NCBI GenBank assembly: GCA_022767445.1
Contig: JALENJ010000013.1
Coordinates: 1-64,000 of the forward strand
Reading direction: 5' to 3'
Source of the DNA: Erysipelotrichaceae bacterium
GTDB lineage: Bacteria; Bacillota_I; Bacilli_A; Erysipelotrichales; Erysipelotrichaceae
Length of the DNA: 64,000 nucleotides
Part shown: in pieces, positions 1-64,000 of the stretch
Numbering within the stretch: position 1 is the first letter of the stretch
Layout: every line of letters begins with the position of its first letter
The notes under the pieces: generated by a model
Seen by the model: the letters and a program-made list of their open reading frames with translations, nothing else
The model's database searches: none
Told to the model about the DNA's origin: nothing
Program-made: the position numbers and the translations under genes

Positions 1-284
1 CAAATCTTTGCAAAACGATCACCAAATGTTCCACCTACAATTACAAGCACCTTGTCATTTTCATCAAAACAATTCATGACAGTCGCTTCCATTGATCCAG
101 TGCTAGAGCAAGTCATAAATACACACTTACTACCCTTTGGCGCATGTGCAAACTCCAACATTAAACTTGCATTATCCTTCATCACTTCAGAGAACTCTGG
201 TGTTCTAAAATACGAAACTTACTGTGCTCCCTGTCTACATACTTCATCACTCGACTGAACTGGTCCAACTGTAAAATTAATCAT
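1..284 (-). pseudogene. Class V aminotransferase, 5' part, broken by an in-frame stop
   Basis: Reading down from the ATG at 284 (GGAG eight bases upstream) gives a start typical of PLP-dependent class V aminotransferases (MINFTVGPV). Codon 22 (219-221) is TAA. The same frame then continues with the family-like [13 protein letters not shown], a SSTGSMEA stretch like the cofactor-phosphate loop, and VGGTFGDRF, up to the window edge. Because the frame resumes exactly, a single substitution (probably CAA or GAA to TAA) explains the break. Relatives include alanine-glyoxylate and 2-aminoethylphosphonate transaminases; the substrate cannot be told from this fragment. Most of the gene lies outside the window, so further damage cannot be assessed. 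Confidence 0.75.
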
Positions 285-448
285 CTAGTATCCTCCATAA
301 GATTACTTCTTACTTATGTTCACTATCAGCAAACACATTACTATTATTGAACACCATATTTGAAAGTGCAATTATCAATAACTCTTATTTTCAATTGATG
401 CAGTGCTAAATAATTTTTTATTTCGAATAAATCCTTAGATACTTTCCG

Positions 449-806
449 TCATTTCTGTCTCTGCAAATAAATCTTTTCAGTCGCTGATACATTGAGTGTT
501 AACGTATCACCATCAAATTCATAACTGATCGTTTGATTTCCACCGGTAATCTTTCAATCTTTCCAAGTGAAAGGTAATCTATCATTTAACATCATGAATG
601 TGCCTGTGCCATCTTCATTGAAGATGATAACCCTGTCACATCGCAGTTTTTAATCTCATCTTCTAAGATTGCAGTATTGTCCTTCTCTATTCTTGTTAAG
701 ATATATTTACCAACAATATCCGTATTCTTTGTATCTCGATTACATCCAGTAAGTACTCCAATCAACAGAATTAATGCCAAAAATTTTTTATTATTTTATT
801 TTCCAT
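449..806 (-). pseudogene. Decayed small lipoprotein, paralogue of the gene at 6132-6488
   Basis: Translation in pieces gives a lipobox (LIGVLTGC), GKYILTRI, ILEDEIKN, then in another frame FNEDGTGTF, FTWKD, a TGA, and GNQTISYEFDGDTLTL with SATEK near the end. Each piece matches the intact lipoprotein at 6132-6488 in order. Three lesions are visible: a lost base in an A-run after the start ATG (804-806), a frameshift near 635-640, and TGA where the paralogue has a sense codon. It has no function as it stands. With the intact copy it flanks the gtr operon and the IS element, which suggests an old local duplication. Confidence 0.85.
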
Positions 807-844
807 AAACACCGTTAGTCCATATAAGTAAGAACCCAAATTTT

Positions 845-1243
845 CTATTTAAAAATTACAACTTTACTCGCCACGTAGTTAAATATTACAACAAAAATAT
901 TAGAGATAAACTTTATAATCATTGCAGGAAATAAAAGCATATCCACAAATAAAAACATTACAGCTAAATCAATTATTCCAGAAATAAATCTAGCTCCAAA
1001 AAATGTTGCTATTTCACGCACAAGCACTTTTTTACCAAAGGAACGGCTCTCAAAAACCCACAACTTATTTGTTATATATGCAAATAACACTGAAATAATC
1101 CAAGAAAAAATCGTAGATAATACATTTGGAAAATCCAGAGAGATATAAAACATCCAATACGTCACAATATTGATTATTGTTGTACATATACCAAAAAATA
1201 AATACATTAAAATTGATTTATATTTTTCTAGCATATTTTTCAT
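845..1243 (-). CDS. GtrA-family membrane protein
   Basis: This small polytopic protein of about 132 residues has four predicted membrane helices, the layout of the GtrA/DPMS family. Members are thought to help move a polyprenyl-linked sugar across the membrane. Typical family features are the N-terminal YLFFGICTTIINIVTY helix and the NKLWVF motif between helices 2 and 3. The ATG at 1243 was chosen over an upstream in-frame start because AGGA lies just before it and upstream starts add non-family residues. It overlaps the end of the preceding membrane glycosyltransferase by 26 bases, so the two are probably translationally coupled. It is the last gene of a gtrB-like, gtrC-like, gtrA-like operon. 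Confidence 0.85.
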   Translation of the reverse strand: MKNMLEKYKSILMYLFFGICTTIINIVTYWMFYISLDFPNVLSTIFSWIISVLFAYITNKLWVFESRSFGKKVLVREIATFFGARFISGIIDLAVMFLFVDMLLFPAMIIKFISNIFVVIFNYVASKVVIFK

Positions 1244-2861
1244 AATCCTGTTTTCCACTCCGACTAATGTCACCAGTATTTTTGAGTTTAAAACTATTCT
1301 GCTTTAGGCTAGTCATTTTGGCAATAGATTGATTGATAAAATCAATTAAATCGAACAATCCTAACGATCCAACCATGATAAATACTGGGATATAGGTGTA
1401 CAAATATCTTGCCCGTGCCTCAAACAACATTTCAAACAAAAATAGACCGAGAAGAGACAAATACATAACACTATGATCATCCTCATCATTTTTCTTTAAT
1501 GATATGGCTTTAATCACCATCAATAATATGCAAGCTGTCCAGATGGTTTGTTGAGTAGTTTTTATAATATGATAGTGATTTCCTACTTCCATTTCATAAT
1601 CTCCATTGTATACAAAGCTTCTCAAAAATAATGATAACTTATTATCAGTTGGAAATACTTCTCGATAGAAGCCCCCTTCAAATCCCCATGCAAAAGTTCC
1701 ATCATTAAAAATACTAAGAGCTTTCTTTTGCATAATTTTAGCTACTCTCTTTGGCCCATATTGTTGTAATCGATCACTCAATCGAATAAGAATTGCATCC
1801 TTTTTCTCTTTTACACCATAATAAGATAATGTGTATTTCACATCATAAACATTATATCCACCATTTGCTTCTTCATTAAACCCCATCATTAGAAAGTGAT
1901 ATATTGGTGTTTCTAAATTAGGGTCAATTTTATATCCCATTCTTTCTGGAAGATGTTTATATGTAAAAGAAGAAACGAGAGATACAACTATCACAAGCGA
2001 TATGACTCCAAAATTACTCTTCAGTTTTTTCAACTTCTCCGGTCTCAATATAAACTTAATCAACTCAATTATTACAATGGCAATAAACACTATAAAAATC
2101 TGTGGTTTAATACGATAACCCCAGTAACTTAATAAAACAATCAATGTCCACACTATATATTTATTAAATCTATATCTATTTAAATAAATCCATAAAATCA
2201 GTGTAGGGAAAATCAAACCCATTGAATCTGAATAAGCTATACCTGTCCAACCAGAGAATACAATTAATACAACATAAATGCCAAATCCGAACCACGCAAT
2301 CGCAAATGATTTTTTTAGATCATAAATGATATGGAATAGTAAATATGCTGTAATCGTACAGAGAATGCTTTGCACAATTGTTAGACCAAATACAGCATAT
2401 CTATAATCTAATATGCCTATAAATTTTTCTAATTTCATGACTGTCGCAAATATATAGGTCACCAGTATATTATTCGGATACAAAGAATAGTAATACTGAT
2501 TTAATTGATCTATTTTGAAGTCTCTCAAAAGATACGAATCCGTCAAGATAATATTTGAATCCCAACCTGTCAAGAAAAAAGTATTCTTAAGTAATATAAT
2601 TTGAAAAATAAAAAAGAAAAATAACACTATTAAAAAAATTCTTTTATGGTTGAAGTGTATATCCAATTGTTTTATCAAAAAATAAAATAAAATGACTAAT
2701 GCGATGAATACAACAGCACTGATAAATATTCCTTTAGAAGATAAATCTGTTGTTACTTTACAGTAATACTCAAAATGACTGTAAAAGACATTATTAATGA
2801 TGACAAACAAGAATACAATCAAAAAAAATATTGAAATTATTTTTTGAAATGTCTTTTCCAT
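1218..2861 (-). CDS. Polytopic membrane glycosyltransferase (GtrC-like position)
   Basis: About 547 residues with roughly a dozen hydrophobic segments and a long extracytoplasmic stretch in the second half, the shape of GT-C-type transferases. These use a lipid-linked sugar on the outer face. An acidic motif after the first helices (GWDSNIILTDSYLLRD) may be the GT-C-type catalytic loop. Position suggests the job: in gtr operons the gene with GtrA and GtrB adds the sugar to a cell-surface acceptor. Sequence alone names neither sugar nor acceptor. The start is uncertain: the ATG at 2861 sits directly after the gtrB-like stop, and in-frame ATGs at 2873 and 2891 are possible. Confidence 0.75.
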   Translation of the reverse strand: MEKTFQKIISIFFLIVFLFVIINNVFYSHFEYYCKVTTDLSSKGIFISAVVFIALVILFYFLIKQLDIHFNHKRIFLIVLFFFFIFQIILLKNTFFLTGWDSNIILTDSYLLRDFKIDQLNQYYYSLYPNNILVTYIFATVMKLEKFIGILDYRYAVFGLTIVQSILCTITAYLLFHIIYDLKKSFAIAWFGFGIYVVLIVFSGWTGIAYSDSMGLIFPTLILWIYLNRYRFNKYIVWTLIVLLSYWGYRIKPQIFIVFIAIVIIELIKFILRPEKLKKLKSNFGVISLVIVVSLVSSFTYKHLPERMGYKIDPNLETPIYHFLMMGFNEEANGGYNVYDVKYTLSYYGVKEKKDAILIRLSDRLQQYGPKRVAKIMQKKALSIFNDGTFAWGFEGGFYREVFPTDNKLSLFLRSFVYNGDYEMEVGNHYHIIKTTQQTIWTACILLMVIKAISLKKNDEDDHSVMYLSLLGLFLFEMLFEARARYLYTYIPVFIMVGSLGLFDLIDFINQSIAKMTSLKQNSFKLKNTGDISRSGKQDYEKYARKI

Positions 2862-2862
2862 A

Positions 2863-3819
2863 CTATATTTCATTCTCCCATGTTCGTTCACTAATAATAT
2901 ACCGTGGCCGTTTTTTCACTTCCAAATATACTTTGCCTACATATTCCCCAATCACCCCAAGGGAAATCAACTGCACGCCTCCCAAGAAGCACATGATTGC
3001 CAGTGTACTTGACCACCCAGCAATAGTTGTACCTAGAAAACGCGATACAATAGCCCATACTACACCAATAAAACTAATAAGCGATACGATTAATCCAAAA
3101 TATGTAATTAATCGAATTGGCTTAGTACTTAAACTAGTGATACCATCAAAAGCTAGAGCAATCATCTTTGATAATGGATAATGTGATTCTCCCGCAATAC
3201 GTATATGCCTTTCATAAAGAACTGAAGTACTCTTAAACCCAACCAACGGAAACATTCCACGTAAGAATAGATTTACTTCTTTAAAATTTGCGAATTCATT
3301 TAAAACTCGTGAGGATACTAATCTATAATCCGCATGATTATAAATCACTTCAGCACCCATGTAATTTAAAAGCTTATAAAATGACTGAGCTGTGATTCTT
3401 TTAAAAAATGTATCTGTTTCTCTTGAACTTCTAACACCATATACAATTTCACAGCCATCATGATATGCATCTACCATCTTTTCCATGGCTGTAATATCAT
3501 CCTGGCCATCACAGTCAATCGAGATCGTTATGTCCGCACAATCTTTTGCTTCCATTAATCCCGCTAATACAGTATTCTGATGTCCCCTATTTCTACTTTG
3601 TGAAATTCCAATAAAATGCTGATCACTCTTCGATAAATCTTTAATAATCTGCCAAGTATTATCTTTACTCCCATCATTTACAAATAAGATGCGGCTATCA
3701 TCACTAATCTTATTCTTTTCAATTAGTTTTATTAATTCTTCTAAAAATAATTTAGAAGTAATTGGTAATACTTCCTGCTCATTATAGCAAGGAATAATGA
3801 TATACAATTTTTCTTTCAT
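2863..3819 (-). CDS. GtrB-like family 2 glycosyltransferase (polyprenyl-phosphate sugar synthase)
   Basis: This GT2 (DPM1/GtrB) enzyme transfers a nucleotide-activated sugar to undecaprenyl phosphate at the inner face of the membrane. Visible motifs are the N-terminal IIIPCYNEQEVLP, VNDGSKDNTW (nucleotide site), SIDCDGQDD (metal-binding acidic motif) and two C-terminal membrane helices (about residues 230-255 and 265-290). The length is normal for GtrB. The ATG at 3819 has GAGGGATATT just before it, so it is preferred to the upstream ATG at 3831. The gene leads the operon. The 230 bases upstream contain a perfect 15-base palindrome (3901-3915) and then the IS element, whose insertion may have altered the promoter. 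Confidence 0.9.
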   Translation of the reverse strand: MKEKLYIIIPCYNEQEVLPITSKLFLEELIKLIEKNKISDDSRILFVNDGSKDNTWQIIKDLSKSDQHFIGISQSRNRGHQNTVLAGLMEAKDCADITISIDCDGQDDITAMEKMVDAYHDGCEIVYGVRSSRETDTFFKRITAQSFYKLLNYMGAEVIYNHADYRLVSSRVLNEFANFKEVNLFLRGMFPLVGFKSTSVLYERHIRIAGESHYPLSKMIALAFDGITSLSTKPIRLITYFGLIVSLISFIGVVWAIVSRFLGTTIAGWSSTLAIMCFLGGVQLISLGVIGEYVGKVYLEVKKRPRYIISERTWENEI

Positions 3820-4020
3820 AATATCCCTCAAACTGCCTCTAGATTTTTATAGCACACAATAATAATATCTATTCATTTAGTACATTTTATCGGTTTTTCA
3901 CACTTTTGAAAAGTGATAATTTCCGGGTGTTTTACAGTTGTAATTTAACAAGATAATTCGTAAGTCCTTTATTGATGGTATATTCCATCTTTTTTAATAT
4001 CAAATTTTTTGTAATTTTAT

Positions 4021-5808
4021 GTAGTGCGGTGGTGTGTTTTGTGCTTAAATTTTGATAGAGGGGATCTTGTATGTTCTTACATGTACTTAAAGATAGACAA
4101 TACAAAAGACTCTACATCCGCCATTCCGTTCGTAAAGCTGATGGTATTCGTTCCGAGAATGTCAAAAGCCTTGGACGTGTTGACTCACTCATGAAGGAAA
4201 TGAACTTTTCAAGAGAGCAGGTATTAGAGTGGGCTCAAAAACAGGTAGACCAATTGAATAACACCCCTTTCTCTAAGCCTGTACTGTTATCATTGTCTCC
4301 AGACAAAAAGATAGCCATGGATGAACAGCGTTCGTTTCATGCAGGATATTTATTCTTACAATCTATCTATTACGGATTAAAGATGAAGGACATCTTTCGG
4401 ACCATATCTTCACATGAAAAATTTGATTTTGATATTGATGCGATATGTTCAGACCTTGTGTATGCACGCATACTAGAACCTGGTAGTAAGCTTTCATCAT
4501 ACAAGACAGCAGCTTCCTTTCTAGAGAAACCAAAGTATGCATTGCATGATGTCTATCGTGCATTAGGAACCTTGTCCAAACAGATGGATCGCATATTGGC
4601 AGAAGTGTATAAGAACAGCAATCATATTCTAAAGAGAAATAATAGTGTTTTATATTACGACTGTACGAATTATTACTTTGAGATTGAAGAAGAGGACGAC
4701 TTCAGACAATATGGCAAGAGTAAAGAACATCGTCCCAACCCTATCGTACAAATGGGACTGTTTATGGATGGCGATGGCATTCCGCTAATATTCGACTTAT
4801 TTGAAGGAGCGAGCAATGAGCAACCATCTATGAAACCTCTTGAGCAGAAGATCATACGAGATTTTGGTTTCCAAAGATTCGTTGTATGTACAGATGGTGG
4901 ACTGGGATCAGAAAGCAATCGACTATTCAATGATATTAACGGACGTGCATTTATTTGTACGTAATCGCTCAAGAAGCTAAACCGTAAGGATCGTGAGGAA
5001 GCGATGTCAAACCAAAGATGGAAACGTCTAAGAGATGGAGCGAGTGTTGATATCGAAGAGATACAAAAAGAACCATACAAGCATATTGATGACATTTACT
5101 ACAAAGAAGAGCCATATGGCACGAAGAAAGTAGCTGGACAGTTGATGATTGTCACCTATTCACCAAGATATGCAATGTATCAAAAAGAGATACGAAATTC
5201 ACAGATAGCACGTGCAGAGAATATGGTAAGTAAAGGTTCTATCCAAAAACAAAAAAGAAACCCAAACAATCCAGCAAGATTTGTAAAGGTCACAGCCATC
5301 ACATCAGATGGAGAAGTCGCATCAAAAGAGCACTATGCGATTGATCAAGACAAGATTGATAGTGAAGCAATGTACGATGGATTCTATGCCATATGTACTG
5401 ACCTAGTAAATGACAAGATAGAAGACATACTTGCGGTCAGCGAAGGAAGATGGAAGATAGAGGAATCATTCCGTATTATGAAGACAGATTTCGAAGCAAG
5501 ACCTGTATATGTCAGAAAGAAGGACAGCATTCGTGCACACTTCTTGATATGTTATCTAGCTCTACTAATCTTACGTATTCTAGAGAAGAAGCTAGATTCA
5601 GAGCATACAACCTCAGAGTTGATATCTACATTACGAGAATACAAACTATTGAAGGTAAACGGTCAAGGATACATACCAGAATATAAACGAACAAAGATAA
5701 CAGATCATCTACACAAAGAATTTGGATTTCATACAGACACAGAGATTGTGCCAACAGGAGTAATGAGAAAAATCATAGCTGATACGAAAAAATAGAGTCC
5801 CACACTAC
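4021..5808 (+). mobile_element. IS1634-like insertion sequence with disabled transposase
   Basis: The transposase gene at 4071-5795 is bracketed by GTAGTGCGGT (4021-4030) and, inverted at 5799-5808, GTAGTGTGGG: 8 of 10 positions match. These are taken as the ends, but no target duplication was confirmed, so the borders are approximate. The element is the only plus-strand gene in the first 19 kb. It separates the gtr operon from the intact lipoprotein gene. With its transposase interrupted it should move only if helped in trans or by stop-codon readthrough. Confidence 0.6.
4071..5795 (+). pseudogene. IS1634-family transposase with one in-frame TAA
   Basis: Two pieces, 4071-4964 and 4965-5795, are in the same frame and are separated only by a TAA at 4962-4964. 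Joined they give about 575 residues, a normal length for this DDE transposase family. Family-like parts are the N-terminal LYIRHSVRKADGI...VKSLGR, YYDCTNYYFEIEEEDD (first catalytic Asp region), VCTDGGLGSE (second Asp) and the GRWKIEESFRIMKTDF region (catalytic Glu). The codon after FICT was probably CAA or similar. There is no other damage, so the mutation is recent or is sometimes read through. Confidence 0.9.
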
Positions 5809-5825
5809 GCCGTTTAACAAAGCAA

Positions 5826-5864
5826 AATGCCAGAAACCCTTTATTCATCGAGGTTACTGGCATT
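5826..5864 (+). terminator. Hairpin terminator downstream of the IS transposase
   Basis: AATGCCAGAAACC (5826-5838) pairs with GGTTACTGGCATT (5852-5864), with one mismatch in 13, followed by TTCTTTGG. It lies about 30 bases past the transposase stop and probably ends its transcription. Whether it belongs to the IS is unclear. Confidence 0.6.
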
Positions 5865-6131
5865 TCTTTGGTTTATAAATGTCAAAGACGGAAGAATAGC
5901 TTGTTTATTATATGTTGTTCGTTCCAACAATATACCAGTGATTGAATGCGCATACAATAGCGATAAATACTGTGTTTTTCGTATAAATGAAAAAGAGTAA
6001 GCTATTACTAGTCTTACTCAATGCTTGCTTGATTATTAAGATTTACTTAAAAATGTACTATTATAAAATGCAATTATGCATGTGTCTTATTTTTTACATG
6101 CGTGTATGTGTAATATATGTAAAAAATATGA

Positions 6132-6488
6132 CTACTTATCTCTTGTTAACTCCATCTTTTCCGTAGCAGAAATGATGAGAGTTAATGTATCCCCATCTAA
6201 TTCATAACTGATGGTTTGATTACCTGCAGTTAACTTACCATCCTTCCAAGTAAAGTCCAACTTCTCATTGATCATGACAAAACTACCAGTACCATCGTCA
6301 CTAAAGACAATATAGCCACCAATATCACCATTTTGAAGTTCATCTTCTAAGATAGGTTGATTATCCGTAATGATCTTTGTCAAAGTGTAATGACCTACGG
6401 TTTTCTCAGCTAAACTCTTCTTTCCACATCCAACAAGGAATAACGATACAATAAATATCGTAAGTATATATTTGATTTGTTTTTTCAT
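6132..6488 (-). CDS. Small extracytoplasmic lipoprotein, function unknown
   Basis: A 118-residue protein with a signal peptide ending in a lipobox (SLFLVGC, Cys about residue 21), so it should be lipidated and anchored outside the membrane. The mature part is beta-rich: GHYTLTKI, a DDGTGSF turn, FTWKDGKL and YELDGDTLTLI. This arrangement of repeated short strands recalls lipocalin-like small lipoproteins of Firmicutes, but I cannot assign a family. A decayed paralogue lies at 449-806. The gene has its own start at 6488 and is separated from the ABC exporter genes by a terminator. Its role is unknown. Confidence 0.75.
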   Translation of the reverse strand: MKKQIKYILTIFIVSLFLVGCGKKSLAEKTVGHYTLTKIITDNQPILEDELQNGDIGGYIVFSDDGTGSFVMINEKLDFTWKDGKLTAGNQTISYELDGDTLTLIISATEKMELTRDK

Positions 6489-6518
6489 GTCTCTATGTTA
6501 TCACATGGCTGACCATGA

Positions 6519-6541
6519 AAAAAGAGTACCTAAGTACTCTT
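6519..6541 (-). terminator. Terminator of the ABC exporter operon
   Basis: AGAGTAC (6523-6529) pairs with GTACTCT (6534-6540). Read on the minus strand the hairpin is followed by a T-run (complement of 6517-6522). It starts immediately after the stop codon of the gene ending at 6542. Confidence 0.75.
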
Positions 6542-8356
6542 CTATGCAATGTTATTTACAACCATCTCTTCGTATTGGCGTGTGTATAGCTCATAGTAGT
6601 AACCTCTTTGTTTCATCAGTTCACTATGCTTACCACGCTCAACAATCTTACCATCACGTACAACTAGAATGACATCCGCATTGACGATGGTTGATAGACG
6701 GTGTGCTATGACAAAGGATGTTCTTCCTTTGATGACCACATCAATCGCATCTTGGATTGCCTTCTCTGTCAGTGTATCAATAGAGGCAGTCGCTTCATCT
6801 AACACCAATAGACGAGGATCCGCAAGGATCGCTCTAGCGAAGGATAATAGTTGTTTTTCACCAGTGGATAACATTCCACCGCCCTCACCGACATCGCTAT
6901 CTAAGCCTTTATCCATCTTCTCAATGACGAATTTAGCGGATACCAAATCCAAGGCTTTCATGATTTCCTCATCGGTAGCTTCTGGTTTACCATAACGTAA
7001 GTTATCACGAACCGTGCCAGAGAATAAGTGTGGTGTCTGTAAAACATAACCGATATTGGAATGTAGCCAAAGTTGAGAACGTTCTCGTGCATCTTTGCCG
7101 TCAATCAATATCTGTCCATGTGTTGGTTCAAAGAAACGACATACTAGATTGACAAGTGTTGATTTACCAGCACCTGTTTCACCTACAATCGCTACGTTTG
7201 TGCCATGAGGAACATCTAAGTTGAAGTTCTCTAAGACCATCTCTTCGCCATCTGGATACTTGAAGTCTACATCCTTGAATGCAATATCACCGATGAGTGG
7301 TTCCCAGTTTTCTTTCTTTGGGTTAAACATATCCCCATACTTCTCAATGACTTCTGGTGAATCTGCGACATCTGATTCCATATGAATCAAACGATCAAAT
7401 CTTTCGATATTTACTTGAATCGCTACCAAGCTAGCAATCGTAGAAATCACGCTCTGTAATGGTTCCATCATGCCTAATGCATAGCTCATAAATACGGATA
7501 ATGTACCGATTAACATCATGTTCTCGACAGTAAGCTTACCACCTTGCCATAGTACGATTGCTAAAGCGATTGAGCTCATCATCGTAACTGTTGCGGAAAA
7601 GGCTGCTGAGTATCTTGTCGCATGTACAGATGTATGACGCATCTGTTCTGTATCTTTCTTGAAATCATCTGAGATTGTCTTTTCAATGACCATCGTCTTA
7701 ATGGATCTAGCACCTGTGATACCTTCATTGAAATCACTCGTAATCTTAGAGTTTAACTCACGAATCTTACGATTGAGTACAATCAACTTTCTTTGGAAGA
7801 ACGTAACAAGTACAACCGCAACTGGGACCAACAAGAAGATCATGCATGCAAGTCTCCAGTTGATCAACAACATGTTGATCATTACAAATACAATATAAGA
7901 TCCATTCCAGATGATATCCATCAAACGCCAAGACATCAATTCACCGATTTTACCAGTATCACTCATAACTCTAGCATGAATGTATCCAACGTTATTTTGA
8001 TTAAAGTACGCAAAGGATAATTCCTGCAAGTGATTGAATGAAGCTTCTCTTAAATCACGATTGAGATCTAGCTCTGTTTTAGAACACCAAAATACACTGT
8101 AGTAGTTCAATACGAACTGTATGATGATGACCACAATATACAAGATAACAAATACCCATAATGTATCTAACACACCCAAACCTACAAAGTGATTGAGGGC
8201 ATATCGATTAAACAATGGATAGATGGAATCAATCAAACTGGTGATGATTCCCATAATGATCATTACGATAATTCGATTCCGATACTTCTTGATAAATGGA
8301 ATCACTCTTGGGATACCGAAGTATGGAAGTGATATATTCTTATCTTTTTCTGTCAT
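6542..8356 (-). CDS. ABC exporter half-transporter, subunit with consensus Walker B
   Basis: A 604-residue membrane-ATPase fusion: six membrane helices (about 25-320), then a nucleotide-binding domain with Walker A GETGAGKST (about 390), signature LSTGEKQ (about 497) and Walker B LLVLDEAT (about 517). The LSTGE signature departs from LSGGQ while Walker B keeps the catalytic Glu. The partner at 8365-10173 shows the reverse. This matches heterodimeric exporters of the LmrCD/BmrCD type, which export drugs or amphiphiles. The genes are eight bases apart in one operon, so they should form one complex. The substrate cannot be deduced. Confidence 0.9.
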   Translation of the reverse strand: MTEKDKNISLPYFGIPRVIPFIKKYRNRIIVMIIMGIITSLIDSIYPLFNRYALNHFVGLGVLDTLWVFVILYIVVIIIQFVLNYYSVFWCSKTELDLNRDLREASFNHLQELSFAYFNQNNVGYIHARVMSDTGKIGELMSWRLMDIIWNGSYIVFVMINMLLINWRLACMIFLLVPVAVVLVTFFQRKLIVLNRKIRELNSKITSDFNEGITGARSIKTMVIEKTISDDFKKDTEQMRHTSVHATRYSAAFSATVTMMSSIALAIVLWQGGKLTVENMMLIGTLSVFMSYALGMMEPLQSVISTIASLVAIQVNIERFDRLIHMESDVADSPEVIEKYGDMFNPKKENWEPLIGDIAFKDVDFKYPDGEEMVLENFNLDVPHGTNVAIVGETGAGKSTLVNLVCRFFEPTHGQILIDGKDARERSQLWLHSNIGYVLQTPHLFSGTVRDNLRYGKPEATDEEIMKALDLVSAKFVIEKMDKGLDSDVGEGGGMLSTGEKQLLSFARAILADPRLLVLDEATASIDTLTEKAIQDAIDVVIKGRTSFVIAHRLSTIVNADVILVVRDGKIVERGKHSELMKQRGYYYELYTRQYEEMVVNNIA

Positions 8357-8364
8357 ATTACCTC

Positions 8365-10173
8365 CTACTCGCTTTGTTGTGATTGCATGTCATAGATACG
8401 ACGATAAATACCATTCTGTTTTAACAGTTCTTCGTGTGTACCTTCTTCCGCAATTCTTCCTTTATCTAAAACAATAATGTGATTCGCAGCCATCAATGTT
8501 GTAATACGATGTGAAATCAAGATGACAGTTGAATCACCACTATTTTCTTTTAAACCACTACGAATCTTGGCATCTGTTTCTGCATCGACAGCAGATAGAG
8601 AATCATCAAATACCATGATTGGTGGTTTACGAATTAACATCTGAGCAATCGCAGCACGTTGTTTTTGTCCACCAGATAAAGTCACACCACGCTCACCAAC
8701 AAATGTTTCATATCCATCATTGAAATGTTCAATCGCTTCATCCAATGATGCAATACGTGAAGCTGCTTTGATCTCTGATAAATCGGCTGTTTGATGTGCA
8801 ATCTTAATATTCTCTGATAGAGAACGCGAGAATAAATATGGCTCTTGTAATACCATACCAATATTCGAGCGAACCCACTCTGCCTTCATATCACGGATAT
8901 CCACACCACCGATTGTGATCTGTCCATCATCTGGTGGTAATTGATAGAGTCTATCCAACAGATACATCAATGTAGACTTGCCAGAACCAGTACCACCTAG
9001 AATACCAAATGTTGTACCTGCTTTTACTTTAAAGGAAATATCATGTAATACCTCAGCACTACCATTCTCATACTGATAGGATACATTCTTAAACTCAATA
9101 TCCTCTCTAAGACTTGGTGTTAAAGCATTTGGTTTATCCTCTTCCAATTGTGCATTCATGATATAGCGCAAACGATCAATCGAGATACCAGCACGAGACA
9201 TATTCGCTACAACTCTACCGAGTGAGCGAACAGGCCATGTCAACATTGCATTATATGAAACAAACGCAATGTAATTACCAGCTGTCATATCACCACTAAC
9301 AGTTAGTACTGCACCATAGGCTACAACCGTTAAAATCTGTGCATTGGATAAGATATCATTGGACATCCAGAAGAAAGACATCAACTGCATCAAACGTGTC
9401 CACATATTTGTATAGTGCTTATTCTGCTTTTCAAAACGATCACGTTCATACACTTCACGACCAAATGCACGTACTACACGCACACCGGTTAAATTCTCTT
9501 GGGCGATAGAAGACAGTTTACCCTCTTCCTCATCTGCCACTTCAAAGGCATCTCCAATCTTGCCATGAAAAAATAAACTATAGATAACCAAGACTGGAAT
9601 AAAGATTGCAGAAGCAAGCGCTAAACGTACATGTATTGTAAACATAAAGAACAATACAAGCACAATCAAGATCACAACACGAACCAATTGAATTAACTGT
9701 TCAGATAAGAACACCTTGATTGTCTCAACATCTGAAGTACATCTTTGGATAATATCACCAGTATGATTTTCACTATGCCACTTAAAAGGCAAATGCATAA
9801 TATGTGTAAACAAATCATCACGGGCAGTCTTAACAAGCTTCTCAGCTCCCATCGCATTGAATAGATTGAAATTGAAACGACAGATTACCGATAATAGGGC
9901 AACAATCATAACAGCAATCGCAATCACCCAAATGTGATGGCGTAAGAAAGATACACCACCAATTCCATCCACAAAACGATTCACTGCAGTCGGTAACTCA
10001 CTTACCTTAGAACCGATGACAGTATCAACTGTATAGGCAATAATTTTAGGATTGATTAAATCCAACAGTGAAACCAGTGTCGCAAAGAGGATAGAGAAGA
10101 CAAAATATCTTTTCGAACCTCGCAAAAAGTGCATTAACAAACCTGATTTCGTCGGAAAATTCTCCTTCGACAT
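8365..10173 (-). CDS. ABC exporter half-transporter, subunit with degenerate Walker B
   Basis: This 602-residue half-transporter has an N-terminal six-helix domain and an ATPase domain with Walker A GGTGSGKST (about 396), signature LSGGQKQ (about 498) and Walker B IMVFDDSLSAVD (about 524). Asp replaces the catalytic Glu in Walker B. Its consensus signature therefore completes the active ATP site with the partner's Walker motifs, and its own Walker B sits in the inactive site, as in LmrC/BmrC-type subunits. GGAGGGGGAG precedes the ATG at 10173. It is the first gene of the two-gene operon. Confidence 0.9.
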   Translation of the reverse strand: MSKENFPTKSGLLMHFLRGSKRYFVFSILFATLVSLLDLINPKIIAYTVDTVIGSKVSELPTAVNRFVDGIGGVSFLRHHIWVIAIAVMIVALLSVICRFNFNLFNAMGAEKLVKTARDDLFTHIMHLPFKWHSENHTGDIIQRCTSDVETIKVFLSEQLIQLVRVVILIVLVLFFMFTIHVRLALASAIFIPVLVIYSLFFHGKIGDAFEVADEEEGKLSSIAQENLTGVRVVRAFGREVYERDRFEKQNKHYTNMWTRLMQLMSFFWMSNDILSNAQILTVVAYGAVLTVSGDMTAGNYIAFVSYNAMLTWPVRSLGRVVANMSRAGISIDRLRYIMNAQLEEDKPNALTPSLREDIEFKNVSYQYENGSAEVLHDISFKVKAGTTFGILGGTGSGKSTLMYLLDRLYQLPPDDGQITIGGVDIRDMKAEWVRSNIGMVLQEPYLFSRSLSENIKIAHQTADLSEIKAASRIASLDEAIEHFNDGYETFVGERGVTLSGGQKQRAAIAQMLIRKPPIMVFDDSLSAVDAETDAKIRSGLKENSGDSTVILISHRITTLMAANHIIVLDKGRIAEEGTHEELLKQNGIYRRIYDMQSQQSE

Positions 10174-10247
10174 ATACTCTCCCCCTCCAACTTTTATTGT
10201 AAAATCATATCAAATTAACCTTCAAAATAAAAGGAATACTTACGCTA

Positions 10248-12905
10248 TCATGAAACAAGAATTGAGCCACCAATAAACTCACGAATAATCGAGTTATTTA
10301 GGATACAATCATCATTTTCTATCGATGAAAAACAAGCTAGGAATTGTAACATTCTTTGGGCTTCCGCATACTCCGCTTCTTCAACAGATATCTGCTCTAG
10401 TAATGAACTTGCATACTTCTTTAATACCGCAAGTTCATACACACATTGACTGTTGAAAAATACATCTGCTTGTTGGTTGTATGGAAAAATATACTTCTCT
10501 TCACCTTGGCGAACAGATGCCCATGAAGAGATTGTCTTATCTGCACTAATACCACGTGTTCTATGATCACGCACTAATCTTCTTAACATGCGGGCATCTG
10601 TTGTAGGAATACGATGATATCCATCTAGGTTAATCTGTGTTAGTGGACTGATGTAGATCTTAAACTTCTCTTCTTCCGCGATATCTTCTGTTAGTTTTGG
10701 ATTGAGTCCATGAATACCCTCAATCACAATTGGTTGATTTGGCTCAATTGAAGTAATCCGTTTACCAAAGATCTTCTTTCCGTTGATAAAGTCAAACTCT
10801 GGAATATCTACTTTCTGTTGATGTAACAGTGCATTCATCTGACTTTGAAACAGTTGTAGATCAAGTGCATCCAATGATTCAAAGTCATATTTCCCGTTTT
10901 CATCAGGAACCATTGTATCTCTATCGACAAAGTAATCATCTGTACCTAGATATAATGGATTTAACCCAATCACTCTCAGTTGGATACATAATCTTTTCGC
11001 AAAGGATGTCTTTCCCGAGGAAGATGGTCCAGCAATCAAGATAATTCTCTTTTTAGATGTATGTATTTCCTCGGCAATTTGAGCAATCTTCTTTTCATGT
11101 AGAGCTTCACTCAACATGATTAAATCCTTTTCTTGATGCGTTTCTATCATATGATTTAAATCAGATGCGTAACTGACTTTTAATAGCTTCTCCCATTGTG
11201 TCTCCTCTGAAAAGGCATCGTACAATAACTTCTGTTCTTCGTATGCAGGAATCTGATCAGGCATGCTTGGATGTGGGAATCTCAATAACAATCCATTCCG
11301 ATAGCGACGCACTTCAAAATGCATTAACATTCCACTTGCCGGTAACACATGCACGAATGATAACATTATTTCATCATCCAAGCATGTCATAAATACCTGT
11401 TTTAAATCCTGTGTACTCTCTAGTAGTGCAATACTTTTTGTATCATTCTTTTCTTTCAAGATATGCATGGCTTCATCTGTATCTACTAATCTTTCTTGTA
11501 TTGGCATATCTTGACTTACGATCTTTTGCATACGAGTTTGAATTTGTTGAGCTAACTCATCACTGACATTACCTGTATGTACAATCGTAAATAAACCCTT
11601 AGACAGGGAATTCTCGATGGTTACAGAAACCTGCTTACCCAATACATCGTGAATTGCCTTGACATACAATAAAGTCAAACTCGATTGATAACAAGTATTC
11701 CCATAACTACCACGAATATCCTGTAGTTCAACAACATCACCATCATGCACAGTATCCATCATTGATACAGGCTTATGATTTACAATAGCCGCATAGATAG
11801 AATACTCACACTTGCATGCATGTATCACATCCAGGATACTGGCATGACGAGATACTTTCATACTATTTTGTTTATCATCACAGATTACAGTGATGGATAC
11901 ATCTCTTTGATTTAACTGACGTACAGCATCCATTTCAACAGTTGTGATATGACAATATCCATCCGGATGCTTATCAAGATAATCCTGATGATACTCCTCG
12001 GCTGTATAGAAATTCTTCAAAGGCTCTAACTCCACAAAGAAGCGATCATACTTTGCCTTCTCACTATCATATACACTCTGTATATGTGGTAAATCCTGTT
12101 GGTCTACATAGTAAATACCTGTTTGGTATTGGGTACCAAAATCATTTCCCTGACGGTTGCGTTGGCGTGGGTCGATACATAAGAAGAAAGCCTGTAGGAT
12201 TGTCTTTAAAGATACTTCCTGTGGTTGATAAACAACCTTGACTGCTTCCTTATACCCAGTTTCATTCCTGCATACTTCTTCATATGTAGGATTGTCTGTC
12301 ATACCATTCGCATATCCTGTTGTCGTCTGTAGTACACCATCTAGTGCCTTAAAGACCTTCTCCACACCCCAGAAACATCCACCAGCTAGTACGATTGTCT
12401 TTTGCGTGGTATCGATTGTCTCTTGTCGGAGTTGTTTTGGATGATACTCATACTGATAGGTATGATCATCACTTCCAACTTTTTCATATCCATTGTGTTC
12501 TAATACACGAATCGAATACTGATTCTGTTTACTAGCACTGGCATGTATGCATGTGATGTCATAGTCCTCTACTAGCTTATGTGTCAAAAGATAGATTGCA
12601 TTTTTCGCATAGGTTTGATGACGATGTTTCTCTATCACCATATATCCCAGTGATATTGCATGATCTTCAATATCATAGATTTCTATCATGCCCTTGAGTT
12701 CTTCATCGCTTTTTCCGAAGATACCAACAATAACCTCATCCTTCTCATTGTAAGAGCGATGATAATTCTGTACTGTTTTCTCTGCCTGTCTTTGTGTTAA
12801 ACACTGTTCATATACTTCAGAAAGATAGATTGCGTCCTTCTGTTCTAGTCGTCTTAAGACGATAAAATCATTTTCATACGTAGGAAATTGTTCAAATAGA
12901 TTCAT
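10248..12905 (-). CDS. Three-part fusion: GNAT acetyltransferase, MsrA, nucleoside kinase
   Basis: One uninterrupted 885-codon frame carries three enzymes usually encoded apart. Residues about 14-150 are a RimJ/RimL-like GNAT domain (SLGYMVIEKHRHQTYAKNA is the acetyl-CoA loop). Residues about 170-325 are peptide-methionine (S)-S-oxide reductase with the GGCFWG motif and nucleophile Cys177. From about 335 follows the known ThrRS/TGS-like plus uridine-kinase architecture: a TGS-like segment (335-395), a ThrRS second-additional-like segment (400-495) and a P-loop kinase (IAGPSSSGKTSF at about 624-635). There is no stop or frameshift at either join. Residue Cys243 in the MsrA part might serve in recycling, but this is not certain. 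No msrB is nearby. The gene stands alone between terminators. Confidence 0.9.
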   Translation of the reverse strand: MNLFEQFPTYENDFIVLRRLEQKDAIYLSEVYEQCLTQRQAEKTVQNYHRSYNEKDEVIVGIFGKSDEELKGMIEIYDIEDHAISLGYMVIEKHRHQTYAKNAIYLLTHKLVEDYDITCIHASASKQNQYSIRVLEHNGYEKVGSDDHTYQYEYHPKQLRQETIDTTQKTIVLAGGCFWGVEKVFKALDGVLQTTTGYANGMTDNPTYEEVCRNETGYKEAVKVVYQPQEVSLKTILQAFFLCIDPRQRNRQGNDFGTQYQTGIYYVDQQDLPHIQSVYDSEKAKYDRFFVELEPLKNFYTAEEYHQDYLDKHPDGYCHITTVEMDAVRQLNQRDVSITVICDDKQNSMKVSRHASILDVIHACKCEYSIYAAIVNHKPVSMMDTVHDGDVVELQDIRGSYGNTCYQSSLTLLYVKAIHDVLGKQVSVTIENSLSKGLFTIVHTGNVSDELAQQIQTRMQKIVSQDMPIQERLVDTDEAMHILKEKNDTKSIALLESTQDLKQVFMTCLDDEIMLSFVHVLPASGMLMHFEVRRYRNGLLLRFPHPSMPDQIPAYEEQKLLYDAFSEETQWEKLLKVSYASDLNHMIETHQEKDLIMLSEALHEKKIAQIAEEIHTSKKRIILIAGPSSSGKTSFAKRLCIQLRVIGLNPLYLGTDDYFVDRDTMVPDENGKYDFESLDALDLQLFQSQMNALLHQQKVDIPEFDFINGKKIFGKRITSIEPNQPIVIEGIHGLNPKLTEDIAEEEKFKIYISPLTQINLDGYHRIPTTDARMLRRLVRDHRTRGISADKTISSWASVRQGEEKYIFPYNQQADVFFNSQCVYELAVLKKYASSLLEQISVEEAEYAEAQRMLQFLACFSSIENDDCILNNSIIREFIGGSILVS

Positions 12906-12953
12906 CTTAAAAACCTCATTTCATTACTGCTATTATACAGCTGTTAAGTCGAT

Positions 12954-12985
12954 ATAAAAATGGATATGATTGTGAATCATATCCA
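12954..12985 (-). terminator. Terminator after the DUF1801 gene
   Basis: TGGATATGATT (12961-12971) pairs perfectly with AATCATATCCA (12975-12985) around a 3-base loop. On the minus strand it is followed by five T residues (complement of 12956-12960). Confidence 0.9.
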
Positions 12986-13330
12986 TCATTGGTTGTTGAA
13001 TTCATAAGCTTTCTGAATGATTTCTTTGATGAAATCATATGAAATTTCCTTGTTGTAGGGAAACTGTATCGCTCCCTTACTAAATTTTAGTTTCATTTCT
13101 TTTAATCTCGGCGAGAAATATTCTACTGTTTCAGCTCCAGGATAGATACCTAGATGATTTTTAGCTGGCGCAAAATGTATAATATTGTGCTTTGTCTTAT
13201 AGGTAGGCATACCCCAGGATAATACTTCCTGGACATCTGGCAATGTCTTTAATATCAATGTACGCACAGTATTCAGGACTTCTTGTATCTGTGGTGATTT
13301 CTCTTGGATATATGTATCAATTTCATTCAT
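12986..13330 (-). CDS. DUF1801 (YdhG-like) protein
   Basis: A 115-residue protein with the DUF1801 pattern: an N-terminal helix (YIQEKSPQIQEVLNTVRTLI), LPDVQEVLSWGMPTYK, FAPAKNHLGIYP and a C-terminal LKFSKGAIQFPYNKEI block. The family is a small alpha/beta fold of unknown biochemical role, often linked by homology to stress proteins. The ATG at 13330 is preferred because GGAG sits seven bases upstream; an in-frame ATG at 13354 has no such site. It lies downstream of the metal transporter genes in the same direction, 23 bases after the last one, and may be read through from that operon. Confidence 0.85.
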   Translation of the reverse strand: MNEIDTYIQEKSPQIQEVLNTVRTLILKTLPDVQEVLSWGMPTYKTKHNIIHFAPAKNHLGIYPGAETVEYFSPRLKEMKLKFSKGAIQFPYNKEISYDFIKEIIQKAYEFNNQ

Positions 13331-13353
13331 AAAGTTCTCCGTTATGAGAACCA

Positions 13354-14457
13354 TTATACATGAATATCAGAAATTGTATTGTTTTGAAACAAGTTTACCC
13401 TTACATACTGCAAACCTTTGGAAGTCAGTTGATACAGTTGTTTCTCGTTATTGGTTGTAATGTATCCACGTTGGATGAGTCTTTGGATACGCATATCTGT
13501 ATCTTTCATTGACCAATTTAAATGATTGTAGATGGTTTGATAGCCAAGCTCAATTGCATTTCCATCATGTCGAAACAGATGAACCATCAACAGATCTTCG
13601 CAGAACTTTTCACGGGTGATAAATGATTTCCCCCATTGGCGAAGAATTCCATTGCGATGAAAGACAATCCCTAATATAACAACCACCATACCAGCTACAC
13701 TGCACATACCTGATACCGATACATTCCACAACATCGCAAAATGGAATCCCAACCAAGAGTTTAATATCGCAAATAATACGGCAAATACAATCGTTATCTT
13801 TAGGTCTCTGGTGATCATGCATGCGGCTGCTGCAGGTGCCACAAAGTATGAAATCACTAAGATTCCACCTGCACTATTAAACGCAAGTACACAAGTAAAT
13901 GAAACCAGTGTCATAAAGATACGATAGAGCACTTTGGCATTGATACCAATTAACTCTGCATATTCTTCATCAAAAGTAGAAATCTTCAGCTTTGTATAGT
14001 TGATAATCACAAATACCAAATTCACCAACAACATCACCAACATGCCTAGCAACGCCTTTGGTATGCCAAACTGTCGAATAAAAGGCGTAAACAAAGGATT
14101 ACCCATCAACACCACTTCAACATCCAAATGCGTATTTCTAAACAGTTTCGTAATCAATAGTACCGCTACGGAAAAGAATATCGGAAACACAATTCCTAAG
14201 GCATCATCTCTTTTTACTAGCTTTCTTGCGGATATCTCCTCTACTGCATATACCGTAAAGACACCGAATAACGCAGCACCTATCACCAACCATATGGAAT
14301 CTAAATCTCTAACAAAAAAGAAAGCTAGTACAATCCCAAGTAATACAGAATGCGATAGAGCATCCGCCGTCATGGATAACTTACGCAACACCAATATCGG
14401 TCCCAATACGGCGCAAGCAACCGCTGTTAAAATCAATGTCAACAATACCTCTAACAT
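13354..14457 (-). CDS. Metal ABC transporter permease with C-terminal winged-helix domain
   Basis: About 367 residues. The first 280 form an ABC-3 (ZnuB/TroC/TroD) permease with eight or so membrane helices and the LSMTADALSHSVLLGI motif that contacts the ATPase. The remaining 85 or so residues are soluble and resemble a winged helix (WSMKDTDMRIQRLIQRGYI, then LYQLTSKGLQYV), like the DNA-binding part of DtxR/MarR-type regulators. The ATG at 14457 overlaps the stop of the preceding permease gene by seven bases and has GGAAGTG upstream; longer frames only read back into that gene. It is the last of four transporter genes. Whether the tail binds DNA, metal or protein is unknown. Confidence 0.88.
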   Translation of the reverse strand: MLEVLLTLILTAVACAVLGPILVLRKLSMTADALSHSVLLGIVLAFFFVRDLDSIWLVIGAALFGVFTVYAVEEISARKLVKRDDALGIVFPIFFSVAVLLITKLFRNTHLDVEVVLMGNPLFTPFIRQFGIPKALLGMLVMLLVNLVFVIINYTKLKISTFDEEYAELIGINAKVLYRIFMTLVSFTCVLAFNSAGGILVISYFVAPAAAACMITRDLKITIVFAVLFAILNSWLGFHFAMLWNVSVSGMCSVAGMVVVILGIVFHRNGILRQWGKSFITREKFCEDLLMVHLFRHDGNAIELGYQTIYNHLNWSMKDTDMRIQRLIQRGYITTNNEKQLYQLTSKGLQYVRVNLFQNNTISDIHV

Positions 14458-15329
14458 GATTTCACTTCCTTTTGTTTGTGCTTGGTTGACATTAACCCAT
14501 ATCTGCCAAATACCATGGATAATATTGTGATGATACCCATGCATACAATCATCATTGGACCTGTCGCAATTCCGCTGATGGCGGTAGATAAATATGTCCC
14601 CACAAAACTAGATACACCAGCCACTAGACTTGCGATGATAAGAACATGCTTTAAGTTACGTGAATGTTGATTTGCACAAATACATGGCAATATCAAAAAT
14701 GAAGATATCAATATCGCACCAACACACTTTAAACCAACAACGATAAACATAATCATCAACACCAATAACACGGTATTGGTGATCATTGGCGATACGCCAA
14801 TGAATCTGCCATACTGTTCATCAAACACACTGACAACCAATTCCTTATAGAACATGATGAGTAATATCATTGCGATAAGTGCACATATGGCAATGATCAT
14901 AATATCCTGTAGCTTGATAAAAGCAGCTGAACCAAAGATATAGTTCTTTAAACCAGCTTGAGATGCTTGCATGTAACTGGGATTGCCTTGTACGTAGCTT
15001 TTTAATACCATGCCTAGTCCAAAGAATCCCGTTAATACAATTGCTAGGGCCGCATCTAAGTCGATCACACTGTAGCGGTGTATCATCTGTATCGTTAGAT
15101 ATGCTAGAATCGCAAATACCTCAGCACCCAACGTCAATACGAGTGAATTTCTTGTGGCAAAAATCATAAAGGCAATCACAATCCCAGGATACGAGGCATG
15201 TCCGATTGCGTCTGCCATTAAGCTTTGTTGCTTATATACGTTAAAGCAACCAATGATTGCACTTGGTACAGCCAACAGGACTGTACCAATCGCCACAACC
15301 AAGAAATCATATGAGAATAGTATTTGCAT
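14451..15329 (-). CDS. Metal ABC transporter permease (ABC-3 family)
   Basis: A 292-residue integral membrane protein of the ZnuB/MntB/TroC family with about eight helices. The motif QSLMADAIGHASYPGIVIAF matches the conserved cytoplasmic loop that docks on the ATPase. It forms the channel with the second permease at 13354-14457. The ATG at 15329 was chosen because the family begins about there (MQILFSYDFLV); this start overlaps the end of the ATPase gene by 23 bases, which is compatible with coupled translation. Confidence 0.9.
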   Translation of the reverse strand: MQILFSYDFLVVAIGTVLLAVPSAIIGCFNVYKQQSLMADAIGHASYPGIVIAFMIFATRNSLVLTLGAEVFAILAYLTIQMIHRYSVIDLDAALAIVLTGFFGLGMVLKSYVQGNPSYMQASQAGLKNYIFGSAAFIKLQDIMIIAICALIAMILLIMFYKELVVSVFDEQYGRFIGVSPMITNTVLLVLMIMFIVVGLKCVGAILISSFLILPCICANQHSRNLKHVLIIASLVAGVSSFVGTYLSTAISGIATGPMMIVCMGIITILSMVFGRYGLMSTKHKQKEVKSC

Positions 15330-16029
15330 TCTGATACGTCTTTTCGATATTCTCTTGCGTGAAAGCCTCACTAATTTCACCGCTTGCGATAACATACTTA
15401 TTGATTAGTACAACATGATTAAAATATTTCTTAAGTGTATGTAGATCATGATGTACACATACGATTGTCTTACCTGATGCCTGTAGTTGTTTGACTTTGT
15501 CCATGATGATAGCTTCACTGGTTTGATCCACTCCAGCAAGGGGTTCATCCATCACCAATAAATCCGCATCTTGACATAGTGCCCTGGCGATAAATACGCG
15601 TTGCTTTTGACCACCAGATAGCTCTGATATTTGGCGATGAGAATACTCTTCCATACCCATTTGACAAAGGGCATCATACGCAAGTTCCCTATCCTTTTTA
15701 TGCGGCCATTTTAGCCAACCAAGTTTTGCATATCTACCCATTAATACAACATCGATAACACGAATCGGAAAATCCCAATTGACTGCAGATACCTGTGGTA
15801 CATAGGCAATATTCTTACGTACATCGTTTAAAGGCTTTCCCTGAATTTTAACAACACCAGATAGTGGTTTGATAAAACCAAGGATACTTTTTAGTAACGT
15901 TGATTTGCCTGCACCATTTGGACCAACAATCGCAGTGATTGCGTTCTCTTGGATAGAGACATCCACATCCCACAATACAGGTTTTTCTCCATACGATACG
16001 GTTAAATCCTCCACATGTATATATTCCAT
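15307..16029 (-). CDS. Metal ABC transporter ATP-binding protein
   Basis: A 240-residue ATPase of the ZnuC/MntB/TroB type. Walker A is GPNGAGKST (about residue 37), the signature LSGGQKQR, Walker B LLVMDEPLAGVD, and the switch histidine lies in CVHHDLHTL. All catalytic residues are present. It energises uptake through the two permeases encoded downstream and receives metal from the lipoprotein encoded eight bases upstream. Confidence 0.93.
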   Translation of the reverse strand: MEYIHVEDLTVSYGEKPVLWDVDVSIQENAITAIVGPNGAGKSTLLKSILGFIKPLSGVVKIQGKPLNDVRKNIAYVPQVSAVNWDFPIRVIDVVLMGRYAKLGWLKWPHKKDRELAYDALCQMGMEEYSHRQISELSGGQKQRVFIARALCQDADLLVMDEPLAGVDQTSEAIIMDKVKQLQASGKTIVCVHHDLHTLKKYFNHVVLINKYVIASGEISEAFTQENIEKTYQNANTILI

Positions 16030-16037
16030 ACCATCAC

Positions 16038-16961
16038 CTACTTTAAATTCGATACAATTAAATCAATATTCATACGATACATCTCAATGTATGTATCTCC
16101 TGGCTGTCCCTTAGGAGCTAGTGAATCACTGAATAACTCTTGTCCTTGACCACTGACAACCTTGACATCAAAGCCCTTAGCTTTACAGGATTCTTTTAGT
16201 TTCTCCATGCGTGCAGGATCTGTGGTAGATTCCGCAAATATCGCCTTTACTTGATGTTCAACGATATACTCCGCCGTCTTTGCCATATCGCTATTCGACA
16301 GTTCCGCATCTGTACTAACACCCTGCGGAGCTTTTACAGTTATCTGATAACGGCGCGAAAAATAATTGAACGCATCATGCGGTGTAATTAGAATTCTTCG
16401 ATCCTCAGGAATCATCTCAAGCTGGCTTCGATTATATTCATCCAACTCATCCAACTGTGCTAAATAATTCTGTAAGTTACCTTCAATCTCATCCTTTAAT
16501 GCAGGTAACTTATCTTTTAAAGCCTGTGCCGCAACAGTCGAAGCCTGCTTATATAAATCAATATCAAACCAGAAATGAGGATCGACAATCATCTTGCCAT
16601 CTTCCTCCATACGCCCAACCTGACTTTCATCAAAGTCCTTGGCAACCGCAACGCCACCAACAGCTTCCAACATTTCACTCATCTTACCCTCAAAGTGAAG
16701 ACCATGGTATAAAACCAAATCCGCATTTTGTAATTTCGCACTATCTTCAGGCTTGGCTTCATATGTATGTGGATCTTCTCCTGCAGGGATAATCAATTGA
16801 GTATCCACTTGATCCCCAACTAGTACATCTACCATATCCTGTAAGAATGATGTTGTGACTACAACATTTAGTTTATCTGATGATGTAGTACTCTTGTTTG
16901 TACCAGGTGTACACGCACTCATCATCAGAGCAATGATAATCATACCTAATTTCTTAATCAT
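16038..16961 (-). CDS. TroA/ZnuA-like metal-binding lipoprotein
   Basis: This 307-residue solute-binding protein carries a lipobox (LMMSAC, Cys17) and the cluster A-I fold. Candidate metal ligands are His65 (EDPHTYE), His129 (VDPHFW), His195 (TPHDAFNYF) and Asp289 (PGDTY), the His-His-His-Asp set of TroA-type proteins. There is no His-rich loop of the ZnuA kind. Zinc and manganese are both possible. It is the first gene of the operon, and the promoter upstream carries two related palindromes at positions expected for metalloregulator repression. Confidence 0.92.
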   Translation of the reverse strand: MIKKLGMIIIALMMSACTPGTNKSTTSSDKLNVVVTTSFLQDMVDVLVGDQVDTQLIIPAGEDPHTYEAKPEDSAKLQNADLVLYHGLHFEGKMSEMLEAVGGVAVAKDFDESQVGRMEEDGKMIVDPHFWFDIDLYKQASTVAAQALKDKLPALKDEIEGNLQNYLAQLDELDEYNRSQLEMIPEDRRILITPHDAFNYFSRRYQITVKAPQGVSTDAELSNSDMAKTAEYIVEHQVKAIFAESTTDPARMEKLKESCKAKGFDVKVVSGQGQELFSDSLAPKGQPGDTYIEMYRMNIDLIVSNLK

Positions 16962-16973
16962 ATAGTTTCCTCC

Positions 16974-16997
16974 AAGTTAGTTTACATTAACTAACTT
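16974..16997. promoter_or_regulatory. Palindrome 1 of the metal operon (probable DtxR/MntR-type operator)
   Basis: The arms AAGTTAGTT (16974-16982) and AACTAACTT (16989-16997) are exact inverted copies around 6 bases. The site lies between the -10 element and the ribosome binding site of the TroA-like gene. The half-site GTTAGT/ACTAAC is shared with palindrome 2. The assignment to a DtxR-family regulator is inferred from the genes controlled. Confidence 0.75.
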
Positions 16998-17005
16998 ACA
17001 TTTAT

Positions 17006-17033
17006 AGGATAACAGATTATTGGTTAGTGTCAA
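17006..17033 (-). promoter_or_regulatory. Promoter of the metal transporter operon
   Basis: On the minus strand TTGACA (complement of 17028-17033) and TATCCT (complement of 17006-17011) are 16 bases apart. The -35 lies inside palindrome 2, so a bound repressor would block polymerase. Confidence 0.75.
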
Positions 17034-17038
17034 CTAAC
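17023..17038. promoter_or_regulatory. Palindrome 2 of the metal operon, over the -35 element
   Basis: GTTAGTGTCAACTAAC has the half-sites GTTAGT and ACTAAC, as in palindrome 1, but with a shorter centre. It covers TTGACA. Confidence 0.7.
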
Positions 17039-17063
17039 TCGGCATAAATTTATACATGAAAAT

Positions 17064-17114
17064 AAAAGGATGACTCATCCAAGTACAAGCTATGTACTCA
17101 ATAGTCATCCTTTT
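17064..17114 (-). terminator. Terminator after tex
   Basis: AAAAGGATGACT (17064-17075) pairs perfectly with AGTCATCCTTTT (17103-17114), with an extra inner stem AGTAC/GTACT. A- and T-runs on both sides make it usable in either direction. Confidence 0.85.
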
Positions 17115-17137
17115 ATCTGTTATTTATGTATTGTTAC

Positions 17138-19399
17138 TTATTTTCCAAATCTTTCTTTTAGACGAGCTAAAGCATCATCCATGCTAACCTCTTTCTTCAC
17201 TGGTTTTGGTTTTGGACGATTCTTGCCTGCTGCTTTACGATGGCGATATGCCGCATCACGTTTCTCTAACTCTTCAAGTGGAAGTAGAGATAGTTGTACA
17301 CGGTTTCTAGCCTCATCAATCTGATATACCCATACTTTGACAATATCATTGACTGCTACACACTCGGATGGATGTGTAATTCTCTTGGTTGACATGTGTG
17401 AGATATGTACAAGTCCATCTTCATGGAGTCCGATATCTACGAATGCGCCGAAGTCTACAACGTTTCTAACGGTACCAGATAGTTCATCACCAACGTGTAA
17501 GTCGGAGATGTTGAGAACATCGCTCTTGAGCAGTGCTCCATCAAACTGATCACGATAGTCACGTAGAGGTTGGCGAATCGCTTCCTCGATATCCTTTAAT
17601 GTGTACTCATCAATACCAAGATCTACTGTCTTTTCCTTAGGGAAGGAGATATCATCCGCACCTAGCTTTGTAATACCGCAAGATTCCATGAGCTTACGAG
17701 CTGCTTCATAGCTTTCTGGGTGGATGGATGTTTGATCGAGTGGTTCATCTCCATCAGTAATACGTAAGAAACCTGCACACTGTGTATATGCCTTTGGTCC
17801 AAGTTTCTTAACCTTTAATAGCTGTTTACGGTTTGTAAAGCGACCATTCTCATTACGGTAGTTGATAATCTCTTGGGCTGTTCCGCTGTTTAGACCTGAG
17901 ATATGTGTCAATAACTCAAGGGAAGCAGTATTTAAGTCTGCACCTGTGCGGTTAACAGACTTCATAACAACCTCATCTAGTCGCTCTGTTAAAGCTTTTT
18001 GTGGAAGGTCATGTTGGTATTGACCAACACCGATGGATTGTGGATCAATTTTAATTAGCTCTGCGAGTGGATCTAACAGACGGCGTCCGATGGATACTGC
18101 AGATCTTTCCTCAACTTCGATATCTGGGAATTCCTTACGCGCTGCCTCTTGTGCAGACCATACAGAAGCACCTGCCTCTGATACAATCGCATAAGATACA
18201 TTTAGTTTATTTTCATGAATGACTTCTGCCACAAGTTTTTCACTCTCACGAGATGCTGTACCATTACCAATTGCGATAATCTGTACGTGATACTTTTGGA
18301 TTAAGTCTAATAGTTTCTTTTTGGAAGTAGCTTCATCCTCACCCTTTTTGGAGAATGGATAAATCTTACTAACTGTTAACATCTTTCCTGTTGCGTCGAT
18401 GACCGCAAGTTTACAACCGTTGTAGAAACCAGGGTCAAATCCCAATACAATTCTTCCCTTTAAAGGAGCTTGTAATAATAGCTTCTCTAAGTTCATGGAG
18501 AAGATTTCGATAGACTTGTTCTGGGCTCTTTCACTTAACTCAGAGCGAATCTCACGTTCAATGGATGGGAATAATAGACGATCACATCCATCTACACTTG
18601 CCTCATTGAGTTGTGTTTCAACGATGGTATCCTGTCCTTTGAGTAATGTCTTTAGTGCTTTTTGTTTTAACGCAACATCATCAAAAACAAAGGAAACTGT
18701 GATGACCTTCTCTTTTTCTGCACGATCAATCGCCATGATACGGTGATCCGCAAGTGCTGAGATCTTTTCACTGTGGTCATAGTACATCTCATAGACCTGG
18801 TTTTCATCAACCGCATCTTTCTTGATCTTTGTTTGAAGAACACCTGCTTGCATGATTGTATCCTTGAATGCCCAACGTTGTTTTGCGTTGTCACTGACAA
18901 CTTCCGCAATGATATCCTTGGCACCTTGAATCGCATCATCAGCACTCTTAACAGTCTCTGTAATATACTTTTCAGCTTCTTGTGTTAAATCACCTTCCTT
19001 AGGTAGAGATAACATCCAATCCGCAAGTGGCTGTAAACCATTCTTGATGGCAGTTGTAGCACGTGTCTTCTTCTTTTGTGCATAAGGACGATAGATGTCC
19101 TCAACCTGAGATAGCTTTGTACATTCCATAACAGACTGCTTAATCTCATCTGTTAACTTACCCTGTTCCTCAATTAACTTCAGTACGTTCTCCTTGCGTT
19201 CGGCAAGTTTTTGTTGGTACTCATATTGTTTCTGGATATAGAAGATCTGTTCCTCATCTAATCCCTTCGTAGCTTCTTTACGATAGCGGGCAATAAAAGG
19301 AACTGTATTGCCTTCCGCAAGTAAAGATAGCGTATTTTCTACTTGGCTCAATTGGACCTTTAATTCAGCCGCAATTGCTTGAATGATATTTTCGTTCAT
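17138..19399 (-). CDS. tex: Tex-family RNA-binding protein
   Basis: A 753-residue protein with the full Tex layout: an N-terminal helical region with VPFIARYRKEATKGLDEEQI, a YqgF/RNase H-like domain (VLGFDPGFYNGCKLAVID, about residues 315-440), helix-hairpin-helix segments (SGLNSGTAQEIINYRNENG) and a C-terminal S1 domain (VRNVVDFGAFVDIGLHEDGL, about 640-710). Tex binds nucleic acids and is thought to affect transcription and ribosome processes. The lysine- and proline-rich end (RPKPKPVKK) is typical. It stands alone, divergent from the SPFH gene and followed by a strong terminator. Confidence 0.95.
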   Translation of the reverse strand: MNENIIQAIAAELKVQLSQVENTLSLLAEGNTVPFIARYRKEATKGLDEEQIFYIQKQYEYQQKLAERKENVLKLIEEQGKLTDEIKQSVMECTKLSQVEDIYRPYAQKKKTRATTAIKNGLQPLADWMLSLPKEGDLTQEAEKYITETVKSADDAIQGAKDIIAEVVSDNAKQRWAFKDTIMQAGVLQTKIKKDAVDENQVYEMYYDHSEKISALADHRIMAIDRAEKEKVITVSFVFDDVALKQKALKTLLKGQDTIVETQLNEASVDGCDRLLFPSIEREIRSELSERAQNKSIEIFSMNLEKLLLQAPLKGRIVLGFDPGFYNGCKLAVIDATGKMLTVSKIYPFSKKGEDEATSKKKLLDLIQKYHVQIIAIGNGTASRESEKLVAEVIHENKLNVSYAIVSEAGASVWSAQEAARKEFPDIEVEERSAVSIGRRLLDPLAELIKIDPQSIGVGQYQHDLPQKALTERLDEVVMKSVNRTGADLNTASLELLTHISGLNSGTAQEIINYRNENGRFTNRKQLLKVKKLGPKAYTQCAGFLRITDGDEPLDQTSIHPESYEAARKLMESCGITKLGADDISFPKEKTVDLGIDEYTLKDIEEAIRQPLRDYRDQFDGALLKSDVLNISDLHVGDELSGTVRNVVDFGAFVDIGLHEDGLVHISHMSTKRITHPSECVAVNDIVKVWVYQIDEARNRVQLSLLPLEELEKRDAAYRHRKAAGKNRPKPKPVKKEVSMDDALARLKERFGK

Positions 19400-19486
19400 G
19401 ACGTAACTCCCTTCACTGCTCTATTTTAACACTGATTATCATTATTTTAAATTGGATTCCCATCCAACAAATTTCAGAAATATCTA

Positions 19487-19515
19487 TTGACTGGCGGTCA
19501 AATTGAGTGTAATAT
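19487..19515 (+). promoter_or_regulatory. Promoter of the SPFH operon
   Basis: TTGACT (19487-19492) and TAATAT (19510-19515) with a 17-base spacer, about 50 bases upstream of the start at 19568. Confidence 0.7.
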
Positions 19516-19567
19516 AAGCATATGGATACATACTGCTATCCGTTTACCCATAAGGAGGGGATACAAA

Positions 19568-20530
19568 ATGAATTTCTTAATCTTTATCGTTGTAGTAGTT
19601 ATCTTATTCATACTACTTGCGATCTCCTGTGCAAATATCGTTCCACAGGAAAACGCATTCGTGCTAGAGCGCTTTGGTAGATATCGCACGACATGGGATG
19701 CTGGTATTCACTTCAAAGTTCCATTCGTTGATCATGTACGTCGTAGAGTTCTATTAAAGGAACAGGTAGCCGACTTCGCTCCACAGCCAGTTATCACAAA
19801 GGATAATGTAACAATGCAGATTGACTCTGTTGTTTACTTTAAGGTTATGAACCCACATGATTATGCATATGGTGTTGAAAACCCAATCATGGCAATGGAA
19901 AATCTAACAGCGACTACACTACGTAATATCATTGGTGATATGGAGTTAGACCAGACATTAACATCACGTGAAGCAATCAACTCTCAAATGTTACAGACAA
20001 TCGACCTTGCGACTGACCCTTGGGGAATCAAAGTCACTCGTGTTGAGTTAAAGAACATCCAACCACCAACAGCCATCCGTGAATCCATGGAGAAACAGAT
20101 GAAGGCTGAACGTGAAAAACGTGCTGCTATCCTAACTGCTGAAGGTCAAAAACAAGCAATGATCCTAGAAGCAGAAGGTAAGAAAGAATCCGCTGTCCTA
20201 AACGCAGAAGCTGAAAAGCAAGCAACAATCCTAGCAGCCGAGGCTGAAAAGCAAGCTACTATCCTAGCTGCTGAGGCAGAACGTGAAAAGGAAATCAAAG
20301 AAGCTGAAGGTCGTGCAGAAGCAATTCGTTCTATTCAAAACGCAACTGCTGATGGTATCCGTGCTGTCAAAGAGGCAGGTGCTGATGATGCGGTTATCCG
20401 TCTAAAGAGCTTAGAAGCCTTCACTGCCGCAGCTGATGGTAAGTCTACTAAGATTATCATCCCATCTGAGATTCAAGGCCTAGCTGGTTTAGCAAAAGGT
20501 ATTACAGAAAGCATCAAAGATAAAGAGTAA
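19568..20530 (+). CDS. Stomatin-like SPFH/Band 7 membrane protein (QmcA-like)
   Basis: A 320-residue protein with one N-terminal membrane helix (FLIFIVVVVILFILLAISC), then the Band 7 domain (IVPQENAFVLERFGRYRTTWDAG; VDSVVYFKV-type core) and a charged coiled coil. The coil contains near-perfect 11-residue repeats (AEKQATILAAE, twice) around residues 205-250. Such proteins form ring oligomers on the inner membrane and organise lipid microdomains or proteolysis. The ATG at 19568 has AAGGAGGGG upstream; the in-frame ATG at 19487 lies in the promoter and is rejected. It is followed after five bases by a small membrane protein gene, probably a partner. Confidence 0.92.
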   Translation: MNFLIFIVVVVILFILLAISCANIVPQENAFVLERFGRYRTTWDAGIHFKVPFVDHVRRRVLLKEQVADFAPQPVITKDNVTMQIDSVVYFKVMNPHDYAYGVENPIMAMENLTATTLRNIIGDMELDQTLTSREAINSQMLQTIDLATDPWGIKVTRVELKNIQPPTAIRESMEKQMKAEREKRAAILTAEGQKQAMILEAEGKKESAVLNAEAEKQATILAAEAEKQATILAAEAEREKEIKEAEGRAEAIRSIQNATADGIRAVKEAGADDAVIRLKSLEAFTAAADGKSTKIIIPSEIQGLAGLAKGITESIKDKE

Positions 20531-20535
20531 ATACT

Positions 20536-20844
20536 ATGGCTGATTCAGTATTCCTAATATTTGCACTACTCATCATCGTATTTTCATTTATTATTGCTTA
20601 CACTGCTAGACTACAACAGGCAAATGCCAAAACCAAAAAAGTCTTCAACAACGACTATATTCCACCAAAATCACCACTGGATTTCCCAGTACGACAGGCA
20701 CAACGTTCTATACCTACTATCATGGATCCAAACCATAGAGACGACATCAACGGTAGAAATGTAATTCACCGTGACGCACCTGAAAAAGGATATGTCGTCC
20801 TCAATGGTATCAAGCATAGAATATACGATTGTAAAGACCTATAG
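20536..20844 (+). CDS. Small single-pass membrane protein, unknown, cotranscribed with the SPFH gene
   Basis: A 102-residue protein with a strongly hydrophobic N-terminus (residues about 4-24) followed by a basic, proline-rich hydrophilic tail (YIPPKSPLDFPVR). I do not recognise a domain; it is not an NfeD-type beta-barrel, the usual partner of SPFH proteins. It starts five bases after the SPFH stop and ends at a terminator, so the two form a two-gene operon, and a shared function is likely but unproven. Confidence 0.75.
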   Translation: MADSVFLIFALLIIVFSFIIAYTARLQQANAKTKKVFNNDYIPPKSPLDFPVRQAQRSIPTIMDPNHRDDINGRNVIHRDAPEKGYVVLNGIKHRIYDCKDL

Positions 20845-20845
20845 A

Positions 20846-20874
20846 AAATAGTTCGTCAATGACGAACTATTTTT
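20846..20874 (+). terminator. Terminator of the SPFH operon, probably bidirectional
   Basis: ATAGTTCGTC and GACGAACTAT pair perfectly, flanked by A and T runs. It also lies just past the stop of the converging gene at 20878. Confidence 0.88.
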
Positions 20875-20877
20875 ATG

Positions 20878-21642
20878 TTATAGACGCTTTCCATCAAGCA
20901 CATATGGCAATGTCTTATCCATATGGTATGCATGTACAGCAGAAGCGTAAGCAGTAATCTTATCATTGAGCTTAGGAGCCACATTCACATAGAAATCATT
21001 TCTAGCCGCTTCATCCTTAAAGCCTAACATGATGGAAGCGTGTAGATGCTCTTCCTTTGGATTATCATGGGATACATTTGGTGTATTCCATGTCAGTTTA
21101 TTCCAAGGAAGATATACCTGTGTACGTAATTCCGTAATCCCTGGAATCGTGGATAATTGATCCGCAAGAACATCATTGATAAACTTCTTGAACTCGCCAC
21201 TTCCAACGCCTTCCTTGCGGCGGAAGAAAATCACATCACGTAACTGTGTCTCTGTTAGATTCTCAGTGTAATACCAACGAGAAGAGAATGGGAATCCCAT
21301 GTGCATTAAAGTACGACGGAATACATTGATCTCATCCTTGAATGCTAAACCTGTTTGTTTTGTACCACCTAAAGGTGCGAATAGCGTTTGATATGTAACC
21401 TCCGCAATTCCATCGACGCGACGATCCTCAGGAATTGAAGTTTCTAGACCCTCTGCCTGAGGCCAAAAACTATGTTCACTCTCACTTAGATGTTGTTGGC
21501 GATACTCCAACAATCCAGGTGAGGCAGCAATAATCTGCGCATGACCACCAGACCAGTAGTTCATCCCCTCTTGACGTGGTTTATCTTTACGCATCCATAA
21601 TAAGATAGATAGCGAGAATCTCTTGTTGTATTTGTTTGACAT
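20878..21642 (-). CDS. EthD-like / dimeric alpha-beta barrel protein
   Basis: A 254-residue protein that appears to contain two ferredoxin-like halves: an N-terminal LSILLWMRKDKPRQEGMNYWSGGHAQII block, with the WxxxHA pattern seen in EthD-type proteins, and a C-terminal HASIMLGFKDEAARNDFYVNVAP block. The EthD family occurs with oxidative or degradative genes, but its enzymatic role is not general. Start ATG 21642 has GGAGG upstream. It stands alone between terminators, facing the SPFH operon. The family assignment rests on pattern only, so treat the function as unknown. Confidence 0.6.
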   Translation of the reverse strand: MSNKYNKRFSLSILLWMRKDKPRQEGMNYWSGGHAQIIAASPGLLEYRQQHLSESEHSFWPQAEGLETSIPEDRRVDGIAEVTYQTLFAPLGGTKQTGLAFKDEINVFRRTLMHMGFPFSSRWYYTENLTETQLRDVIFFRRKEGVGSGEFKKFINDVLADQLSTIPGITELRTQVYLPWNKLTWNTPNVSHDNPKEEHLHASIMLGFKDEAARNDFYVNVAPKLNDKITAYASAVHAYHMDKTLPYVLDGKRL

Positions 21643-21753
21643 AAGTAAAACCTCCAATGTTTTATTTAACAGTTAGATTCTAATAAACAATTTAATTTTA
21701 TATAATATTTTTAATCAAAATATAATAATTCTTAATATATTCAGTCATCATAA

Positions 21754-21852
21754 TCAATGGTCACATTCATCTAGTTTGTTCTCTTCGTCATCTAGATACA
21801 GCATTTCATCTTAACTGAATTCGATATCGTGACTTGCAACACCACATTTGCA
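21754..21852 (-). pseudogene. Possible remnant of a small acidic protein gene
   Basis: In the otherwise gene-free 21658-21900 interval, one minus-strand frame reads CKCGVASHDIEFS, a TAA (21811-21813), then DEMLYLDDEENKLDECDH and a stop at 21754-21756. The composition (CxC plus an acidic tail) looks protein-like rather than random, but there is no start codon, and I cannot name a parent. Confidence 0.25.
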
Positions 21853-21859
21853 TTAAAAA

Positions 21860-21895
21860 TAGTCATTATAGATCTATTTTGATCCATAATGACTA
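21860..21895 (-). terminator. Terminator after the HAD phosphatase gene
   Basis: TAGTCATTATAGATC (21860-21874) pairs with GATCCATAATGACTA (21881-21895), with one mismatch in 15. T residues follow on the minus strand. Confidence 0.88.
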
Positions 21896-21900
21896 CTTTA

Positions 21901-22746
21901 CTAACCTAAGCTAGGAATATGTTTTAATAATGCTTTGGCAATACCATCATGATCATTATCATCTGTAATCTCATCTGCGATTGCCTTTACTTCATCTTGT
22001 GCATTTTCCATCGCAACACCAATACCAGCATACTTCAACATACTGATATCATTTCCTGCATCGCCAAAGGCGATTACTTCTTCAGGTTTGATATCAAGTT
22101 GATCAAACGCACGCTTGATGGCACTTCCCTTATCAATACCGAATGTTGTTAATTCATAGAAGAAATCGGCACTGAACATCATGGATAAACGACCTTCAAA
22201 TGGTGCAGAGATTTCCTTGTAGTGAGCGCGAAGATATTCTGGTTCCCCAACCAATAGAATTTTATTCAATGGGAAATTTACATAACTCACCAAGTCTCTT
22301 TCTTCTTTGAGAAGATAGTCGTTGATACGAGCTTCATGTTCGATTCCATTAAATCTTTGTCCACGGAATGTGACCATCGCATTGTATACATTTTCAACAA
22401 CCATGTGATCTTTCTCTATGACGACTGGATGTACATCAAATTGTTTTACATGTTGTAGTGCCTCTGTTACAATTTCCTGATCCATCGTTACATTCACAAG
22501 TTCTTCTTTCGTCATAGAGTATACGACTTTCGCACCATTTAAGCACAGATACAAGCCATGGCTTTCCTGCATATTAAGCAGTTCCCCATACTTTTCGATT
22601 CCTCTTGTGGGTCTACCACTTGCGATCACCAAGCGTATTCCCTGTGATTGTGCCTTTAAAAGTGTTTGTTTTGTCAGGGGTGTGATTTCCTTTTGACTGT
22701 TTGTTAGTGTTCCATCAATATCTAATAAAATTGCTTTTATACTCAT
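21901..22746 (-). CDS. Cof-type HAD-IIB sugar phosphatase
   Basis: A 281-residue enzyme with motif I LLDIDGTLTNS (nucleophile Asp9, acid Asp11), motif II VIASGRP, motif III Lys in GIDKGSAIKRAF, and motif IV FGDAGNDISMLKYAG followed by AMENA. This is the Cof/YbjI-type group of cytoplasmic phosphatases acting on sugar phosphates, phosphorylated cofactors or FMN; the substrate is not predictable. It is the second gene after the DUF1294 gene, with an 11-base gap, so probably cotranscribed. Confidence 0.93.
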   Translation of the reverse strand: MSIKAILLDIDGTLTNSQKEITPLTKQTLLKAQSQGIRLVIASGRPTRGIEKYGELLNMQESHGLYLCLNGAKVVYSMTKEELVNVTMDQEIVTEALQHVKQFDVHPVVIEKDHMVVENVYNAMVTFRGQRFNGIEHEARINDYLLKEERDLVSYVNFPLNKILLVGEPEYLRAHYKEISAPFEGRLSMMFSADFFYELTTFGIDKGSAIKRAFDQLDIKPEEVIAFGDAGNDISMLKYAGIGVAMENAQDEVKAIADEITDDNDHDGIAKALLKHIPSLG

Positions 22747-22757
22747 CTTCTTACCTC

Positions 22758-23024
22758 TTATTTAAAATAGAAATATCCAATTACTGCAATCCACGCCAAG
22801 ACTAATAGTGGGATGAGTACTTTAAACTTGATGTGTTTGGTCTTATGACGAAATACCTGCATACCCAAATATGCCCCAAAGGCACCACCTAGCATCGCAG
22901 ATGTAATCAGTGTATTCTCTGGAATTCTCCACATATGCCTTTGTGCACGATACTTATCAAATCCATAGAGTCCAAATGCGATTAAATTCATCGCCAGTAA
23001 GTAAATTGACATTAATTCTTTCAT
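22758..23024 (-). CDS. DUF1294 small membrane protein
   Basis: An 88-residue protein with two or three membrane helices and the DUF1294 features: NLIAFGLYGFDKYRAQRHMWRIPE, then GGAFGAYLGMQVFRHKTKH. The family is widespread and uncharacterised. It precedes the HAD phosphatase gene by 11 bases. The divergent C69 dipeptidase gene starts about 106 bases away, so the promoter of each lies in that gap. Confidence 0.88.
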   Translation of the reverse strand: MKELMSIYLLAMNLIAFGLYGFDKYRAQRHMWRIPENTLITSAMLGGAFGAYLGMQVFRHKTKHIKFKVLIPLLVLAWIAVIGYFYFK

Positions 23025-23130
23025 AATGGAATATAGCGTACCATAGAACGGATGATTTTCCTATCATTTTCATCAACTTCATGTGGATTGCGTGCTATGA
23101 TAAATCCATAAATAGAACGGAGATGATAAT

Positions 23131-24609
23131 ATGCCATGTACTACTATACTCGTCGGTAAGAATGCAAGTTATGACGGATCAACTTTGATTGCACGTAATG
23201 AGGATTCAGGACCTGGCGATTTTACCCCAAAGAAGTTTACAGTTGTTCATCCTGAGGATCAACCAAAGGTTTACAAGTCTGTTTTATCCCACGTAGAGAT
23301 TCCTCTACCAAGTAACCCAATGCGTTATACATGCATGCCTGATGCGATTGCGGATAAGGGTATCTGGGGAGCAGCAGGAGTAAACTCCTGTAACGTTGCG
23401 ATGACTGCAACAGAGACAATCACATCCAATGCACGTGTTTTAGCAGCCGATCCACTTGTCGAATATATTCCAGCCAAAGGCAAAAAAGGCACAAAGGATT
23501 ATGTACCAGAAGTTGTTGGCGGTATTGGTGAAGAGGATATCGTAACACTCGTATTACCATACATTAAGAGCGCAAAAGAAGGTGTTCTACGTCTTGGAAG
23601 TATTCTTGAAGAATACGGAACATACGAAATGAATGGTATTGCCTTCCAAGACGTTGATGAAATCTGGTGGCTAGAGACCATTGGTGGACACCATTGGATG
23701 GCAAAACGTGTCAAAGATGATGAATACGTTGTCATGCCAAACCAACTAGGAATCGATCAATTTGATTTCAAAGATGCGTATGGCAAACAAAAAGAGAATC
23801 TTTGTTCAAAAGACCTCGAAAAGTTTGTAAAAGACAACCACCTAAATCTAAATCTAGATAAAGGATTCAGTGCACGTCTCGCATTTGGTTCACATACAGA
23901 CGCTGATCATGTATATAACACTCCACGTGCATGGATGATGGCACGTTACTTCAATCCATCTACAACCGAACAATATCATCCAGAGGATGATAATATCCCA
24001 TGGAGCTTTGTTCCTGAACACAAGATTACAATCGAAGATGTCAAGTACATCCTCTCACATCACTATCAGGGAACACCATATGATCCATATGGAAAACATG
24101 GTGATGATTCCAGACGTGGATCCTATCGTCCAATTGGTGTAAACCGCAACAATTTCCTATCATGCACGCAAATACGTCCATACAAGGATAAAGAGATTCA
24201 AAGTATCGAATGGATTGCCTATGGCTCTAATGTATTCAACGCATTTGTACCATTCTATGTAAACATCAACGATACACCTGAATACCTAAAGAATACGTCT
24301 ACGATTGTCACAACAGAAAACTTCTACTGGGCAAACCGTATCATTGGTGCTCTAGCAGATGCACACTTCAGCACAACTGCTTCCCCAATTGACCGCTACC
24401 AATACGCAGTTGCCACAAAGGGACATCAACTCATTCAAAAATATGATGCGTTGTTTAACCAAAAGGATGTGGATGCCAAAACACTATGTGAAAAGGCAAA
24501 TCAAGAGATTGCCGAGATGTTAAAACAAGAAACAGATAAAGTGCTGAATAAAGTATTATTTATCGCAAGCTTAGAGATGAAGAACGGATTTTCCCGTGCA
24601 GACGCATAA
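23131..24609 (+). CDS. C69-family dipeptidase (PepD-like)
   Basis: A 492-residue Ntn-hydrolase peptidase. The N-terminus MPCTTILVGKNASYDGSTLI gives Cys3 as the likely nucleophile after removal of the first two residues. RNED and the later WWLETIGGHHWMAKRV block are also family-typical. Such enzymes cleave dipeptides in the cytoplasm. GGAG precedes the ATG. It is monocistronic, ending at a hairpin shared with the converging esterase gene. With the M18 and M29 peptidases in the window it points to peptide use. Confidence 0.93.
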   Translation: MPCTTILVGKNASYDGSTLIARNEDSGPGDFTPKKFTVVHPEDQPKVYKSVLSHVEIPLPSNPMRYTCMPDAIADKGIWGAAGVNSCNVAMTATETITSNARVLAADPLVEYIPAKGKKGTKDYVPEVVGGIGEEDIVTLVLPYIKSAKEGVLRLGSILEEYGTYEMNGIAFQDVDEIWWLETIGGHHWMAKRVKDDEYVVMPNQLGIDQFDFKDAYGKQKENLCSKDLEKFVKDNHLNLNLDKGFSARLAFGSHTDADHVYNTPRAWMMARYFNPSTTEQYHPEDDNIPWSFVPEHKITIEDVKYILSHHYQGTPYDPYGKHGDDSRRGSYRPIGVNRNNFLSCTQIRPYKDKEIQSIEWIAYGSNVFNAFVPFYVNINDTPEYLKNTSTIVTTENFYWANRIIGALADAHFSTTASPIDRYQYAVATKGHQLIQKYDALFNQKDVDAKTLCEKANQEIAEMLKQETDKVLNKVLFIASLEMKNGFSRADA

Positions 24610-24637
24610 GAGTAGATCAAACGATCTACTCTTTTCT
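24608..24637 (+). terminator. Bidirectional terminator between dipeptidase and esterase genes
   Basis: AGAGTAGATC and GATCTACTCT pair perfectly with a 4-base loop, followed by TTTTCT. It overlaps the last codons of the converging gene. Confidence 0.85.
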
Positions 24638-25510
24638 ATACGTATTAAAGAATTCAATTTCATCTTGATTACATTGTCGTGCTTCTTTTCGTTTGATATC
24701 ACAATGAAAACAATGCGTTAATGGTTTATTTTGACCTGAATATGATCGATATTGAACATGTTCACTGACTAAACTTAGCTTGTCAAATAAGTGAACACTA
24801 TCCTGTCTTAAGAAGTCTCCATCACTCGTCATGATATAACAAGGAGGGAAATTTTTGGTCACATGCTTGCATACATCGATACTTGCAAGCTCTTTTTGAC
24901 TACCACCCTGTGGTAAATATGCATGCATTAAATCCTTTGTCATACCTTCTTTATCCATATCAATCAAAAACGCACCACAGTTTAGGGCAATCGCATCAAA
25001 GGCAAAATCCTTTGGTAAATCAATCTCAAACTTTTTTGCATAATCAGGATTACTCAAAAGATTACAATAGATTCCAAGTCCGTTTCCACCTGCTGAATCA
25101 CCCACCGCAAATACATGATTTACGTCAAAGTCATATGTATCACAATTTTCAAGCATCCACTTTACAACAGAATTCATGTCTTCAATCGGACTTGGAAATT
25201 GATATTCCGGCGCTAGCCGATAACTAAAGTTAATCACCGCAAAACCATATTGTGCAAGTGACATCGTATACCATTGATACACGTTCTTATCACCATATAC
25301 CCAAGCACCACCATGGAAGCTAATAATCACCGGTAACTTCCCATTATATTCCTTTGGCCGATAGACATCTAAAACTTGCCAAACAATATCATCTCCATAG
25401 CGAATATTATCATCTCTTTGTATATCATCTGGTGTCATATTTCCTTCATTTCTTTTTTGATCACCAGACGAGAAAACTTCTCTTAACTCTTCAATTGATA
25501 TCGACATCAT
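24626..25510 (-). CDS. Alpha/beta-hydrolase esterase (HSL-like)
   Basis: A 294-residue esterase or lipase of the hormone-sensitive-lipase type: oxyanion motif SFHGGAWVYGD (about residue 85), nucleophile Ser in GDSAGGNGLG (about 150), probable acidic residue in MTSDGDFLRQ, and a late His in PLTHCFH. There is no signal peptide, so it is cytoplasmic. The ATGs at 25510 and 25507 both fit the upstream GAGGTGAT. It lacks an operon partner. Substrate unknown. Confidence 0.88.
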   Translation of the reverse strand: MMSISIEELREVFSSGDQKRNEGNMTPDDIQRDDNIRYGDDIVWQVLDVYRPKEYNGKLPVIISFHGGAWVYGDKNVYQWYTMSLAQYGFAVINFSYRLAPEYQFPSPIEDMNSVVKWMLENCDTYDFDVNHVFAVGDSAGGNGLGIYCNLLSNPDYAKKFEIDLPKDFAFDAIALNCGAFLIDMDKEGMTKDLMHAYLPQGGSQKELASIDVCKHVTKNFPPCYIMTSDGDFLRQDSVHLFDKLSLVSEHVQYRSYSGQNKPLTHCFHCDIKRKEARQCNQDEIEFFNTYRKE

Positions 25511-25536
25511 ATCACCTCTTACATCTATTCTAACAA

Positions 25537-25563
25537 AGGAGGTTTTCTTTATGAAAACCTCCT
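25537..25563 (-). terminator. Terminator after the NatAB-like operon
   Basis: AGGAGGTTTTC pairs perfectly with GAAAACCTCCT around a 5-base loop, directly after the permease stop. Confidence 0.75.
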
Positions 25564-25569
25564 GATAAC

Positions 25570-26802
25570 CTATTGTTTACTAAATAACACTTCTTTACAT
25601 ACTTTGAAGAAGTTAGGCTTATTCCCATAGTTGAGAGTACCCCAACGATAGATACGAATCGATAGTCTTGCGAATAAATAGATAAATACAATTGTTAATA
25701 CTGTCGATCCAATAACTTCATATAATGCAACACTGGTTAGTGCAAAGCGTATTGGCATTACCATGACTGAGAAGAAAGGAATCCAAGAAGCAACCTTCGT
25801 GATAATGGTATCACCATTTTGTAAGGTAGACATCGCAATTATGTAGCTCAATACAAACAAGATCATGATTGGACTAATTGCGCTATTTACATCTTCAATT
25901 CTGGATACGACTGAGCCTAATGCCGCAAAGATAAACATATACAGCAGTAAGCCAAGAACAAAGTATAGTACATACATACCTACCAATGAGAAATCCATCA
26001 TTAGCTTTAATGCAAATAATATCTGTGTTGGATATCCACTTCTAAATACTAAGAATGAAAGGAATCCAACAAGTCCTATCACCGCTATCTGTAAGAAACA
26101 AGCAGTTGTAACTGCTAATACCTTACCTATAATCAAGTTCTTTGGATCTGTTGTTGTGATTAACAACTCCATTGTGCGACTGTCCTTTTCTCTAGCAACT
26201 GCTACAGCCACAACAGATCCACTCAACAAGATGACAATATAAAGAACCAGTACATATACAAATGCTAAACCATATTGTGTTGCGGAGTTACGGCCTAGAA
26301 CTTCCTCATCCACCTGAATCTGTTCATTCTGTAATGCTTGATACTCTTGTTCGCTGACACCCATCTTGGATAAGCTCTGAGCAATCTGATGTTCCTTGAG
26401 AACTTCAGATAGCGAAGTATTCATGCCATCAAACAAGCCCTTATCATGATAGTACGTCTTATAGTGTGAAAAGTTATAGATGACATAACCGACGGACTCA
26501 TCACCATCTTGAACAGCCTGTTTTAAGTCATCCTCAGATTGATATAACTTAGACTCATCTAGATTTAACTCTTTCGCTAGTTTAGAATCCTCTACATAAT
26601 ATCCACCAGGAATTGAATCGTTGAGATAGGAAGCTCCTTCACTCGTCTCAAAGTCAGATAAACCTCCAAAGCGACTTGTCAAAGCTGGAAGAGCTGCCAA
26701 CACCATCGCTGCTACACACAAGATAATTGTTGAGACGATCATCGCTCTCTTTTTGATTTGTTGTAAGAATTCAAACTGGAATACAACTCCAAAATCACGC
26801 AT
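25570..26802 (-). CDS. NatB-like ABC-2 permease
   Basis: About 410 residues with the ABC-2 exporter topology: one helix (about 20-40), a large extracytoplasmic domain (about 45-175) and five or six helices in the second half. The cytoplasmic motif VAREKDSRTMELLITTTDP is diagnostic of NatB/YhaP-type proteins. Best-known members export sodium or unknown substrates. The ATG at 26802 overlaps the ATPase gene by eight bases; a GTG at 26814 is less likely. It works with the ATPase encoded upstream. Confidence 0.88.
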   Translation of the reverse strand: MRDFGVVFQFEFLQQIKKRAMIVSTIILCVAAMVLAALPALTSRFGGLSDFETSEGASYLNDSIPGGYYVEDSKLAKELNLDESKLYQSEDDLKQAVQDGDESVGYVIYNFSHYKTYYHDKGLFDGMNTSLSEVLKEHQIAQSLSKMGVSEQEYQALQNEQIQVDEEVLGRNSATQYGLAFVYVLVLYIVILLSGSVVAVAVAREKDSRTMELLITTTDPKNLIIGKVLAVTTACFLQIAVIGLVGFLSFLVFRSGYPTQILFALKLMMDFSLVGMYVLYFVLGLLLYMFIFAALGSVVSRIEDVNSAISPIMILFVLSYIIAMSTLQNGDTIITKVASWIPFFSVMVMPIRFALTSVALYEVIGSTVLTIVFIYLFARLSIRIYRWGTLNYGNKPNFFKVCKEVLFSKQ

Positions 26803-27709
26803 GATTTTCACCACCCACCTTACTTACGAAGATATCTTGTAGACTAGGACGATATTGTCCAAAGGAAATGATCTCACTTACACCCTGCAATAATTCTTTA
26901 AGAATATCATTGGATGTATATTGATCATGGTTTTCAATGATGTATTCATTGTCTTTACGTTGGAATGTCAATCCAAGTTTATTCTGTAGAATATTTTCTA
27001 CATTGGATTCATCTTCAGAGTTCACTTGTAATACCAACTTATGTTCACCCTCTTTTTTCTTGATTTCCTCTAAATCACCAGATACCAAGATATTTCCGTG
27101 ATCAATCAATGTAATCTCATCACACATCTCTTCTACATACGCCATCTGGTGGGATGAGAAGATAACAAGTTTTCCTTGTGCAACTGCTTCCTTGATCGCA
27201 TCCTTGAATATCTGTGCATTGACGGGATCAAGGCCAGAGAATGGTTCATCCAAGATGATGATATCAGGATGATTGATAAATGCTTGTGCAATCTGAATCT
27301 TCTGTTGATTACCCTTGGATAGAGTCTCTAACTTCTTATTTGTATAATCCTTCAAACCAAAATACTCAATCCAATAGAGTGCCTCTTGATTTGCGGTAGC
27401 ACCATCAGCCCCTTTTAACTTTGCAAAATATGCAAGCTGGTCCTTCAGTGTCACCTTGCCATACATACCTCTTTCTTCAGGTAGATAGCCTATACGATTC
27501 TTCTTAGGATCAAATGGTCTACCATCTAGTAAAAACTCACCTTCATTCTGTTTGAATACATTCATCAAACAACGGAAAGTCGTTGTCTTACCAGCACCAT
27601 TACGTCCTAAGAAACCCATTGCTTTTCCACTTTGTACAGAAAAGTTAATACCGTGGAGAATTTCCGTCTTATCAAAAGATTTCTTAATTCCCTTTACTTC
27701 TAGTAACAT
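26795..27709 (-). CDS. NatA-like ABC transporter ATPase
   Basis: A 304-residue ATPase with Walker A GRNGAGKTT, signature LSKGNQQK (typical of NatA/CcmA-type proteins), Walker B IIILDEPFSGLD and switch His in SSHQMAYVEE. A C-terminal regulatory extension of about 80 residues follows. ATG 27709 has AAGGGGAAATT upstream; an in-frame ATG further up lies in the leader. It drives export through the adjacent permease. Confidence 0.92.
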   Translation of the reverse strand: MLLEVKGIKKSFDKTEILHGINFSVQSGKAMGFLGRNGAGKTTTFRCLMNVFKQNEGEFLLDGRPFDPKKNRIGYLPEERGMYGKVTLKDQLAYFAKLKGADGATANQEALYWIEYFGLKDYTNKKLETLSKGNQQKIQIAQAFINHPDIIILDEPFSGLDPVNAQIFKDAIKEAVAQGKLVIFSSHQMAYVEEMCDEITLIDHGNILVSGDLEEIKKKEGEHKLVLQVNSEDESNVENILQNKLGLTFQRKDNEYIIENHDQYTSNDILKELLQGVSEIISFGQYRPSLQDIFVSKVGGENHA

Positions 27710-27764
27710 AATTTCCCCTTTCATATGTGAAATAAAATACAATAACTTTATTTCTCATGGACTC

Positions 27765-27793
27765 ATCATACTCCGTATTTGACCTACAGTCAA
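27765..27793 (-). promoter_or_regulatory. Promoter of the NatAB-like operon with a dyad over the -35
   Basis: On the minus strand TTGACT (complement of 27788-27793) and TATGAT (complement of 27765-27770) are 17 bases apart. The -35 is part of the dyad TTGAC-N5-GTCAA, a plausible repressor or MerR-type activator site. Confidence 0.65.
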
Positions 27794-27822
27794 TACTATT
27801 ATACAAAGCTCCAATTTTGTCG

Positions 27823-28659
27823 CTACTTTAGAATTCCACAACCTAAATGAATACAATTTCCATCTAATAAATACTCTTTTATAGCACGTTGTAGAGATGT
27901 TTCTTCTGCTAATTCACGATAATCGCATTCCTTTGTTCGATACACGAAATCAAAGATATCCCTAATACAGTCATATCCTTTAGAAACATCAAATAATTCA
28001 TAGAATTGATAAATATTTGAATCTTTTGAAACAAGTTGATGAATCTCAGGACTTAAGAGCCAAGAATCACAAACATATTGTGATTTTTCAACCTTAAAGT
28101 ACTGCTTGATAACATTTTTAGAAGATGCGATTGAATCAACTACCTTTAAAACTTCAAGTTTCTCATCAGATGGAATATGAATTCGAATGGTATGCATATC
28201 TACATATTCATACTGTAATCGTCCAACTTCCACAAGACGCACATTGATAAAGTAAGTTCCCCAAATCATTTGTGATATACGTATCGATTTTAATTTTCTT
28301 TGGACGATATCCTTTGTAAGTACTTCCTTCATCCTCGTCTTGTGGATAGATTGTTGTACCTCATCAAACTGATGCTTTTCCATATTCTTTTGGTGTAGTT
28401 GACATCCACATAGTAATGCAACACTTGTCACAAAAGGATGGACTGACTGATGAAATAATTCTTTAGCGCTTTCAATTGACCAAAGGCGATTGAGCTTCTG
28501 CGTTTTATCAACATATAAAACATCTAAAAGCTCTTCAAATTTTTGCATTAAGCCATTGTCAGTTTTAATAGTTTTCATGCATGCATAACATTGGTTACGA
28601 TACCAATCATCGCTGATGCCATAATACGATAAGGCATTATCTATGATTTCTTTATTCAT
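27823..28659 (-). CDS. Acyltransferase-domain protein with GNAT-like C-terminal domain
   Basis: A 278-residue protein. The second half shows the pattern of proteins annotated as acyltransferase domain-containing, with a GNAT-like C-terminal part: GRLQYEYV, IRIHIPSDEKL, VIKQYFK and YVCDSWLLSPEIHQLVSKDS followed by IYQFYELFDV. The first half is helical and Cys-containing. The substrate is unknown. ATG 28659 overlaps the stop of the upstream GNAT-HAD fusion gene by eight bases, so the two are likely translated together and may act on one substrate. Confidence 0.65.
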   Translation of the reverse strand: MNKEIIDNALSYYGISDDWYRNQCYACMKTIKTDNGLMQKFEELLDVLYVDKTQKLNRLWSIESAKELFHQSVHPFVTSVALLCGCQLHQKNMEKHQFDEVQQSIHKTRMKEVLTKDIVQRKLKSIRISQMIWGTYFINVRLVEVGRLQYEYVDMHTIRIHIPSDEKLEVLKVVDSIASSKNVIKQYFKVEKSQYVCDSWLLSPEIHQLVSKDSNIYQFYELFDVSKGYDCIRDIFDFVYRTKECDYRELAEETSLQRAIKEYLLDGNCIHLGCGILK

Positions 28660-29785
28660 ATAGTTCCACAATCTTTAATAAATCATCTACGACAAGTGTA
28701 TCTTCATAGAGCGGTGTTACCGGAGTATCTCCATCCAAGAATAGGATACATTTAATTCCAGCTCTCTTTCCCGCTTCTTCATCTAAACGACGATCACCAA
28801 CATATGTGCAATACTCTGGATTCAACTTAAATTTATCTAGCAGATAACGAAGTCCTTCTGGATTTGGTTTTTTCGCAAAACCATCATCACCGGTAATGAT
28901 ATAACTTATATACTCCGCAATCCCTAAATCTTCCAAAACTTGTTTTGCGGTGTGGTCTTTATGTGTGTATACATAATTTCTAACACCCTTACGTTTTAAT
29001 AACTGTAATGTTTGTTTAGCGTTCTTGATTAAATTTACTTTATCATTATCTGCATCCTGTAAAGTTGTGTAATACTGATACACCATTTCAAACTGCAATC
29101 CTTCTTTCTCTGCAAATTCACGAATAAATTGATGTACAGAATGAACTATGACATATTTACGAAGGTATTCACGGTCATATGTATGACCGTAATGCGCCAT
29201 TGTTTCTTGTAAACTATCTAAAATTACATCATAGGATTCTAGCAACGTCCCATCTAAATCCCATATACATGCATGGATTGGTTTGATTGGTAGCCTTGTG
29301 TATACCTCTTCTTCATCATCGTGGTGGATATATGCCCCATTTGCGAGTTGGACATGTAGAGATGCTGGATTATCTTTGCGGGAAGCCATATAAATTTCAT
29401 CCTCACGAATCACATCTTTTGCGATATCCAATAATAGTGCTAATCCTTTCTTTGCATAACCTTGATTTCGATACGCCGGTAAAATACCATAGCCGATATG
29501 CCCTGATCCATTTCGTAAATGTTCATTTAGATAATGTCTTACCTTATATACACCAACGATATGATTCTCTTCCCACAGAAAATAATATGTTTGTGGCACA
29601 TGACCAGGTTTTAAATCGATGCCGTTTGCGATATTAATTAGCTTCGTCATTGTTTCATGCATGAATGTTTCTTTATCAATTCCATAGTATGGATTCATAA
29701 AGCCATTTTCATCTTCTGGTAAATCTTTTAACACTTGGTATATAGCATCCGCATCTTGCCAATTTAATTCTCGTATTTCTAACAT
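28652..29785 (-). CDS. Fusion of GNAT acetyltransferase and HAD phosphatase
   Basis: A 377-residue protein in two parts. Residues 1-165 are a GNAT domain (GHIGYGILPAYRNQGYAKKGL is the acetyl-CoA loop). Residues 170-377 are a HAD phosphatase of the Gph/PgmB group: CIWDLDGTLLES (motif I), YVYTHKDHTAKQVLEDLGI (motif II region), GFAKKPNPEGL (motif III Lys) and YVGDRRLDEEAGKRAGI (motif IV). All catalytic residues appear present in the HAD half. It is followed, with overlap, by another acyltransferase-like gene and preceded after two bases by sbcC. Substrates are unknown. Confidence 0.85.
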   Translation of the reverse strand: MLEIRELNWQDADAIYQVLKDLPEDENGFMNPYYGIDKETFMHETMTKLINIANGIDLKPGHVPQTYYFLWEENHIVGVYKVRHYLNEHLRNGSGHIGYGILPAYRNQGYAKKGLALLLDIAKDVIREDEIYMASRKDNPASLHVQLANGAYIHHDDEEEVYTRLPIKPIHACIWDLDGTLLESYDVILDSLQETMAHYGHTYDREYLRKYVIVHSVHQFIREFAEKEGLQFEMVYQYYTTLQDADNDKVNLIKNAKQTLQLLKRKGVRNYVYTHKDHTAKQVLEDLGIAEYISYIITGDDGFAKKPNPEGLRYLLDKFKLNPEYCTYVGDRRLDEEAGKRAGIKCILFLDGDTPVTPLYEDTLVVDDLLKIVELYE

Positions 29786-29787
29786 AC

Positions 29788-32601
29788 TTATTCCTCCTTG
29801 ATTACTTTCGCAATAGAGCCATGACTTCCATGTAAATCTTTAGTTACGATAATACCTTTATGGATACGCTCCTTTAGCTCTTTGACGTGTGAAATAATAC
29901 CTACTAGTCGATTTTCTCCAGACAAGTTTGTTAGTGTCTGTATTGCGTTATTGAGTGAATCTTGGTCTAATGTGCCAAAGCCTTCATCAATAAACATCGT
30001 ATCAATTTGAATACCACCAGCTTGGGATTGTATTTCATCCGACATTCCTAACGCCAAGGCAAGTGATGCGATAAAGGACTCTCCACCAGAAAGCGAACTA
30101 ACAGGGCGAATTGATCCATTCGTATAGTCAATAACATTTAAGTCCAGTGCCGCATGACTACGTTTATCTTTACTTTCCTCACTCCGTATCAACTGGTATT
30201 GCCCATTGGACATGGATTGGTAGCGTTCATTGGCTTTATCAATCATACGGTCTAAGTACGCAATCTGGATATACTCCTGTAGTGTCACTCTTTCTGTAGC
30301 TGTTTTTCCATTGCCCATTGCCACATCTGCCATCTGTTTAATTTGTGTGTAAAATGCTAAGTGCTTTTGATATGCAGATTCTGACTTTATTAGTTTGTTT
30401 TGTGTTTGCTCAATATCACTATAGGATGTTTGATTGAAATGAATCTGGCGTGTGATCTCTTCTAATTGTTGTTGAGAAGTTTGAATCTGTTGTTGGAGTT
30501 CGATATGTTGTTGGTTGATTTCATCAATCTGATCGATTGTTGCATTCACCTTTTTCTTTAACATATCAAGCTGTGCCTCTACATACACAAGCTCTTCACT
30601 CGCCTTTTTAGATTCCTCTTCTAGTTTTTGACGTTGTGATTGATATGTTTGTACTTCTCTCTCCAATTGTTTGAGATGGGTACTAGCTTCCGTGTGTGAC
30701 GTATATTCTAGATTTTTTTGTATCTGTGTTACTTGTTGTTCGTATTGTACTAATTCTGTTTCTAACTTCGTTTGTTGAAGTCGTTTATCGCCAATCGCTT
30801 CTTCTAGTTGTTTGAGTTGTTCCTGTAGCTTTGGCACCTCAACAACAAGCGATTGATAAACAGTTTGTTTCTGCGTATACTCCTTTAACAAAATACGATT
30901 CGCAGATTCTTGTTTTGTATATTCCTCTTTCTTTGTTTGAATATATGCTTGCATGTTATCTTTTGATATACTCTCTTCACTGATTGATGATAATAATCTA
31001 GATAATTCATCATCATATTTTTGTATATCAAAAGAGATATCCTTACATGTATCTAAGATAGATTGATATGCACCTCTGGTACGCTCTACTTGTTGCTTGA
31101 AATTCTCAATGTCTTTTTCTAGGATATTTTTGTTTTGTATATGTGCTAGATGTGGATGGTGTGTCGATCCACACACTGGACATGGCTGTTCCTCTTGTAA
31201 ACCACTAGCAAGTATACCTGCTTGGTTGGCAAAGAAGATTGCTTGGCCATCATGGTATTGTTTTTCCGCTGCTTCATATTGCATGCGTGCTTGTTCTAGT
31301 TCTATGTGCTTCTTTTGCAAGGATGTCGTGGCTTGTTGGTGGTTTTGGTATGCATATTCAATCTGTGATAGTGTATCAATTTTACTCTTGATATCTTGTT
31401 TTTGAAGTTGGTATTCCTTCAATCGTAGTTGGCTATCACTAAGTTGTTTGGTTTGTTCTTGTTTATCCAACAACTCTTTGGATAGTGTTTGTTGTCTTAA
31501 AGTATCGTTGTTGAGTTGTTGGTTGATTTGTACAATCTGTTGTTTAGAGCTTGTCACTTTATCTGTATATTGACTTAGCTCTTGATACTTTGGTAGTTCA
31601 TGTTCAATACGCATCATCTGTTTTTGATGTGCATTGATTTGATCGTTGTATTTTTTACCATCGGTATCTAACTTTTGTTTTGTGGATAATGCGTATTGTT
31701 GTTTGGATGGTAGTTGTTGTAAAAGTGTTTTTAGTAAGTTGAGATTACGTAACTCTTCACTGATGAAAACTTCTTGTGATTGTTTGGCTTGTAGTGTTTC
31801 TTGTAGTTTTGATTTTTGTGTCTGGAGTGTATGTTCTTCTTGTTTGATGGATTCCATTTGTTTGTCGATGAATGTGTATACATCTTTTAACATCGATACG
31901 CTGTATGTTTCCATCAGTGCTTCGTATTCTGGTTGTAGTTGTTGAATGACGTGCATGTCACTTACAATCTGGTCAATGGAACGCTTGTATTCATCTACTG
32001 TTATATACGCATCCTTTGACATTTGGTTTAATCTTTCCATCAAAGTCGTATAACGACTTGTCATAAATACTTTCTCGAACAGTTTTCCTCTTTCACTTGT
32101 GTTTGCGTTTAGGATTGCTAAAAAGCTTCCTTGGGCGATCATCGCAATTTGGCGGAACTGTTCGCGTTTGATACCGAGGATTTCTTCAATTGTTTTGGTA
32201 ACTTCTGTATGTTTTGAGATGATATCTCCATTCGGGAGTTTTAGATAAGCATCTTTCGTCTTCTGGCGTATTTTCTCAATGCCGTTTTTTTGTACATGCT
32301 TGTATGTATAGTCTGGACGACGATAGATGTTGTATTCTTCATCATGATATAGGAAGGTTAAATCAACATATGTTTCTGTTCCCTCATCAGCGTATTCACT
32401 GCGGAAGGTCTTCGTTTCACGGATATCTCCGCTTGCTTCACCAAATAAGGCATACGTAATCGCATCAAATATTGTTGTCTTACCAGCTCCTGTATCTCCT
32501 GTAATCAGGTAAAGTCCATTTTCTTCAAGTGCATCTAAATCTAATTCGATTTTATCTGCGTATGGTCCAAAGGCTGACATCACTAGTTTTGTTGGTCTCA
32601 T
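29788..32601 (-). CDS. sbcC: SbcC, exonuclease complex ATPase
   Basis: A 937-residue SMC-like protein. The N-terminal half-ATPase has Walker A GDTGAGKTT, a long glutamine-rich coiled coil follows, then the zinc hook CPVCG near residue 474, a second coiled coil, the signature LSGGESFIASLALALG and Walker B IDTMFIDEGFGTLD. With SbcD it forms a nuclease that opens hairpins and blocked DNA ends. Its start overlaps the sbcD stop by four bases (ATGA). Length is in the normal range. Confidence 0.95.
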   Translation of the reverse strand: MRPTKLVMSAFGPYADKIELDLDALEENGLYLITGDTGAGKTTIFDAITYALFGEASGDIRETKTFRSEYADEGTETYVDLTFLYHDEEYNIYRRPDYTYKHVQKNGIEKIRQKTKDAYLKLPNGDIISKHTEVTKTIEEILGIKREQFRQIAMIAQGSFLAILNANTSERGKLFEKVFMTSRYTTLMERLNQMSKDAYITVDEYKRSIDQIVSDMHVIQQLQPEYEALMETYSVSMLKDVYTFIDKQMESIKQEEHTLQTQKSKLQETLQAKQSQEVFISEELRNLNLLKTLLQQLPSKQQYALSTKQKLDTDGKKYNDQINAHQKQMMRIEHELPKYQELSQYTDKVTSSKQQIVQINQQLNNDTLRQQTLSKELLDKQEQTKQLSDSQLRLKEYQLQKQDIKSKIDTLSQIEYAYQNHQQATTSLQKKHIELEQARMQYEAAEKQYHDGQAIFFANQAGILASGLQEEQPCPVCGSTHHPHLAHIQNKNILEKDIENFKQQVERTRGAYQSILDTCKDISFDIQKYDDELSRLLSSISEESISKDNMQAYIQTKKEEYTKQESANRILLKEYTQKQTVYQSLVVEVPKLQEQLKQLEEAIGDKRLQQTKLETELVQYEQQVTQIQKNLEYTSHTEASTHLKQLEREVQTYQSQRQKLEEESKKASEELVYVEAQLDMLKKKVNATIDQIDEINQQHIELQQQIQTSQQQLEEITRQIHFNQTSYSDIEQTQNKLIKSESAYQKHLAFYTQIKQMADVAMGNGKTATERVTLQEYIQIAYLDRMIDKANERYQSMSNGQYQLIRSEESKDKRSHAALDLNVIDYTNGSIRPVSSLSGGESFIASLALALGMSDEIQSQAGGIQIDTMFIDEGFGTLDQDSLNNAIQTLTNLSGENRLVGIISHVKELKERIHKGIIVTKDLHGSHGSIAKVIKEE

Positions 32602-33737
32602 TTGGTTTCACCTTCTTTCCATATCTCATCGATTAAATCTTGTAATATCTTTGTTTGTGTATCTGTTAGTTGGTTGCCTGTATATTGTGTATAGAACTGT
32701 CGGAATAGTGTATCTGGTGTTTGTACAGTTGTTGTATGTTGTTGTTTTTCAATTGAAGTTTGGCGATAAATGATATTTGGATAGCTAATACCCAAGATAT
32801 TTAGATATAGCTTACGTAAATCACTCATCGCATTGAATACCATCGTTTCATCCAATAGTTCGAATTGTACGTAGTCGTTAGATACTTGTTTTGTAGTGTT
32901 GATGATATTTTCAAAAGTATCACGTATGATGAAAACATCATGGAGTGGTTGAAGTGGAATCTCTTGTATATCGATATTCCCTTTTTCTTTGATATCGATG
33001 ATAGTCATTGTCTTTTGGGTATTTGCCTCACCGATGGAATATTTCAGTGGTGTACCGGCATATCGCATTGTAGGGCGGAGTACGGATTGTGGACGATGGA
33101 TATGTCCCAGTGCGACATAATCAAAGGCATTGTATACATTACCATCCACATTATCTGTACCACCAACAGTTACCTCAGAACCTCGATCGTCCACAACAGT
33201 ACCTGTAACAAACTGATGAGATAGGATGATATTTCTAGCATCTGATGGAATTTGCACTGTGTTGATCGCTACTTGTACTGCAGCGGTATATCCCTCAATT
33301 TGATTATCTTCTGGTAAGTATTGATTGACATAGATTGGACGTATATATGGCAAGCTATAGAAGTTGATTGTGCCATACTCATCTTCTAGTGTTGTGACAT
33401 CTAATTTACCTGTGTACTTACCGGTAATATGGATGTTTGCGCTGGCGAATATCTCTTTTCCATAACTGAGTCTTGTGGCGTTGTCATGGTTACCAGCAAC
33501 CATGATGACATGCATACCTAAAGAAGATAACTGTGTTAAAAAGCCACTTAACAATGACATCGCCTCAGCATTAGGAATCCCTGTATCATAAACATCGCCA
33601 GCGATTAAAACAGTGGTGACTTTCTGTTGTTTTAAAATATCGATAATTTCATCAAGTATATATTTTTGATCTTCGATCAAAGAGTACTCACGTAGTCGTT
33701 TTCCTAAATGCAGATCTGCTAAATGTGCAATTTTCAT
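32598..33737 (-). CDS. sbcD: SbcD, exonuclease subunit
   Basis: A 379-residue Mre11-type nuclease. Phosphoesterase motifs in order are ADLHLGK (Asp, His), IAGDVYDTG, VAGNHDN, ILSHQF and LGHIHRPQ. All metal ligands expected for the family are present. The C-terminal part is the capping and SbcC-binding region. It leads the sbcDC pair and may be cotranscribed with the upstream DUF4003-like gene, 13 bases away. Confidence 0.95.
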   Translation of the reverse strand: MKIAHLADLHLGKRLREYSLIEDQKYILDEIIDILKQQKVTTVLIAGDVYDTGIPNAEAMSLLSGFLTQLSSLGMHVIMVAGNHDNATRLSYGKEIFASANIHITGKYTGKLDVTTLEDEYGTINFYSLPYIRPIYVNQYLPEDNQIEGYTAAVQVAINTVQIPSDARNIILSHQFVTGTVVDDRGSEVTVGGTDNVDGNVYNAFDYVALGHIHRPQSVLRPTMRYAGTPLKYSIGEANTQKTMTIIDIKEKGNIDIQEIPLQPLHDVFIIRDTFENIINTTKQVSNDYVQFELLDETMVFNAMSDLRKLYLNILGISYPNIIYRQTSIEKQQHTTTVQTPDTLFRQFYTQYTGNQLTDTQTKILQDLIDEIWKEGETK

Positions 33738-33750
33738 ATGTTACCTCATA

Positions 33751-34671
33751 TTATCTATCTTTCATAATTGCAAGGACCATTGCGTTAATCAAAGCGGTAA
33801 TCGCTAGATGATTACCGACATAATAGTCCGCCAACAACATGCACGCATGTAAAGAGATTGGATCATCCTCAAAAAATTCATATAGATCCTGTTGGCGCAA
33901 GAAATAGTCTACTTCAAGATAATCATGAAACACCTGCTCAACAGGTATATTTAAATTCACAATGACTGCTGGTAGTAGGTAGTAAAGATAATCAACGTTA
34001 CGATCCCATTTACCGGATATCTGTAAAATAAACTTCATCGCTCTTTCCACTTTGTGTACTGCAGTACCATCACAAAGTGCCAATACATATGCAAGTCTTC
34101 TTGCGTAATCTGTTTTCAGTTTATACTCATTCGATAAAAGATCATTCATGATTACAAGCTCATCAACTACATCATCCTTGGTGGGTTTAAATAGAGCTAA
34201 AATACCAGCGTATATGACATCCTTATCATGTGTGAGTGAGCGATGTAGGTCTTTCATTTGATTGTAAATCGATAGAGCTTTGTAATAAATGCTTTGATAC
34301 TCTACTGGCTGAAATGTTGCGGCAGAGACAGCCAATGTTACAAGTCCAAGTGTATCTTCAAAGCTTCGTGAAAACTTACCTCGAAAGCTCTTTACGTGTG
34401 TGATAAATACATCTGGATCATATTCACTGACATACATCATCGCCGAAAAGACTCTGATAAGTGGGGTGTAATCTGGTCGATAGATATTCAATTCATTACG
34501 GATATACTTTACGCCCTCATCCAAGGCTGCTAAGTTAATATCCTGTTCATTGTTGTGAAAGATATTGATAATTGCGGCGATAGAATCATATCCCGAAAAG
34601 GCATATTCTCTTCGCAACAGCATAAAATCATTCGCAAACTTTTCACATCGTTCTAGTAAATACTCGTCCAT
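33751..34671 (-). CDS. DUF4003-like protein
   Basis: A 306-residue, mostly helical, cytoplasmic protein. Its pattern resembles DUF4003: an N-terminal KFANDFMLLRREYAF helix, YTPLIRVFSAMMYVSEYDPD, KALSIYNQMKDLHRSLTHDKD and LAYVLALCDG. No catalytic motif is visible and no role is known for the family. It lies directly upstream of sbcD in the same direction. The family call is from memory of the pattern and is moderate. Confidence 0.6.
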   Translation of the reverse strand: MDEYLLERCEKFANDFMLLRREYAFSGYDSIAAIINIFHNNEQDINLAALDEGVKYIRNELNIYRPDYTPLIRVFSAMMYVSEYDPDVFITHVKSFRGKFSRSFEDTLGLVTLAVSAATFQPVEYQSIYYKALSIYNQMKDLHRSLTHDKDVIYAGILALFKPTKDDVVDELVIMNDLLSNEYKLKTDYARRLAYVLALCDGTAVHKVERAMKFILQISGKWDRNVDYLYYLLPAVIVNLNIPVEQVFHDYLEVDYFLRQQDLYEFFEDDPISLHACMLLADYYVGNHLAITALINAMVLAIMKDR

Positions 34672-34750
34672 AACACATTACCTCTATCTAATATTGTATG
34701 TAAGTTAGAATGATCTCGCAATCCAAGACGTCATAAAAAGCAGAGAACAT

Positions 34751-34758
34751 ATTTCATT
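34751..34758. repeat. Left target-site duplication ATTTCATT
   Basis: The 8 bases are repeated exactly at 35191-35198, directly outside the terminal inverted repeats of the small element. Confidence 0.85.
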
Positions 34759-35190
34759 GGTATTGTAAATATTTGTAGGGTACCACATACAAATAGAACG
34801 CCTCCCCTTTCTTAGAATGGACTTAAATCACATTTTAAGAAAGGGGGCTTTTTACTATGAATGATTACGTGTTCATTACATCCATGTAGAACAGATAGAC
34901 CACTTAATTTACATTCTATAGTGAGCAATACAAATCAGTGTATTTTTAACGATATTGCTGTAGTTATCACGAAAACAGACATCTCTATACCCTTACACTA
35001 CTTAAGAGTTTTAGGTAATTATGACATGGTTTTTAATCAATATAATGACACTACTCATTTAGTGTTATGTCTATTAAACAATTGCTATTAACATAAAGTA
35101 CAGGGATTCTTTAAAGGTTCAAAAAATGGATAGCAGCTTATCACTACTACCCACCTTTAATCGGAAAACCCTACATTTATTTACAATACC
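34759..35190. mobile_element. MITE-like non-autonomous element, 432 bp
   Basis: The first 23 bases (34759-34781, beginning GGTATTGTAAATA) and the last 23 (35168-35190) are inverted copies with two mismatches. The element is bounded by an exact 8-bp duplication. This is a transposed unit. No ORF inside looks like a transposase: the 76-codon frame at 34861-35091 has no family features or ribosome binding site. It is therefore a MITE or an internally deleted IS. Eight-base duplications are usual for the ISL3 group and occur in some others, so the family is only suggested. It fills the gap between the DUF4003-like and M18 genes and holds a strong hairpin. Confidence 0.8.
34804..34855 (+). terminator. 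Hairpin inside the MITE-like element
   Basis: CCCCTTTCTTA plus AATG (about 34804-34819) pairs with CATT plus TTAAGAAAGGGG (about 34832-34848), followed by CTTTTTA. It would stop transcription entering from the left. Confidence 0.65.
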
Positions 35191-35198
35191 ATTTCATT
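35191..35198. repeat. Right target-site duplication ATTTCATT
   Basis: Exact copy of 34751-34758, next to the right inverted repeat. Confidence 0.85.
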
Positions 35199-35212
35199 TC
35201 CCTGCTTAGCTA

Positions 35213-36523
35213 CTATTTCAAAGTGAATGTTCCTTCTCCCTCATCCTTTAGAGATAGCGAGAAGAAGTGCGATAGTGCCTCTACAAGATACTCTGTATCT
35301 TTGGCACCTGCTGTTTCATAAGATGAATGCATCGCAAGTTGTGCTAATCCAATATCAACTGTATTGAGTGATACATGTGCATTGGAGATATTACCTAGTG
35401 TGGATCCACCTAATACATCAGAACGATTGGTGAATGTTTGTACTGGTACATTGACCTCTTGGCAAATATCCTTAAATACTGCAGCGGATACTGCGTCTGT
35501 TGTATATTTTTGGTTTGCGTTGTACTTGATCACAATACCTTGGTTCATCTTTGGACGATTGATAGGATCAGCCTTTTCCACATGGTTTGGATGTACTGCA
35601 TGTGCATTATCCGCAGAAACCATAAAACTTGAAGCGATTGCCTGTTTGTTTTCTTCTAGGCTCTTGCCTAAAGATAGAGCGATACGCTCTAGTGTATCCT
35701 GTAGGAATGTAGAATCAGCACCTTGTTTTGTGCCTGAGCCAACTTCCTCATTATCAAATATCGCAAGGACTGGAATACTCTCACTATCATTAGCCCCCAA
35801 GAATCCATATAGACTACCAAAAGCGCATTGTAAATCATCTAGATGTCCTGCGGAGATAAACTCATTCTGTGCACCCCAAACAGTACCTCTTCCACGTGTG
35901 TATAGATATAGGTCATGACTGAGGATATCCTCTTTCTTTACACCAACGGACTCTGCCACAATCTCCATGAACTTACCCTTGGCATCCTCGCCACCAAACA
36001 CCGGTAACATATCTACCTGGGCATTATAGCTAGCTTTGGAGTTGGCTTCACGATTCATATGAATCGCAAGATTTGGTATTAACAACAAGTCTCTATCCAC
36101 CATAACAAGTTTTGTAATAAATTTACCGTCTTGTTTGATTACCACTCTACCCGCAACAGATAAAGGACGATCAAACCATGGTGCACATAACATACCACCA
36201 TACTTTTCAACATTGAGCTTTATAACACCTTGTTCTACAATTTCAGGATTTTCTTTAATCTTAAATGTAGGAGAATCACTGTGTGCCGCCGCAATCATAT
36301 ACCCTATATAGGATGTTGTAGGTACACGGAATGCGATAATACTGGATTGATTGCGGATTGTAAAGTATCTACCATCCTTCTCAAGATTCCACTTGCTCGC
36401 CTCACTGAGTTCCTTATAGCCGCCCTTGATCAACGTCTTTTTAATTTCATCAATTGCGTGGAAACAAGTAGGACTCTTCTGTAAAAAATCTAGTAACTTC
36501 TCATTGATTTCACTCATCTTCAT
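35213..36523 (-). CDS. M18-family aminopeptidase
   Basis: About 436 residues of the M18 zinc aminopeptidase family. Zinc-site motifs are AAHSDSPTFK (His, Asp), SAGHLDDLQCAFG (Asp), FDNEEVGSGTKQGA (Glu pair), VSADNAHAVHPNH (Asp) and a late LAMHSSYE (His). Such enzymes remove acidic or hydrophobic N-terminal residues from peptides in the cytosol and form large oligomers. Three start codons are close; ATG 36523 is best spaced from AAGGAAG. It follows an M29 aminopeptidase gene by a few bases, so the two are cotranscribed. Confidence 0.93.
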   Translation of the reverse strand: MKMSEINEKLLDFLQKSPTCFHAIDEIKKTLIKGGYKELSEASKWNLEKDGRYFTIRNQSSIIAFRVPTTSYIGYMIAAAHSDSPTFKIKENPEIVEQGVIKLNVEKYGGMLCAPWFDRPLSVAGRVVIKQDGKFITKLVMVDRDLLLIPNLAIHMNREANSKASYNAQVDMLPVFGGEDAKGKFMEIVAESVGVKKEDILSHDLYLYTRGRGTVWGAQNEFISAGHLDDLQCAFGSLYGFLGANDSESIPVLAIFDNEEVGSGTKQGADSTFLQDTLERIALSLGKSLEENKQAIASSFMVSADNAHAVHPNHVEKADPINRPKMNQGIVIKYNANQKYTTDAVSAAVFKDICQEVNVPVQTFTNRSDVLGGSTLGNISNAHVSLNTVDIGLAQLAMHSSYETAGAKDTEYLVEALSHFFSLSLKDEGEGTFTLK

Positions 36524-36535
36524 CACCATTCTTCC

Positions 36536-37774
36536 TTAGATTACAAAGTTTCCATTTCTGAATATAGGTATGATTGTACCATCAAATTGGATACCATCCA
36601 CATTCATTTCTTTAGTACCAAACATAAAGTCTTCATGTTGGTGAGAATCATTGGCACCAGCTGCCTTTAATTCTTCATCACTCATATTCACACCATTCTT
36701 AACGTTCTCTGGATATGGACGTCCCAGTGCTAAATGACAAGCCGCATTTTCATCAAATAATGTATTAAAGAATAGAATATTAGATTTTGAGATTGGTGAG
36801 TCATATGGTACAAGTGCTACCTCACCTAGATGTCTAGAACCCTCATCAAAATCTAACAGAGAACGTAGAGTCTCTTCCTCTTGTTTTGCACCAAAGTCTA
36901 CGACCTTACCATTTTCAAACTTAAACCAGAAACCATCGATCACCTTACCTGCATAGCTTAATGGTTTTGACGCGTAGACAATACCATTCACACCATCACG
37001 CTTAGGCATTGTAAAGCATTCCTCAGTTGGAATATTTGGATCAAAGTAGACACCCTTCGGCGTGGCATCGCCACCACCTACCCAGATGTGATTCTTTACA
37101 AGTTCAACTGTTAAGTCTGTACCTAACTCACTTGTAAAGTGAAGCTTATCAAAGTTAAAATTCGTTAGCTTGCGTGCATGTTCAACAAGTTCAGCATCAT
37201 GGATACGCCAATTCTCTAATGGGTCCGTATCCTCACTCACACGACTCGTCATAAAGATTGCGTCCTCGAGCTTTTCAAAAGCTTCCTCATCAGATAATGA
37301 TGGGAATACTGCATTTGCCCACTCTTGAGATGGAATACCAATGACACACCACTGTCCTTCATTATTCATTAGGTACTTCTGTAAGCTTCCCATTTTTTTA
37401 CTAACTGCCATTTGACTAGCTACAATCTTGTTGTGATCAACACCTTGTAAGCCTCCTGGTGCTTCTGAAAGAATACTGAGATAACAAGCACCATCATCAT
37501 GTTGTTTCTTGAGGCGATCGTATTGCCAATCTGCGATATCGGAAAGTGTTTCTTCACTCTGATATGTATAATCCAATCTACTCAATTCATCATCGTTCCA
37601 ATTGATAATGACTTTCTTCGCACCCGCAAGATAAGCTTCTTTACTAACCATGCGTACAAACTCATAATCACGTACAGCAGCCTTAATGACCACTGGTTGA
37701 TTCTGTTGTACATTCAAACCACGTACAACAGCTAACTTCGCTAACTTTTGATACATCTCTTTACTCGCACTCAT
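36536..37774 (-). CDS. M29-family aminopeptidase (AmpS/PepS-like)
   Basis: A 412-residue metalloaminopeptidase of the thermophilic-aminopeptidase family. Characteristic segments are FTSELGTDLTVELV, NIPTEECFTMPKRDGVNGIV (catalytic Glu region), LGEVALVPYDSPIS, LFFNTLFDENAACHLALGRPYP and HEDFMFGTKEMNVDG (late metal ligands). The ATG at 37774 overlaps the stop of the upstream gene and has GGAGGAG before it. It forms an operon with the upstream membrane protein gene and the downstream M18 gene. Confidence 0.93.
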   Translation of the reverse strand: MSASKEMYQKLAKLAVVRGLNVQQNQPVVIKAAVRDYEFVRMVSKEAYLAGAKKVIINWNDDELSRLDYTYQSEETLSDIADWQYDRLKKQHDDGACYLSILSEAPGGLQGVDHNKIVASQMAVSKKMGSLQKYLMNNEGQWCVIGIPSQEWANAVFPSLSDEEAFEKLEDAIFMTSRVSEDTDPLENWRIHDAELVEHARKLTNFNFDKLHFTSELGTDLTVELVKNHIWVGGGDATPKGVYFDPNIPTEECFTMPKRDGVNGIVYASKPLSYAGKVIDGFWFKFENGKVVDFGAKQEEETLRSLLDFDEGSRHLGEVALVPYDSPISKSNILFFNTLFDENAACHLALGRPYPENVKNGVNMSDEELKAAGANDSHQHEDFMFGTKEMNVDGIQFDGTIIPIFRNGNFVI

Positions 37775-38919
37775 CACTCATTCTCCTCCATAATCTCTTC
37801 TTGATATCCTGGTAATGCCATAATTTTATTCATAAATGTATGATCAATAATAAATAAGTTTGGTCCAAATGGATTGATGACCATCGCATCATACTTCTCT
37901 TTTATATACGCAAAACAGGCGATAATATCTTCTTCCTCCACCGACATGCTTGATTCATCATACACCTGTCGATTTAATAAAATCGCATGCCAATCCGTAA
38001 ATGTTGTTAATAATGTTTTACTAGGATCAATATTCATATGTACAGATACATAGTTTTCATCATCTTCTGTATTTGTATATCGCAACATGTAGTACTTACC
38101 ATGACATACTTCATATAGAAGAGCTCCCATATACTCCCGTACACCGACAAAGCGACGATACTCCTGTAGTAACCCACACAATCCTGGATTCTCTAATACA
38201 GATTGATCTTTGACCATACTGCTGATCACACCAAACTTTACAAGTTTTCCTTTGCCCATAAAGTCTAACTTCACTGTTATCTTCTTTTCACTGGCAAATT
38301 GTACCTGTTTATCATCCTGTTGGATTGATATCACCTTTGCCAGTGTATCACCAACATCGCTGATATGAATGTTGACAGTATCACCAACACAAATCTTACC
38401 ATGGATGATTCCACTACATGTACTAGGATCTATCACCTCTTCAATCAATAACGTATATCTTCGACTCGGATTCAACAGTGCAATCTTTTCTTTCTTTTGG
38501 ATACGTAATCGATGACGATATTCACGATATTGATTGAAGATAAATAACACTGTCGCAAACACCAACAATACACCCACTATGTTTCTTGCATTCGCATTTG
38601 ATTGTTGCGGTAAGATCATTAAATTTACAGATAACGAAACAATCAAACCAAAGAAAGCTACATACTTAGTAAACAGTGGTAACTGAAACAAAGGTACCTG
38701 TTCATGTAAATATCTTTTTCGATATATCTTTTCTACTTTCGATAACATCCACAAACACCCCAATGTTATCCCACATAGAATCACAATCGAAAGATACACA
38801 CGTAAAGGTGTTACAAGCTGCCTTGTACTATATAACACTTGATAGAACGCTACTCCAGATGTCATAGCGTACGCAAGTGATAACATCACCATAACAACAC
38901 ACAACAAAATTCTTTGCAT
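37774..38919 (-). CDS. Membrane protein with SseB-like C-terminal domain
   Basis: A 381-residue protein. Residues 1-135 hold four membrane helices. The middle (about 155-230) has short strands with IIHGKICVGDTVNIHISD, like a small beta-barrel of the elongation-factor domain 2 kind. The end (about 310-375) resembles SseB N-terminal domains: VSVHMNIDPSKTLLTTFTDWHAI, then YDAMVINPFGPNLFI. I do not know a named family with this layout. It heads the operon with the two aminopeptidases. Function unknown. Confidence 0.7.
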   Translation of the reverse strand: MQRILLCVVMVMLSLAYAMTSGVAFYQVLYSTRQLVTPLRVYLSIVILCGITLGCLWMLSKVEKIYRKRYLHEQVPLFQLPLFTKYVAFFGLIVSLSVNLMILPQQSNANARNIVGVLLVFATVLFIFNQYREYRHRLRIQKKEKIALLNPSRRYTLLIEEVIDPSTCSGIIHGKICVGDTVNIHISDVGDTLAKVISIQQDDKQVQFASEKKITVKLDFMGKGKLVKFGVISSMVKDQSVLENPGLCGLLQEYRRFVGVREYMGALLYEVCHGKYYMLRYTNTEDDENYVSVHMNIDPSKTLLTTFTDWHAILLNRQVYDESSMSVEEEDIIACFAYIKEKYDAMVINPFGPNLFIIDHTFMNKIMALPGYQEEIMEENE

Positions 38920-38946
38920 TGGCTTCCTCCAATAGAAATAAGTTTA

Positions 38947-39663
38947 TCACAATATAGCAGTCATCATAGCAAAAACACCATAGTACTCCATAAAAAATCC
39001 AATTGCCAAAAAAGGTCCAAACGCAATTCTTTCCTTGCGATATACCAACATCATCCCCATCGCCATCAAAGAACCAACACAAAGTACAACACTTAACTTG
39101 TGTATCGTTAGATACAAACTCATCACACTGATCAGTTTCAAGTCTCCGCCACCGATGCATTCTCTACCAAACGTGTATTTGGTAACTACATATAAAAGTA
39201 CAACCATACCAAATACACCTAACATCCTGATACAATCCTCTATCCACATCACATGATTCCTGCTTGCATGTAACATATATAACAGGATGATTACGATATG
39301 TGTGCCATCCGGTATCTCCATCGTACACATATCGATATACCCAACTGCCACAAGCACACACAACAAAGATATATTCCACATATCCATACAAAAGTTAGTC
39401 CTCCTTACAACAAACATACACAATAACCCCATACCAACTTCACTACATAAATACCTAGGACTAACTTTTGAACCACAATACCTACACTTCCCCCTGCAAG
39501 CAACAAAGCTAATCACAGGAATTAAATCATACCAATGCAAAAGGTGCTTGCAGGCATCACACCGACTACGCATTCGAAAATCATGTTGTATATATTGATC
39601 ACACATACATAATAAAAAGCTTCCAAGATGGAAGCCAAACACACATATCATAAACAAGTACAT
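38947..39663 (-). CDS. Type IV prepilin peptidase (A24 family)
   Basis: A 238-residue membrane protease. It has the cytoplasmic zinc-type loop with two CxxC pairs (RCDACKH and CRYCGS), the first catalytic Asp in YIDMCTMEIPDG and the second in IGGGDLKL (GxGD). Such enzymes cleave and may N-methylate type IV pilin-like precursors used for pili or DNA uptake. ATG 39663 has GAGGTGATAAG in front; a longer frame to 39762 reads into the neighbouring gene. No pilin or competence gene is in the window. Confidence 0.92.
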   Translation of the reverse strand: MYLFMICVFGFHLGSFLLCMCDQYIQHDFRMRSRCDACKHLLHWYDLIPVISFVACRGKCRYCGSKVSPRYLCSEVGMGLLCMFVVRRTNFCMDMWNISLLCVLVAVGYIDMCTMEIPDGTHIVIILLYMLHASRNHVMWIEDCIRMLGVFGMVVLLYVVTKYTFGRECIGGGDLKLISVMSLYLTIHKLSVVLCVGSLMAMGMMLVYRKERIAFGPFLAIGFFMEYYGVFAMMTAIL

Positions 39664-39706
39664 CTTATCACCTCGATAACATATACCACTGATACATTGA
39701 TTATCC

Positions 39707-40408
39707 CTATAATTTCTCAAGGATCTTATCACGATTGAATAAGATGACCACAACAGAGACAATCTGGGAGATTACTGCGATTGCTGAGACAATATAATTC
39801 CCCTCTGCTAAGAAATGACCTGTAATACAACTCATTAAGATTTGTACCCAACTAGATAAAAGAATCGCCAGGGTGAAATCCTTTAGACTGATTTTTGCAT
39901 GCGATGCCACGTATGGGATGATACCATTAGGAATACCTGGTACCATACAGGACACAGCCACAACAAACACAGGATTGCCTTCATTGATTTTACGCAATAA
40001 CCAGTTATCTTTCTGTGTTGTGTCCATTGCTAGTCGTATGGAATTACCAACTTCACGCAATACGACAAAGACCAACACATTACCTGCGGTAAAGCCTAGC
40101 CAACATAGTAGGAATGCACGCCACCAACCAAATAAGAAGGCACCGACAAACTGAATAATCGCACCAGGTAAGATCACACTGACAACCTGCAGCATACTGA
40201 TCATAAATAGAGCGACATAGGCACCATAGTGACCTTGCTGCTGGATGTAGTCAGCTAAGTCAGCTTGATTGCCAGAGAGTAGTAATTCCCAAACCTCCAT
40301 GATGATTGGTCCAAATGCACGATAAACCAACATCACAATGAGTGCTAGTACTACAAATATCAATCCTACAAGAGCAGGTTTTTTTAACCGTTTAATCTTT
40401 TTTCTCAT
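39707..40408 (-). CDS. TVP38/TMEM64 (VTT-domain) membrane protein
   Basis: A 233-residue membrane protein of the VTT/DedA-like group. The core motif GAIIQFVGAFLFGWWRAFLLCWLGFTAGN (quoted in part: FVGAFLFGW and GFTAGN) and the later VPGIPNGIIPYVA region are family marks. Related proteins act as lipid scramblases or half-channels. GAGGAAAAC precedes the ATG. It is monocistronic or loosely coupled to the prepilin peptidase gene 43 bases on. Confidence 0.9.
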   Translation of the reverse strand: MRKKIKRLKKPALVGLIFVVLALIVMLVYRAFGPIIMEVWELLLSGNQADLADYIQQQGHYGAYVALFMISMLQVVSVILPGAIIQFVGAFLFGWWRAFLLCWLGFTAGNVLVFVVLREVGNSIRLAMDTTQKDNWLLRKINEGNPVFVVAVSCMVPGIPNGIIPYVASHAKISLKDFTLAILLSSWVQILMSCITGHFLAEGNYIVSAIAVISQIVSVVVILFNRDKILEKL

Positions 40409-40512
40409 GTTTTCCTCAAATACAAATCAAAACAATACCATAGAGCTGAAAATAAACGCAACTACAATCTTGAATATGTCCCTTATCAATGATTATTTTT
40501 CTAGATATGTAT

Positions 40513-40968
40513 CTATATCTTACGTAGGTAGTCTGACTTCACACTATGTTTCTTTAAGAAATCACGCACATCATCAAACTGATCTTCCTCAAAAAATAGT
40601 GCAGATGTCATCTTGTTTTGTTTGAAGTAGATACTGTTGTCATTGCGTGATAATGTAACCTGTCCCGCTTTGGAAAACTTTGTTAGATTACCCATCATGA
40701 CAATGCCCTCATCAGATAGACCAGACTTCATAAAATAGTACATCACACCCAATACAATTGGTACGATAAACTGTACGATACGGAAGATTCCCTCATAACG
40801 CACAAAGCCAATTACAGCTACCGCAAAGAAGAATACAGGAATCAACCACTTCATCTTATTACCAACTTTCGTTTCTATTTTAACTGTATTCGATACCATT
40901 AACATTCTGGTAAATACCAGGAAGATTACTGCATCAAATACATATAATATCAAGTTTTGTATTTCCAT
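40513..40968 (-). CDS. Three-helix membrane protein with soluble C-terminus, unknown
   Basis: A 151-residue protein with hydrophobic segments at about 4-20, 43-60 and 64-82, then a soluble tail containing EGIVMMGNLTKFSKAGQVTLSR and FFEEDQFDDVRDFLKK. This resembles small Firmicutes membrane proteins in which the tail mimics a pleckstrin-like or DUF5673-type fold, but I am not sure. ATG 40968 has GAGGTGAAGGA upstream. It stands alone between the CBS gene terminator and the VTT gene. Confidence 0.65.
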   Translation of the reverse strand: MEIQNLILYVFDAVIFLVFTRMLMVSNTVKIETKVGNKMKWLIPVFFFAVAVIGFVRYEGIFRIVQFIVPIVLGVMYYFMKSGLSDEGIVMMGNLTKFSKAGQVTLSRNDNSIYFKQNKMTSALFFEEDQFDDVRDFLKKHSVKSDYLRKI

Positions 40969-41018
40969 TTCCTTCACCTCTTCCACATTCTAGCACATGT
41001 CTTTCATCTATACATAGT

Positions 41019-41054
41019 AATAGCGAACCTCATAGTATCTTGTGGTTCGCTATT
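41019..41054 (-). terminator. Terminator after the CBS/ACT gene and liv operon
   Basis: AATAGCGAACC (41019-41029) pairs perfectly with GGTTCGCTATT (41044-41054), next to the stop at 41059. Confidence 0.88.
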
Positions 41055-41058
41055 ATAC

Positions 41059-41748
41059 TTATTGTTTATCTTCGTTTAACCAAACAACAGTCTTACCTTC
41101 TTTTGTTGTTTGGACAACATTGGTAATTGTAAAGCCTGCATCCCGTAGAATATTAATCATCTGCTCTACTGGAATCTCACCAGTCGCCTTTACGACAACC
41201 TCAGAACCTCGATCTGTATGATACACAGCTAGATTTTCAACATTTGCCTTAGCATCGCCAAAGAGCTTTGTGACCTTGGCGAATACACCAGGCTTATCAT
41301 CAATCAACATCACAAAACGCGTACCCTGTTGTTTCAAACCCATTAGTTCTACTAAAGTTTGGAAGATATCCTTCTCTGTGATGATACCTACCACATGTTG
41401 TTCAAAATCAACAACAGGAAGTACATTGATTGTATTCTCCAACATGATCTCAGCTGCTTCCTCTAAGAAGACATCAGGAGATACCGTGTGTACATCACGA
41501 ATCATAATATCCTTCGCACTTGTTCGTGATAGAAGATAGTTGAGCTCATAGATAGAAAGTGCTGTCGCATTTCTACCAGAAGTATCATTGACAAGACCTT
41601 CAGTGATTAATCCAATTAGCTTATTGTTGCCATCGACAACAGGTAAGCGATGGAAATGATTCTTACCCATTAACTCCAATGCCTTTGATAATGATGTTTC
41701 AGCGGTAATCGTGACGGGATTTACCGTCATATGATCTTTTACATACAT
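41059..41748 (-). CDS. CBS-pair plus ACT domain protein (AcuB-like)
   Basis: A 229-residue protein: CBS domain 1 (MYVKDHMTVNPVTI..., 1-60), CBS domain 2 (IMIRDVHTVSPDVFLEEAAE, about 76-135) and an ACT domain (FVMLIDDKPGVFAKVTKLFG, about 142-215). The architecture equals AcuB-like sensors, which bind adenine nucleotides and probably an amino acid. It is four bases downstream of livF and is thus the last gene of the branched-chain amino-acid transport operon, where an ACT domain would fit amino-acid sensing. Confidence 0.9.
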   Translation of the reverse strand: MYVKDHMTVNPVTITAETSLSKALELMGKNHFHRLPVVDGNNKLIGLITEGLVNDTSGRNATALSIYELNYLLSRTSAKDIMIRDVHTVSPDVFLEEAAEIMLENTINVLPVVDFEQHVVGIITEKDIFQTLVELMGLKQQGTRFVMLIDDKPGVFAKVTKLFGDAKANVENLAVYHTDRGSEVVVKATGEIPVEQMINILRDAGFTITNVVQTTKEGKTVVWLNEDKQ

Positions 41749-41752
41749 CGTT

Positions 41753-42457
41753 CTATCCTCCTAAGTAAACTTTCTGAACCTGAGGACTTTCAGCAAGTTG
41801 CTTACCAGTACCCTCAAGTGTAATCTTACCTGTTTCTAATACATATGCACGATTGGCAATGGCTAATGCCATCTTCGCATTCTGTTCTACTAATAATATT
41901 GTAGTACCTTGTTTATTAATTTCCTCTATAATTCTAAAGATTTCTTTGACAAGTAGTGGAGATAGTCCCATTGAAGGCTCATCCAACAGTAAGATCTTTG
42001 GCTTAGCCATCAAAGCTCTACCCATTGCCAACATCTGCTGTTCACCACCAGATAGTGTTCCAGCAAGCTGTTTTTTACGTTCCTGTAAACGAGGAAACAG
42101 CTCGTACACACGCGCTAAATCATGCACGATACCATCTTTATCCTTACGCGTAAAAGCACCCAAGTCAAGATTCTCCTCAACCGTTTGCGAAGCAAATACT
42201 CTTCTTCGCTCAGGAATCTGCGCTAAACCCATTGTGACAATCTTATGTGCTGGAATCTTAGTGATATCCACACCATCCAATGTAATAGAACCTGATGCAG
42301 GTCGTAATAGACCTGATATTGTATGCATGGTTGTTGTTTTACCTGCGCCATTTGCGCCAATCAACGTAACAATTTCACCATCATTAACTTCAAAGCTTAA
42401 ACCTTTGATCGCTTCGATCATGCCATATCGCACTACTAAATTTTCAACTTTCAGCAT
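41753..42457 (-). CDS. livF: LivF, branched-chain amino-acid ABC ATPase
   Basis: A 234-residue ATPase with Walker A GANGAGKTT, signature LSGGEQQMLAMGRAL, Walker B ILLLDEPSMGLSPLL and the LivF-type QIPERRRVFASQTVEENL segment. With LivG it powers uptake of branched-chain amino acids through LivHM. Confidence 0.93.
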   Translation of the reverse strand: MLKVENLVVRYGMIEAIKGLSFEVNDGEIVTLIGANGAGKTTTMHTISGLLRPASGSITLDGVDITKIPAHKIVTMGLAQIPERRRVFASQTVEENLDLGAFTRKDKDGIVHDLARVYELFPRLQERKKQLAGTLSGGEQQMLAMGRALMAKPKILLLDEPSMGLSPLLVKEIFRIIEEINKQGTTILLVEQNAKMALAIANRAYVLETGKITLEGTGKQLAESPQVQKVYLGG

Positions 42458-42461
42458 ATCT

Positions 42462-43232
42462 CTACTCTCCTAAGTACGCCTTTATAACATCCTGATTGTT
42501 GCGAATCTCATCAGGTGTTCCTTCAGCCAACAACATTCCATAATTCAATACAGAGATCTTTTCACAGATACCCATGACCAACTTCATATCATGCTCAATT
42601 AGTAAGATTGCAATATGGAATCGATCCCGTACAAGACGAATCGTATCCATCAGATTCTGTGTCTCCTGTGGATTCATACCCGCCGCAGGCTCATCCAACA
42701 ACAATAATTTTGGATGTGCACCAAGTGCACGAATGATTTCCAACTCACGTTGTTTACCATACGGTAAATTACGTGCTAATTTATCCGCATCATTTTCAAG
42801 ATGGAATACTTTTAATAACTCCATCGCCTCAGCATCTAATTCCTTTTCCTGGCGGATAGACTTCGGTGATTTCAACATACCAGAGAATAGTCCATAACTT
42901 GCATGGCTATCTAAAGCTACCAATACATTTTCTTTCACCGTCATATCTTGGAATAGACGAATATTCTGGAAGGTACGTGCAATCCCACGACGAGTGATGA
43001 TATAAGGTTTTAGACCACTGATCTTCTTACCTTCTAATACCACTGTTCCATCCGTCGGAGCGTATACACCAGTTAACATATTAAATACGGTTGTCTTACC
43101 AGCACCATTTGGTCCAATCAAGCCATAGAGCTGACCCTCTTCAATCTTCATTGAGAAATCATTGACAGCTCTTAAACCACCAAAGTTAATACCCAGTTCA
43201 TTGACTTCTAGAATATATTTCTTTTCACTCAT
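42462..43232 (-). CDS. livG: LivG, branched-chain amino-acid ABC ATPase
   Basis: A 256-residue ATPase with Walker A GPNGAGKTT, RTFQNIRLFQDMTVKENV (LivG-type), a signature degenerated to LPYGKQRELEI, normal in LivG, and Walker B LLLLDEPAAGMNPQE. Its start overlaps the end of livM by four bases. Confidence 0.93.
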   Translation of the reverse strand: MSEKKYILEVNELGINFGGLRAVNDFSMKIEEGQLYGLIGPNGAGKTTVFNMLTGVYAPTDGTVVLEGKKISGLKPYIITRRGIARTFQNIRLFQDMTVKENVLVALDSHASYGLFSGMLKSPKSIRQEKELDAEAMELLKVFHLENDADKLARNLPYGKQRELEIIRALGAHPKLLLLDEPAAGMNPQETQNLMDTIRLVRDRFHIAILLIEHDMKLVMGICEKISVLNYGMLLAEGTPDEIRNNQDVIKAYLGE

Positions 43233-44179
43233 GAATGAACCTCCTTAGACCTTTTGAAACGCTGTAAGAATAACTGCACCTTAGGCGCATTCTTAATCAA
43301 CATCATCAAAATCAACACGATAGCATACACCAACATACGATAATCACTCACACTACGTAATACCTCAGGTAATAGTGTTAATACACCAGCGGATATAACT
43401 GATCCAAAGATATTACCCATACCACCTAAGACAACCATAACAAGAATCTCAATGGATTTATCTAGTGTGAAGATACTAGGTTGTAAGAAACCCATGTAGT
43501 GTGCATATAGAGCACCGCCAACACCCGCAAAGAATGCCGAGAATAAGAATGTAATAATCTTATACTTTCTAGTATTAACACCAGAGGATTCTGCCGCAAT
43601 CTCATCTTCACGAATCGCGATAATTGAACGACCGTGACGAGAATGAATGAGTGATAGTGACAGGAATACAGTTAGTGCCGCAAGCACAAACGCCCAAGTG
43701 AAGTTGGCATATCGACTGATTGCGGTATAACCCCCTGCACCACCTAAAACCTTTAGGTTAATCAAAATATTACGTACAATCTCACCAAAAGCCAACGTGA
43801 TAATCGCTAGATAATCACCACGTAAACGAAGCGTAGGCAAACATACCAGTAAACCAAATGCCATCGCCACAATACCACCAACCAAGATCGCTAATGGAAA
43901 TTCCAGTACCGGCAACAATCTCAAAGACTTCGAGAAAAACGCAGAAGCGTAAGCACCCACTGCCATAAATCCAGCATGACCTAAGGCAAGCTCACCCAAG
44001 AAACCAGCCGTCATATTCAAGGATACAGTCAAGATGACATTGATACACATCGACATCAAGACACCTTGCCAATACGAAGTTAAAATACCTGCACGCATGA
44101 GTAAAGAACAGATGATATAAACAACAAGAGTGATCGCAAACTCAAGAAATACACGATTACGCATAGATAATTTCTTCAT
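43229..44179 (-). CDS. livM: LivM, branched-chain amino-acid permease
   Basis: A 316-residue integral membrane protein with eight to ten helices and LivM motifs: SLNMTAGFLGELALGHAGFMAVGAY (in part) and RGDYLAIITLAFGEIVRNI, and the EAA-like ESSGVNTRKYKIITFL loop. It pairs with LivH, three bases upstream. Confidence 0.93.
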   Translation of the reverse strand: MKKLSMRNRVFLEFAITLVVYIICSLLMRAGILTSYWQGVLMSMCINVILTVSLNMTAGFLGELALGHAGFMAVGAYASAFFSKSLRLLPVLEFPLAILVGGIVAMAFGLLVCLPTLRLRGDYLAIITLAFGEIVRNILINLKVLGGAGGYTAISRYANFTWAFVLAALTVFLSLSLIHSRHGRSIIAIREDEIAAESSGVNTRKYKIITFLFSAFFAGVGGALYAHYMGFLQPSIFTLDKSIEILVMVVLGGMGNIFGSVISAGVLTLLPEVLRSVSDYRMLVYAIVLILMMLIKNAPKVQLFLQRFKRSKEVHS

Positions 44180-44182
44180 AGC

Positions 44183-45058
44183 TTATACCTTCTCCTTTAC
44201 ATTCTTACCCAAGATACCTGCCGGCTTAAATACCAACATCAAAATCAATATCGTAAATACAATCGTATCCGTTAGTTGAGAAGAGATATACGCTCTTGTC
44301 ATCGCTTCCACCATACCCAGGATAAAGCCACCAATGACAGCACCAGGAATCGAGCCAATACCACCCAATACCGCCGCAATGAACGCCTTAATACCAGGCA
44401 GTGATCCAAGCGTAGGATTGATCATCGGATAACAGTTGGTGTACAAGATACCAGCAATCGCTGCCAAAGCACAACCAATGCCAAACGTTAAACTGATTGT
44501 CGTATCGACATTGATACCCATCAACTTCGCAGCACCCTCATCCTCAGATACCGCACGCATCGCCTTACCCATCGTTGTCTTATTCGTAAACAACGTCAAC
44601 AGAATCATCAAGACAACAGAGACAATAAAAGTCACATAGTAATTCGATTGAATCGTAATCACTCCAATCTTTAATGCTGGAAGCGTAATAAAAGAAGGAT
44701 ATGGTTGTGGATTAGCACCAAAAATCAGCTGAAATGCATTCTGCAATAAATAACTAATACCAATTGCAGTAATCAAAAGAGAAATACGACTCGCTTTCCG
44801 TAATGGTTTGTACGCAATCTTCTCCATTAAAATGCCCAATAACGCACACGCAACAATCGAAATTATGACTGCCAGCCACCAAGGCAAACCCATATTCATG
44901 CATACAAAACTGACGTACGCACCCACCATGATGACATCCCCATGCGCAAAGTTAATGAGCTTTGCGATACCATAGACCATCGTATATCCAAGCGCAATCA
45001 ACGCATAGATAGAGCCTATATTTAAACCGTTGATCAATTGCATAAAAAACTGATTCAT
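44183..45058 (-). CDS. livH: LivH, branched-chain amino-acid permease
   Basis: A 291-residue membrane protein with LivH motifs: NGLNIGSIYALIALGYTMVYG, INFAHGDVIMVGAY and the EAA-like AVSEDEGAAKLMGINVDTTI loop, plus AAVLGGIGSIPGAVIGG. It follows livK across a 60-base gap that holds a hairpin. Confidence 0.93.
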   Translation of the reverse strand: MNQFFMQLINGLNIGSIYALIALGYTMVYGIAKLINFAHGDVIMVGAYVSFVCMNMGLPWWLAVIISIVACALLGILMEKIAYKPLRKASRISLLITAIGISYLLQNAFQLIFGANPQPYPSFITLPALKIGVITIQSNYYVTFIVSVVLMILLTLFTNKTTMGKAMRAVSEDEGAAKLMGINVDTTISLTFGIGCALAAIAGILYTNCYPMINPTLGSLPGIKAFIAAVLGGIGSIPGAVIGGFILGMVEAMTRAYISSQLTDTIVFTILILMLVFKPAGILGKNVKEKV

Positions 45059-45087
45059 GCATATACCTCCTTACCCCATATAACACA

Positions 45088-45111
45088 ATAGGGAGCTTTA
45101 TATCTCCCTAT
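45088..45111 (-). terminator. Hairpin between livK and livH (partial terminator or mRNA stabiliser)
   Basis: ATAGGGAG (45088-45095) pairs perfectly with CTCCCTAT (45104-45111). There is no good T-run after it on the minus strand. A weak terminator or 3'-end-protecting hairpin here would give more LivK than LivHMGF. Confidence 0.65.
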
Positions 45112-45118
45112 TATCTAT

Positions 45119-46294
45119 TTAATTTCCTGATGTAAATTTTGTGTAATTACCATTCTTGATTTCAACAAATACTGGATCTTTAATTGGATCACCATTGTCA
45201 TCAAATGATAGATGACCAAGAATACCACTATAGTTAGAATCCTTGATTGCCTTTACGATATCACTAGCCTTTAGAGAACCAGCTTTCTCAATCGCTTCAA
45301 GCATCAACTTCGTTGAATCATAAGCATTAATACCAAAGGAATTGATATCAGTACCAAACCTCTCTTTATACTCCTTCATGATATCTTGTACAGAGTCCAT
45401 ATCAGGAGAATACTGATTGATGAAAATCGCACCTTCAACTGCGGAAGAATCATTACCGGCTACACTGACAACACCATCCCAACCATCAGCACCAACAATC
45501 TGAGCACTGATACCTAAGTTTCTTGCCTGCTTGGCAATTTGAACATCCTTTTCATAATAGTTAGGCACAAACAATACATCGATATCCTGTGCAGAAATCT
45601 TTGTTAGCTGAGAACTGAAGTCCTGATCAGCAGTAGAGAAGGCTTCAGATAAAACAACAGTTCCACCCTTACTTTCAAATTCCTTCGTGAAAGCTTCTGT
45701 TAAACCAGTAGAGTAGTCATCATCACTATTGTAGATGATCGCAGCCTTGCGTAAATTCAGCGTATCATATGTGAAATCCGCAACCTGTTCAGCCTGTTGA
45801 GGGTCTGTATAACAAGCACGGAAAACATTAGGTCCACCCTCATTTGTGATATTAGCAGCAGTGCCACTTGGAGTAATAATAGGAATACCAGTTTCAGCAC
45901 TCTGAATTGCAATCGCATATGTCTCACCAGAAACAGTACCGCCAACAATACCTGCAACCTTCGTATCTGAAATAAACTTATTATAGATATTTAAAGCCTG
46001 TGTTTGATCACCTTGAGAATCCTGTACATCCACCTTAATGTCAGTACCATGTTCCGCATTGTAATCCTCTACGGCAAGCTTCACCGCATTCGTTACAGCC
46101 AGTCCATACACTGCATAATCACCAGTTGTAGGGCCAAGCGTACCAATTGTATAAGACTTCAAATCACCAGCACCCTCATAATCAGAAGACGCATTCGAAG
46201 CAGCCTGACTAGAACCTTCCGCAGATTCACAAGCCGCAAGAGACACTGCCATCAGGGCAGCCAATCCACCTTTCATCCATTTACTAAAACCCAT
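45119..46294 (-). CDS. livK: LivK-like branched-chain amino-acid binding lipoprotein
   Basis: A 391-residue periplasmic-binding-type lipoprotein: signal with lipobox (VSLAAC, Cys about residue 22), a Ser/Ala linker, then the two-lobed Leu/Ile/Val-binding fold (IGTLGPTTGDYAVYG, GGTVSGETYAIAI, IITPSGTAANIT, AAIIYNSDDDYSTGL). ATG 46294 has GAGGG upstream. It is the first gene of the liv operon and delivers the amino acid to LivHM at the outer face of the membrane. Confidence 0.93.
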   Translation of the reverse strand: MGFSKWMKGGLAALMAVSLAACESAEGSSQAASNASSDYEGAGDLKSYTIGTLGPTTGDYAVYGLAVTNAVKLAVEDYNAEHGTDIKVDVQDSQGDQTQALNIYNKFISDTKVAGIVGGTVSGETYAIAIQSAETGIPIITPSGTAANITNEGGPNVFRACYTDPQQAEQVADFTYDTLNLRKAAIIYNSDDDYSTGLTEAFTKEFESKGGTVVLSEAFSTADQDFSSQLTKISAQDIDVLFVPNYYEKDVQIAKQARNLGISAQIVGADGWDGVVSVAGNDSSAVEGAIFINQYSPDMDSVQDIMKEYKERFGTDINSFGINAYDSTKLMLEAIEKAGSLKASDIVKAIKDSNYSGILGHLSFDDNGDPIKDPVFVEIKNGNYTKFTSGN

Positions 46295-46334
46295 AATTAC
46301 CCTCATTTCTAAACTTCATACTGAAGATGTACTT

Positions 46335-46363
46335 ATTATATTTGCCATGATATTGAAAATCAA
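46335..46363 (-). promoter_or_regulatory. livK: Promoter of the liv operon
   Basis: On the minus strand TTGATT (complement of 46358-46363) and TATAAT (complement of 46335-46340) are 17 bases apart. Confidence 0.75.
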
Positions 46364-46393
46364 CACATTTTCACACAAAATTTTCACATTCTA

Positions 46394-46426
46394 TGTAAAT
46401 AATTTTCACAATGAAAATTATTTACA
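46394..46426. promoter_or_regulatory. 33-bp palindrome between livK and the DUF5131 gene
   Basis: The arms 46394-46408 (TGTAAATAATTTTCA) and 46412-46426 are perfect 15-base inverted copies around CAA. The site sits upstream of both divergent promoters. It is too far from any gene end to be their terminator and is A+T-rich, as operators of global regulators often are. Confidence 0.75.
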
Positions 46427-46452
46427 CTAATATAATTTCACAAACTAAATCC

Positions 46453-46480
46453 TTGCCAATAAAATTCCAAACAATATAAT
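46453..46480 (+). promoter_or_regulatory. Promoter of the DUF5131 gene
   Basis: TTGCCA (46453-46458) and TATAAT (46475-46480) with a 16-base spacer. Confidence 0.55.
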
Positions 46481-46498
46481 ATATGCACGAGGTAAAAA

Positions 46499-47359
46499 AT
46501 GCATGACATCTGGAATCCATGGCATGGATGTAAAAAAGTCAGCGAAGGCTGCCAAAACTGTTATATGTACTACTTGGATAAAAAACGTAATATGGACGGT
46601 TCACACATCTATCCCACCAACAACATCAAATATCCACTCTCAAAAAATCGAAGAGGTGACTACAAAATCCAAAGCGGAGAACTCATCCGTGTCTGTATGA
46701 CATCCGACTTCTTCCTTGAGGAAGCGGACCAATGGCGAGACCAAGCATGGGATATCATGCGTATGCGAAGCGATGTTAAATTCTTTCTACTCACCAAACG
46801 CCCAGAAAGAGTCAAGGACTGCCTACCCAACGACTGGAACGATGGATGGGAGAACATCATATTCAATATCACAGCCGAAAATCAAAAACGCGCAGATGAA
46901 CGCATTCCCATCCTGCTAGACCTACCATTTAAACACAAAGGAATCATGTGCGCTCCCCTCTTATCAAAGATACATATCGAAAAATATCTCAGCGATGAAA
47001 TCGAACAAATTATCGTCGGAGGAGAAAACTACGATGGTCACCGCCCATGCCATTACGAATGGGTAAAAAGCCTCTATGAACAAGCCACCGCAAAAAACAT
47101 CACCTTTGCCTTCACCGAGACAGGATCCACATTCGTAAAAGACAACAAAACCTACAATATCCCAAGAATCTTACAATCCCAACAAGCCTTCCACTCAGGA
47201 CTCCAACACCAAGGAAGAAAACACAACTACATACTCACAGATTCATTCAATAATCCAATTCCAGAAGAACAGCTCTATGTCAGACGCTTTGAAGAAGAAT
47301 GCGAAACCTGTGGTACACGACTAATATGTAATGGTGTCGACCCAACACAAATCAAATAA
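46499..47359 (+). CDS. DUF5131 (phage Gp37/Gp68-like) protein
   Basis: A 286-residue protein with the family's opening WNPWHGCKKVSEGCQNCYM, giving Cys at about 11, 18 and 21, then MTSDFFLEEADQWRDQAWDIM, FFLLTKRPER, GGENYDGHRPCHYEWV and a C-terminal CETCGTRLICNGV cluster. The N-terminal cysteines suggest a metal or iron-sulfur site, and the fold resembles radical-SAM-like barrels, but no reaction is known. It is divergent from livK and followed by a strong terminator, immediately before the mobile element. Confidence 0.88.
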   Translation: MHDIWNPWHGCKKVSEGCQNCYMYYLDKKRNMDGSHIYPTNNIKYPLSKNRRGDYKIQSGELIRVCMTSDFFLEEADQWRDQAWDIMRMRSDVKFFLLTKRPERVKDCLPNDWNDGWENIIFNITAENQKRADERIPILLDLPFKHKGIMCAPLLSKIHIEKYLSDEIEQIIVGGENYDGHRPCHYEWVKSLYEQATAKNITFAFTETGSTFVKDNKTYNIPRILQSQQAFHSGLQHQGRKHNYILTDSFNNPIPEEQLYVRRFEEECETCGTRLICNGVDPTQIK

Positions 47360-47457
47360 ACATAGCAAGCAACAGCTTAATGATATGTATCATCAAGGAG
47401 AGTATTCAGAAACTCCATTGAATACCCCTTTCATTCCTCAAATTAGTTTGTATAAGC

Positions 47458-47498
47458 ATTAAAAGGGAAGTACCGATCATCAGTACTTCCCTTTTAAT
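47458..47498 (+). terminator. Strong terminator downstream of the DUF5131 gene
   Basis: ATTAAAAGGGAAGTAC (47458-47473) pairs perfectly with its inverse at 47483-47498, with T-runs on either side. Next to it, 47499-47616 holds no gene and may include the element's attachment site. Confidence 0.85.
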
Positions 47499-47616
47499 CG
47501 ATAGTGCCTTATCAGGAAATCTCCCTAACAAAAACAGTAATAATCTCTATGAATATAGATTACACGAACATGGCTAAAACTTCAAGTAATTTTTTACATA
47601 AAATATAATTCATGCT

Positions 47617-48921
47617 CTATTTATTTCTTTTCTTATATTCTACATTAATACTTTTTTTAATTAAATCGACTCTGATATATTTTATATATTTGTAAATTAA
47701 ATCTTTCAAATTCTCAGTATCAATAAGTGGTGTATTCCCCTCACTCTGCTTCTCGACTTTTTTAAATATTTCTTCCCTTTCATTAACTAGGTTTTCATAC
47801 TTTTTTATAAGAATTTCATTTCTTCCTTGCTTTAATATTAGATCGATTACGGAATTTATATCCTTCTCAACTCTCTTCAGGTATCGCAAAAAGCTCTCTC
47901 TTGCCTCTTTCATATGTTCCTTATCTAATAGGTGAGATAGCTTATATTCTACTTGTTCTTCTATGCATTTCTGACTAATTCTGCTATTGCAGCATTCACA
48001 AAAATAGTATTGATATACTCTATATACCTTCCCTCTGATTTTCTTATGTGTGCTATCGCATTTTAATGTACTTCCACATTTTGAACATACTAAAATCCCT
48101 CTAAATGGATACTGATATTTCTTTTTTCTTGAGCATAACTTAACTCTTTCCAATGCAGCTATCTGTAGATCTTTAGTTATAATTGCAGGTATCACACCTT
48201 CATAAACTTTCCCATATAGTTCAACATCTCCTGTGTACGCTCGATTCTTCAATATCCTATATATATCCTCCTTCCACCATCTCTTTCCTAAAGTTTTTTC
48301 CTTCTTAAAATCCTGATATATTTCATTAGCAGTTTTTTTACCGCTTGCTACTGTTTCAAAAATATAGCGAATGTATCTTGCTTTCTCTTCATCAATGATT
48401 AAATAATGCTTATCCTGCGGATCTCTAATATAGCCAAGTGGAACTTTTGACTTGCAATAATACCCACGTTCTAACGCTTCTGACATACCTCTTTTTGTTC
48501 TCCATGATATGCTATCTTCCTCCCATTGAGAAATTACTCCAATCATTAATATAAACGTCCTACCAGATGGAGTTGTTGTATCAATATTCTCTGTAATACT
48601 TACTAGTTCGATTTGATATTCTTCTAGTAATTCTATTAAATATGCTAAATCTTTAACACTTCTTGTAAGTCGATCCAAATTATGAATAATCAATATATCA
48701 ATACTTTTTGTTTTGATTAATTCAATTATTGATTGTATATGTGGTCTTTTTAAATTTCTTGCTGAAGCACCACGTTCTTCTCTTATTTCTAATTCATAAC
48801 AATCTGCTTCATATTTATATTTACAATATTCCTCTATTTTTCGTTTTTGTTCACCAAGATTATACCCATTTACTACCTGCCATTGGGTAGATTCCCTAAC
48901 ATAGCCAATTATCTTTTTCAC
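47617..48921 (-). CDS. Large serine recombinase (probable integrase of the element)
   Basis: A 434-residue recombinase: N-terminal catalytic domain with GYVRESTQ (probable nucleophile Ser in REST), LDRLTRSVKDL and the invariant-type Arg pair, then the Recombinase domain (VPLGYIRDPQDKHYLIIDEEKARYIRYIF, in part) and a zinc ribbon (CSKCGSTL with later CECC), ending in a coiled coil. Such enzymes integrate and excise elements at attP/attB. Starts at GTG 48921, with AAGGAG 11 bases upstream. Its position at the end of the element fits an integrase. Confidence 0.92.
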   Translation of the reverse strand: MKKIIGYVRESTQWQVVNGYNLGEQKRKIEEYCKYKYEADCYELEIREERGASARNLKRPHIQSIIELIKTKSIDILIIHNLDRLTRSVKDLAYLIELLEEYQIELVSITENIDTTTPSGRTFILMIGVISQWEEDSISWRTKRGMSEALERGYYCKSKVPLGYIRDPQDKHYLIIDEEKARYIRYIFETVASGKKTANEIYQDFKKEKTLGKRWWKEDIYRILKNRAYTGDVELYGKVYEGVIPAIITKDLQIAALERVKLCSRKKKYQYPFRGILVCSKCGSTLKCDSTHKKIRGKVYRVYQYYFCECCNSRISQKCIEEQVEYKLSHLLDKEHMKEARESFLRYLKRVEKDINSVIDLILKQGRNEILIKKYENLVNEREEIFKKVEKQSEGNTPLIDTENLKDLIYKYIKYIRVDLIKKSINVEYKKRNK

Positions 48922-48991
48922 GCTTTATGTATCTCCTTATAATTTATTATGTACTGGCATCAAGCACATCTTCCATTAAAACAAAGGGAAA

Positions 48992-49020
48992 ATACCAGCT
49001 GCAATCTATTTCCCTGGTAT
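48992..49020 (-). terminator. Hairpin after the small resolvase gene
   Basis: ATACCAG (48992-48998) pairs with CTGGTAT (49014-49020). A competing stem GGGAAAAT/ATTTCCC overlaps it. Weak evidence for a terminator. Confidence 0.4.
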
Positions 49021-49033
49021 CTTAGCTATGTGT

Positions 49034-49603
49034 TTATAAATTATTTGCTTCGTATTTTTTGATTTCTTTATACAGCGTTGATCTACTTACCCCTAATCGC
49101 TTGCACATATATCTTTGAGTAATATTTCTTTTCTTATATTCTTTATATAGTTCTTCAAACAAAAATTTATCTATGCGTACATGTACCCTCCCTTTATACT
49201 TTCCTTCTTTCTTAGCAATGGCAATACCTTCAGCTTGACGTTCTAATAAAACTTCACGTTCAAACTCATTCAGTGCAGCAATTATTGTCAAAAACAATTT
49301 ACCAGATGGTGTACTAGTATCAATCTTTTCTTTTTGAGATTCAAAAGAAATTCCCTTTGCATGCATGCTTTCTACTAAATGTAGTAGATCTTTTGTTGAT
49401 CTACTTAATCTCGAAAATGATTCAACAACAATGGTATCTCCTTCTCTAGCAAACTCCAGCATAGCTTTAAGCTGCGGTCGATCCACATGCTTTCCTGTTG
49501 CTTTATCAGCAAAGACTTTTTCAATATTTAATTTTTTAAGCAATTCATCTTGTCGTGCAAGTGATTGATGTTCCGTAGAAACTCGCTCATAAAATATTCT
49601 CAT
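49034..49603 (-). CDS. Small serine resolvase/invertase
   Basis: A 189-residue Tn3/Hin-type recombinase: YERVSTEHQ (nucleophile Ser), KATGKHVDRPQL, FSRLSRSTKDL, DTSTPSGKLFLTIIAALNEFERE (in part) and a C-terminal helix-turn-helix (ITQRYMCKRLGVSRSTLYKEI). It normally resolves cointegrates or inverts a segment. ATG 49603 has GAGG before it. It lies 112 bases from the large recombinase gene and may act on a separate site or serve plasmid-like resolution of the excised circle. Confidence 0.92.
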   Translation of the reverse strand: MRIFYERVSTEHQSLARQDELLKKLNIEKVFADKATGKHVDRPQLKAMLEFAREGDTIVVESFSRLSRSTKDLLHLVESMHAKGISFESQKEKIDTSTPSGKLFLTIIAALNEFEREVLLERQAEGIAIAKKEGKYKGRVHVRIDKFLFEELYKEYKKRNITQRYMCKRLGVSRSTLYKEIKKYEANNL

Positions 49604-49653
49604 TTCTTTTCCTCATAACCTTAACTAAAACATGTAAAGTCACACATATTTGT

Positions 49654-49659
49654 TATAAT
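49654..49659 (+). promoter_or_regulatory. Extended -10 promoter of the structured RNA
   Basis: TGTTATAAT gives TG-N-TATAAT, an extended -10. No clear -35 is present. The RNA would start near 49665 (GGGAGC). Confidence 0.65.
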
Positions 49660-49664
49660 ATTTT

Positions 49665-49890
49665 GGGAGCTATTTTATAGCCCCATGGAGGTGGTTTTTA
49701 TAGCCTCAAATTTACGCATGCTATCCCTAGGGCAAATATTTCCTAAAAATGGAAATGGTGCAAATAGTAGTTGTTACATTGCAACTACTTGTTGCTATCA
49801 TCCAAATTTGTAGAGAGGTATTGAAGACTAAATAGTCTTCACCTAGGATAGCGTGCAAATTGAAAAGAGGAGTTGGTCGCTCCTCTTTTC
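49665..49890 (+). ncRNA. Candidate structured non-coding RNA, about 225 nt
   Basis: The unit runs from an extended -10 promoter to a perfect terminator hairpin. Hairpins in order: GGGAGCTAT/ATAGCCCC (49665-49684, bulged); GAGG/CCTC (about 49688-49707); a closing stem GCATGCTATCCCTAGG (49716-49731) with CCTAGGATAGCGTGC (49842-49856); inside it ATTTCC/GGAAAT, AGTAGTTG/CAACTACT and GAAGACTA/TAGTCTTC; then the terminator. This is a multibranched fold. No ORF has a ribosome binding site. It lies on the plus strand, opposite to all other genes of the element, upstream of the resolvase gene. I do not recognise a known RNA class. Confidence 0.75.
49862..49890 (+). terminator. Terminator of the structured RNA
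   Basis: GAAAAGAGGAG (49862-49872) pairs perfectly with CTCCTCTTTTC (49880-49890) around 7 bases, followed by CTTTG. Confidence 0.88.
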
Positions 49891-49980
49891 CTTTGCCCTA
49901 AGACAAAACATTTCCTACATCATTATTATAATCTTTACCGAAATATTTTCAACTATAAGGATTTTGTAGAAAATAAGTTC

Positions 49981-50008
49981 GTTCAAATAGGCTATAGTCT
50001 ATTTGAAC
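49981..50008 (-). terminator. Hairpin, probable terminator of the 50138-50617 gene
   Basis: GTTCAAATAG (49981-49990) pairs perfectly with CTATTTGAAC (49999-50008). A second 9-base inverted repeat, TATGTGTAT/ATACACATA, lies at 50029-50069. The rest of 49891-50137 shows nothing I can name. Confidence 0.55.
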
Positions 50009-50137
50009 ACTTTCCTTTTTAAATATTATATGTGTATCTAGAGTAAAATGAATACCCTAAATACACATATTTGCTTTTTCTAGAAAATTGACTCTAAAAA
50101 CCCAATAATCACTTCATTATTTAGATTCAATTTCTTT

Positions 50138-50617
50138 CTATGATTCACTATCTTCATTAATTTCTTTCTGTTTAATCAATTTTGGTGATGTCACAGTATA
50201 GTCTGCTGATGATATTTCATTAGAAATATTTACATCAAATGAAAATCCAAATCGTTGTTCATAAACATTTTCTTCAATATCTTCAAACTGTACCACCAAT
50301 GTAACACGCCCTCCAAGCGAACTAAGAATTCTTCCAAACGAACGAATTCTTAAAATAGCTTGGATTTCATTTCCTCTCTCCACAAAAGAATTCCCATACT
50401 CATTCTGAAACGGAGCAGCAACGCAAACCTCATCATAGGTTTCTTCTGTTGCCTCTTTGATACATACTTTAAATGCCGTGATACATACTTTAAATGCCGT
50501 TCCATTTCCAATATTTCGTAGACATGGAAACACTGTAACACCTCCGTTTTCTTCTTTCAAAGTAGTCTTACTAACTAAAGGTTCCAAATATGGAAGTTTT
50601 AATACCGAATAATTCAT
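50138..50617 (-). CDS. Unknown beta-rich cargo protein
   Basis: A 159-residue protein without signal peptide or membrane helix. The sequence alternates short hydrophobic strands (VTVFPCLRNIGNGTAFKVCI, RVTLVVQFEDI, VYEQRFGFSFDV), suggesting an Ig-like or beta-sandwich fold; the NIGNGTAF element recalls CARDB-like or similar domains. It contains an internal seven-residue repeat (TAFKVCI twice) from a 21-bp tandem duplication at 50459-50500. AAAGGA precedes the ATG. Function unknown. It is the last of the cargo genes and is followed by hairpins. Confidence 0.65.
   Translation of the reverse strand: MNYSVLKLPYLEPLVSKTTLKEENGGVTVFPCLRNIGNGTAFKVCITAFKVCIKEATEETYDEVCVAAPFQNEYGNSFVERGNEIQAILRIRSFGRILSSLGGRVTLVVQFEDIEENVYEQRFGFSFDVNISNEISSADYTVTSPKLIKQKEINEDSES
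50459..50500. repeat. Exact 21-bp tandem duplication within a gene
   Basis: GATACATACTTTAAATGCCG plus T occurs twice, at 50459-50479 and 50480-50500. It keeps the reading frame and adds seven residues. Confidence 0.92.
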
Positions 50618-50801
50618 TTTTTATCCTTTCCGCTTGCCTGATTGATTCAGCAAGCTATTCATTATTCATATTTATTATGCTATTTTTGATATTTTTTCAT
50701 TAAACTTTTTTGAAATTTTTCTAATTTTATTTAATATCTATCTTCTATTCTCGTGTTCTAGCAACAAATACTTTGAAAAGATAAAATTCCCAATAAAAAA
50801 C

Positions 50802-50836
50802 GAAGGTGCTTATCTACTCAACGGCTAAGCACCTTC
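50802..50836 (-). terminator. Terminator after the 50887-51591 gene
   Basis: GAAGGTGCTTA (50802-50812) pairs perfectly with TAAGCACCTTC (50826-50836); on the minus strand it runs into CGTTTTTTATTG. Confidence 0.88.
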
Positions 50837-50886
50837 TATTCTATTATTATGGATAAATCTATTTATTTAACTATTGGGTATGCACT

Positions 50887-51591
50887 TTAGATTTTATATA
50901 AAAAATCAACGTATCCATTCTTAATTAGTTCTTTCCCCAAATAAAATAGTATTCCTGCATCTTCAACATATTGTTTGAATAAATCATCAAATACAACCAG
51001 TTGTCCATTGTTTGTAATAAATCCTTGTTCAGAGAAAGAATAATACTCATATAAGTTTGAAAAATCATAAAATCCACGTGTAAATGTTTGTCCTCCGCAT
51101 GAATTTAGTGCAGAATACTGTGAATGGTTTCCACCTTCACAATTCACAAAATTCATTGGATATACATAATAATTTTCTAAGTTTATTTCATATAAGGGCT
51201 TTAATGTATAGTTGAATCTCTCCTTTTTAAATCTTGGTATGTCTCCTTCAATACTCGTTCTATTCCACGGATTTAACAATAGCGCATAACGATTTATATT
51301 TATTTCTTTTCTTTCTGTTGTGATTTTCGTTGTATCAATAAATTTTCGCTTGAGTAGTTCTTCATATAGTAGAACTATTTTTTCATTGGCATATTCATGT
51401 TCATAATGTAATGAATCCTTAGTCAATAAAGTATTAATAACTTCATCATAATTTCTTCTACTTATTATTTCTCGAATTAGCGTTTCAATTACATATAATT
51501 TAACTTTACTATCGGCACTACCTACAATATTTTTTATCTTTTTAAAATTAGTAAATTCTTCGGTGTTTGTTTTCTTTAAGCAATTAAACAT
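50887..51591 (-). CDS. DUF6710-like cargo protein
   Basis: A 234-residue cytoplasmic protein. The central and C-terminal pattern resembles DUF6710: RYALLLNPWNRTSIEG, YYVYPMNFVNCEGGNHSQYSAL, then FYDFSNLYEYYSFSEQGFI and a terminal helical LFYLGKELIKNG. The GNHS-type motif is the most conserved part of that family as I recall it. Its biochemical role is unknown, and such genes often sit among accessory or defence cargo. GGAGG precedes the ATG. The family match is tentative. Confidence 0.55.
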   Translation of the reverse strand: MFNCLKKTNTEEFTNFKKIKNIVGSADSKVKLYVIETLIREIISRRNYDEVINTLLTKDSLHYEHEYANEKIVLLYEELLKRKFIDTTKITTERKEININRYALLLNPWNRTSIEGDIPRFKKERFNYTLKPLYEINLENYYVYPMNFVNCEGGNHSQYSALNSCGGQTFTRGFYDFSNLYEYYSFSEQGFITNNGQLVVFDDLFKQYVEDAGILFYLGKELIKNGYVDFLYKI

Positions 51592-51669
51592 TGTCTATTC
51601 TCCTCCGTTAAAACTTCTAGTTTTCATCAAATATTATCCTTTTAATCAATTACTTAATACTCTGTAGTC

Positions 51670-52122
51670 TCACATTACCTTAGCACAAAGTTTTAATACC
51701 TCCTGATTTTGTTTTAATTCAGCATCTGTTTTGGTTTTACATTTTCTAAACATCTCCCATCTACCACCCTCTTCTGGATGTTCAACACCAATACATCCAA
51801 TACTCGGATATTTCTTAAAGTAATCACTATATCTATCTAGAATTACTTTCTTCTTCTCCATAGGAACTACAACAAAATTCTTATGGCAGAATTCTGAATT
51901 TAAATAAGCTTGTGAAAATGCTTTGTCTATATCAGCAAGTTTGAATTCAAAACTACATAATTCAATATGAAATCCCTTATCATCATTTACCTTTTCTACC
52001 GTGAGCAGATCAACTCCACCATGTCTTGCCTGACATTCAAACTGATATGCAATGATGTTTTTTCTATATCCATACTTTTTCCAAAAGTGTTCTTTTAACG
52101 CTTTTTCTTCTACAAATTTCAT
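51670..52122 (-). CDS. PD-(D/E)XK-like nuclease-fold protein
   Basis: A 150-residue protein whose centre resembles a restriction-endonuclease-like core: GGVDLLTVEKV (candidate D), then IELCSFEFKLADIDKAFSQA, with E-F-K as candidate E-x-K, and YLNSEFCHKNFVVVP, the usual helix and strand of DUF- and transposon-linked nucleases of this fold. ATG 52122 is used; GAAGGGAT lies upstream. It directly follows the coupling protein gene. It could be a nuclease acting in defence or in element maintenance; catalysis is unproven. Confidence 0.55.
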   Translation of the reverse strand: MKFVEEKALKEHFWKKYGYRKNIIAYQFECQARHGGVDLLTVEKVNDDKGFHIELCSFEFKLADIDKAFSQAYLNSEFCHKNFVVVPMEKKKVILDRYSDYFKKYPSIGCIGVEHPEEGGRWEMFRKCKTKTDAELKQNQEVLKLCAKVM

Positions 52123-52139
52123 AAAGTATATCCCTTCTA

Positions 52140-54872
52140 TTAGCCCCAATTGCTATTAAATAATGAATCTTGAACCCATTCTTTTGGCTTTTCTTTAAAT
52201 GCATTTTTATTAGGAGCTACCTTTCTTTTGGCTTTTCTCAGAACCTGCATTTCATCTGTTCCTGAATCGATATTCTCAATTGTTTCATTTTGTCTCATAG
52301 AACTAACTGAAGAGTTGGATGATTGCATCAACATATATTCATGTGTAAGGCTGAAATTCTGCATTTCTATCAATTTACTTTCAATTGTGTAATTATCTGT
52401 ATAATCCTTTTCTGAGCGATTAAATACATACCAAAAGTAAGGGTAATATCTTGTTACAATAGGCATCTTACGCTGGCGTAAGACAACTGCTTCAGACAGA
52501 GATAAATGTGCTAATTTATCCTTTGTAATAACAGGTACGGCATCAAAATGTCTTGTTTCTTTATTCCACTTTAATTTTTTTCCAGCTCGTTCAGAAACCT
52601 CACGCAATGTTTCTTCAGTAGATGCTAATAAGAAAATCGTATTCATTATGTTTCCCTTGATCGTCTTAGCTTCTTCTCTTCCATACTTCTCATCTAATTG
52701 AGAATATTCCTGAATTACAATGTGCCAGCGGATTCCTCTGAATCTTGATGCAGCAAAGATAGTATTTGGATTGGATATCGCTGGAGAGATTCCAAATTCA
52801 TCCCATACAATATCCCAAGGAATCGGTAATCTTTGCTTAGGATACTTTCTTGCACCGTTTACAAGTTCATTATACAACTGCGTAACAAATATACTTACAA
52901 AAGGGTGATACGTTGATTTTTCATCATTAACAACCATGAAGATTGCTGTAGGTCTTTCTATAAAATCTTGGAAACTAAAGCTAGAGTAGGATGTCATTTT
53001 ACGTACTCTGTCATTGATGAGTCCTATTTGCATCTTATTTGCAAAAGTAGACATAACAGAACCTCTTTCATCCGTTCCCATCTGTGTTATTTTGATTAGC
53101 TTTTCATAGCTTCTATCTGTAACTCGTCTAGTATTTTCCAAATACCATTGTAATAAGCCTTGCTTTTTACTAGGTGTAACCTGATAAATCATGAAGCCTT
53201 CATTTGTAAGGTTATTAATATTTTGGAAATTAATCTGTTCATCTTTCAAATGACAGATATTCCCATCATCATCTAGCCATTCATACTCAAGTAAAAAGCA
53301 AACTGCACCTTCCATCAAAGCCTGCGCTTGTTGCCAGAAGTGAGCCTGCTTTGCATTCTTTTCTTCACAAAGCGTTCTACAGATATCTGTAAGCTGCTCA
53401 AACGCATCACTATAGTCTGGTTTACTGTAATATATATCACGTTCGGCTGCATATAACTCTTCTTGTATTTGTTTATATTCTTTAAATACTCTATGCTCCA
53501 GCACTTTCATATCTTTGTTATCGCTAGGTGCGTTGAGGATGTCATAATATGACTTAATTAACTTTCTTTGAGCTGCTAGATACTTCTTCTTCAGACTAAA
53601 ATAAAATTCTCTTTGTGTCGGATTCTTCCATTCACACTCTGCTTTCTTCTGAGCTTCCCTATACTTCTCTATGACAATACCAAATGGATTCCAACATTCA
53701 CTTTTAGATGGATCAACGAAGTCAAAAACTACAACATTATAATTGTCAGCTTTTAATCGTCCGTAATGACTCTCTAAAAGTTCTCTTTTAATATCATTGA
53801 CAAACATGCTGCTTCCACCAATTCTATTAGCTTCAATCATTGCATGTACAACTGAAGTTGTCTTACCTGAATTCGTTGTACCTATCGTTAGGTCGTGATT
53901 ATCATCCGCATCTACATATAATCTTGATTTATATGTTCTAATAGGCAATCCGCTTCTTCTATTTGTTGTTTCTCCAGCAATGTTCCATTTCTTAAGCTCA
54001 TTTACCTTCCATCTATCGCTCCACTTCATTCTCTGGACACGTGTATTCCAAAAGTGTTTTATAGGATTAAAGACATAATCCATATAATCACGGATGTGCG
54101 GTTTTAATATTACCCATTTAGCATTCCATCTACGTTTGATATTCCAGTTATTATTTTCTAAAGCTCGCTTCTTTGCTTTTGAATAATACTCTCTGTATTC
54201 TGCATACCAAATCTTTGAACTGCATAAATAATGTAATACAAGAATCATTGCTAATATGATGATATAGAATAATCTAAATGAAAATATCTTTAATAATGGT
54301 ATTCTAAGAGTCAAAACATCTACTCTTATAAAACTTAAAAGCCAGTTTATACCACTGACAATAAAGTTGATCAGCAAAAAGAAAAGCAGTATTGCTTCTA
54401 ATGGATATGTAATTGCTCCTATCCACCATTTGTAATCTGTTATATATCTCGTATGATTCAAATATAAGTGATCGATATGCCCCTCTGCATCAAACGTGAA
54501 TCTTTGTAAGCCCTGCTTGGATTCCCTATCATTTGCTATATGTGTATATGCATCTTTTTCTTCAGCAGTAAGACGTCTTTCTTCAGCTCGTCTTTCTCTC
54601 TGTCTCTTATTTGGAATAACATACCATCCTAAGAAGGTTATTAATCCAATAAAGATTAATATACTTGCTAATTTAAAATAGTTTGTATTTCCTTGCCAGA
54701 ACATAACATTCGGATCCATCGTGAATGAAAACAATCCAAACAGTTTAGGCTGCTGTGATAAAGCGATGATATCAAAGTTGAATGATAGCAACCATGCAAT
54801 TTGTAATGCTAAAAAATAACTAATAATTAGATATATAATTGCAAATACTATCGTCTTTAATAATTTCCCCAT
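52140..54872 (-). CDS. VirD4/TraG-type coupling ATPase
   Basis: About 910 residues. Hydrophobic segments lie at about 7-28, 50-75 and, unusually, 155-235 (two or three helices), before the RecA-like motor: Walker A GTTNSGKT near 332, VVFDFVDPSKSECWNPFG, and Walker B DIVWDEFG in the second half, plus VIQEYSQL. Such proteins bring the relaxase-DNA complex to the conjugation channel. Start 54872 has GGAGA upstream; it lies 14 bases after the relaxase stop. The larger N-terminal part than in typical VirD4 suggests a family peculiar to this type of element. Confidence 0.93.
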   Translation of the reverse strand: MGKLLKTIVFAIIYLIISYFLALQIAWLLSFNFDIIALSQQPKLFGLFSFTMDPNVMFWQGNTNYFKLASILIFIGLITFLGWYVIPNKRQRERRAEERRLTAEEKDAYTHIANDRESKQGLQRFTFDAEGHIDHLYLNHTRYITDYKWWIGAITYPLEAILLFFLLINFIVSGINWLLSFIRVDVLTLRIPLLKIFSFRLFYIIILAMILVLHYLCSSKIWYAEYREYYSKAKKRALENNNWNIKRRWNAKWVILKPHIRDYMDYVFNPIKHFWNTRVQRMKWSDRWKVNELKKWNIAGETTNRRSGLPIRTYKSRLYVDADDNHDLTIGTTNSGKTTSVVHAMIEANRIGGSSMFVNDIKRELLESHYGRLKADNYNVVVFDFVDPSKSECWNPFGIVIEKYREAQKKAECEWKNPTQREFYFSLKKKYLAAQRKLIKSYYDILNAPSDNKDMKVLEHRVFKEYKQIQEELYAAERDIYYSKPDYSDAFEQLTDICRTLCEEKNAKQAHFWQQAQALMEGAVCFLLEYEWLDDDGNICHLKDEQINFQNINNLTNEGFMIYQVTPSKKQGLLQWYLENTRRVTDRSYEKLIKITQMGTDERGSVMSTFANKMQIGLINDRVRKMTSYSSFSFQDFIERPTAIFMVVNDEKSTYHPFVSIFVTQLYNELVNGARKYPKQRLPIPWDIVWDEFGISPAISNPNTIFAASRFRGIRWHIVIQEYSQLDEKYGREEAKTIKGNIMNTIFLLASTEETLREVSERAGKKLKWNKETRHFDAVPVITKDKLAHLSLSEAVVLRQRKMPIVTRYYPYFWYVFNRSEKDYTDNYTIESKLIEMQNFSLTHEYMLMQSSNSSVSSMRQNETIENIDSGTDEMQVLRKAKRKVAPNKNAFKEKPKEWVQDSLFNSNWG

Positions 54873-54886
54873 TCTATCTCCTTTCA

Positions 54887-56473
54887 TTATTTAACAGATA
54901 CTGCTATCCGTTCATCATTTCTTAAATATGCTTCTATTTCATTTTCAATTTCTTGACCATGCTGCTTGATTGCGTGTTTAACACCTCTTGGCAATCTTCT
55001 TCCCAACAAACCCTTAAAGCCATGATAATCCGTTTTATTTAGACTTTGTCCTTTCCTATAGAAGTTCATTACCCTTTGTGCTTCTTTATTACCACTATTT
55101 TCTGCATCATAGATTTGTGCAATAGCATCTGCTTTTTGTGTTTCTGACTTTGCATTTAATAGACTCGTAGCACCTTTTAAAAACTTATCATTTGATGATT
55201 CCCCAAGTCTTTCTGCAAGCATGCCAGCTTCCTTTAGATTATTGTCTTTAATCAGATTCACCACTTCTACCTGCTGTGGTGTGAAGTCCTTTGTATCAAT
55301 TCCTTCATATATCTTTGATACGATTTGAATTGCATTAGCTATTTTCCATTCGTTTAAAGATGTCATATTGCGTTTGTCCGTTTCCTTTAAATCCTTAAAA
55401 CTTTTCAGGATTGAATTTGCAATCTGAACTCTGAGCTTTTGGTCATGTGTTTCTTTTAGATGTGAAATATTATCATTTGTTAAATCGTTTCTGATATTGT
55501 CTAGCTTGTCTAATTCTTGTGTAAATATTGAATAATCCTCTTTGCAACTATCACACTGTAAAACTTGATTTACAATATTATCTAATTGTTCTCTATATGG
55601 AATCATCGATGCTGCGTTATATTGTAATCTTCCTGTGCGTGGTAATTGTGAATAAAGATTTGCAATTGCATTTAAAATCTCATATGGAAGATTATTAATT
55701 TCACTTATCATCTTTTGTTTCAGTGGTGTAATCTTCTTTAATGCATCTTCAGCATTGTCCATGTACTTTTCTTTATACAATTTTCTAGCAGCAATTTCGT
55801 TTACAAACATTCCTTTTACATAATCTATTTCTTTCTTGGTAAGTTTTCCCCTATCTCTAGAATGTTTTTTTTCCAAAAAATTAACATGGATATGTGGATG
55901 CTTTGTATTCGTATGATAATCTTCCCACCAAATCATATTCTGCGGATCAAGCTTTAATTTTTTAAAACTCTTATATAAAACCGTCTTGGTAATCTTTGCA
56001 AAATCTTCTTGGTCTTTAATCTCATACTCCTTTAAGCTATCAAAACTATCTAATGAAACAACTAGATTCCATACAATATCTCCATCTTTAGAAAATGCAC
56101 TTTTAGAATTTTCAATCCATCTATTTCTATCTTCATCGGTATACAATTTACCTTCATTCGTCATTGTAAAGTACTCTTTTTCAGATGAGTCACGTGTCGC
56201 TGAAGCTCTACTTGTATAATCCATCAGTGAACCATCCAGTGAATTTTTTAAATTAAAAGATGAAGAAATAGTATTTTTATCTACTACTTCCTCATCTATA
56301 AATGTTGTTTCTGATTCGCCCATAGAGTCTTTAGTTGCATCATCTCGTGACAAATAAGTTGTATATCCACCAAAAATTGAATCACAATTTAACTTACCTT
56401 TGTATCCAGAATTCGATGGTGCGTGCTTACCAAATTGCAAGAACGTTGCTTTTACTACAATACTTTTATCCAT
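54887..56473 (-). CDS. MobL-type relaxase (MOBP)
   Basis: A 528-residue relaxase. The N-terminal 230 residues hold FGGYTTYLSRDDATKD, EYFTMTNEGKLYTDEDRNRW and the histidine motif HPHIHVNFLE (His-x-His) that binds the metal, as in MobL/MobP relaxases. The C-terminal half is helical. It nicks the element at oriT and leads the strand into the recipient. A candidate oriT is 1 kb upstream at 57361-57546. Confidence 0.9.
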   Translation of the reverse strand: MDKSIVVKATFLQFGKHAPSNSGYKGKLNCDSIFGGYTTYLSRDDATKDSMGESETTFIDEEVVDKNTISSSFNLKNSLDGSLMDYTSRASATRDSSEKEYFTMTNEGKLYTDEDRNRWIENSKSAFSKDGDIVWNLVVSLDSFDSLKEYEIKDQEDFAKITKTVLYKSFKKLKLDPQNMIWWEDYHTNTKHPHIHVNFLEKKHSRDRGKLTKKEIDYVKGMFVNEIAARKLYKEKYMDNAEDALKKITPLKQKMISEINNLPYEILNAIANLYSQLPRTGRLQYNAASMIPYREQLDNIVNQVLQCDSCKEDYSIFTQELDKLDNIRNDLTNDNISHLKETHDQKLRVQIANSILKSFKDLKETDKRNMTSLNEWKIANAIQIVSKIYEGIDTKDFTPQQVEVVNLIKDNNLKEAGMLAERLGESSNDKFLKGATSLLNAKSETQKADAIAQIYDAENSGNKEAQRVMNFYRKGQSLNKTDYHGFKGLLGRRLPRGVKHAIKQHGQEIENEIEAYLRNDERIAVSVK

Positions 56474-56486
56474 AATTTATCACTTA

Positions 56487-56864
56487 TTAATGATTAAAGT
56501 ATTTCAAATCATCGTTAGCTTTCTCTTGATTTTGCACAACAGTTTGCACATCTTCAACATCTTTTTGTTTATCTAATTGCTCTTTATTTACATTAGTTTG
56601 TACAGAAGTTTCTGTTTTTTGTACTTTTGTTTTTCTTCTTGATGAGCGTTTTGGCTTTTCATCTACATCAATAAAAGCAAATTCCTCCAACAATTTTTGT
56701 TCTTCAGCAATTGCATTTGAATATTTCTTGATGTACATTTCCAGTTTCTTTTTACCATCTTTTAAATCCTTAATATCATTACATAGTTCCTTTAATTCAT
56801 TTTCTTTCTCTGCAATTATCTCACTCATCTTTGCAATTTTTGCATTCAAAATTTCTAAACTCAT
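56487..56864 (-). CDS. Coiled-coil accessory protein
   Basis: A 125-residue hydrophilic protein: heptad-rich N-terminal helix (about 1-60; LNAKIAKMSEIIAEKENELKEL in part), a basic patch (KRSSRRKTK) and a Gln/Asn-rich tail. No family recognised. Lying between the RHH gene and the relaxase gene, it may help in DNA processing. ATG follows GGAG. Confidence 0.7.
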   Translation of the reverse strand: MSLEILNAKIAKMSEIIAEKENELKELCNDIKDLKDGKKKLEMYIKKYSNAIAEEQKLLEEFAFIDVDEKPKRSSRRKTKVQKTETSVQTNVNKEQLDKQKDVEDVQTVVQNQEKANDDLKYFNH

Positions 56865-56884
56865 GATTAATTTTCTCCTTTTAT

Positions 56885-57340
56885 TTACTTTCCTTCTTCT
56901 AAGATTTCAGCAGCTCTGTCATTAAAAAGTTCTGCTAAGTTAAAATCATTACGCAAATTTTCATCAACTTTATCATAATTATTTTCTAGACCACTCGACT
57001 TCATGAGTATCATTAGCATCAAATATTCACGAATTAATTGTTCATCTAAATGATACTGTAGTGTCAAAAGTTTACTGCTTACTGCTGCATTTAATTCATC
57101 AATAAAGTGTTTTAATTGTGATTCCATTACTGTTTCAACTTGATCACTTAATGCATTTCTTGCTTTCTTGTCGATCGTTTTTAAGTAATATTCTTTAATT
57201 GCTTTCTTAACAATTTGTGTTCTTGTTGGAATAATTCCATCCCCCATTAAGTGTTCCGTTTCCTCTTTATCGAGAATTTCATCCAACATATCTAAGTATT
57301 CTTCTTCAACTCTAATTTGCAAACGTGTTTCAATTGCCAT
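56885..57340 (-). CDS. Ribbon-helix-helix protein (MobC-like)
   Basis: A 151-residue protein that starts with a strand and helices of the RHH type (TRLQIRVEEEYLDMLDEIL, then PTRTQIVKKAIKEYYLK), followed by a helical tail. Such proteins bind oriT and assist the relaxase or repress the transfer operon. ATG 57340 has AAAGGA upstream. It is the first gene after the inverted-repeat cluster at 57361-57546, its likely target. Confidence 0.8.
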   Translation of the reverse strand: MAIETRLQIRVEEEYLDMLDEILDKEETEHLMGDGIIPTRTQIVKKAIKEYYLKTIDKKARNALSDQVETVMESQLKHFIDELNAAVSSKLLTLQYHLDEQLIREYLMLMILMKSSGLENNYDKVDENLRNDFNLAELFNDRAAEILEEGK

Positions 57341-57360
57341 AATTTTATCCTTTCTTTTTG

Positions 57361-57546
57361 CGTGATAACAACGTGAGAACAAGTTGTATTTTTGTACTCA
57401 CGTTGTAAGACAACTGTCTTACAAAATTCACGACACTGGAGTACAACGTTATCACATTGTACTAACGAAAAAACACCGATAAATAAACGAAAATGGTCAT
57501 AGACCATTTGTCCGAATTAGAAATGTGAGTACAAACCTGTACTCAC
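57361..57546. other. Inverted-repeat and iteron cluster, candidate oriT/operator
   Basis: Nested inverted repeats: outer GTGATAAC (57362-57369) with GTTATCAC (57449-57456); GTGAGAACAA (57373-57382) with TTGTACTCAC (57393-57402); perfect TTGTAAGAC/GTCTTACAA (57403-57424); ATGGTC/GACCAT (57493-57507); perfect GTGAGTACA/TGTACTCAC (57525-57546). The unit GTGAGTACA, or one mismatch from it, recurs in both directions. It lies directly upstream of the RHH and relaxase genes, which suggests oriT and/or the operator of the transfer operon. Confidence 0.6.
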
Positions 57547-57568
57547 GAATTTCTCTTATCCTGCTTCC

Positions 57569-57775
57569 CTAGTCAAAATTAACTTTTTTGACGGTTTCGA
57601 TTGAAAAATCATGCGACTTTTTTAAAAATGAGTCGAATGATTGAACCAATCTATCTTCTGCCATACAACAGTAAGTCATAGAATTTTTTGGACTTGCGTT
57701 GTTGGCAGTCCGCCAGATTTTTTCTGGCGGTGCGTTACAACTCCTTTTGATTTTTTGATTGCACTTGCTTTTCAT
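57569..57775 (-). CDS. Possible small basic protein overlapping a hairpin
   Basis: A 68-codon frame with many Cys, Lys and Asn residues (SCNAPPEKIWRTANNASPKN) and no recognised domain. The ribosome binding site is weak, it overlaps the 57735-57965 gene by 41 bases, and its codons 16-22 coincide with a hairpin. It may be a real small gene of the element or a chance frame in a structured region. Confidence 0.3.
   Translation of the reverse strand: MKSKCNQKIKRSCNAPPEKIWRTANNASPKNSMTYCCMAEDRLVQSFDSFLKKSHDFSIETVKKVNFD
57710..57730. repeat. Strong hairpin near the oriT region
   Basis: CCGCCAGA (57710-57717) pairs perfectly with TCTGGCGG (57723-57730). Short outer pairs GTTGT/ACAAC flank it. G+C-rich, unlike its surroundings. 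Confidence 0.7.
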
Positions 57776-57965
57776 ATTGTATTCTTTCTTTTAACTCTTC
57801 GTTCAGTAACGTTACACCATCTTCATTAAAATAAAATTCATATACTTTTTCTAAAATCACTTCATCTTCAACATTTGTTTCAAATGATAGAATTGCTTTG
57901 ATTAACTCTTTGTAACTTTTAGTTGCCATGAGTTCAAGTATTGCTTTCATTGATAAGTAATCCAT
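57735..57965 (-). CDS. Small element protein, unknown
   Basis: A 76-residue acidic, helical protein (MKAILELMATKSYKELIKAI; a later FYFNEDGVTLLNEELKERI). No domain recognised. AAGGAG precedes the ATG. It lies between a terminator and the oriT-like region. Confidence 0.6.
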   Translation of the reverse strand: MDYLSMKAILELMATKSYKELIKAILSFETNVEDEVILEKVYEFYFNEDGVTLLNEELKERIQYEKQVQSKNQKEL

Positions 57966-57991
57966 ATGTTCTCCTTTTCATCTGATGTTGT

Positions 57992-58015
57992 TGTGGGAAG
58001 ATTGCTCTTCCCACA
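57992..58015 (-). terminator. Hairpin before the 57735-57965 gene
   Basis: TGTGGGAAGA (57992-58001) pairs with TCTTCCCACA (58006-58015). It probably ended transcription of the gene whose remnant lies at 58024-58122. Confidence 0.7.
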
Positions 58016-58023
58016 TCCAACGA

Positions 58024-58122
58024 CTATTCACCATCTAAAGTTTCCTGTACATCATCCGTAACAGGTGATAGTGTTTTGAGATATGCTTCATAGAGAACTT
58101 TGAAAGATAAATCAGAATTAAT
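58024..58122 (-). pseudogene. C-terminal remnant of a lost gene
   Basis: A protein-like frame of 32 codons ending in a stop: SDLSFKVLYEAYLKTL, then PVTDDVQETLDGE. An in-frame TAG lies directly upstream (58123-58125), and there is no start. The interval 58123-58218 shows no other coding. Parent unknown. Confidence 0.35.
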
Positions 58123-58218
58123 CTAGCAGTCTGTTTGCAAAACAGATTGCAATAAAAAAAGGAAGCCTGAGCAGATCGCATTCTGCGAAGGCATCCATGT
58201 AGTTAAAGCATTTTAAAA

Positions 58219-58253
58219 GCAGCACACAAGACCTGAATGGTTGAGTGTGCTGC
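58219..58253 (-). terminator. Terminator after hicB
   Basis: GCAGCACAC (58219-58227) pairs perfectly with GTGTGCTGC (58245-58253), 11 bases past the hicB stop; on the minus strand TTTTAAAATG follows. Confidence 0.8.
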
Positions 58254-58263
58254 GTTAAAATTG

Positions 58264-58686
58264 TCATCCTAAATTTAATTTATCAATTAGTGCATCCTTC
58301 AATAATTTTGAAAAGTTGATATTTTGTTTAACAGCTGCATCATTTAACCAGCTAGGAATTGTTAATGTCTTTTTTACAGCTTTATCAAAATGTTGTTTTG
58401 CATATTGTTCAGCATCTACACTAACAAGGCTTACAAACGATCCATCTTCAACACTACTATCAAGCTCTTTTGCAACCTTCTCTAAGGATACATCTGCCAA
58501 CTTAGAAGGTGGATTAATAATCTGATCTGGCAATGGCTTATACAAATAACTCGCTAAACATTCTGTTGCATTATTTAATGCATCGCTCAGAGTTTCCCCT
58601 TCTGTTGCTAAATAATTTAAATCAGGAAAGATTACGGAATATCCTCCATCTTCCATAAAGAAGCAAGCTGGATATACACTTAACAT
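58264..58686 (-). CDS. hicB: HicB-family antitoxin
   Basis: A 140-residue antitoxin. The N-terminal HicB fold is clear (MLSVYPACFFMEDGGYSVIFPD, then GETLSDALNNATECLASYL). The C-terminal IPSWLNDAAVKQNINFSKLLKDAL is a ribbon-helix-helix-like DNA-binding part. It neutralises HicA and represses the operon. ATG 58686 has GGAGGTGA upstream. It follows hicA by 42 bases. Confidence 0.92.
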   Translation of the reverse strand: MLSVYPACFFMEDGGYSVIFPDLNYLATEGETLSDALNNATECLASYLYKPLPDQIINPPSKLADVSLEKVAKELDSSVEDGSFVSLVSVDAEQYAKQHFDKAVKKTLTIPSWLNDAAVKQNINFSKLLKDALIDKLNLG

Positions 58687-58728
58687 CAAAATCACCTCCA
58701 TATAATATTTGCAATGAAAGCAAGAGGA

Positions 58729-58923
58729 CTATTTAGATAGTAGTCCTGCTTGCTTTAGAATAGAACGCTCGGTCTTAATCTTTAAATCACCAGAATGGAA
58801 CGGAATAGTAACAATACCACTCTTTATAGGATGTGTATATGTTCTATGGCTTCCATTCTGTCTATTAAATTTCCAACCATCAGCAAGGATTAAGCGTTCT
58901 AGCTCTTTGGCAGTTTTAGGCAT
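58729..58923 (-). CDS. hicA: HicA-family toxin
   Basis: A 64-residue mRNA interferase with the dsRBD-like fold: KTAKELERLILADGWKFNRQ, then NGSHRTYTHP (catalytic His in GSHR) and VTIPFHSGDLKIKTERSILKQAGL (in part). It cleaves mRNA unless bound by HicB. The toxin-first order is the common one. The pair probably stabilises the mobile element. Confidence 0.93.
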   Translation of the reverse strand: MPKTAKELERLILADGWKFNRQNGSHRTYTHPIKSGIVTIPFHSGDLKIKTERSILKQAGLLSK

Positions 58924-59009
58924 TTCCTAAATCCTCCTTGATCGCTCCTTGCAAATATATTATATCATAGTACGTATAATTTTGGTACGTATTTTTTCAA
59001 TACGTATCA

Positions 59010-59864
59010 TTATTTTTTCTCTTTATAATCTTCAAATCTCCATTCTGTGATTCTTCGTGCCACTACAACATATGGATTGTCTGTTTTATTACTGCATACA
59101 ATAATAAGGAATTTATTTCTACTCGTTGATTTTAGATCGGAGTGTATTGTTGATGCATTCTTATATGTGCTATACCAATCTTCAAAATCTTTCTCATTCT
59201 CAAAATTTCTCTTATCGATATCAAAATCAGGTGCATCTTTCAAATTGAATGCTCCATCAATTTCAAAAGCTTCAGCATATCTCAAATGATAGACAATCAT
59301 ATAACGATGCTGCTCATATTCACTCTGTGATGTTAAGAAATAATCTCTCAAAAAATCATATTGTGTCATATCACCGTTAGAGTAGTTATAGATTGTATAT
59401 ACATGATCGTTTTCTTCATCCGCATCTTTCAAGATATAGCCTTGTCCTGCGTTGGATGTTGCATCTGTACCATCTCTATCCTTGTAATACTCTCTATTAT
59501 CAGATTTCATGATACGCATACCAATTTGTGTAGGAGGAAAATTAATCCAGCCAGTTAGCTCTTTATTGTATGTATTGTAAAGAAGATTGTATGTGTTTTG
59601 CACATATTCAAAGTTATTTACAAGAATCGCTGTTCTTTCTATCTCTTTTAGTTCTGGGTCTTCGATTTCTTTACTTTCTCCCCATTCATTCAAGTTATCA
59701 TCTTGATTTTGATTCTCTTTTTCCTCTGGGGGCGTTTCGCCCCCAGCACTATTTTGTGTAGTTTCATGATTTTGAAAACGGTCTTTAATTAAAAAGTGAT
59801 ATGTTCCCATTCCAATTAAAGCTATAACTACACCAGCAATTATCATCTTTCTTAATCTACTCAT
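59010..59864 (-). CDS. Membrane-anchored conjugation-region protein, unknown
   Basis: A 284-residue protein with one N-terminal helix (MIIAGVVIALIGMGTYHFLI), a Pro/Gln/Asn-rich acidic linker and an extracytoplasmic domain (about 75-284). Its position between the hydrolase gene and hicAB, and its topology, recall VirB8/TcpC-like channel proteins, but no motif confirms this. It follows the hydrolase gene by two bases. Confidence 0.7.
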   Translation of the reverse strand: MSRLRKMIIAGVVIALIGMGTYHFLIKDRFQNHETTQNSAGGETPPEEKENQNQDDNLNEWGESKEIEDPELKEIERTAILVNNFEYVQNTYNLLYNTYNKELTGWINFPPTQIGMRIMKSDNREYYKDRDGTDATSNAGQGYILKDADEENDHVYTIYNYSNGDMTQYDFLRDYFLTSQSEYEQHRYMIVYHLRYAEAFEIDGAFNLKDAPDFDIDKRNFENEKDFEDWYSTYKNASTIHSDLKSTSRNKFLIIVCSNKTDNPYVVVARRITEWRFEDYKEKK

Positions 59865-59866
59865 TT

Positions 59867-60868
59867 TTAATCTCCTATATAGCGTAGAACGCCTTCCCAG
59901 TTATCATCATAATATGGAGTTACAGATATTTCATTTCCAGTTTGATCACCTACATTTGCTCCAAAAATACCTCCATATTCATCACAGTGCGCTCCAACGT
60001 TCATACCACCGCCCAGATACATTTCCGTATGCGATTGTGTTTGTAAAAGAATATCCCCTCTTTTTAAGGAACTACTACCACCATTTACATTAATAGCAGA
60101 TATATCTCCTAACATCCATCTAGGTATCCATACAAACTTTCCAGTAGCTTCAAATTGTTCAATCATTGTATGTGTACTTCCTACTGCCACATCAATTCCT
60201 ACACTACGAATTGCGAAAGCCATTAAAGAAGAACAATCATAATCAGGATTCCCTAATCTACGTATTTGTGAATAACCACACGCTGGATTATTTGCCACGT
60301 CGATAAGCCATGCTATAGCATGCTCGATCGGCTGCGCTACAGGTGTTCCCAATGTATCTATATATTTTGCACTTTTTGTATCTTTTCTCGTAGCTTGAAT
60401 TTGGTCACTCAATCCTTTGATTTTTTCTCTATCTTCCGTAGAGAAAGCTATTCCCGTTTTAGTTTCAATTTTTCTATAAATCTGATTGATTGTTTTTGAA
60501 CCATCAAAATTAACTACATAATCAGATATCAAATAAACATCATTGATATCTTCCCCTGTTTCAAGGAAATAATAACAAGATATAGCTTCAGCAACATGAA
60601 TATCTGGATATCTTCCGTATGGTTCAAATTTAGGATATATCGAAGTAAACCAATCATCCACGTTATAGCCATTATCAAAGAATCCAGTAACCCATCCTTT
60701 TAATGCATCTAAAGTAACTAAAGGAGCAGCAACTACTGCTGCAATAGAAAGTAAAGGGATAGTCAAACATACTATCCCTAAAATTGCTACGAAAATAACA
60801 ATATATTTTTTAAACTTCTTAATTTGATTTTCCACTTGATAACATTGCTCCCATTTCCCACAGCTCAT
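59867..60868 (-). CDS. Cell-wall hydrolase, NlpC/P60-type (conjugation-associated)
   Basis: A 333-residue protein with an N-terminal membrane helix (about 22-50) and a C-terminal papain-like peptidase: YDCSSLMAFAIRSVGID (catalytic Cys), SHTEMYLGGGMNVGAHCDEYG (catalytic His) and the family's LRYIG end. Such enzymes open peptidoglycan for the conjugation channel in Gram-positives. The ATG at 60868 lies within the virB4 end; a GTG at 60835 with GGGAG upstream is another possible start. Confidence 0.85.
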   Translation of the reverse strand: MSCGKWEQCYQVENQIKKFKKYIVIFVAILGIVCLTIPLLSIAAVVAAPLVTLDALKGWVTGFFDNGYNVDDWFTSIYPKFEPYGRYPDIHVAEAISCYYFLETGEDINDVYLISDYVVNFDGSKTINQIYRKIETKTGIAFSTEDREKIKGLSDQIQATRKDTKSAKYIDTLGTPVAQPIEHAIAWLIDVANNPACGYSQIRRLGNPDYDCSSLMAFAIRSVGIDVAVGSTHTMIEQFEATGKFVWIPRWMLGDISAINVNGGSSSLKRGDILLQTQSHTEMYLGGGMNVGAHCDEYGGIFGANVGDQTGNEISVTPYYDDNWEGVLRYIGD

Positions 60869-63419
60869 TTTGAGTTGCGATTACGTGAATAGGAATCCGT
60901 CTATCTCCAAGAATTAGCAATGCATCACCTTGCTGGAATCCGTTTTTCACCCAGAAGGTTTCATTCTCATTGATATCCTGAAGCTTTTCTAATCCCTCTG
61001 TAGCATCCTTATTTAGTTTCATGATTATCTTATAGGCTGAGTTGTTAAACATCGCTCTCGTGTGCATAATAACGCTATCTGCTGCAAAATCTTCTGGTTC
61101 TTGTGTGATGATAAACATTAGGTTTCTATATTTTCTAGAACGTCTTACAAATTGTGCAACCATCTTAGCTGTATGTGATGTTTGAATTACATCATGTGCT
61201 TCATCAACAATAAATGCGGATTCTATCTTATCATTTAAGCATAGTGTCCATGAGTAGTTAAACATGAGATAGTACAATGCATTTTTTAATTCTTGTGGTG
61301 CATTGAACAATTCCTTTGTTCCAAAGGATACTATATTACGCCCATTTGGATTTACGTTGATTGTAGTATGTCCATTTAAGTACACAGACCATTCATTTAA
61401 AATACGGAACATCTTTCTAGATAATGAGTTTAATAGCTTCACGTCATCTTGATATCCATCGCCTTTATTATGCATTGCATCTCTAACCTTTAATAGGCAA
61501 GCATTGAAGGTTTCAAATGTTGGATATTGTTCTCTAGTATAACCCTTAAATGATTGATACTTCCCATTATCATCTGGTTTGATTCCAACCTCTTCATATG
61601 CCATTTTAACAATTCCACCAATAAAGCTAATAGCATCCTCTTCAATCTGTGGAAACAAGAATTGGAATAGAATAGTAACATCTTGAATTACTTTATCTAT
61701 CGCTAATGCTGTATCCCACATCAGGCTATCATCTTCACCTTCATCCACATCAATCGGTTTTAAATCAAAGACATTAATTACGTTACCTCTCTTGCCCCAG
61801 TCTACAAACGTTCCACCATACATTTGGGTTAGCTTTTCATTCTTAGACTCTGGGTCGATCCAAATCGTGTATGTCTTTTTTCTAATCAGCGAACGAACAA
61901 CTAATGCTGTTAATGTTGTCTTACCAGAACCTGAAGAACCAACAATACAGAAGTTTCCATTTAATCTATTTTGCTTTCCTGCTTCAGATGAATTATGTAG
62001 ATAATAAAATGGGTCTAAGAATATCTTTCCGCCATTTTGTAATTCCTCTCCCAGCAAGAAACCTTCTGAGTCGTTTAAAGTCTCAAAGATAAATGGATAT
62101 AATCCAGCAATCCCATCAGAAGTTTGTGGTAAAGAGATATTTTCTTCAATAATTGATGGTAGTCCTGACTTGATAAATAAAGGTGTGCAAATCTTAAATA
62201 AAGCTTCTTGGATTAGTGGTGCAAAGGTAAAACGGAATCCATTCAAGGATAGCACTGAGCGTAACTTATCTGTTTTATCACGCAGCTCTTTTTCATCATC
62301 CGCAATGACTTGAAAGATAATGGTCAGGTCATGTGTTCTATCTGACTTTCGGATGACATCATTAATATACGTCTGCTGCGATTCAAGCTCTGTAATAATA
62401 CGTTGCTTTTCCATCTCATCTTTTGATTTAGCATAACGCTCTTTCATATTACGTAAGTCTTTATTCAACATTGCACTGATATCATCATTCGATTTTTTAG
62501 ACTTCATAAATAACTTAATGGATGGGTCATTTAAAAAATCCGTAAGCATCCCAAGAGTATAAACTGGTGGTAATTGTGTGATCAAAATACATTTAATCAA
62601 TTTATCACCAAGCTCAATATTCTTATTTCTAACACGTAATCCCAAAGGAGCAATCTTTGACTTTTGGACTATGTTTTCACTTGGTTTGACGTTCGTAATC
62701 GGGCTGCCAAGTTTAGCAAAAGTATCAGTATAATCCACCTTCTGATATTGGTCTTTTTCTACATCTAATTCATACTGGACATTCATATATGAAAAGATTC
62801 CTCTGCTGAACGTATAATCCGTTATCAAGGAATTCTCAAAGTAAAATGAAATCAAGGAATAGAAATCTCTTCTATTGAGTACCTTCGGTGAAAATCCTGC
62901 ATTTGTCCAAAGTCTATATAAATCCTCTAGATTCTTTTGGAGCCGCTTTTCATCTGTATCACGAATCAGCAACATGAATTCCTTTTCTCGGTTGTATTTT
63001 TGGAAATCATAAATCTTTTCCAAATCAGCCTCAATCATTCGACTCACAACCTGATCAGTTTCATTTCTAGCTTCTGCATTTAATTGATTAATCCAATTAT
63101 CCGCATTGATTTTTGAATATGGAAATTCAAACCACACTTCATCAGGCATTTGATTCAAAACTAACCTAATCGCATCCACTCTTGCACGTTGCTCGCTCAT
63201 TTCATCAATGAAAATATTATGTGGTGTCAGTTTGATTCCTTTTATATAGTATTTCTTCTCTTTTCCGATAATGATGCAATCATCTTCAACGGACTGTAAG
63301 TCCATCCATTTTAAAGTAGTGGCAACTTTCTTCTGGAGTTGTTTTGTTGCCTTCTTTGTTTTGAGAAGCTTATGATATTCTTTTTTCTCAAGCCTGCTCA
63401 TTTTTCTCTCATTTTTCAT
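60819..63419 (-). CDS. VirB4-like conjugation ATPase
   Basis: About 866 residues. A basic, helical N-terminus is followed by a long middle domain and a RecA-like ATPase with Walker A GSSGSGKTTLTALV near 500, FIVDEAHDVIQ (Walker B with DEAH) and TQEPEDFA. VirB4 powers assembly and transfer in type IV secretion. ATG 63419 overlaps the end of the PrgI-like gene; ATG 63401 is also possible. It is followed with overlap by the hydrolase gene. Confidence 0.93.
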   Translation of the reverse strand: MKNERKMSRLEKKEYHKLLKTKKATKQLQKKVATTLKWMDLQSVEDDCIIIGKEKKYYIKGIKLTPHNIFIDEMSEQRARVDAIRLVLNQMPDEVWFEFPYSKINADNWINQLNAEARNETDQVVSRMIEADLEKIYDFQKYNREKEFMLLIRDTDEKRLQKNLEDLYRLWTNAGFSPKVLNRRDFYSLISFYFENSLITDYTFSRGIFSYMNVQYELDVEKDQYQKVDYTDTFAKLGSPITNVKPSENIVQKSKIAPLGLRVRNKNIELGDKLIKCILITQLPPVYTLGMLTDFLNDPSIKLFMKSKKSNDDISAMLNKDLRNMKERYAKSKDEMEKQRIITELESQQTYINDVIRKSDRTHDLTIIFQVIADDEKELRDKTDKLRSVLSLNGFRFTFAPLIQEALFKICTPLFIKSGLPSIIEENISLPQTSDGIAGLYPFIFETLNDSEGFLLGEELQNGGKIFLDPFYYLHNSSEAGKQNRLNGNFCIVGSSGSGKTTLTALVVRSLIRKKTYTIWIDPESKNEKLTQMYGGTFVDWGKRGNVINVFDLKPIDVDEGEDDSLMWDTALAIDKVIQDVTILFQFLFPQIEEDAISFIGGIVKMAYEEVGIKPDDNGKYQSFKGYTREQYPTFETFNACLLKVRDAMHNKGDGYQDDVKLLNSLSRKMFRILNEWSVYLNGHTTINVNPNGRNIVSFGTKELFNAPQELKNALYYLMFNYSWTLCLNDKIESAFIVDEAHDVIQTSHTAKMVAQFVRRSRKYRNLMFIITQEPEDFAADSVIMHTRAMFNNSAYKIIMKLNKDATEGLEKLQDINENETFWVKNGFQQGDALLILGDRRIPIHVIATQNELWEMGAMLSSGKSN

Positions 63420-63744
63420 CTCGATAGATGCCCTCCCAAAGATATACTCTATTTGAAGTAGCAAAATCTATTGCCATCTTCAAAAACAATAAATTATTGT
63501 GGTAAATATTTGCGGATGCAGTTAGTAAGAAGGATATTGCAGCAGGAAAGATTAACAAAAGAATAATTAATAAGTTCGTTTGATTTAAAAATCCTACATA
63601 TACAATTTCACCTAGAAAACTGAATGTACTACCAGCAATTAAAATGAGTAGATCTATCCATCTAAATCTACCCATGATTAATCTTCCACTTTTGAAATTT
63701 TTTGGAGCCGTAAAACTCAGTATCTTTAATTTCTCATCATCCAT
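63409..63744 (-). CDS. PrgI-like small membrane protein of the transfer system
   Basis: A 111-residue protein with two adjacent membrane helices (about 28-48, 53-75) and short soluble ends (APKNFKSGRLIMGRFRWID and FLKMAIDFATSNRVYLWEG). This layout is that of PrgI/TcpE- or VirB3-like proteins, encoded directly before virB4. It overlaps the following virB4 start and the preceding gene's stop. Confidence 0.8.
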   Translation of the reverse strand: MDDEKLKILSFTAPKNFKSGRLIMGRFRWIDLLILIAGSTFSFLGEIVYVGFLNQTNLLIILLLIFPAAISFLLTASANIYHNNLLFLKMAIDFATSNRVYLWEGIYRDEK

Positions 63745-64000
63745 TATTTACCCTCCCATTTCCTATTAATGCATCTCTTCTTGCTTGTGCAACCTGTGGT
63801 GCACGTACAGCATTCACACCACTCTTTATACCTTCAATCACATTTCTGGCTTTTTCACCTCCAGAAAGATTAGCTTGCATTTTCTGACGTTGTGCCTTGC
63901 TATTGAAAATCCGTTGTGCAGATTTTGTATAGCAGAAATTTCCAAAGGCACTTGCCATACTGCCCAATCTAGAGTGAGTATTCATATTATTTAACCGTGT
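63737..64000 (-). CDS. C-terminal end of a probable VirB6/TrbL-like gene, cut by the window
   Basis: The frame is open to the window edge; an ATG at 63985 is only internal or a chance start. The visible 87 or so codons are basic and Gly/Ala-rich (KAQRQKMQANLSGGEKARNV; VRAPQVAQARRDALIG), like the cytoplasmic tail of VirB6/TrbL-type membrane proteins, which usually precede the PrgI and VirB4 genes. The membrane part is outside the window, so the assignment is by position. Confidence 0.55.
   Translation of the reverse strand, partial: TRLNNMNTHSRLGSMASAFGNFCYTKSAQRIFNSKAQRQKMQANLSGGEKARNVIEGIKSGVNAVRAPQVAQARRDALIGNGRVNNG

Follow-up and report, generated by a model that had tools for sequence, protein, structure and literature searches.

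The window, a 64,000-nucleotide stretch of an Erysipelotrichaceae genome, carries an M18 aminopeptidase gene (35213..36529) and, downstream of it, a DUF4003 gene (33751..34671), both on the minus strand. A 432-bp element occupies the space between them (34759..35190, plus strand). The promoter-like site of the DUF4003 gene (34721-34693, minus strand) lies outside the element, and a similar site is present in G059, a sister species of the same genus. The left terminal inverted repeat of the element, GGTATTGTAAATATTTGTAGGGT (34759..34781, plus strand), and the right terminal inverted repeat (35168..35190, minus strand; reverse complement GGTATTGTAAATAAATGTAGGGT) agree at 21/23 positions. An exact 8-bp duplication, ATTTCATT, borders the element on the left (34751..34758) and on the right (35191..35198). 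At the base composition of the window, chance would produce ends agreeing at 21/23 or more positions together with an exact 8-bp repeat within 1 kb about 2e-7 times per window. No transposase is encoded within 34759-35190, where the sole ORF of at least 60 aa is a 76-aa frame (34861-35091, plus strand). The earlier note on this DNA had described a MITE-like element of this size with these inverted ends, this duplication and no transposase inside, and each of these features was reproduced from the sequence.

The genome assembly that contains the window (1.91 Mb, 74 contigs, 97% complete) holds two further full copies, C26:7791-8284 on the minus strand (494 bp) and C35:32362-32908 (547 bp). The three copies are ~94% identical across their common part, and they are short, have inverted ends, lack a transposase and are dispersed over three contigs. 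Six of the eight duplication bases agree in the flanks of the C26 copy, and the flanks of the C35 copy carry no target duplication. The copies differ in the number of modules, TGTAAATAWTTGTAGGGT, that make up their ends. The C35 copy has three modules per side, the C26 copy has three on the left and one on the right, and the window copy has one on each side, the left one fused to GGTAT. Where an end is shortened, the outermost GGTAT abuts the innermost module. Comparison of the copies suggests that the modules were probably lost in separate recombination or slippage events, since the switch points vary among them. No copies were found in the phages, plasmids or viral contigs searched, and the exact module pattern gave 13 single matches in public genome contigs from unrelated taxa, which were taken as chance. 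Two solitary sequences were also recorded. A lone 20/23 match to the element end (C17:23762-23784 of the same assembly) directly follows the terminator behind the apparent 3' end of a tmRNA or tRNA-like gene (AGCTCCACTA...), and may be either a chance match or what is left of an end that decayed at another terminator. A 55-bp remnant in another genome (G062:C41:2533-2587) consists solely of the two facing ends of this ISL3 group and lies directly 3' of a strong terminator.

The parent of the element was sought through its ends. When 273 genomes of the family were searched for the end pattern, it turned up in three more genomes of the genus and, as one single doubtful match, in a genome of a different genus (G174). 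Sampling 395 genomes across the class added no other genus with these ends. A 1659-bp element of the same genus (G008:C51:2739-4397) has GGTATTGTAAATAAACGTAGGGT ends, one long ORF and an exact bordering 8-bp duplication, AGCCTGCG. Its protein matches Pfam PF01610 (ISL3 transposase domain, 6.4e-45) and PF14690 (ISL3 zinc ribbon). Each side of this element has three modules, spaced 30 and 32 at the left end and 32 and 24 at the right end. The C35 copy has nearly the same spacing, and the values for the two taken together are 30 and 32 (left) and 32 and 23 or 24 (right). The C35 copy is 74% identical to the left end of the G008 element over ~168-172 bp, including a hairpin and extending up to the start codon, and 80% identical to its last 81 bp. 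The target duplication in a further genome, G007, is also 8 bp (AGAGAAAA). The shared ends, the 8-bp duplication and the internal homology to an autonomous element place the 432-bp element in the ISL3 family. It resembles other members of that family (PF01610 DDE_Tnp_ISL3, PF14690 Zn_ribbon_ISL3) in ends that start with GG and contain GTAGGGT, in the length of the duplication and in the leader hairpin before the transposase start. It differs in lacking a transposase, and its parent group differs in having three tandem end modules per side, an arrangement for which no description was found in the papers searched. The end motif is apparently also tandemly repeated in other ISL3 elements of the genus (L063, L072, L081, L087 and the G059 ISL3 copies L088-L099), for example as TAAAATCGCGTAGGGT...TTAAAATTCCGTAGGGT in L081, so ends with several modules may be more widespread among ISL3 elements. 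The assembly with the window contains no intact cognate ISL3 transposase with these ends; its best intact ISL3 protein shares 32% identity with that of G008, and an ISL3 fragment of ~77 residues shares 56%. The G007 copy of the parent-type IS is interrupted by contig ends, and that bin lacks its core; failure to find an element in a draft assembly therefore carries little weight.

The site that the element entered was reconstructed from its flanks. Removal of the element and one duplication leaves AAGCAGGGAAATGAAATATGTTCTCTGCTT TTTATG, with the insertion point in the loop. The sister species G059 retains the gene order M18 / DUF4003 / SbcD without the element, its M18 protein is 85% identical, and the corresponding place holds a compact hairpin and T-run, AACAGGTCTTCAGTGGTGAGGGCTTGTT TTTTGG. 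At this locus of G059 (G059:C1:2307305-2309245) the DUF4003 gene is present in two tandem copies beside M18 and sbcCD. The reconstructed flanks and the G059 hairpin together show that the element split the intrinsic terminator of the M18 gene, leaving the 5' arm at 35198..35207 and the pairing 3' arm at 34738..34747, which is followed by the T-run on the minus strand. The earlier claim that the element had moved to this place is supported. The checks proposed with that claim also gave positive answers: the search for further copies, run in the element's own genome, raised the count to three (432, 494 and 547 bp), the syntenic G059 locus is an empty site with an intrinsic terminator, and the autonomous IS with the same ends is the 1659-bp ISL3 element of G008. 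The element has much in common with the bacterial MITEs reviewed in PMC10969869, which are <600 bp, non-coding and intergenic with inverted ends and a target duplication, and it differs from them in its low copy number (3), in carrying a decayed IS66 end and in its position inside a terminator hairpin.

Other insertions also looked terminator-like, and reconstructed target sites were therefore scored with a terminator predictor against intergenic positions of the same genomes. Depending on the cut-off, a loose predictor flagged 22-57% of the intergenic positions; it was replaced by a stricter one, which was tightened after the own-family and G059 ISL3 sites had first been seen and was frozen thereafter. 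Control rates were 11.6-26.0% with no margin and 13.1-29.5% within 3 nt. For the element's own family, the distance to a predicted terminator is at most 1 nt at 5/6 full sites (13-30% of control positions within 3 nt; p ~0.002), and counting two G007 half-sites that could not be joined (contigs C13 and C48) as misses gives 5/8 (p ~0.02). Other ISL3 copies in G059 lie within 8 nt of a predicted terminator at 6/9 sites (control 15%; p ~7e-4). Three further ISL3 sites of the genus, chosen by their ends and duplication only, were scored with the frozen predictor and all lie within 4 nt (3/3); most other ISL3 loci lacked a clean end-plus-duplication pair and were left out. Statistically, ISL3 insertions in the genus favor intrinsic terminators. 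The frozen predictor also placed 6/7 distinct plasmid sites of E. faecium ISL3 within 3 nt of a terminator, as a raw count with no E. faecium control. A published case from this species, E. faecium OI25, has an ISL3-linked insertion with an 8-bp duplication about halfway through the rho-independent terminator of an rRNA operon (PMC11702846). It is like the window element in its duplication and in its terminator target and unlike it in being part of a larger rearrangement with vanHAX, and its authors treated the terminator insertion as a single case. Text searches of the open-access literature, with subscription papers and ISfinder outside their scope, returned no paper that states an ISL3 terminator preference as a rule.

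An ISL3 element of Ligilactobacillus salivarius has 4/13 sites within 3 nt of a terminator versus a control of 18.5%. One of its copies (L143) separates two pieces of a DegV gene. Several ISL3 copies on the 530-kb L. salivarius plasmid CP104730.1 recur at a constant 242,652-bp offset, each time with identical flanks, and the record looks like a partial plasmid dimer or an assembly duplication. The enrichment for the genus and for E. faecium and the small effect in L. salivarius suggest that the preference likely holds for part of the ISL3 family. Two explanations for the association were weighed. We see roughly even odds that ISL3 transposases of this genus and of some others, for example those of ISEfa5/ISEfa11, actively pick intrinsic terminators through hairpin-forming DNA or the T-run, with the tandem modules serving as several transposase sites and copies decaying by collapse between modules. 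The association could instead reflect survivor bias, in which intergenic insertions are tolerated and terminators happen to be common there. The L. salivarius counts and the small samples fit survivor bias, but the control is itself already intergenic, the enrichment recurs in the own family, the G059 copies, the fresh genus sites and E. faecium, none of the four IS66 insertions in G059 is at a terminator (0/4), and several ISL3 insertions lie within the hairpin loop and break the terminator. Survivor bias is accordingly a possible but unlikely account.

The element contains a strong hairpin (34800..34848, plus strand) followed by a T-run (34849..34853, plus strand). The hairpin with its flanks (34795-34862, plus strand) has a folding energy of -25.5 kcal/mol and z = -5.65; a simple terminator scan listed no terminator within the element stretch. 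In the intact G008 element the hairpin immediately precedes the transposase ATG and bears the ribosome-binding site AAAGGAGG in its 3' arm, and the 3' arm of the window hairpin carries a degraded form of this site. A relic of the transposase ORF start, ATGAATGATTAC... (34857..34889, plus strand; ATGAGTGATTCT... in the intact element), follows and stops after 10 codons. These sequence correspondences identify the "terminator hairpin" of the element as a leader hairpin inherited from the ISL3 transposase gene that was lost, kept together with the start codon. Published work on Firmicutes describes terminators that precede ISL3 transposases as IS-borne 5' devices that block transposase expression when the IS sits in a transcribed region (PMC2965389). 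The window hairpin resembles these "mobile attenuators" (Naville and Gautheret 2010, PMC2965389) in the hairpin and T-run directly upstream of the ISL3 transposase start, and differs in persisting in a derivative without a transposase.

The earlier note had also proposed that the hairpin can insulate the neighboring genes, and an insulating role could explain why the element was retained. The hairpin and T-run are real and would suit such an exapted terminator, and in an equilibrium fold of the minus-strand transcript the inverted ends are predicted to pair and to bring the split arms of the peptidase terminator back into register (pair probability 0.80-1.00), although a 541-nt equilibrium fold tells little about co-transcriptional termination. 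Insulation is nonetheless unsupported, since the T-run serves the plus strand and both flanking genes are on the minus strand. The hairpin comes from the transposase leader in all copies, a terminator already stood at the place of insertion, and the insertion split the peptidase gene's own terminator and added none. We regard retention for insulation as improbable.

The middle of the element is of separate origin. A stretch of 205 bp (34862..35066, minus strand) is 72% identical to the tnpA start and upstream DNA of the G059 IS66 copies. The element also contains a degenerate IS66 terminus, ATTTAGTGTTATG (35057..35069, minus strand; intact ATTTAGCGTTTAC). Because this terminus lies inside the MITE, the IS66 piece is a passenger. 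IS66 parentage had first been suspected from the internal match and was dropped once the IS66 ends had been read, as IS66-type ends are not at the element termini. That the element is an IS66-family MITE is very improbable despite the internal identity and the 8-bp duplications that IS66 also makes (exact in 2/4 G059 copies), because intact IS66 copies end in GTAAACGCTAAA / TTTAGCGTTTAC, the matching terminus is internal and ~120 bp from the element end, the outer ends match ISL3, and no IS66 transposase match was detected in the own genome. A separate IS66 remnant with a decayed end is present there (C48:12365-12437), and IS66 seems to have been lost from this genome.

The element at 34759-35190 is most consistently read as an ISL3-family MITE in which the transposase gene is nearly gone and a decayed IS66 end stands in its place, which was moved in trans and inserted into the loop of the M18 terminator (probability about 0.93). 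Its sequence shows that an ISL3 element lost almost the whole transposase gene and gained the IS66 end instead, and that the ends bound by the transposase and the 5' leader with its read-through-blocking hairpin were retained. An ISL3 transposase acting in trans would then have moved the 432-bp element, and the empty-site reconstruction and the sister-species locus show that it entered the loop of the peptidase terminator and duplicated 8 bp there. The bias toward terminators in the genus may arise because the target complex favors the T-run or a hairpin or cruciform structure in the DNA.

The 432-bp element itself is ordinary and belongs to a known kind, the ISL3-derived MITE, and in this case the kind of parent, the empty site and the source of the hairpin are all identified. 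Beyond this locus, intrinsic terminators may be a structurally preferred target for part of the ISL3 family. Such a preference, if true, would explain how ISL3 elements spread without killing genes and how fused transcription units such as that of the E. faecium vanHAX case can arise, and would show where new ISL3 insertions should be sought.

Follow-up and report, generated by a model that had tools for sequence, protein, structure and literature searches.

We found that the structured RNA described here is very probably the toxin mRNA in a type I toxin-antitoxin module, judging from its sequence and layout. The module appears to be organised like par(pAD1) and, by the tests made, to be a member of neither the Fst nor the TisB family. 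It was found in the stretch of 64,000 nucleotides that was analysed (the window), in a conjugative element containing a MobL relaxase, a coupling protein, a TraG/VirB4-like ATPase, a large serine recombinase and a small resolvase. The structured RNA unit adjoins the gene of the small resolvase. The features identified are listed in Table 1.

Table 1 Predicted features of the module and its surroundings (positions in the window).
Feature	Position	Strand	Basis or remark
Small serine recombinase (resolvase) gene, 189 aa	49034..49603	-	Pfam Resolvase, 1.4e-40
Perfect extended -10 of toxin mRNA, TGTTATAAT, lacking a good -35; predicted promoter	49651..49659	+	Sequence
Toxin mRNA, ~229 nt (the RNA of the first-pass annotation)	49665..49893	+	Fold z -10.2; layout common to related loci
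G-rich transcription start, predicted	about 49665	+	Sequence
5' hairpin GGGAGCTATTTTATAGCCCC	49665..49684	+	Fold
SD-like GGAGG, mostly buried in hairpin 49688-49707	49687..49691	+	Computed pairing
Closing stem, 5' arm, long-distance	49716..49731	+	Fold; compensatory changes over 12 loci
Direct repeat copy 1, putative antisense target, ending 3 nt 5' of the toxin ATG	49725..49745	+	21-bp duplex
Toxin ORF (predicted), 28 aa, MEMVQIVVVTLQLLVAIIQICREVLKTK	49749..49835	+	Inside closing stem; stop at the model position of the related toxins
Hairpin GAAGACTAAATAGTCTTC around the toxin stop codon	49823..49840	+	Fold; GACTAG..CTAGTC here in related loci
Closing stem, 3' arm, long-distance	49842..49856	+	Fold; compensatory changes over 12 loci
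Predicted antisense antitoxin RNA, ~60 nt, overlapping the 3' end of the toxin mRNA	49858..49918	-	Promoter and terminator; complementarity
Bidirectional terminator hairpin common to both strands, 11 bp, loop TTGGTCG	49862..49890	.	
Direct repeat copy 2, the complement of the antisense 5' end	49896..49917	+	
Antitoxin promoter (predicted), TTGAAA-16-TATAAT	49925..49952	-	11/12 consensus bases
Probable res site I, 28-bp near-perfect palindrome	49981..50008	.	Related sequences at two other places in the same genome

We analyzed the fold of the transcript. The plus strand (~230 nt) was found to fold at -96.7 kcal/mol, compared with -53.6 +/- 4.2 kcal/mol for dinucleotide shuffles (z -10.2, 0 of 200). 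The extended -10, G-rich start, hairpins, closing stem and terminator reported in the first-pass annotation were all present at 49651-49893 of the plus strand. The six hairpins it had counted exist, but they include a coding region. Its description as a self-contained plus-strand unit was right in that the unit has its own promoter and terminator, but a convergent minus-strand promoter uses this terminator too. The T-run of the terminator lies partly within the stem, and the hairpin was therefore missing from the list of a simple terminator scan. We also computed the accessibility of the translation signals. In the full-length RNA, the mean unpaired probability was 0.21 for the GGAGG and 0.23 for the start region, while the GGAGG was freed when the RNA was cut short at the toxin stop (mean unpaired 0.94). 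When the sequence was searched against Rfam, a check that the first-pass annotation had proposed, no family reached its cut-off at gathering or relaxed thresholds and the best sub-threshold matches were chance-like. This agrees with its statement that no known class fits.

We then examined the pairing between the two predicted RNAs. The first 23 nt of the antisense RNA lie outside the overlap and were predicted to pair with 49725-49745 in a duplex of 21 bp (-27.9 kcal/mol), an energy matched by 0 of 2000 dinucleotide shuffles of the target. As DNA, this duplex corresponds to the imperfect direct repeat 49725-49745 / 49896-49917. A plain local alignment of the repeat in the window was not significant (score 13, 31% of shuffles), and it is the RNA duplex, in which G-U pairs are counted, that stands out. 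In a set of 71 comparable hairpins of terminators in AT-rich DNA, the window ranked first on antisense pairing as well as on the closing stem. The minus-strand -10 was located 34 nt beyond the terminator; where a terminator was recognised in a related locus, this distance was mostly 33-46 nt.

The minus-strand promoter could instead drive the resolvase, with the structured stretch serving as a 5' leader or attenuator of its mRNA. The promoter does lie between res and the resolvase and is directed at the latter, the fold of the minus strand is strong (z -7.7 against dinucleotide shuffles), and a terminator on this strand would attenuate. However, relatives of the resolvase lack such a leader, and the layout of promoter, terminator and repeat recurs in the related toxin loci, with the plus strand as the toxin-encoding one. 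We consider this explanation highly improbable.

The predicted toxin has the profile of a single hydrophobic membrane helix (19-residue hydropathy up to 2.4) followed by a basic C-terminal tail. Its best family in both Pfam (E 0.026) and NCBIfam (E 0.0014) was TisB. An ungapped alignment with E. coli TisB (NC_000913) contained 11 identical and 18 similar residues. Its score was reached by none of 20000 composition-preserving shuffles and was the best among 4001 short ORFs compared. The two peptides are similar in length (28 aa versus 29 aa for TisB), Q19 and K26 are kept, and positions 5, 12, 19, 22 and 26 are polar. The curated cut-offs of TisB were missed, with 18.4 versus 38 bits for TIGR04459 and 15.4 versus 25 bits for Pfam. 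As a control, the short helix peptide of an unrelated module was found to match Ycf12 at E 5e-4, so similarity of short helices at the level seen with TisB is a lead and not proof. The toxin in the window thus appears to resemble TisB, and we do not claim membership since the scores fall below the curated cut-offs. Neither Pfam nor NCBIfam gave a match to a family of Fst-type toxins at E values of up to 10, and the module was therefore not filed as Fst. A LexA-like (SOS) box at the window was not above chance.

We searched for relatives of the exact ORF by tblastn of the 28 aa in plasmids and phages and by six-frame searches of 395 and 273 genomes, which returned no relative. A degenerate TisB-type codon pattern gave chance frames only in viral and genome collections, and a stricter pattern gave one chance match. 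The toxin ATG at 49749 lacks a proper Shine-Dalgarno (SD) sequence, with an AGGG 16 nt away, and the core ATG of most related loci likewise lacks one. This suggests that translation may depend on coupling to an upstream SD or on a standby mechanism.

The lack of an SD would also fit a truly non-coding regulatory RNA with a coincidental ORF, as would the strong structure on both strands and the position beside the resolvase and res. The first-pass annotation had taken the unit for a structured RNA that could control excision, recombinase expression or copy number. This function gives way once the 28-codon toxin-like ORF and the convergent antisense partner are recognised. The ORF encodes a membrane helix with a basic tail, it is placed and terminated where the related loci have their toxins, and none of the 20000 shuffles reproduced its ungapped TisB-like pattern. 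A non-coding RNA is thus improbable in our assessment.

We searched for related loci to compare their layout. DNA searches of 60 relatives, 395 genomes of the class, plasmids and phages yielded, apart from chance matches, only one lead, in which the terminator of the window was found in a related locus (L026) of genome G142. A match in an E. faecalis plasmid was discarded as chance, as it lay within a coding region. In G142, the terminator ends a small gene, MGILSCCTVASLLKMDIGIIIELIILYLIVKEMKK, which has a convergent promoter and its own repeat. Relatives of the MGILSCCTVASLLKMDIGIIIELIILYLIVKEMKK peptide were found in 15 of 196 genomes from the same bacterial family. The toxin core of these loci (L119-L165) can be written as M[DN]I..II..(V/I).LYLIVKE(I/L)KK.

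At least 12 loci of the same bacterial family were found to share the layout of the module, with other hydrophobic toxins. The common order is an SD, the 5' arm, repeat 1, the core ATG, the stop, a GACTA..TAGTC-type hairpin, the 3' arm, the terminator, repeat 2 and an opposite TATAAT. The sequences of the repeats and stems vary between loci but match within each locus. Over 12 loci including the window, 93.9% of the cells of the closing stem were paired and 8 of 11 pairs had changed on both sides. The covariation was 0.676, compared with 0.264 in shuffles (0 of 500), and collapsed in slid registers; these values are somewhat favored by the arms having been cut by hand, partly guided by complementarity and anchored at GTGCAA/GTACAA. 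The effect size and the slid-register control argue that the conservation of the closing stem is real despite the hand-cut arms. Loss of the pairings in homologues had been named at the outset as grounds for rejecting a structured RNA; compensatory changes have preserved the stem in the window and in 11 related loci.

We built an RNA profile of the 3' half without the window. Its top place in the 64-kb window was 49812-49922 on the plus strand (E 1.1e-5, 39.8 bits), and the ORF stop fell at the same profile position as the stops of the related toxins. In other genomes, however, ordinary genes have terminators that reached 40.4 (L153) and 38.8 bits (L155), so the score of the profile is not decisive alone. 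Matches to the profile were found in 20 of 265 genomes, and some of these are ordinary terminators. A profile of the core toxin did not recognise the toxin in the window (score -1.0, no better than shuffles), and the homology therefore rests on the RNA layout. The L119-L165 loci appear to be a type I toxin-antitoxin family that Rfam does not contain and that neither Pfam nor NCBIfam recognises. Since the profile and the stop position agree while ordinary terminators score alike and the toxin core is unmatched, we call the locus in the window a putative diverged module with the same RNA architecture, in which the toxin may have been replaced.

Some variation was observed among the L119-L165 loci. 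Tandem copies were found in genome G576. Several loci carry an SD-bearing leader ORF that overlaps the core in a different frame, and in others the two are fused in frame. Translational coupling or frameshifting is possible.

We compared the module with known systems. The par(pAD1) locus of Enterococcus faecalis (Fst / RNA I - RNA II) consists of a ~230-nt toxin mRNA and a short antisense RNA made from convergent promoters that share a bidirectional terminator; direct repeats make the two RNAs complementary in a second place, at the toxin start, a stem-loop buries the SD, and the 5' part pairs intramolecularly (PMC7472228). The predicted module resembles it in all of these respects and in its location on a mobile element. 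Unlike par(pAD1), the module has a covarying 5'-3' stem that encloses the whole ORF, its sequence is unrelated, and it has no Fst match. As in TisB / IstR-1, the toxin start appears to be under the control of a structured 5' UTR. IstR is upstream and divergent, whereas the antitoxin predicted here is convergent and overlaps the 3' end. The L119-L165 loci resemble the module in the order and spacing of the RNA parts, the terminator GAAAAGAGGAG..CTCCTCTTTTC, the stem, the repeat and the opposite -10, and their core is shorter (about 21-23 aa versus 28 aa). The timP/RyfA transcript was first annotated as a non-coding RNA and is a toxin mRNA (PMC11228461). Like the RNA in the window, timP/RyfA and AapA1 are structured toxin mRNAs kept inactive by folding, but their sequences are unrelated and their antitoxin arrangement is different.

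Conjugative elements carry single-strand origins, and the high fold potential of both strands could suggest that the stretch acts as single-stranded DNA and not as RNA, as a single-strand origin or a hairpin attachment site. Against this, G-U pairs and compensatory changes are limited to one sense, transcription explains the geometry of promoter, ORF, repeat and terminator, and a DNA search gave no match to known origins. The idea of a single-strand origin was dropped after the transcript layout and the homologues were found, and we give a DNA element next to no credence.

Based on the reading as a type I toxin-antitoxin module, we propose a mechanism in which every step after transcription is drawn by analogy with par(pAD1), tisB (PMC8309996) and timP. 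The toxin mRNA would be made but kept closed by the 5'-3' stem and the SD hairpin. Processing, partial melting or a structural switch could open the mRNA and expose the start. The short antisense RNA would bind via the terminator loop and the repeat, block the toxin start and prevent translation. If the element were lost, the antisense RNA would run out first, and the membrane peptide would be made and harm the cell. In this way the module may stabilise the conjugative element, beside its resolvase/res system.

With this reading, what had been an orphan structured RNA can be tested as a toxin-antitoxin module, and a family of similar modules comes to light that is missing from the libraries searched. 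The compensatory changes in the stem and the locus-specific repeats predict which bases would silence the toxin. We also considered, as a tentative idea that we regard as rather unlikely, that the module is a chimera, in which the par-like RNA chassis common to the family has had its toxin cassette swapped for a TisB-type pore peptide. If so, type I modules would swap their toxins while keeping a fixed frame of RNA control, and peptides of the TisB type would also occur outside enterobacteria.

To characterize the location of the module, we compared the distance between the palindrome and the start of the resolvase gene. This distance was 391 nt in the window compared with 121-149 nt in four relatives of the resolvase, which fits the insertion of a module of ~245 nt; such a module was probably inserted between the resolvase and res. 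Among further relatives, one had a candidate palindrome at 293 nt and others had no clear one. No RNA was found beside the relatives in viral contigs. Relaxase and coupling-protein scans yielded nothing. The insertion is consistent with a stability cassette, and with a toxin module between the resolvase gene and res, two functions in plasmid stability would be combined within a short segment of the conjugative element.

We found the res-like region of ~110-130 bp (window 49981-50110) to be repeated on two other contigs of the same genome, at G000:C18:144-255 and G000:C54:37116-37233. These repeats are 82-90% identical and have no adjoining resolvase gene. An 18-bp inverted repeat at window 50028-50070, beside res site I, probably represents res subsites. 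A DUF5131 gene (radical SAM-like, phage Gp88-like) abuts the large serine recombinase gene (window 46499-47359 and 47617-48921) at what is presumably the left end of the element. The contig of the element also contains seven exact copies of a palindrome, GGGGGCGAAACGCCCCC, with a 7-bp stem and an AAA loop. One copy is located at window 59728-59744 on the minus strand and the others lie beyond the window, at G000:C59 64122, 66281, 66468, 67434, 70023 and 71829 (L048). All copies in the genome fall within 12 kb, and the palindrome is absent from 20 related genomes. It reads as GGETPP within several unrelated proteins of the conjugative element and seems to be either a small palindromic repeat that spreads or a signal for transfer or replication.
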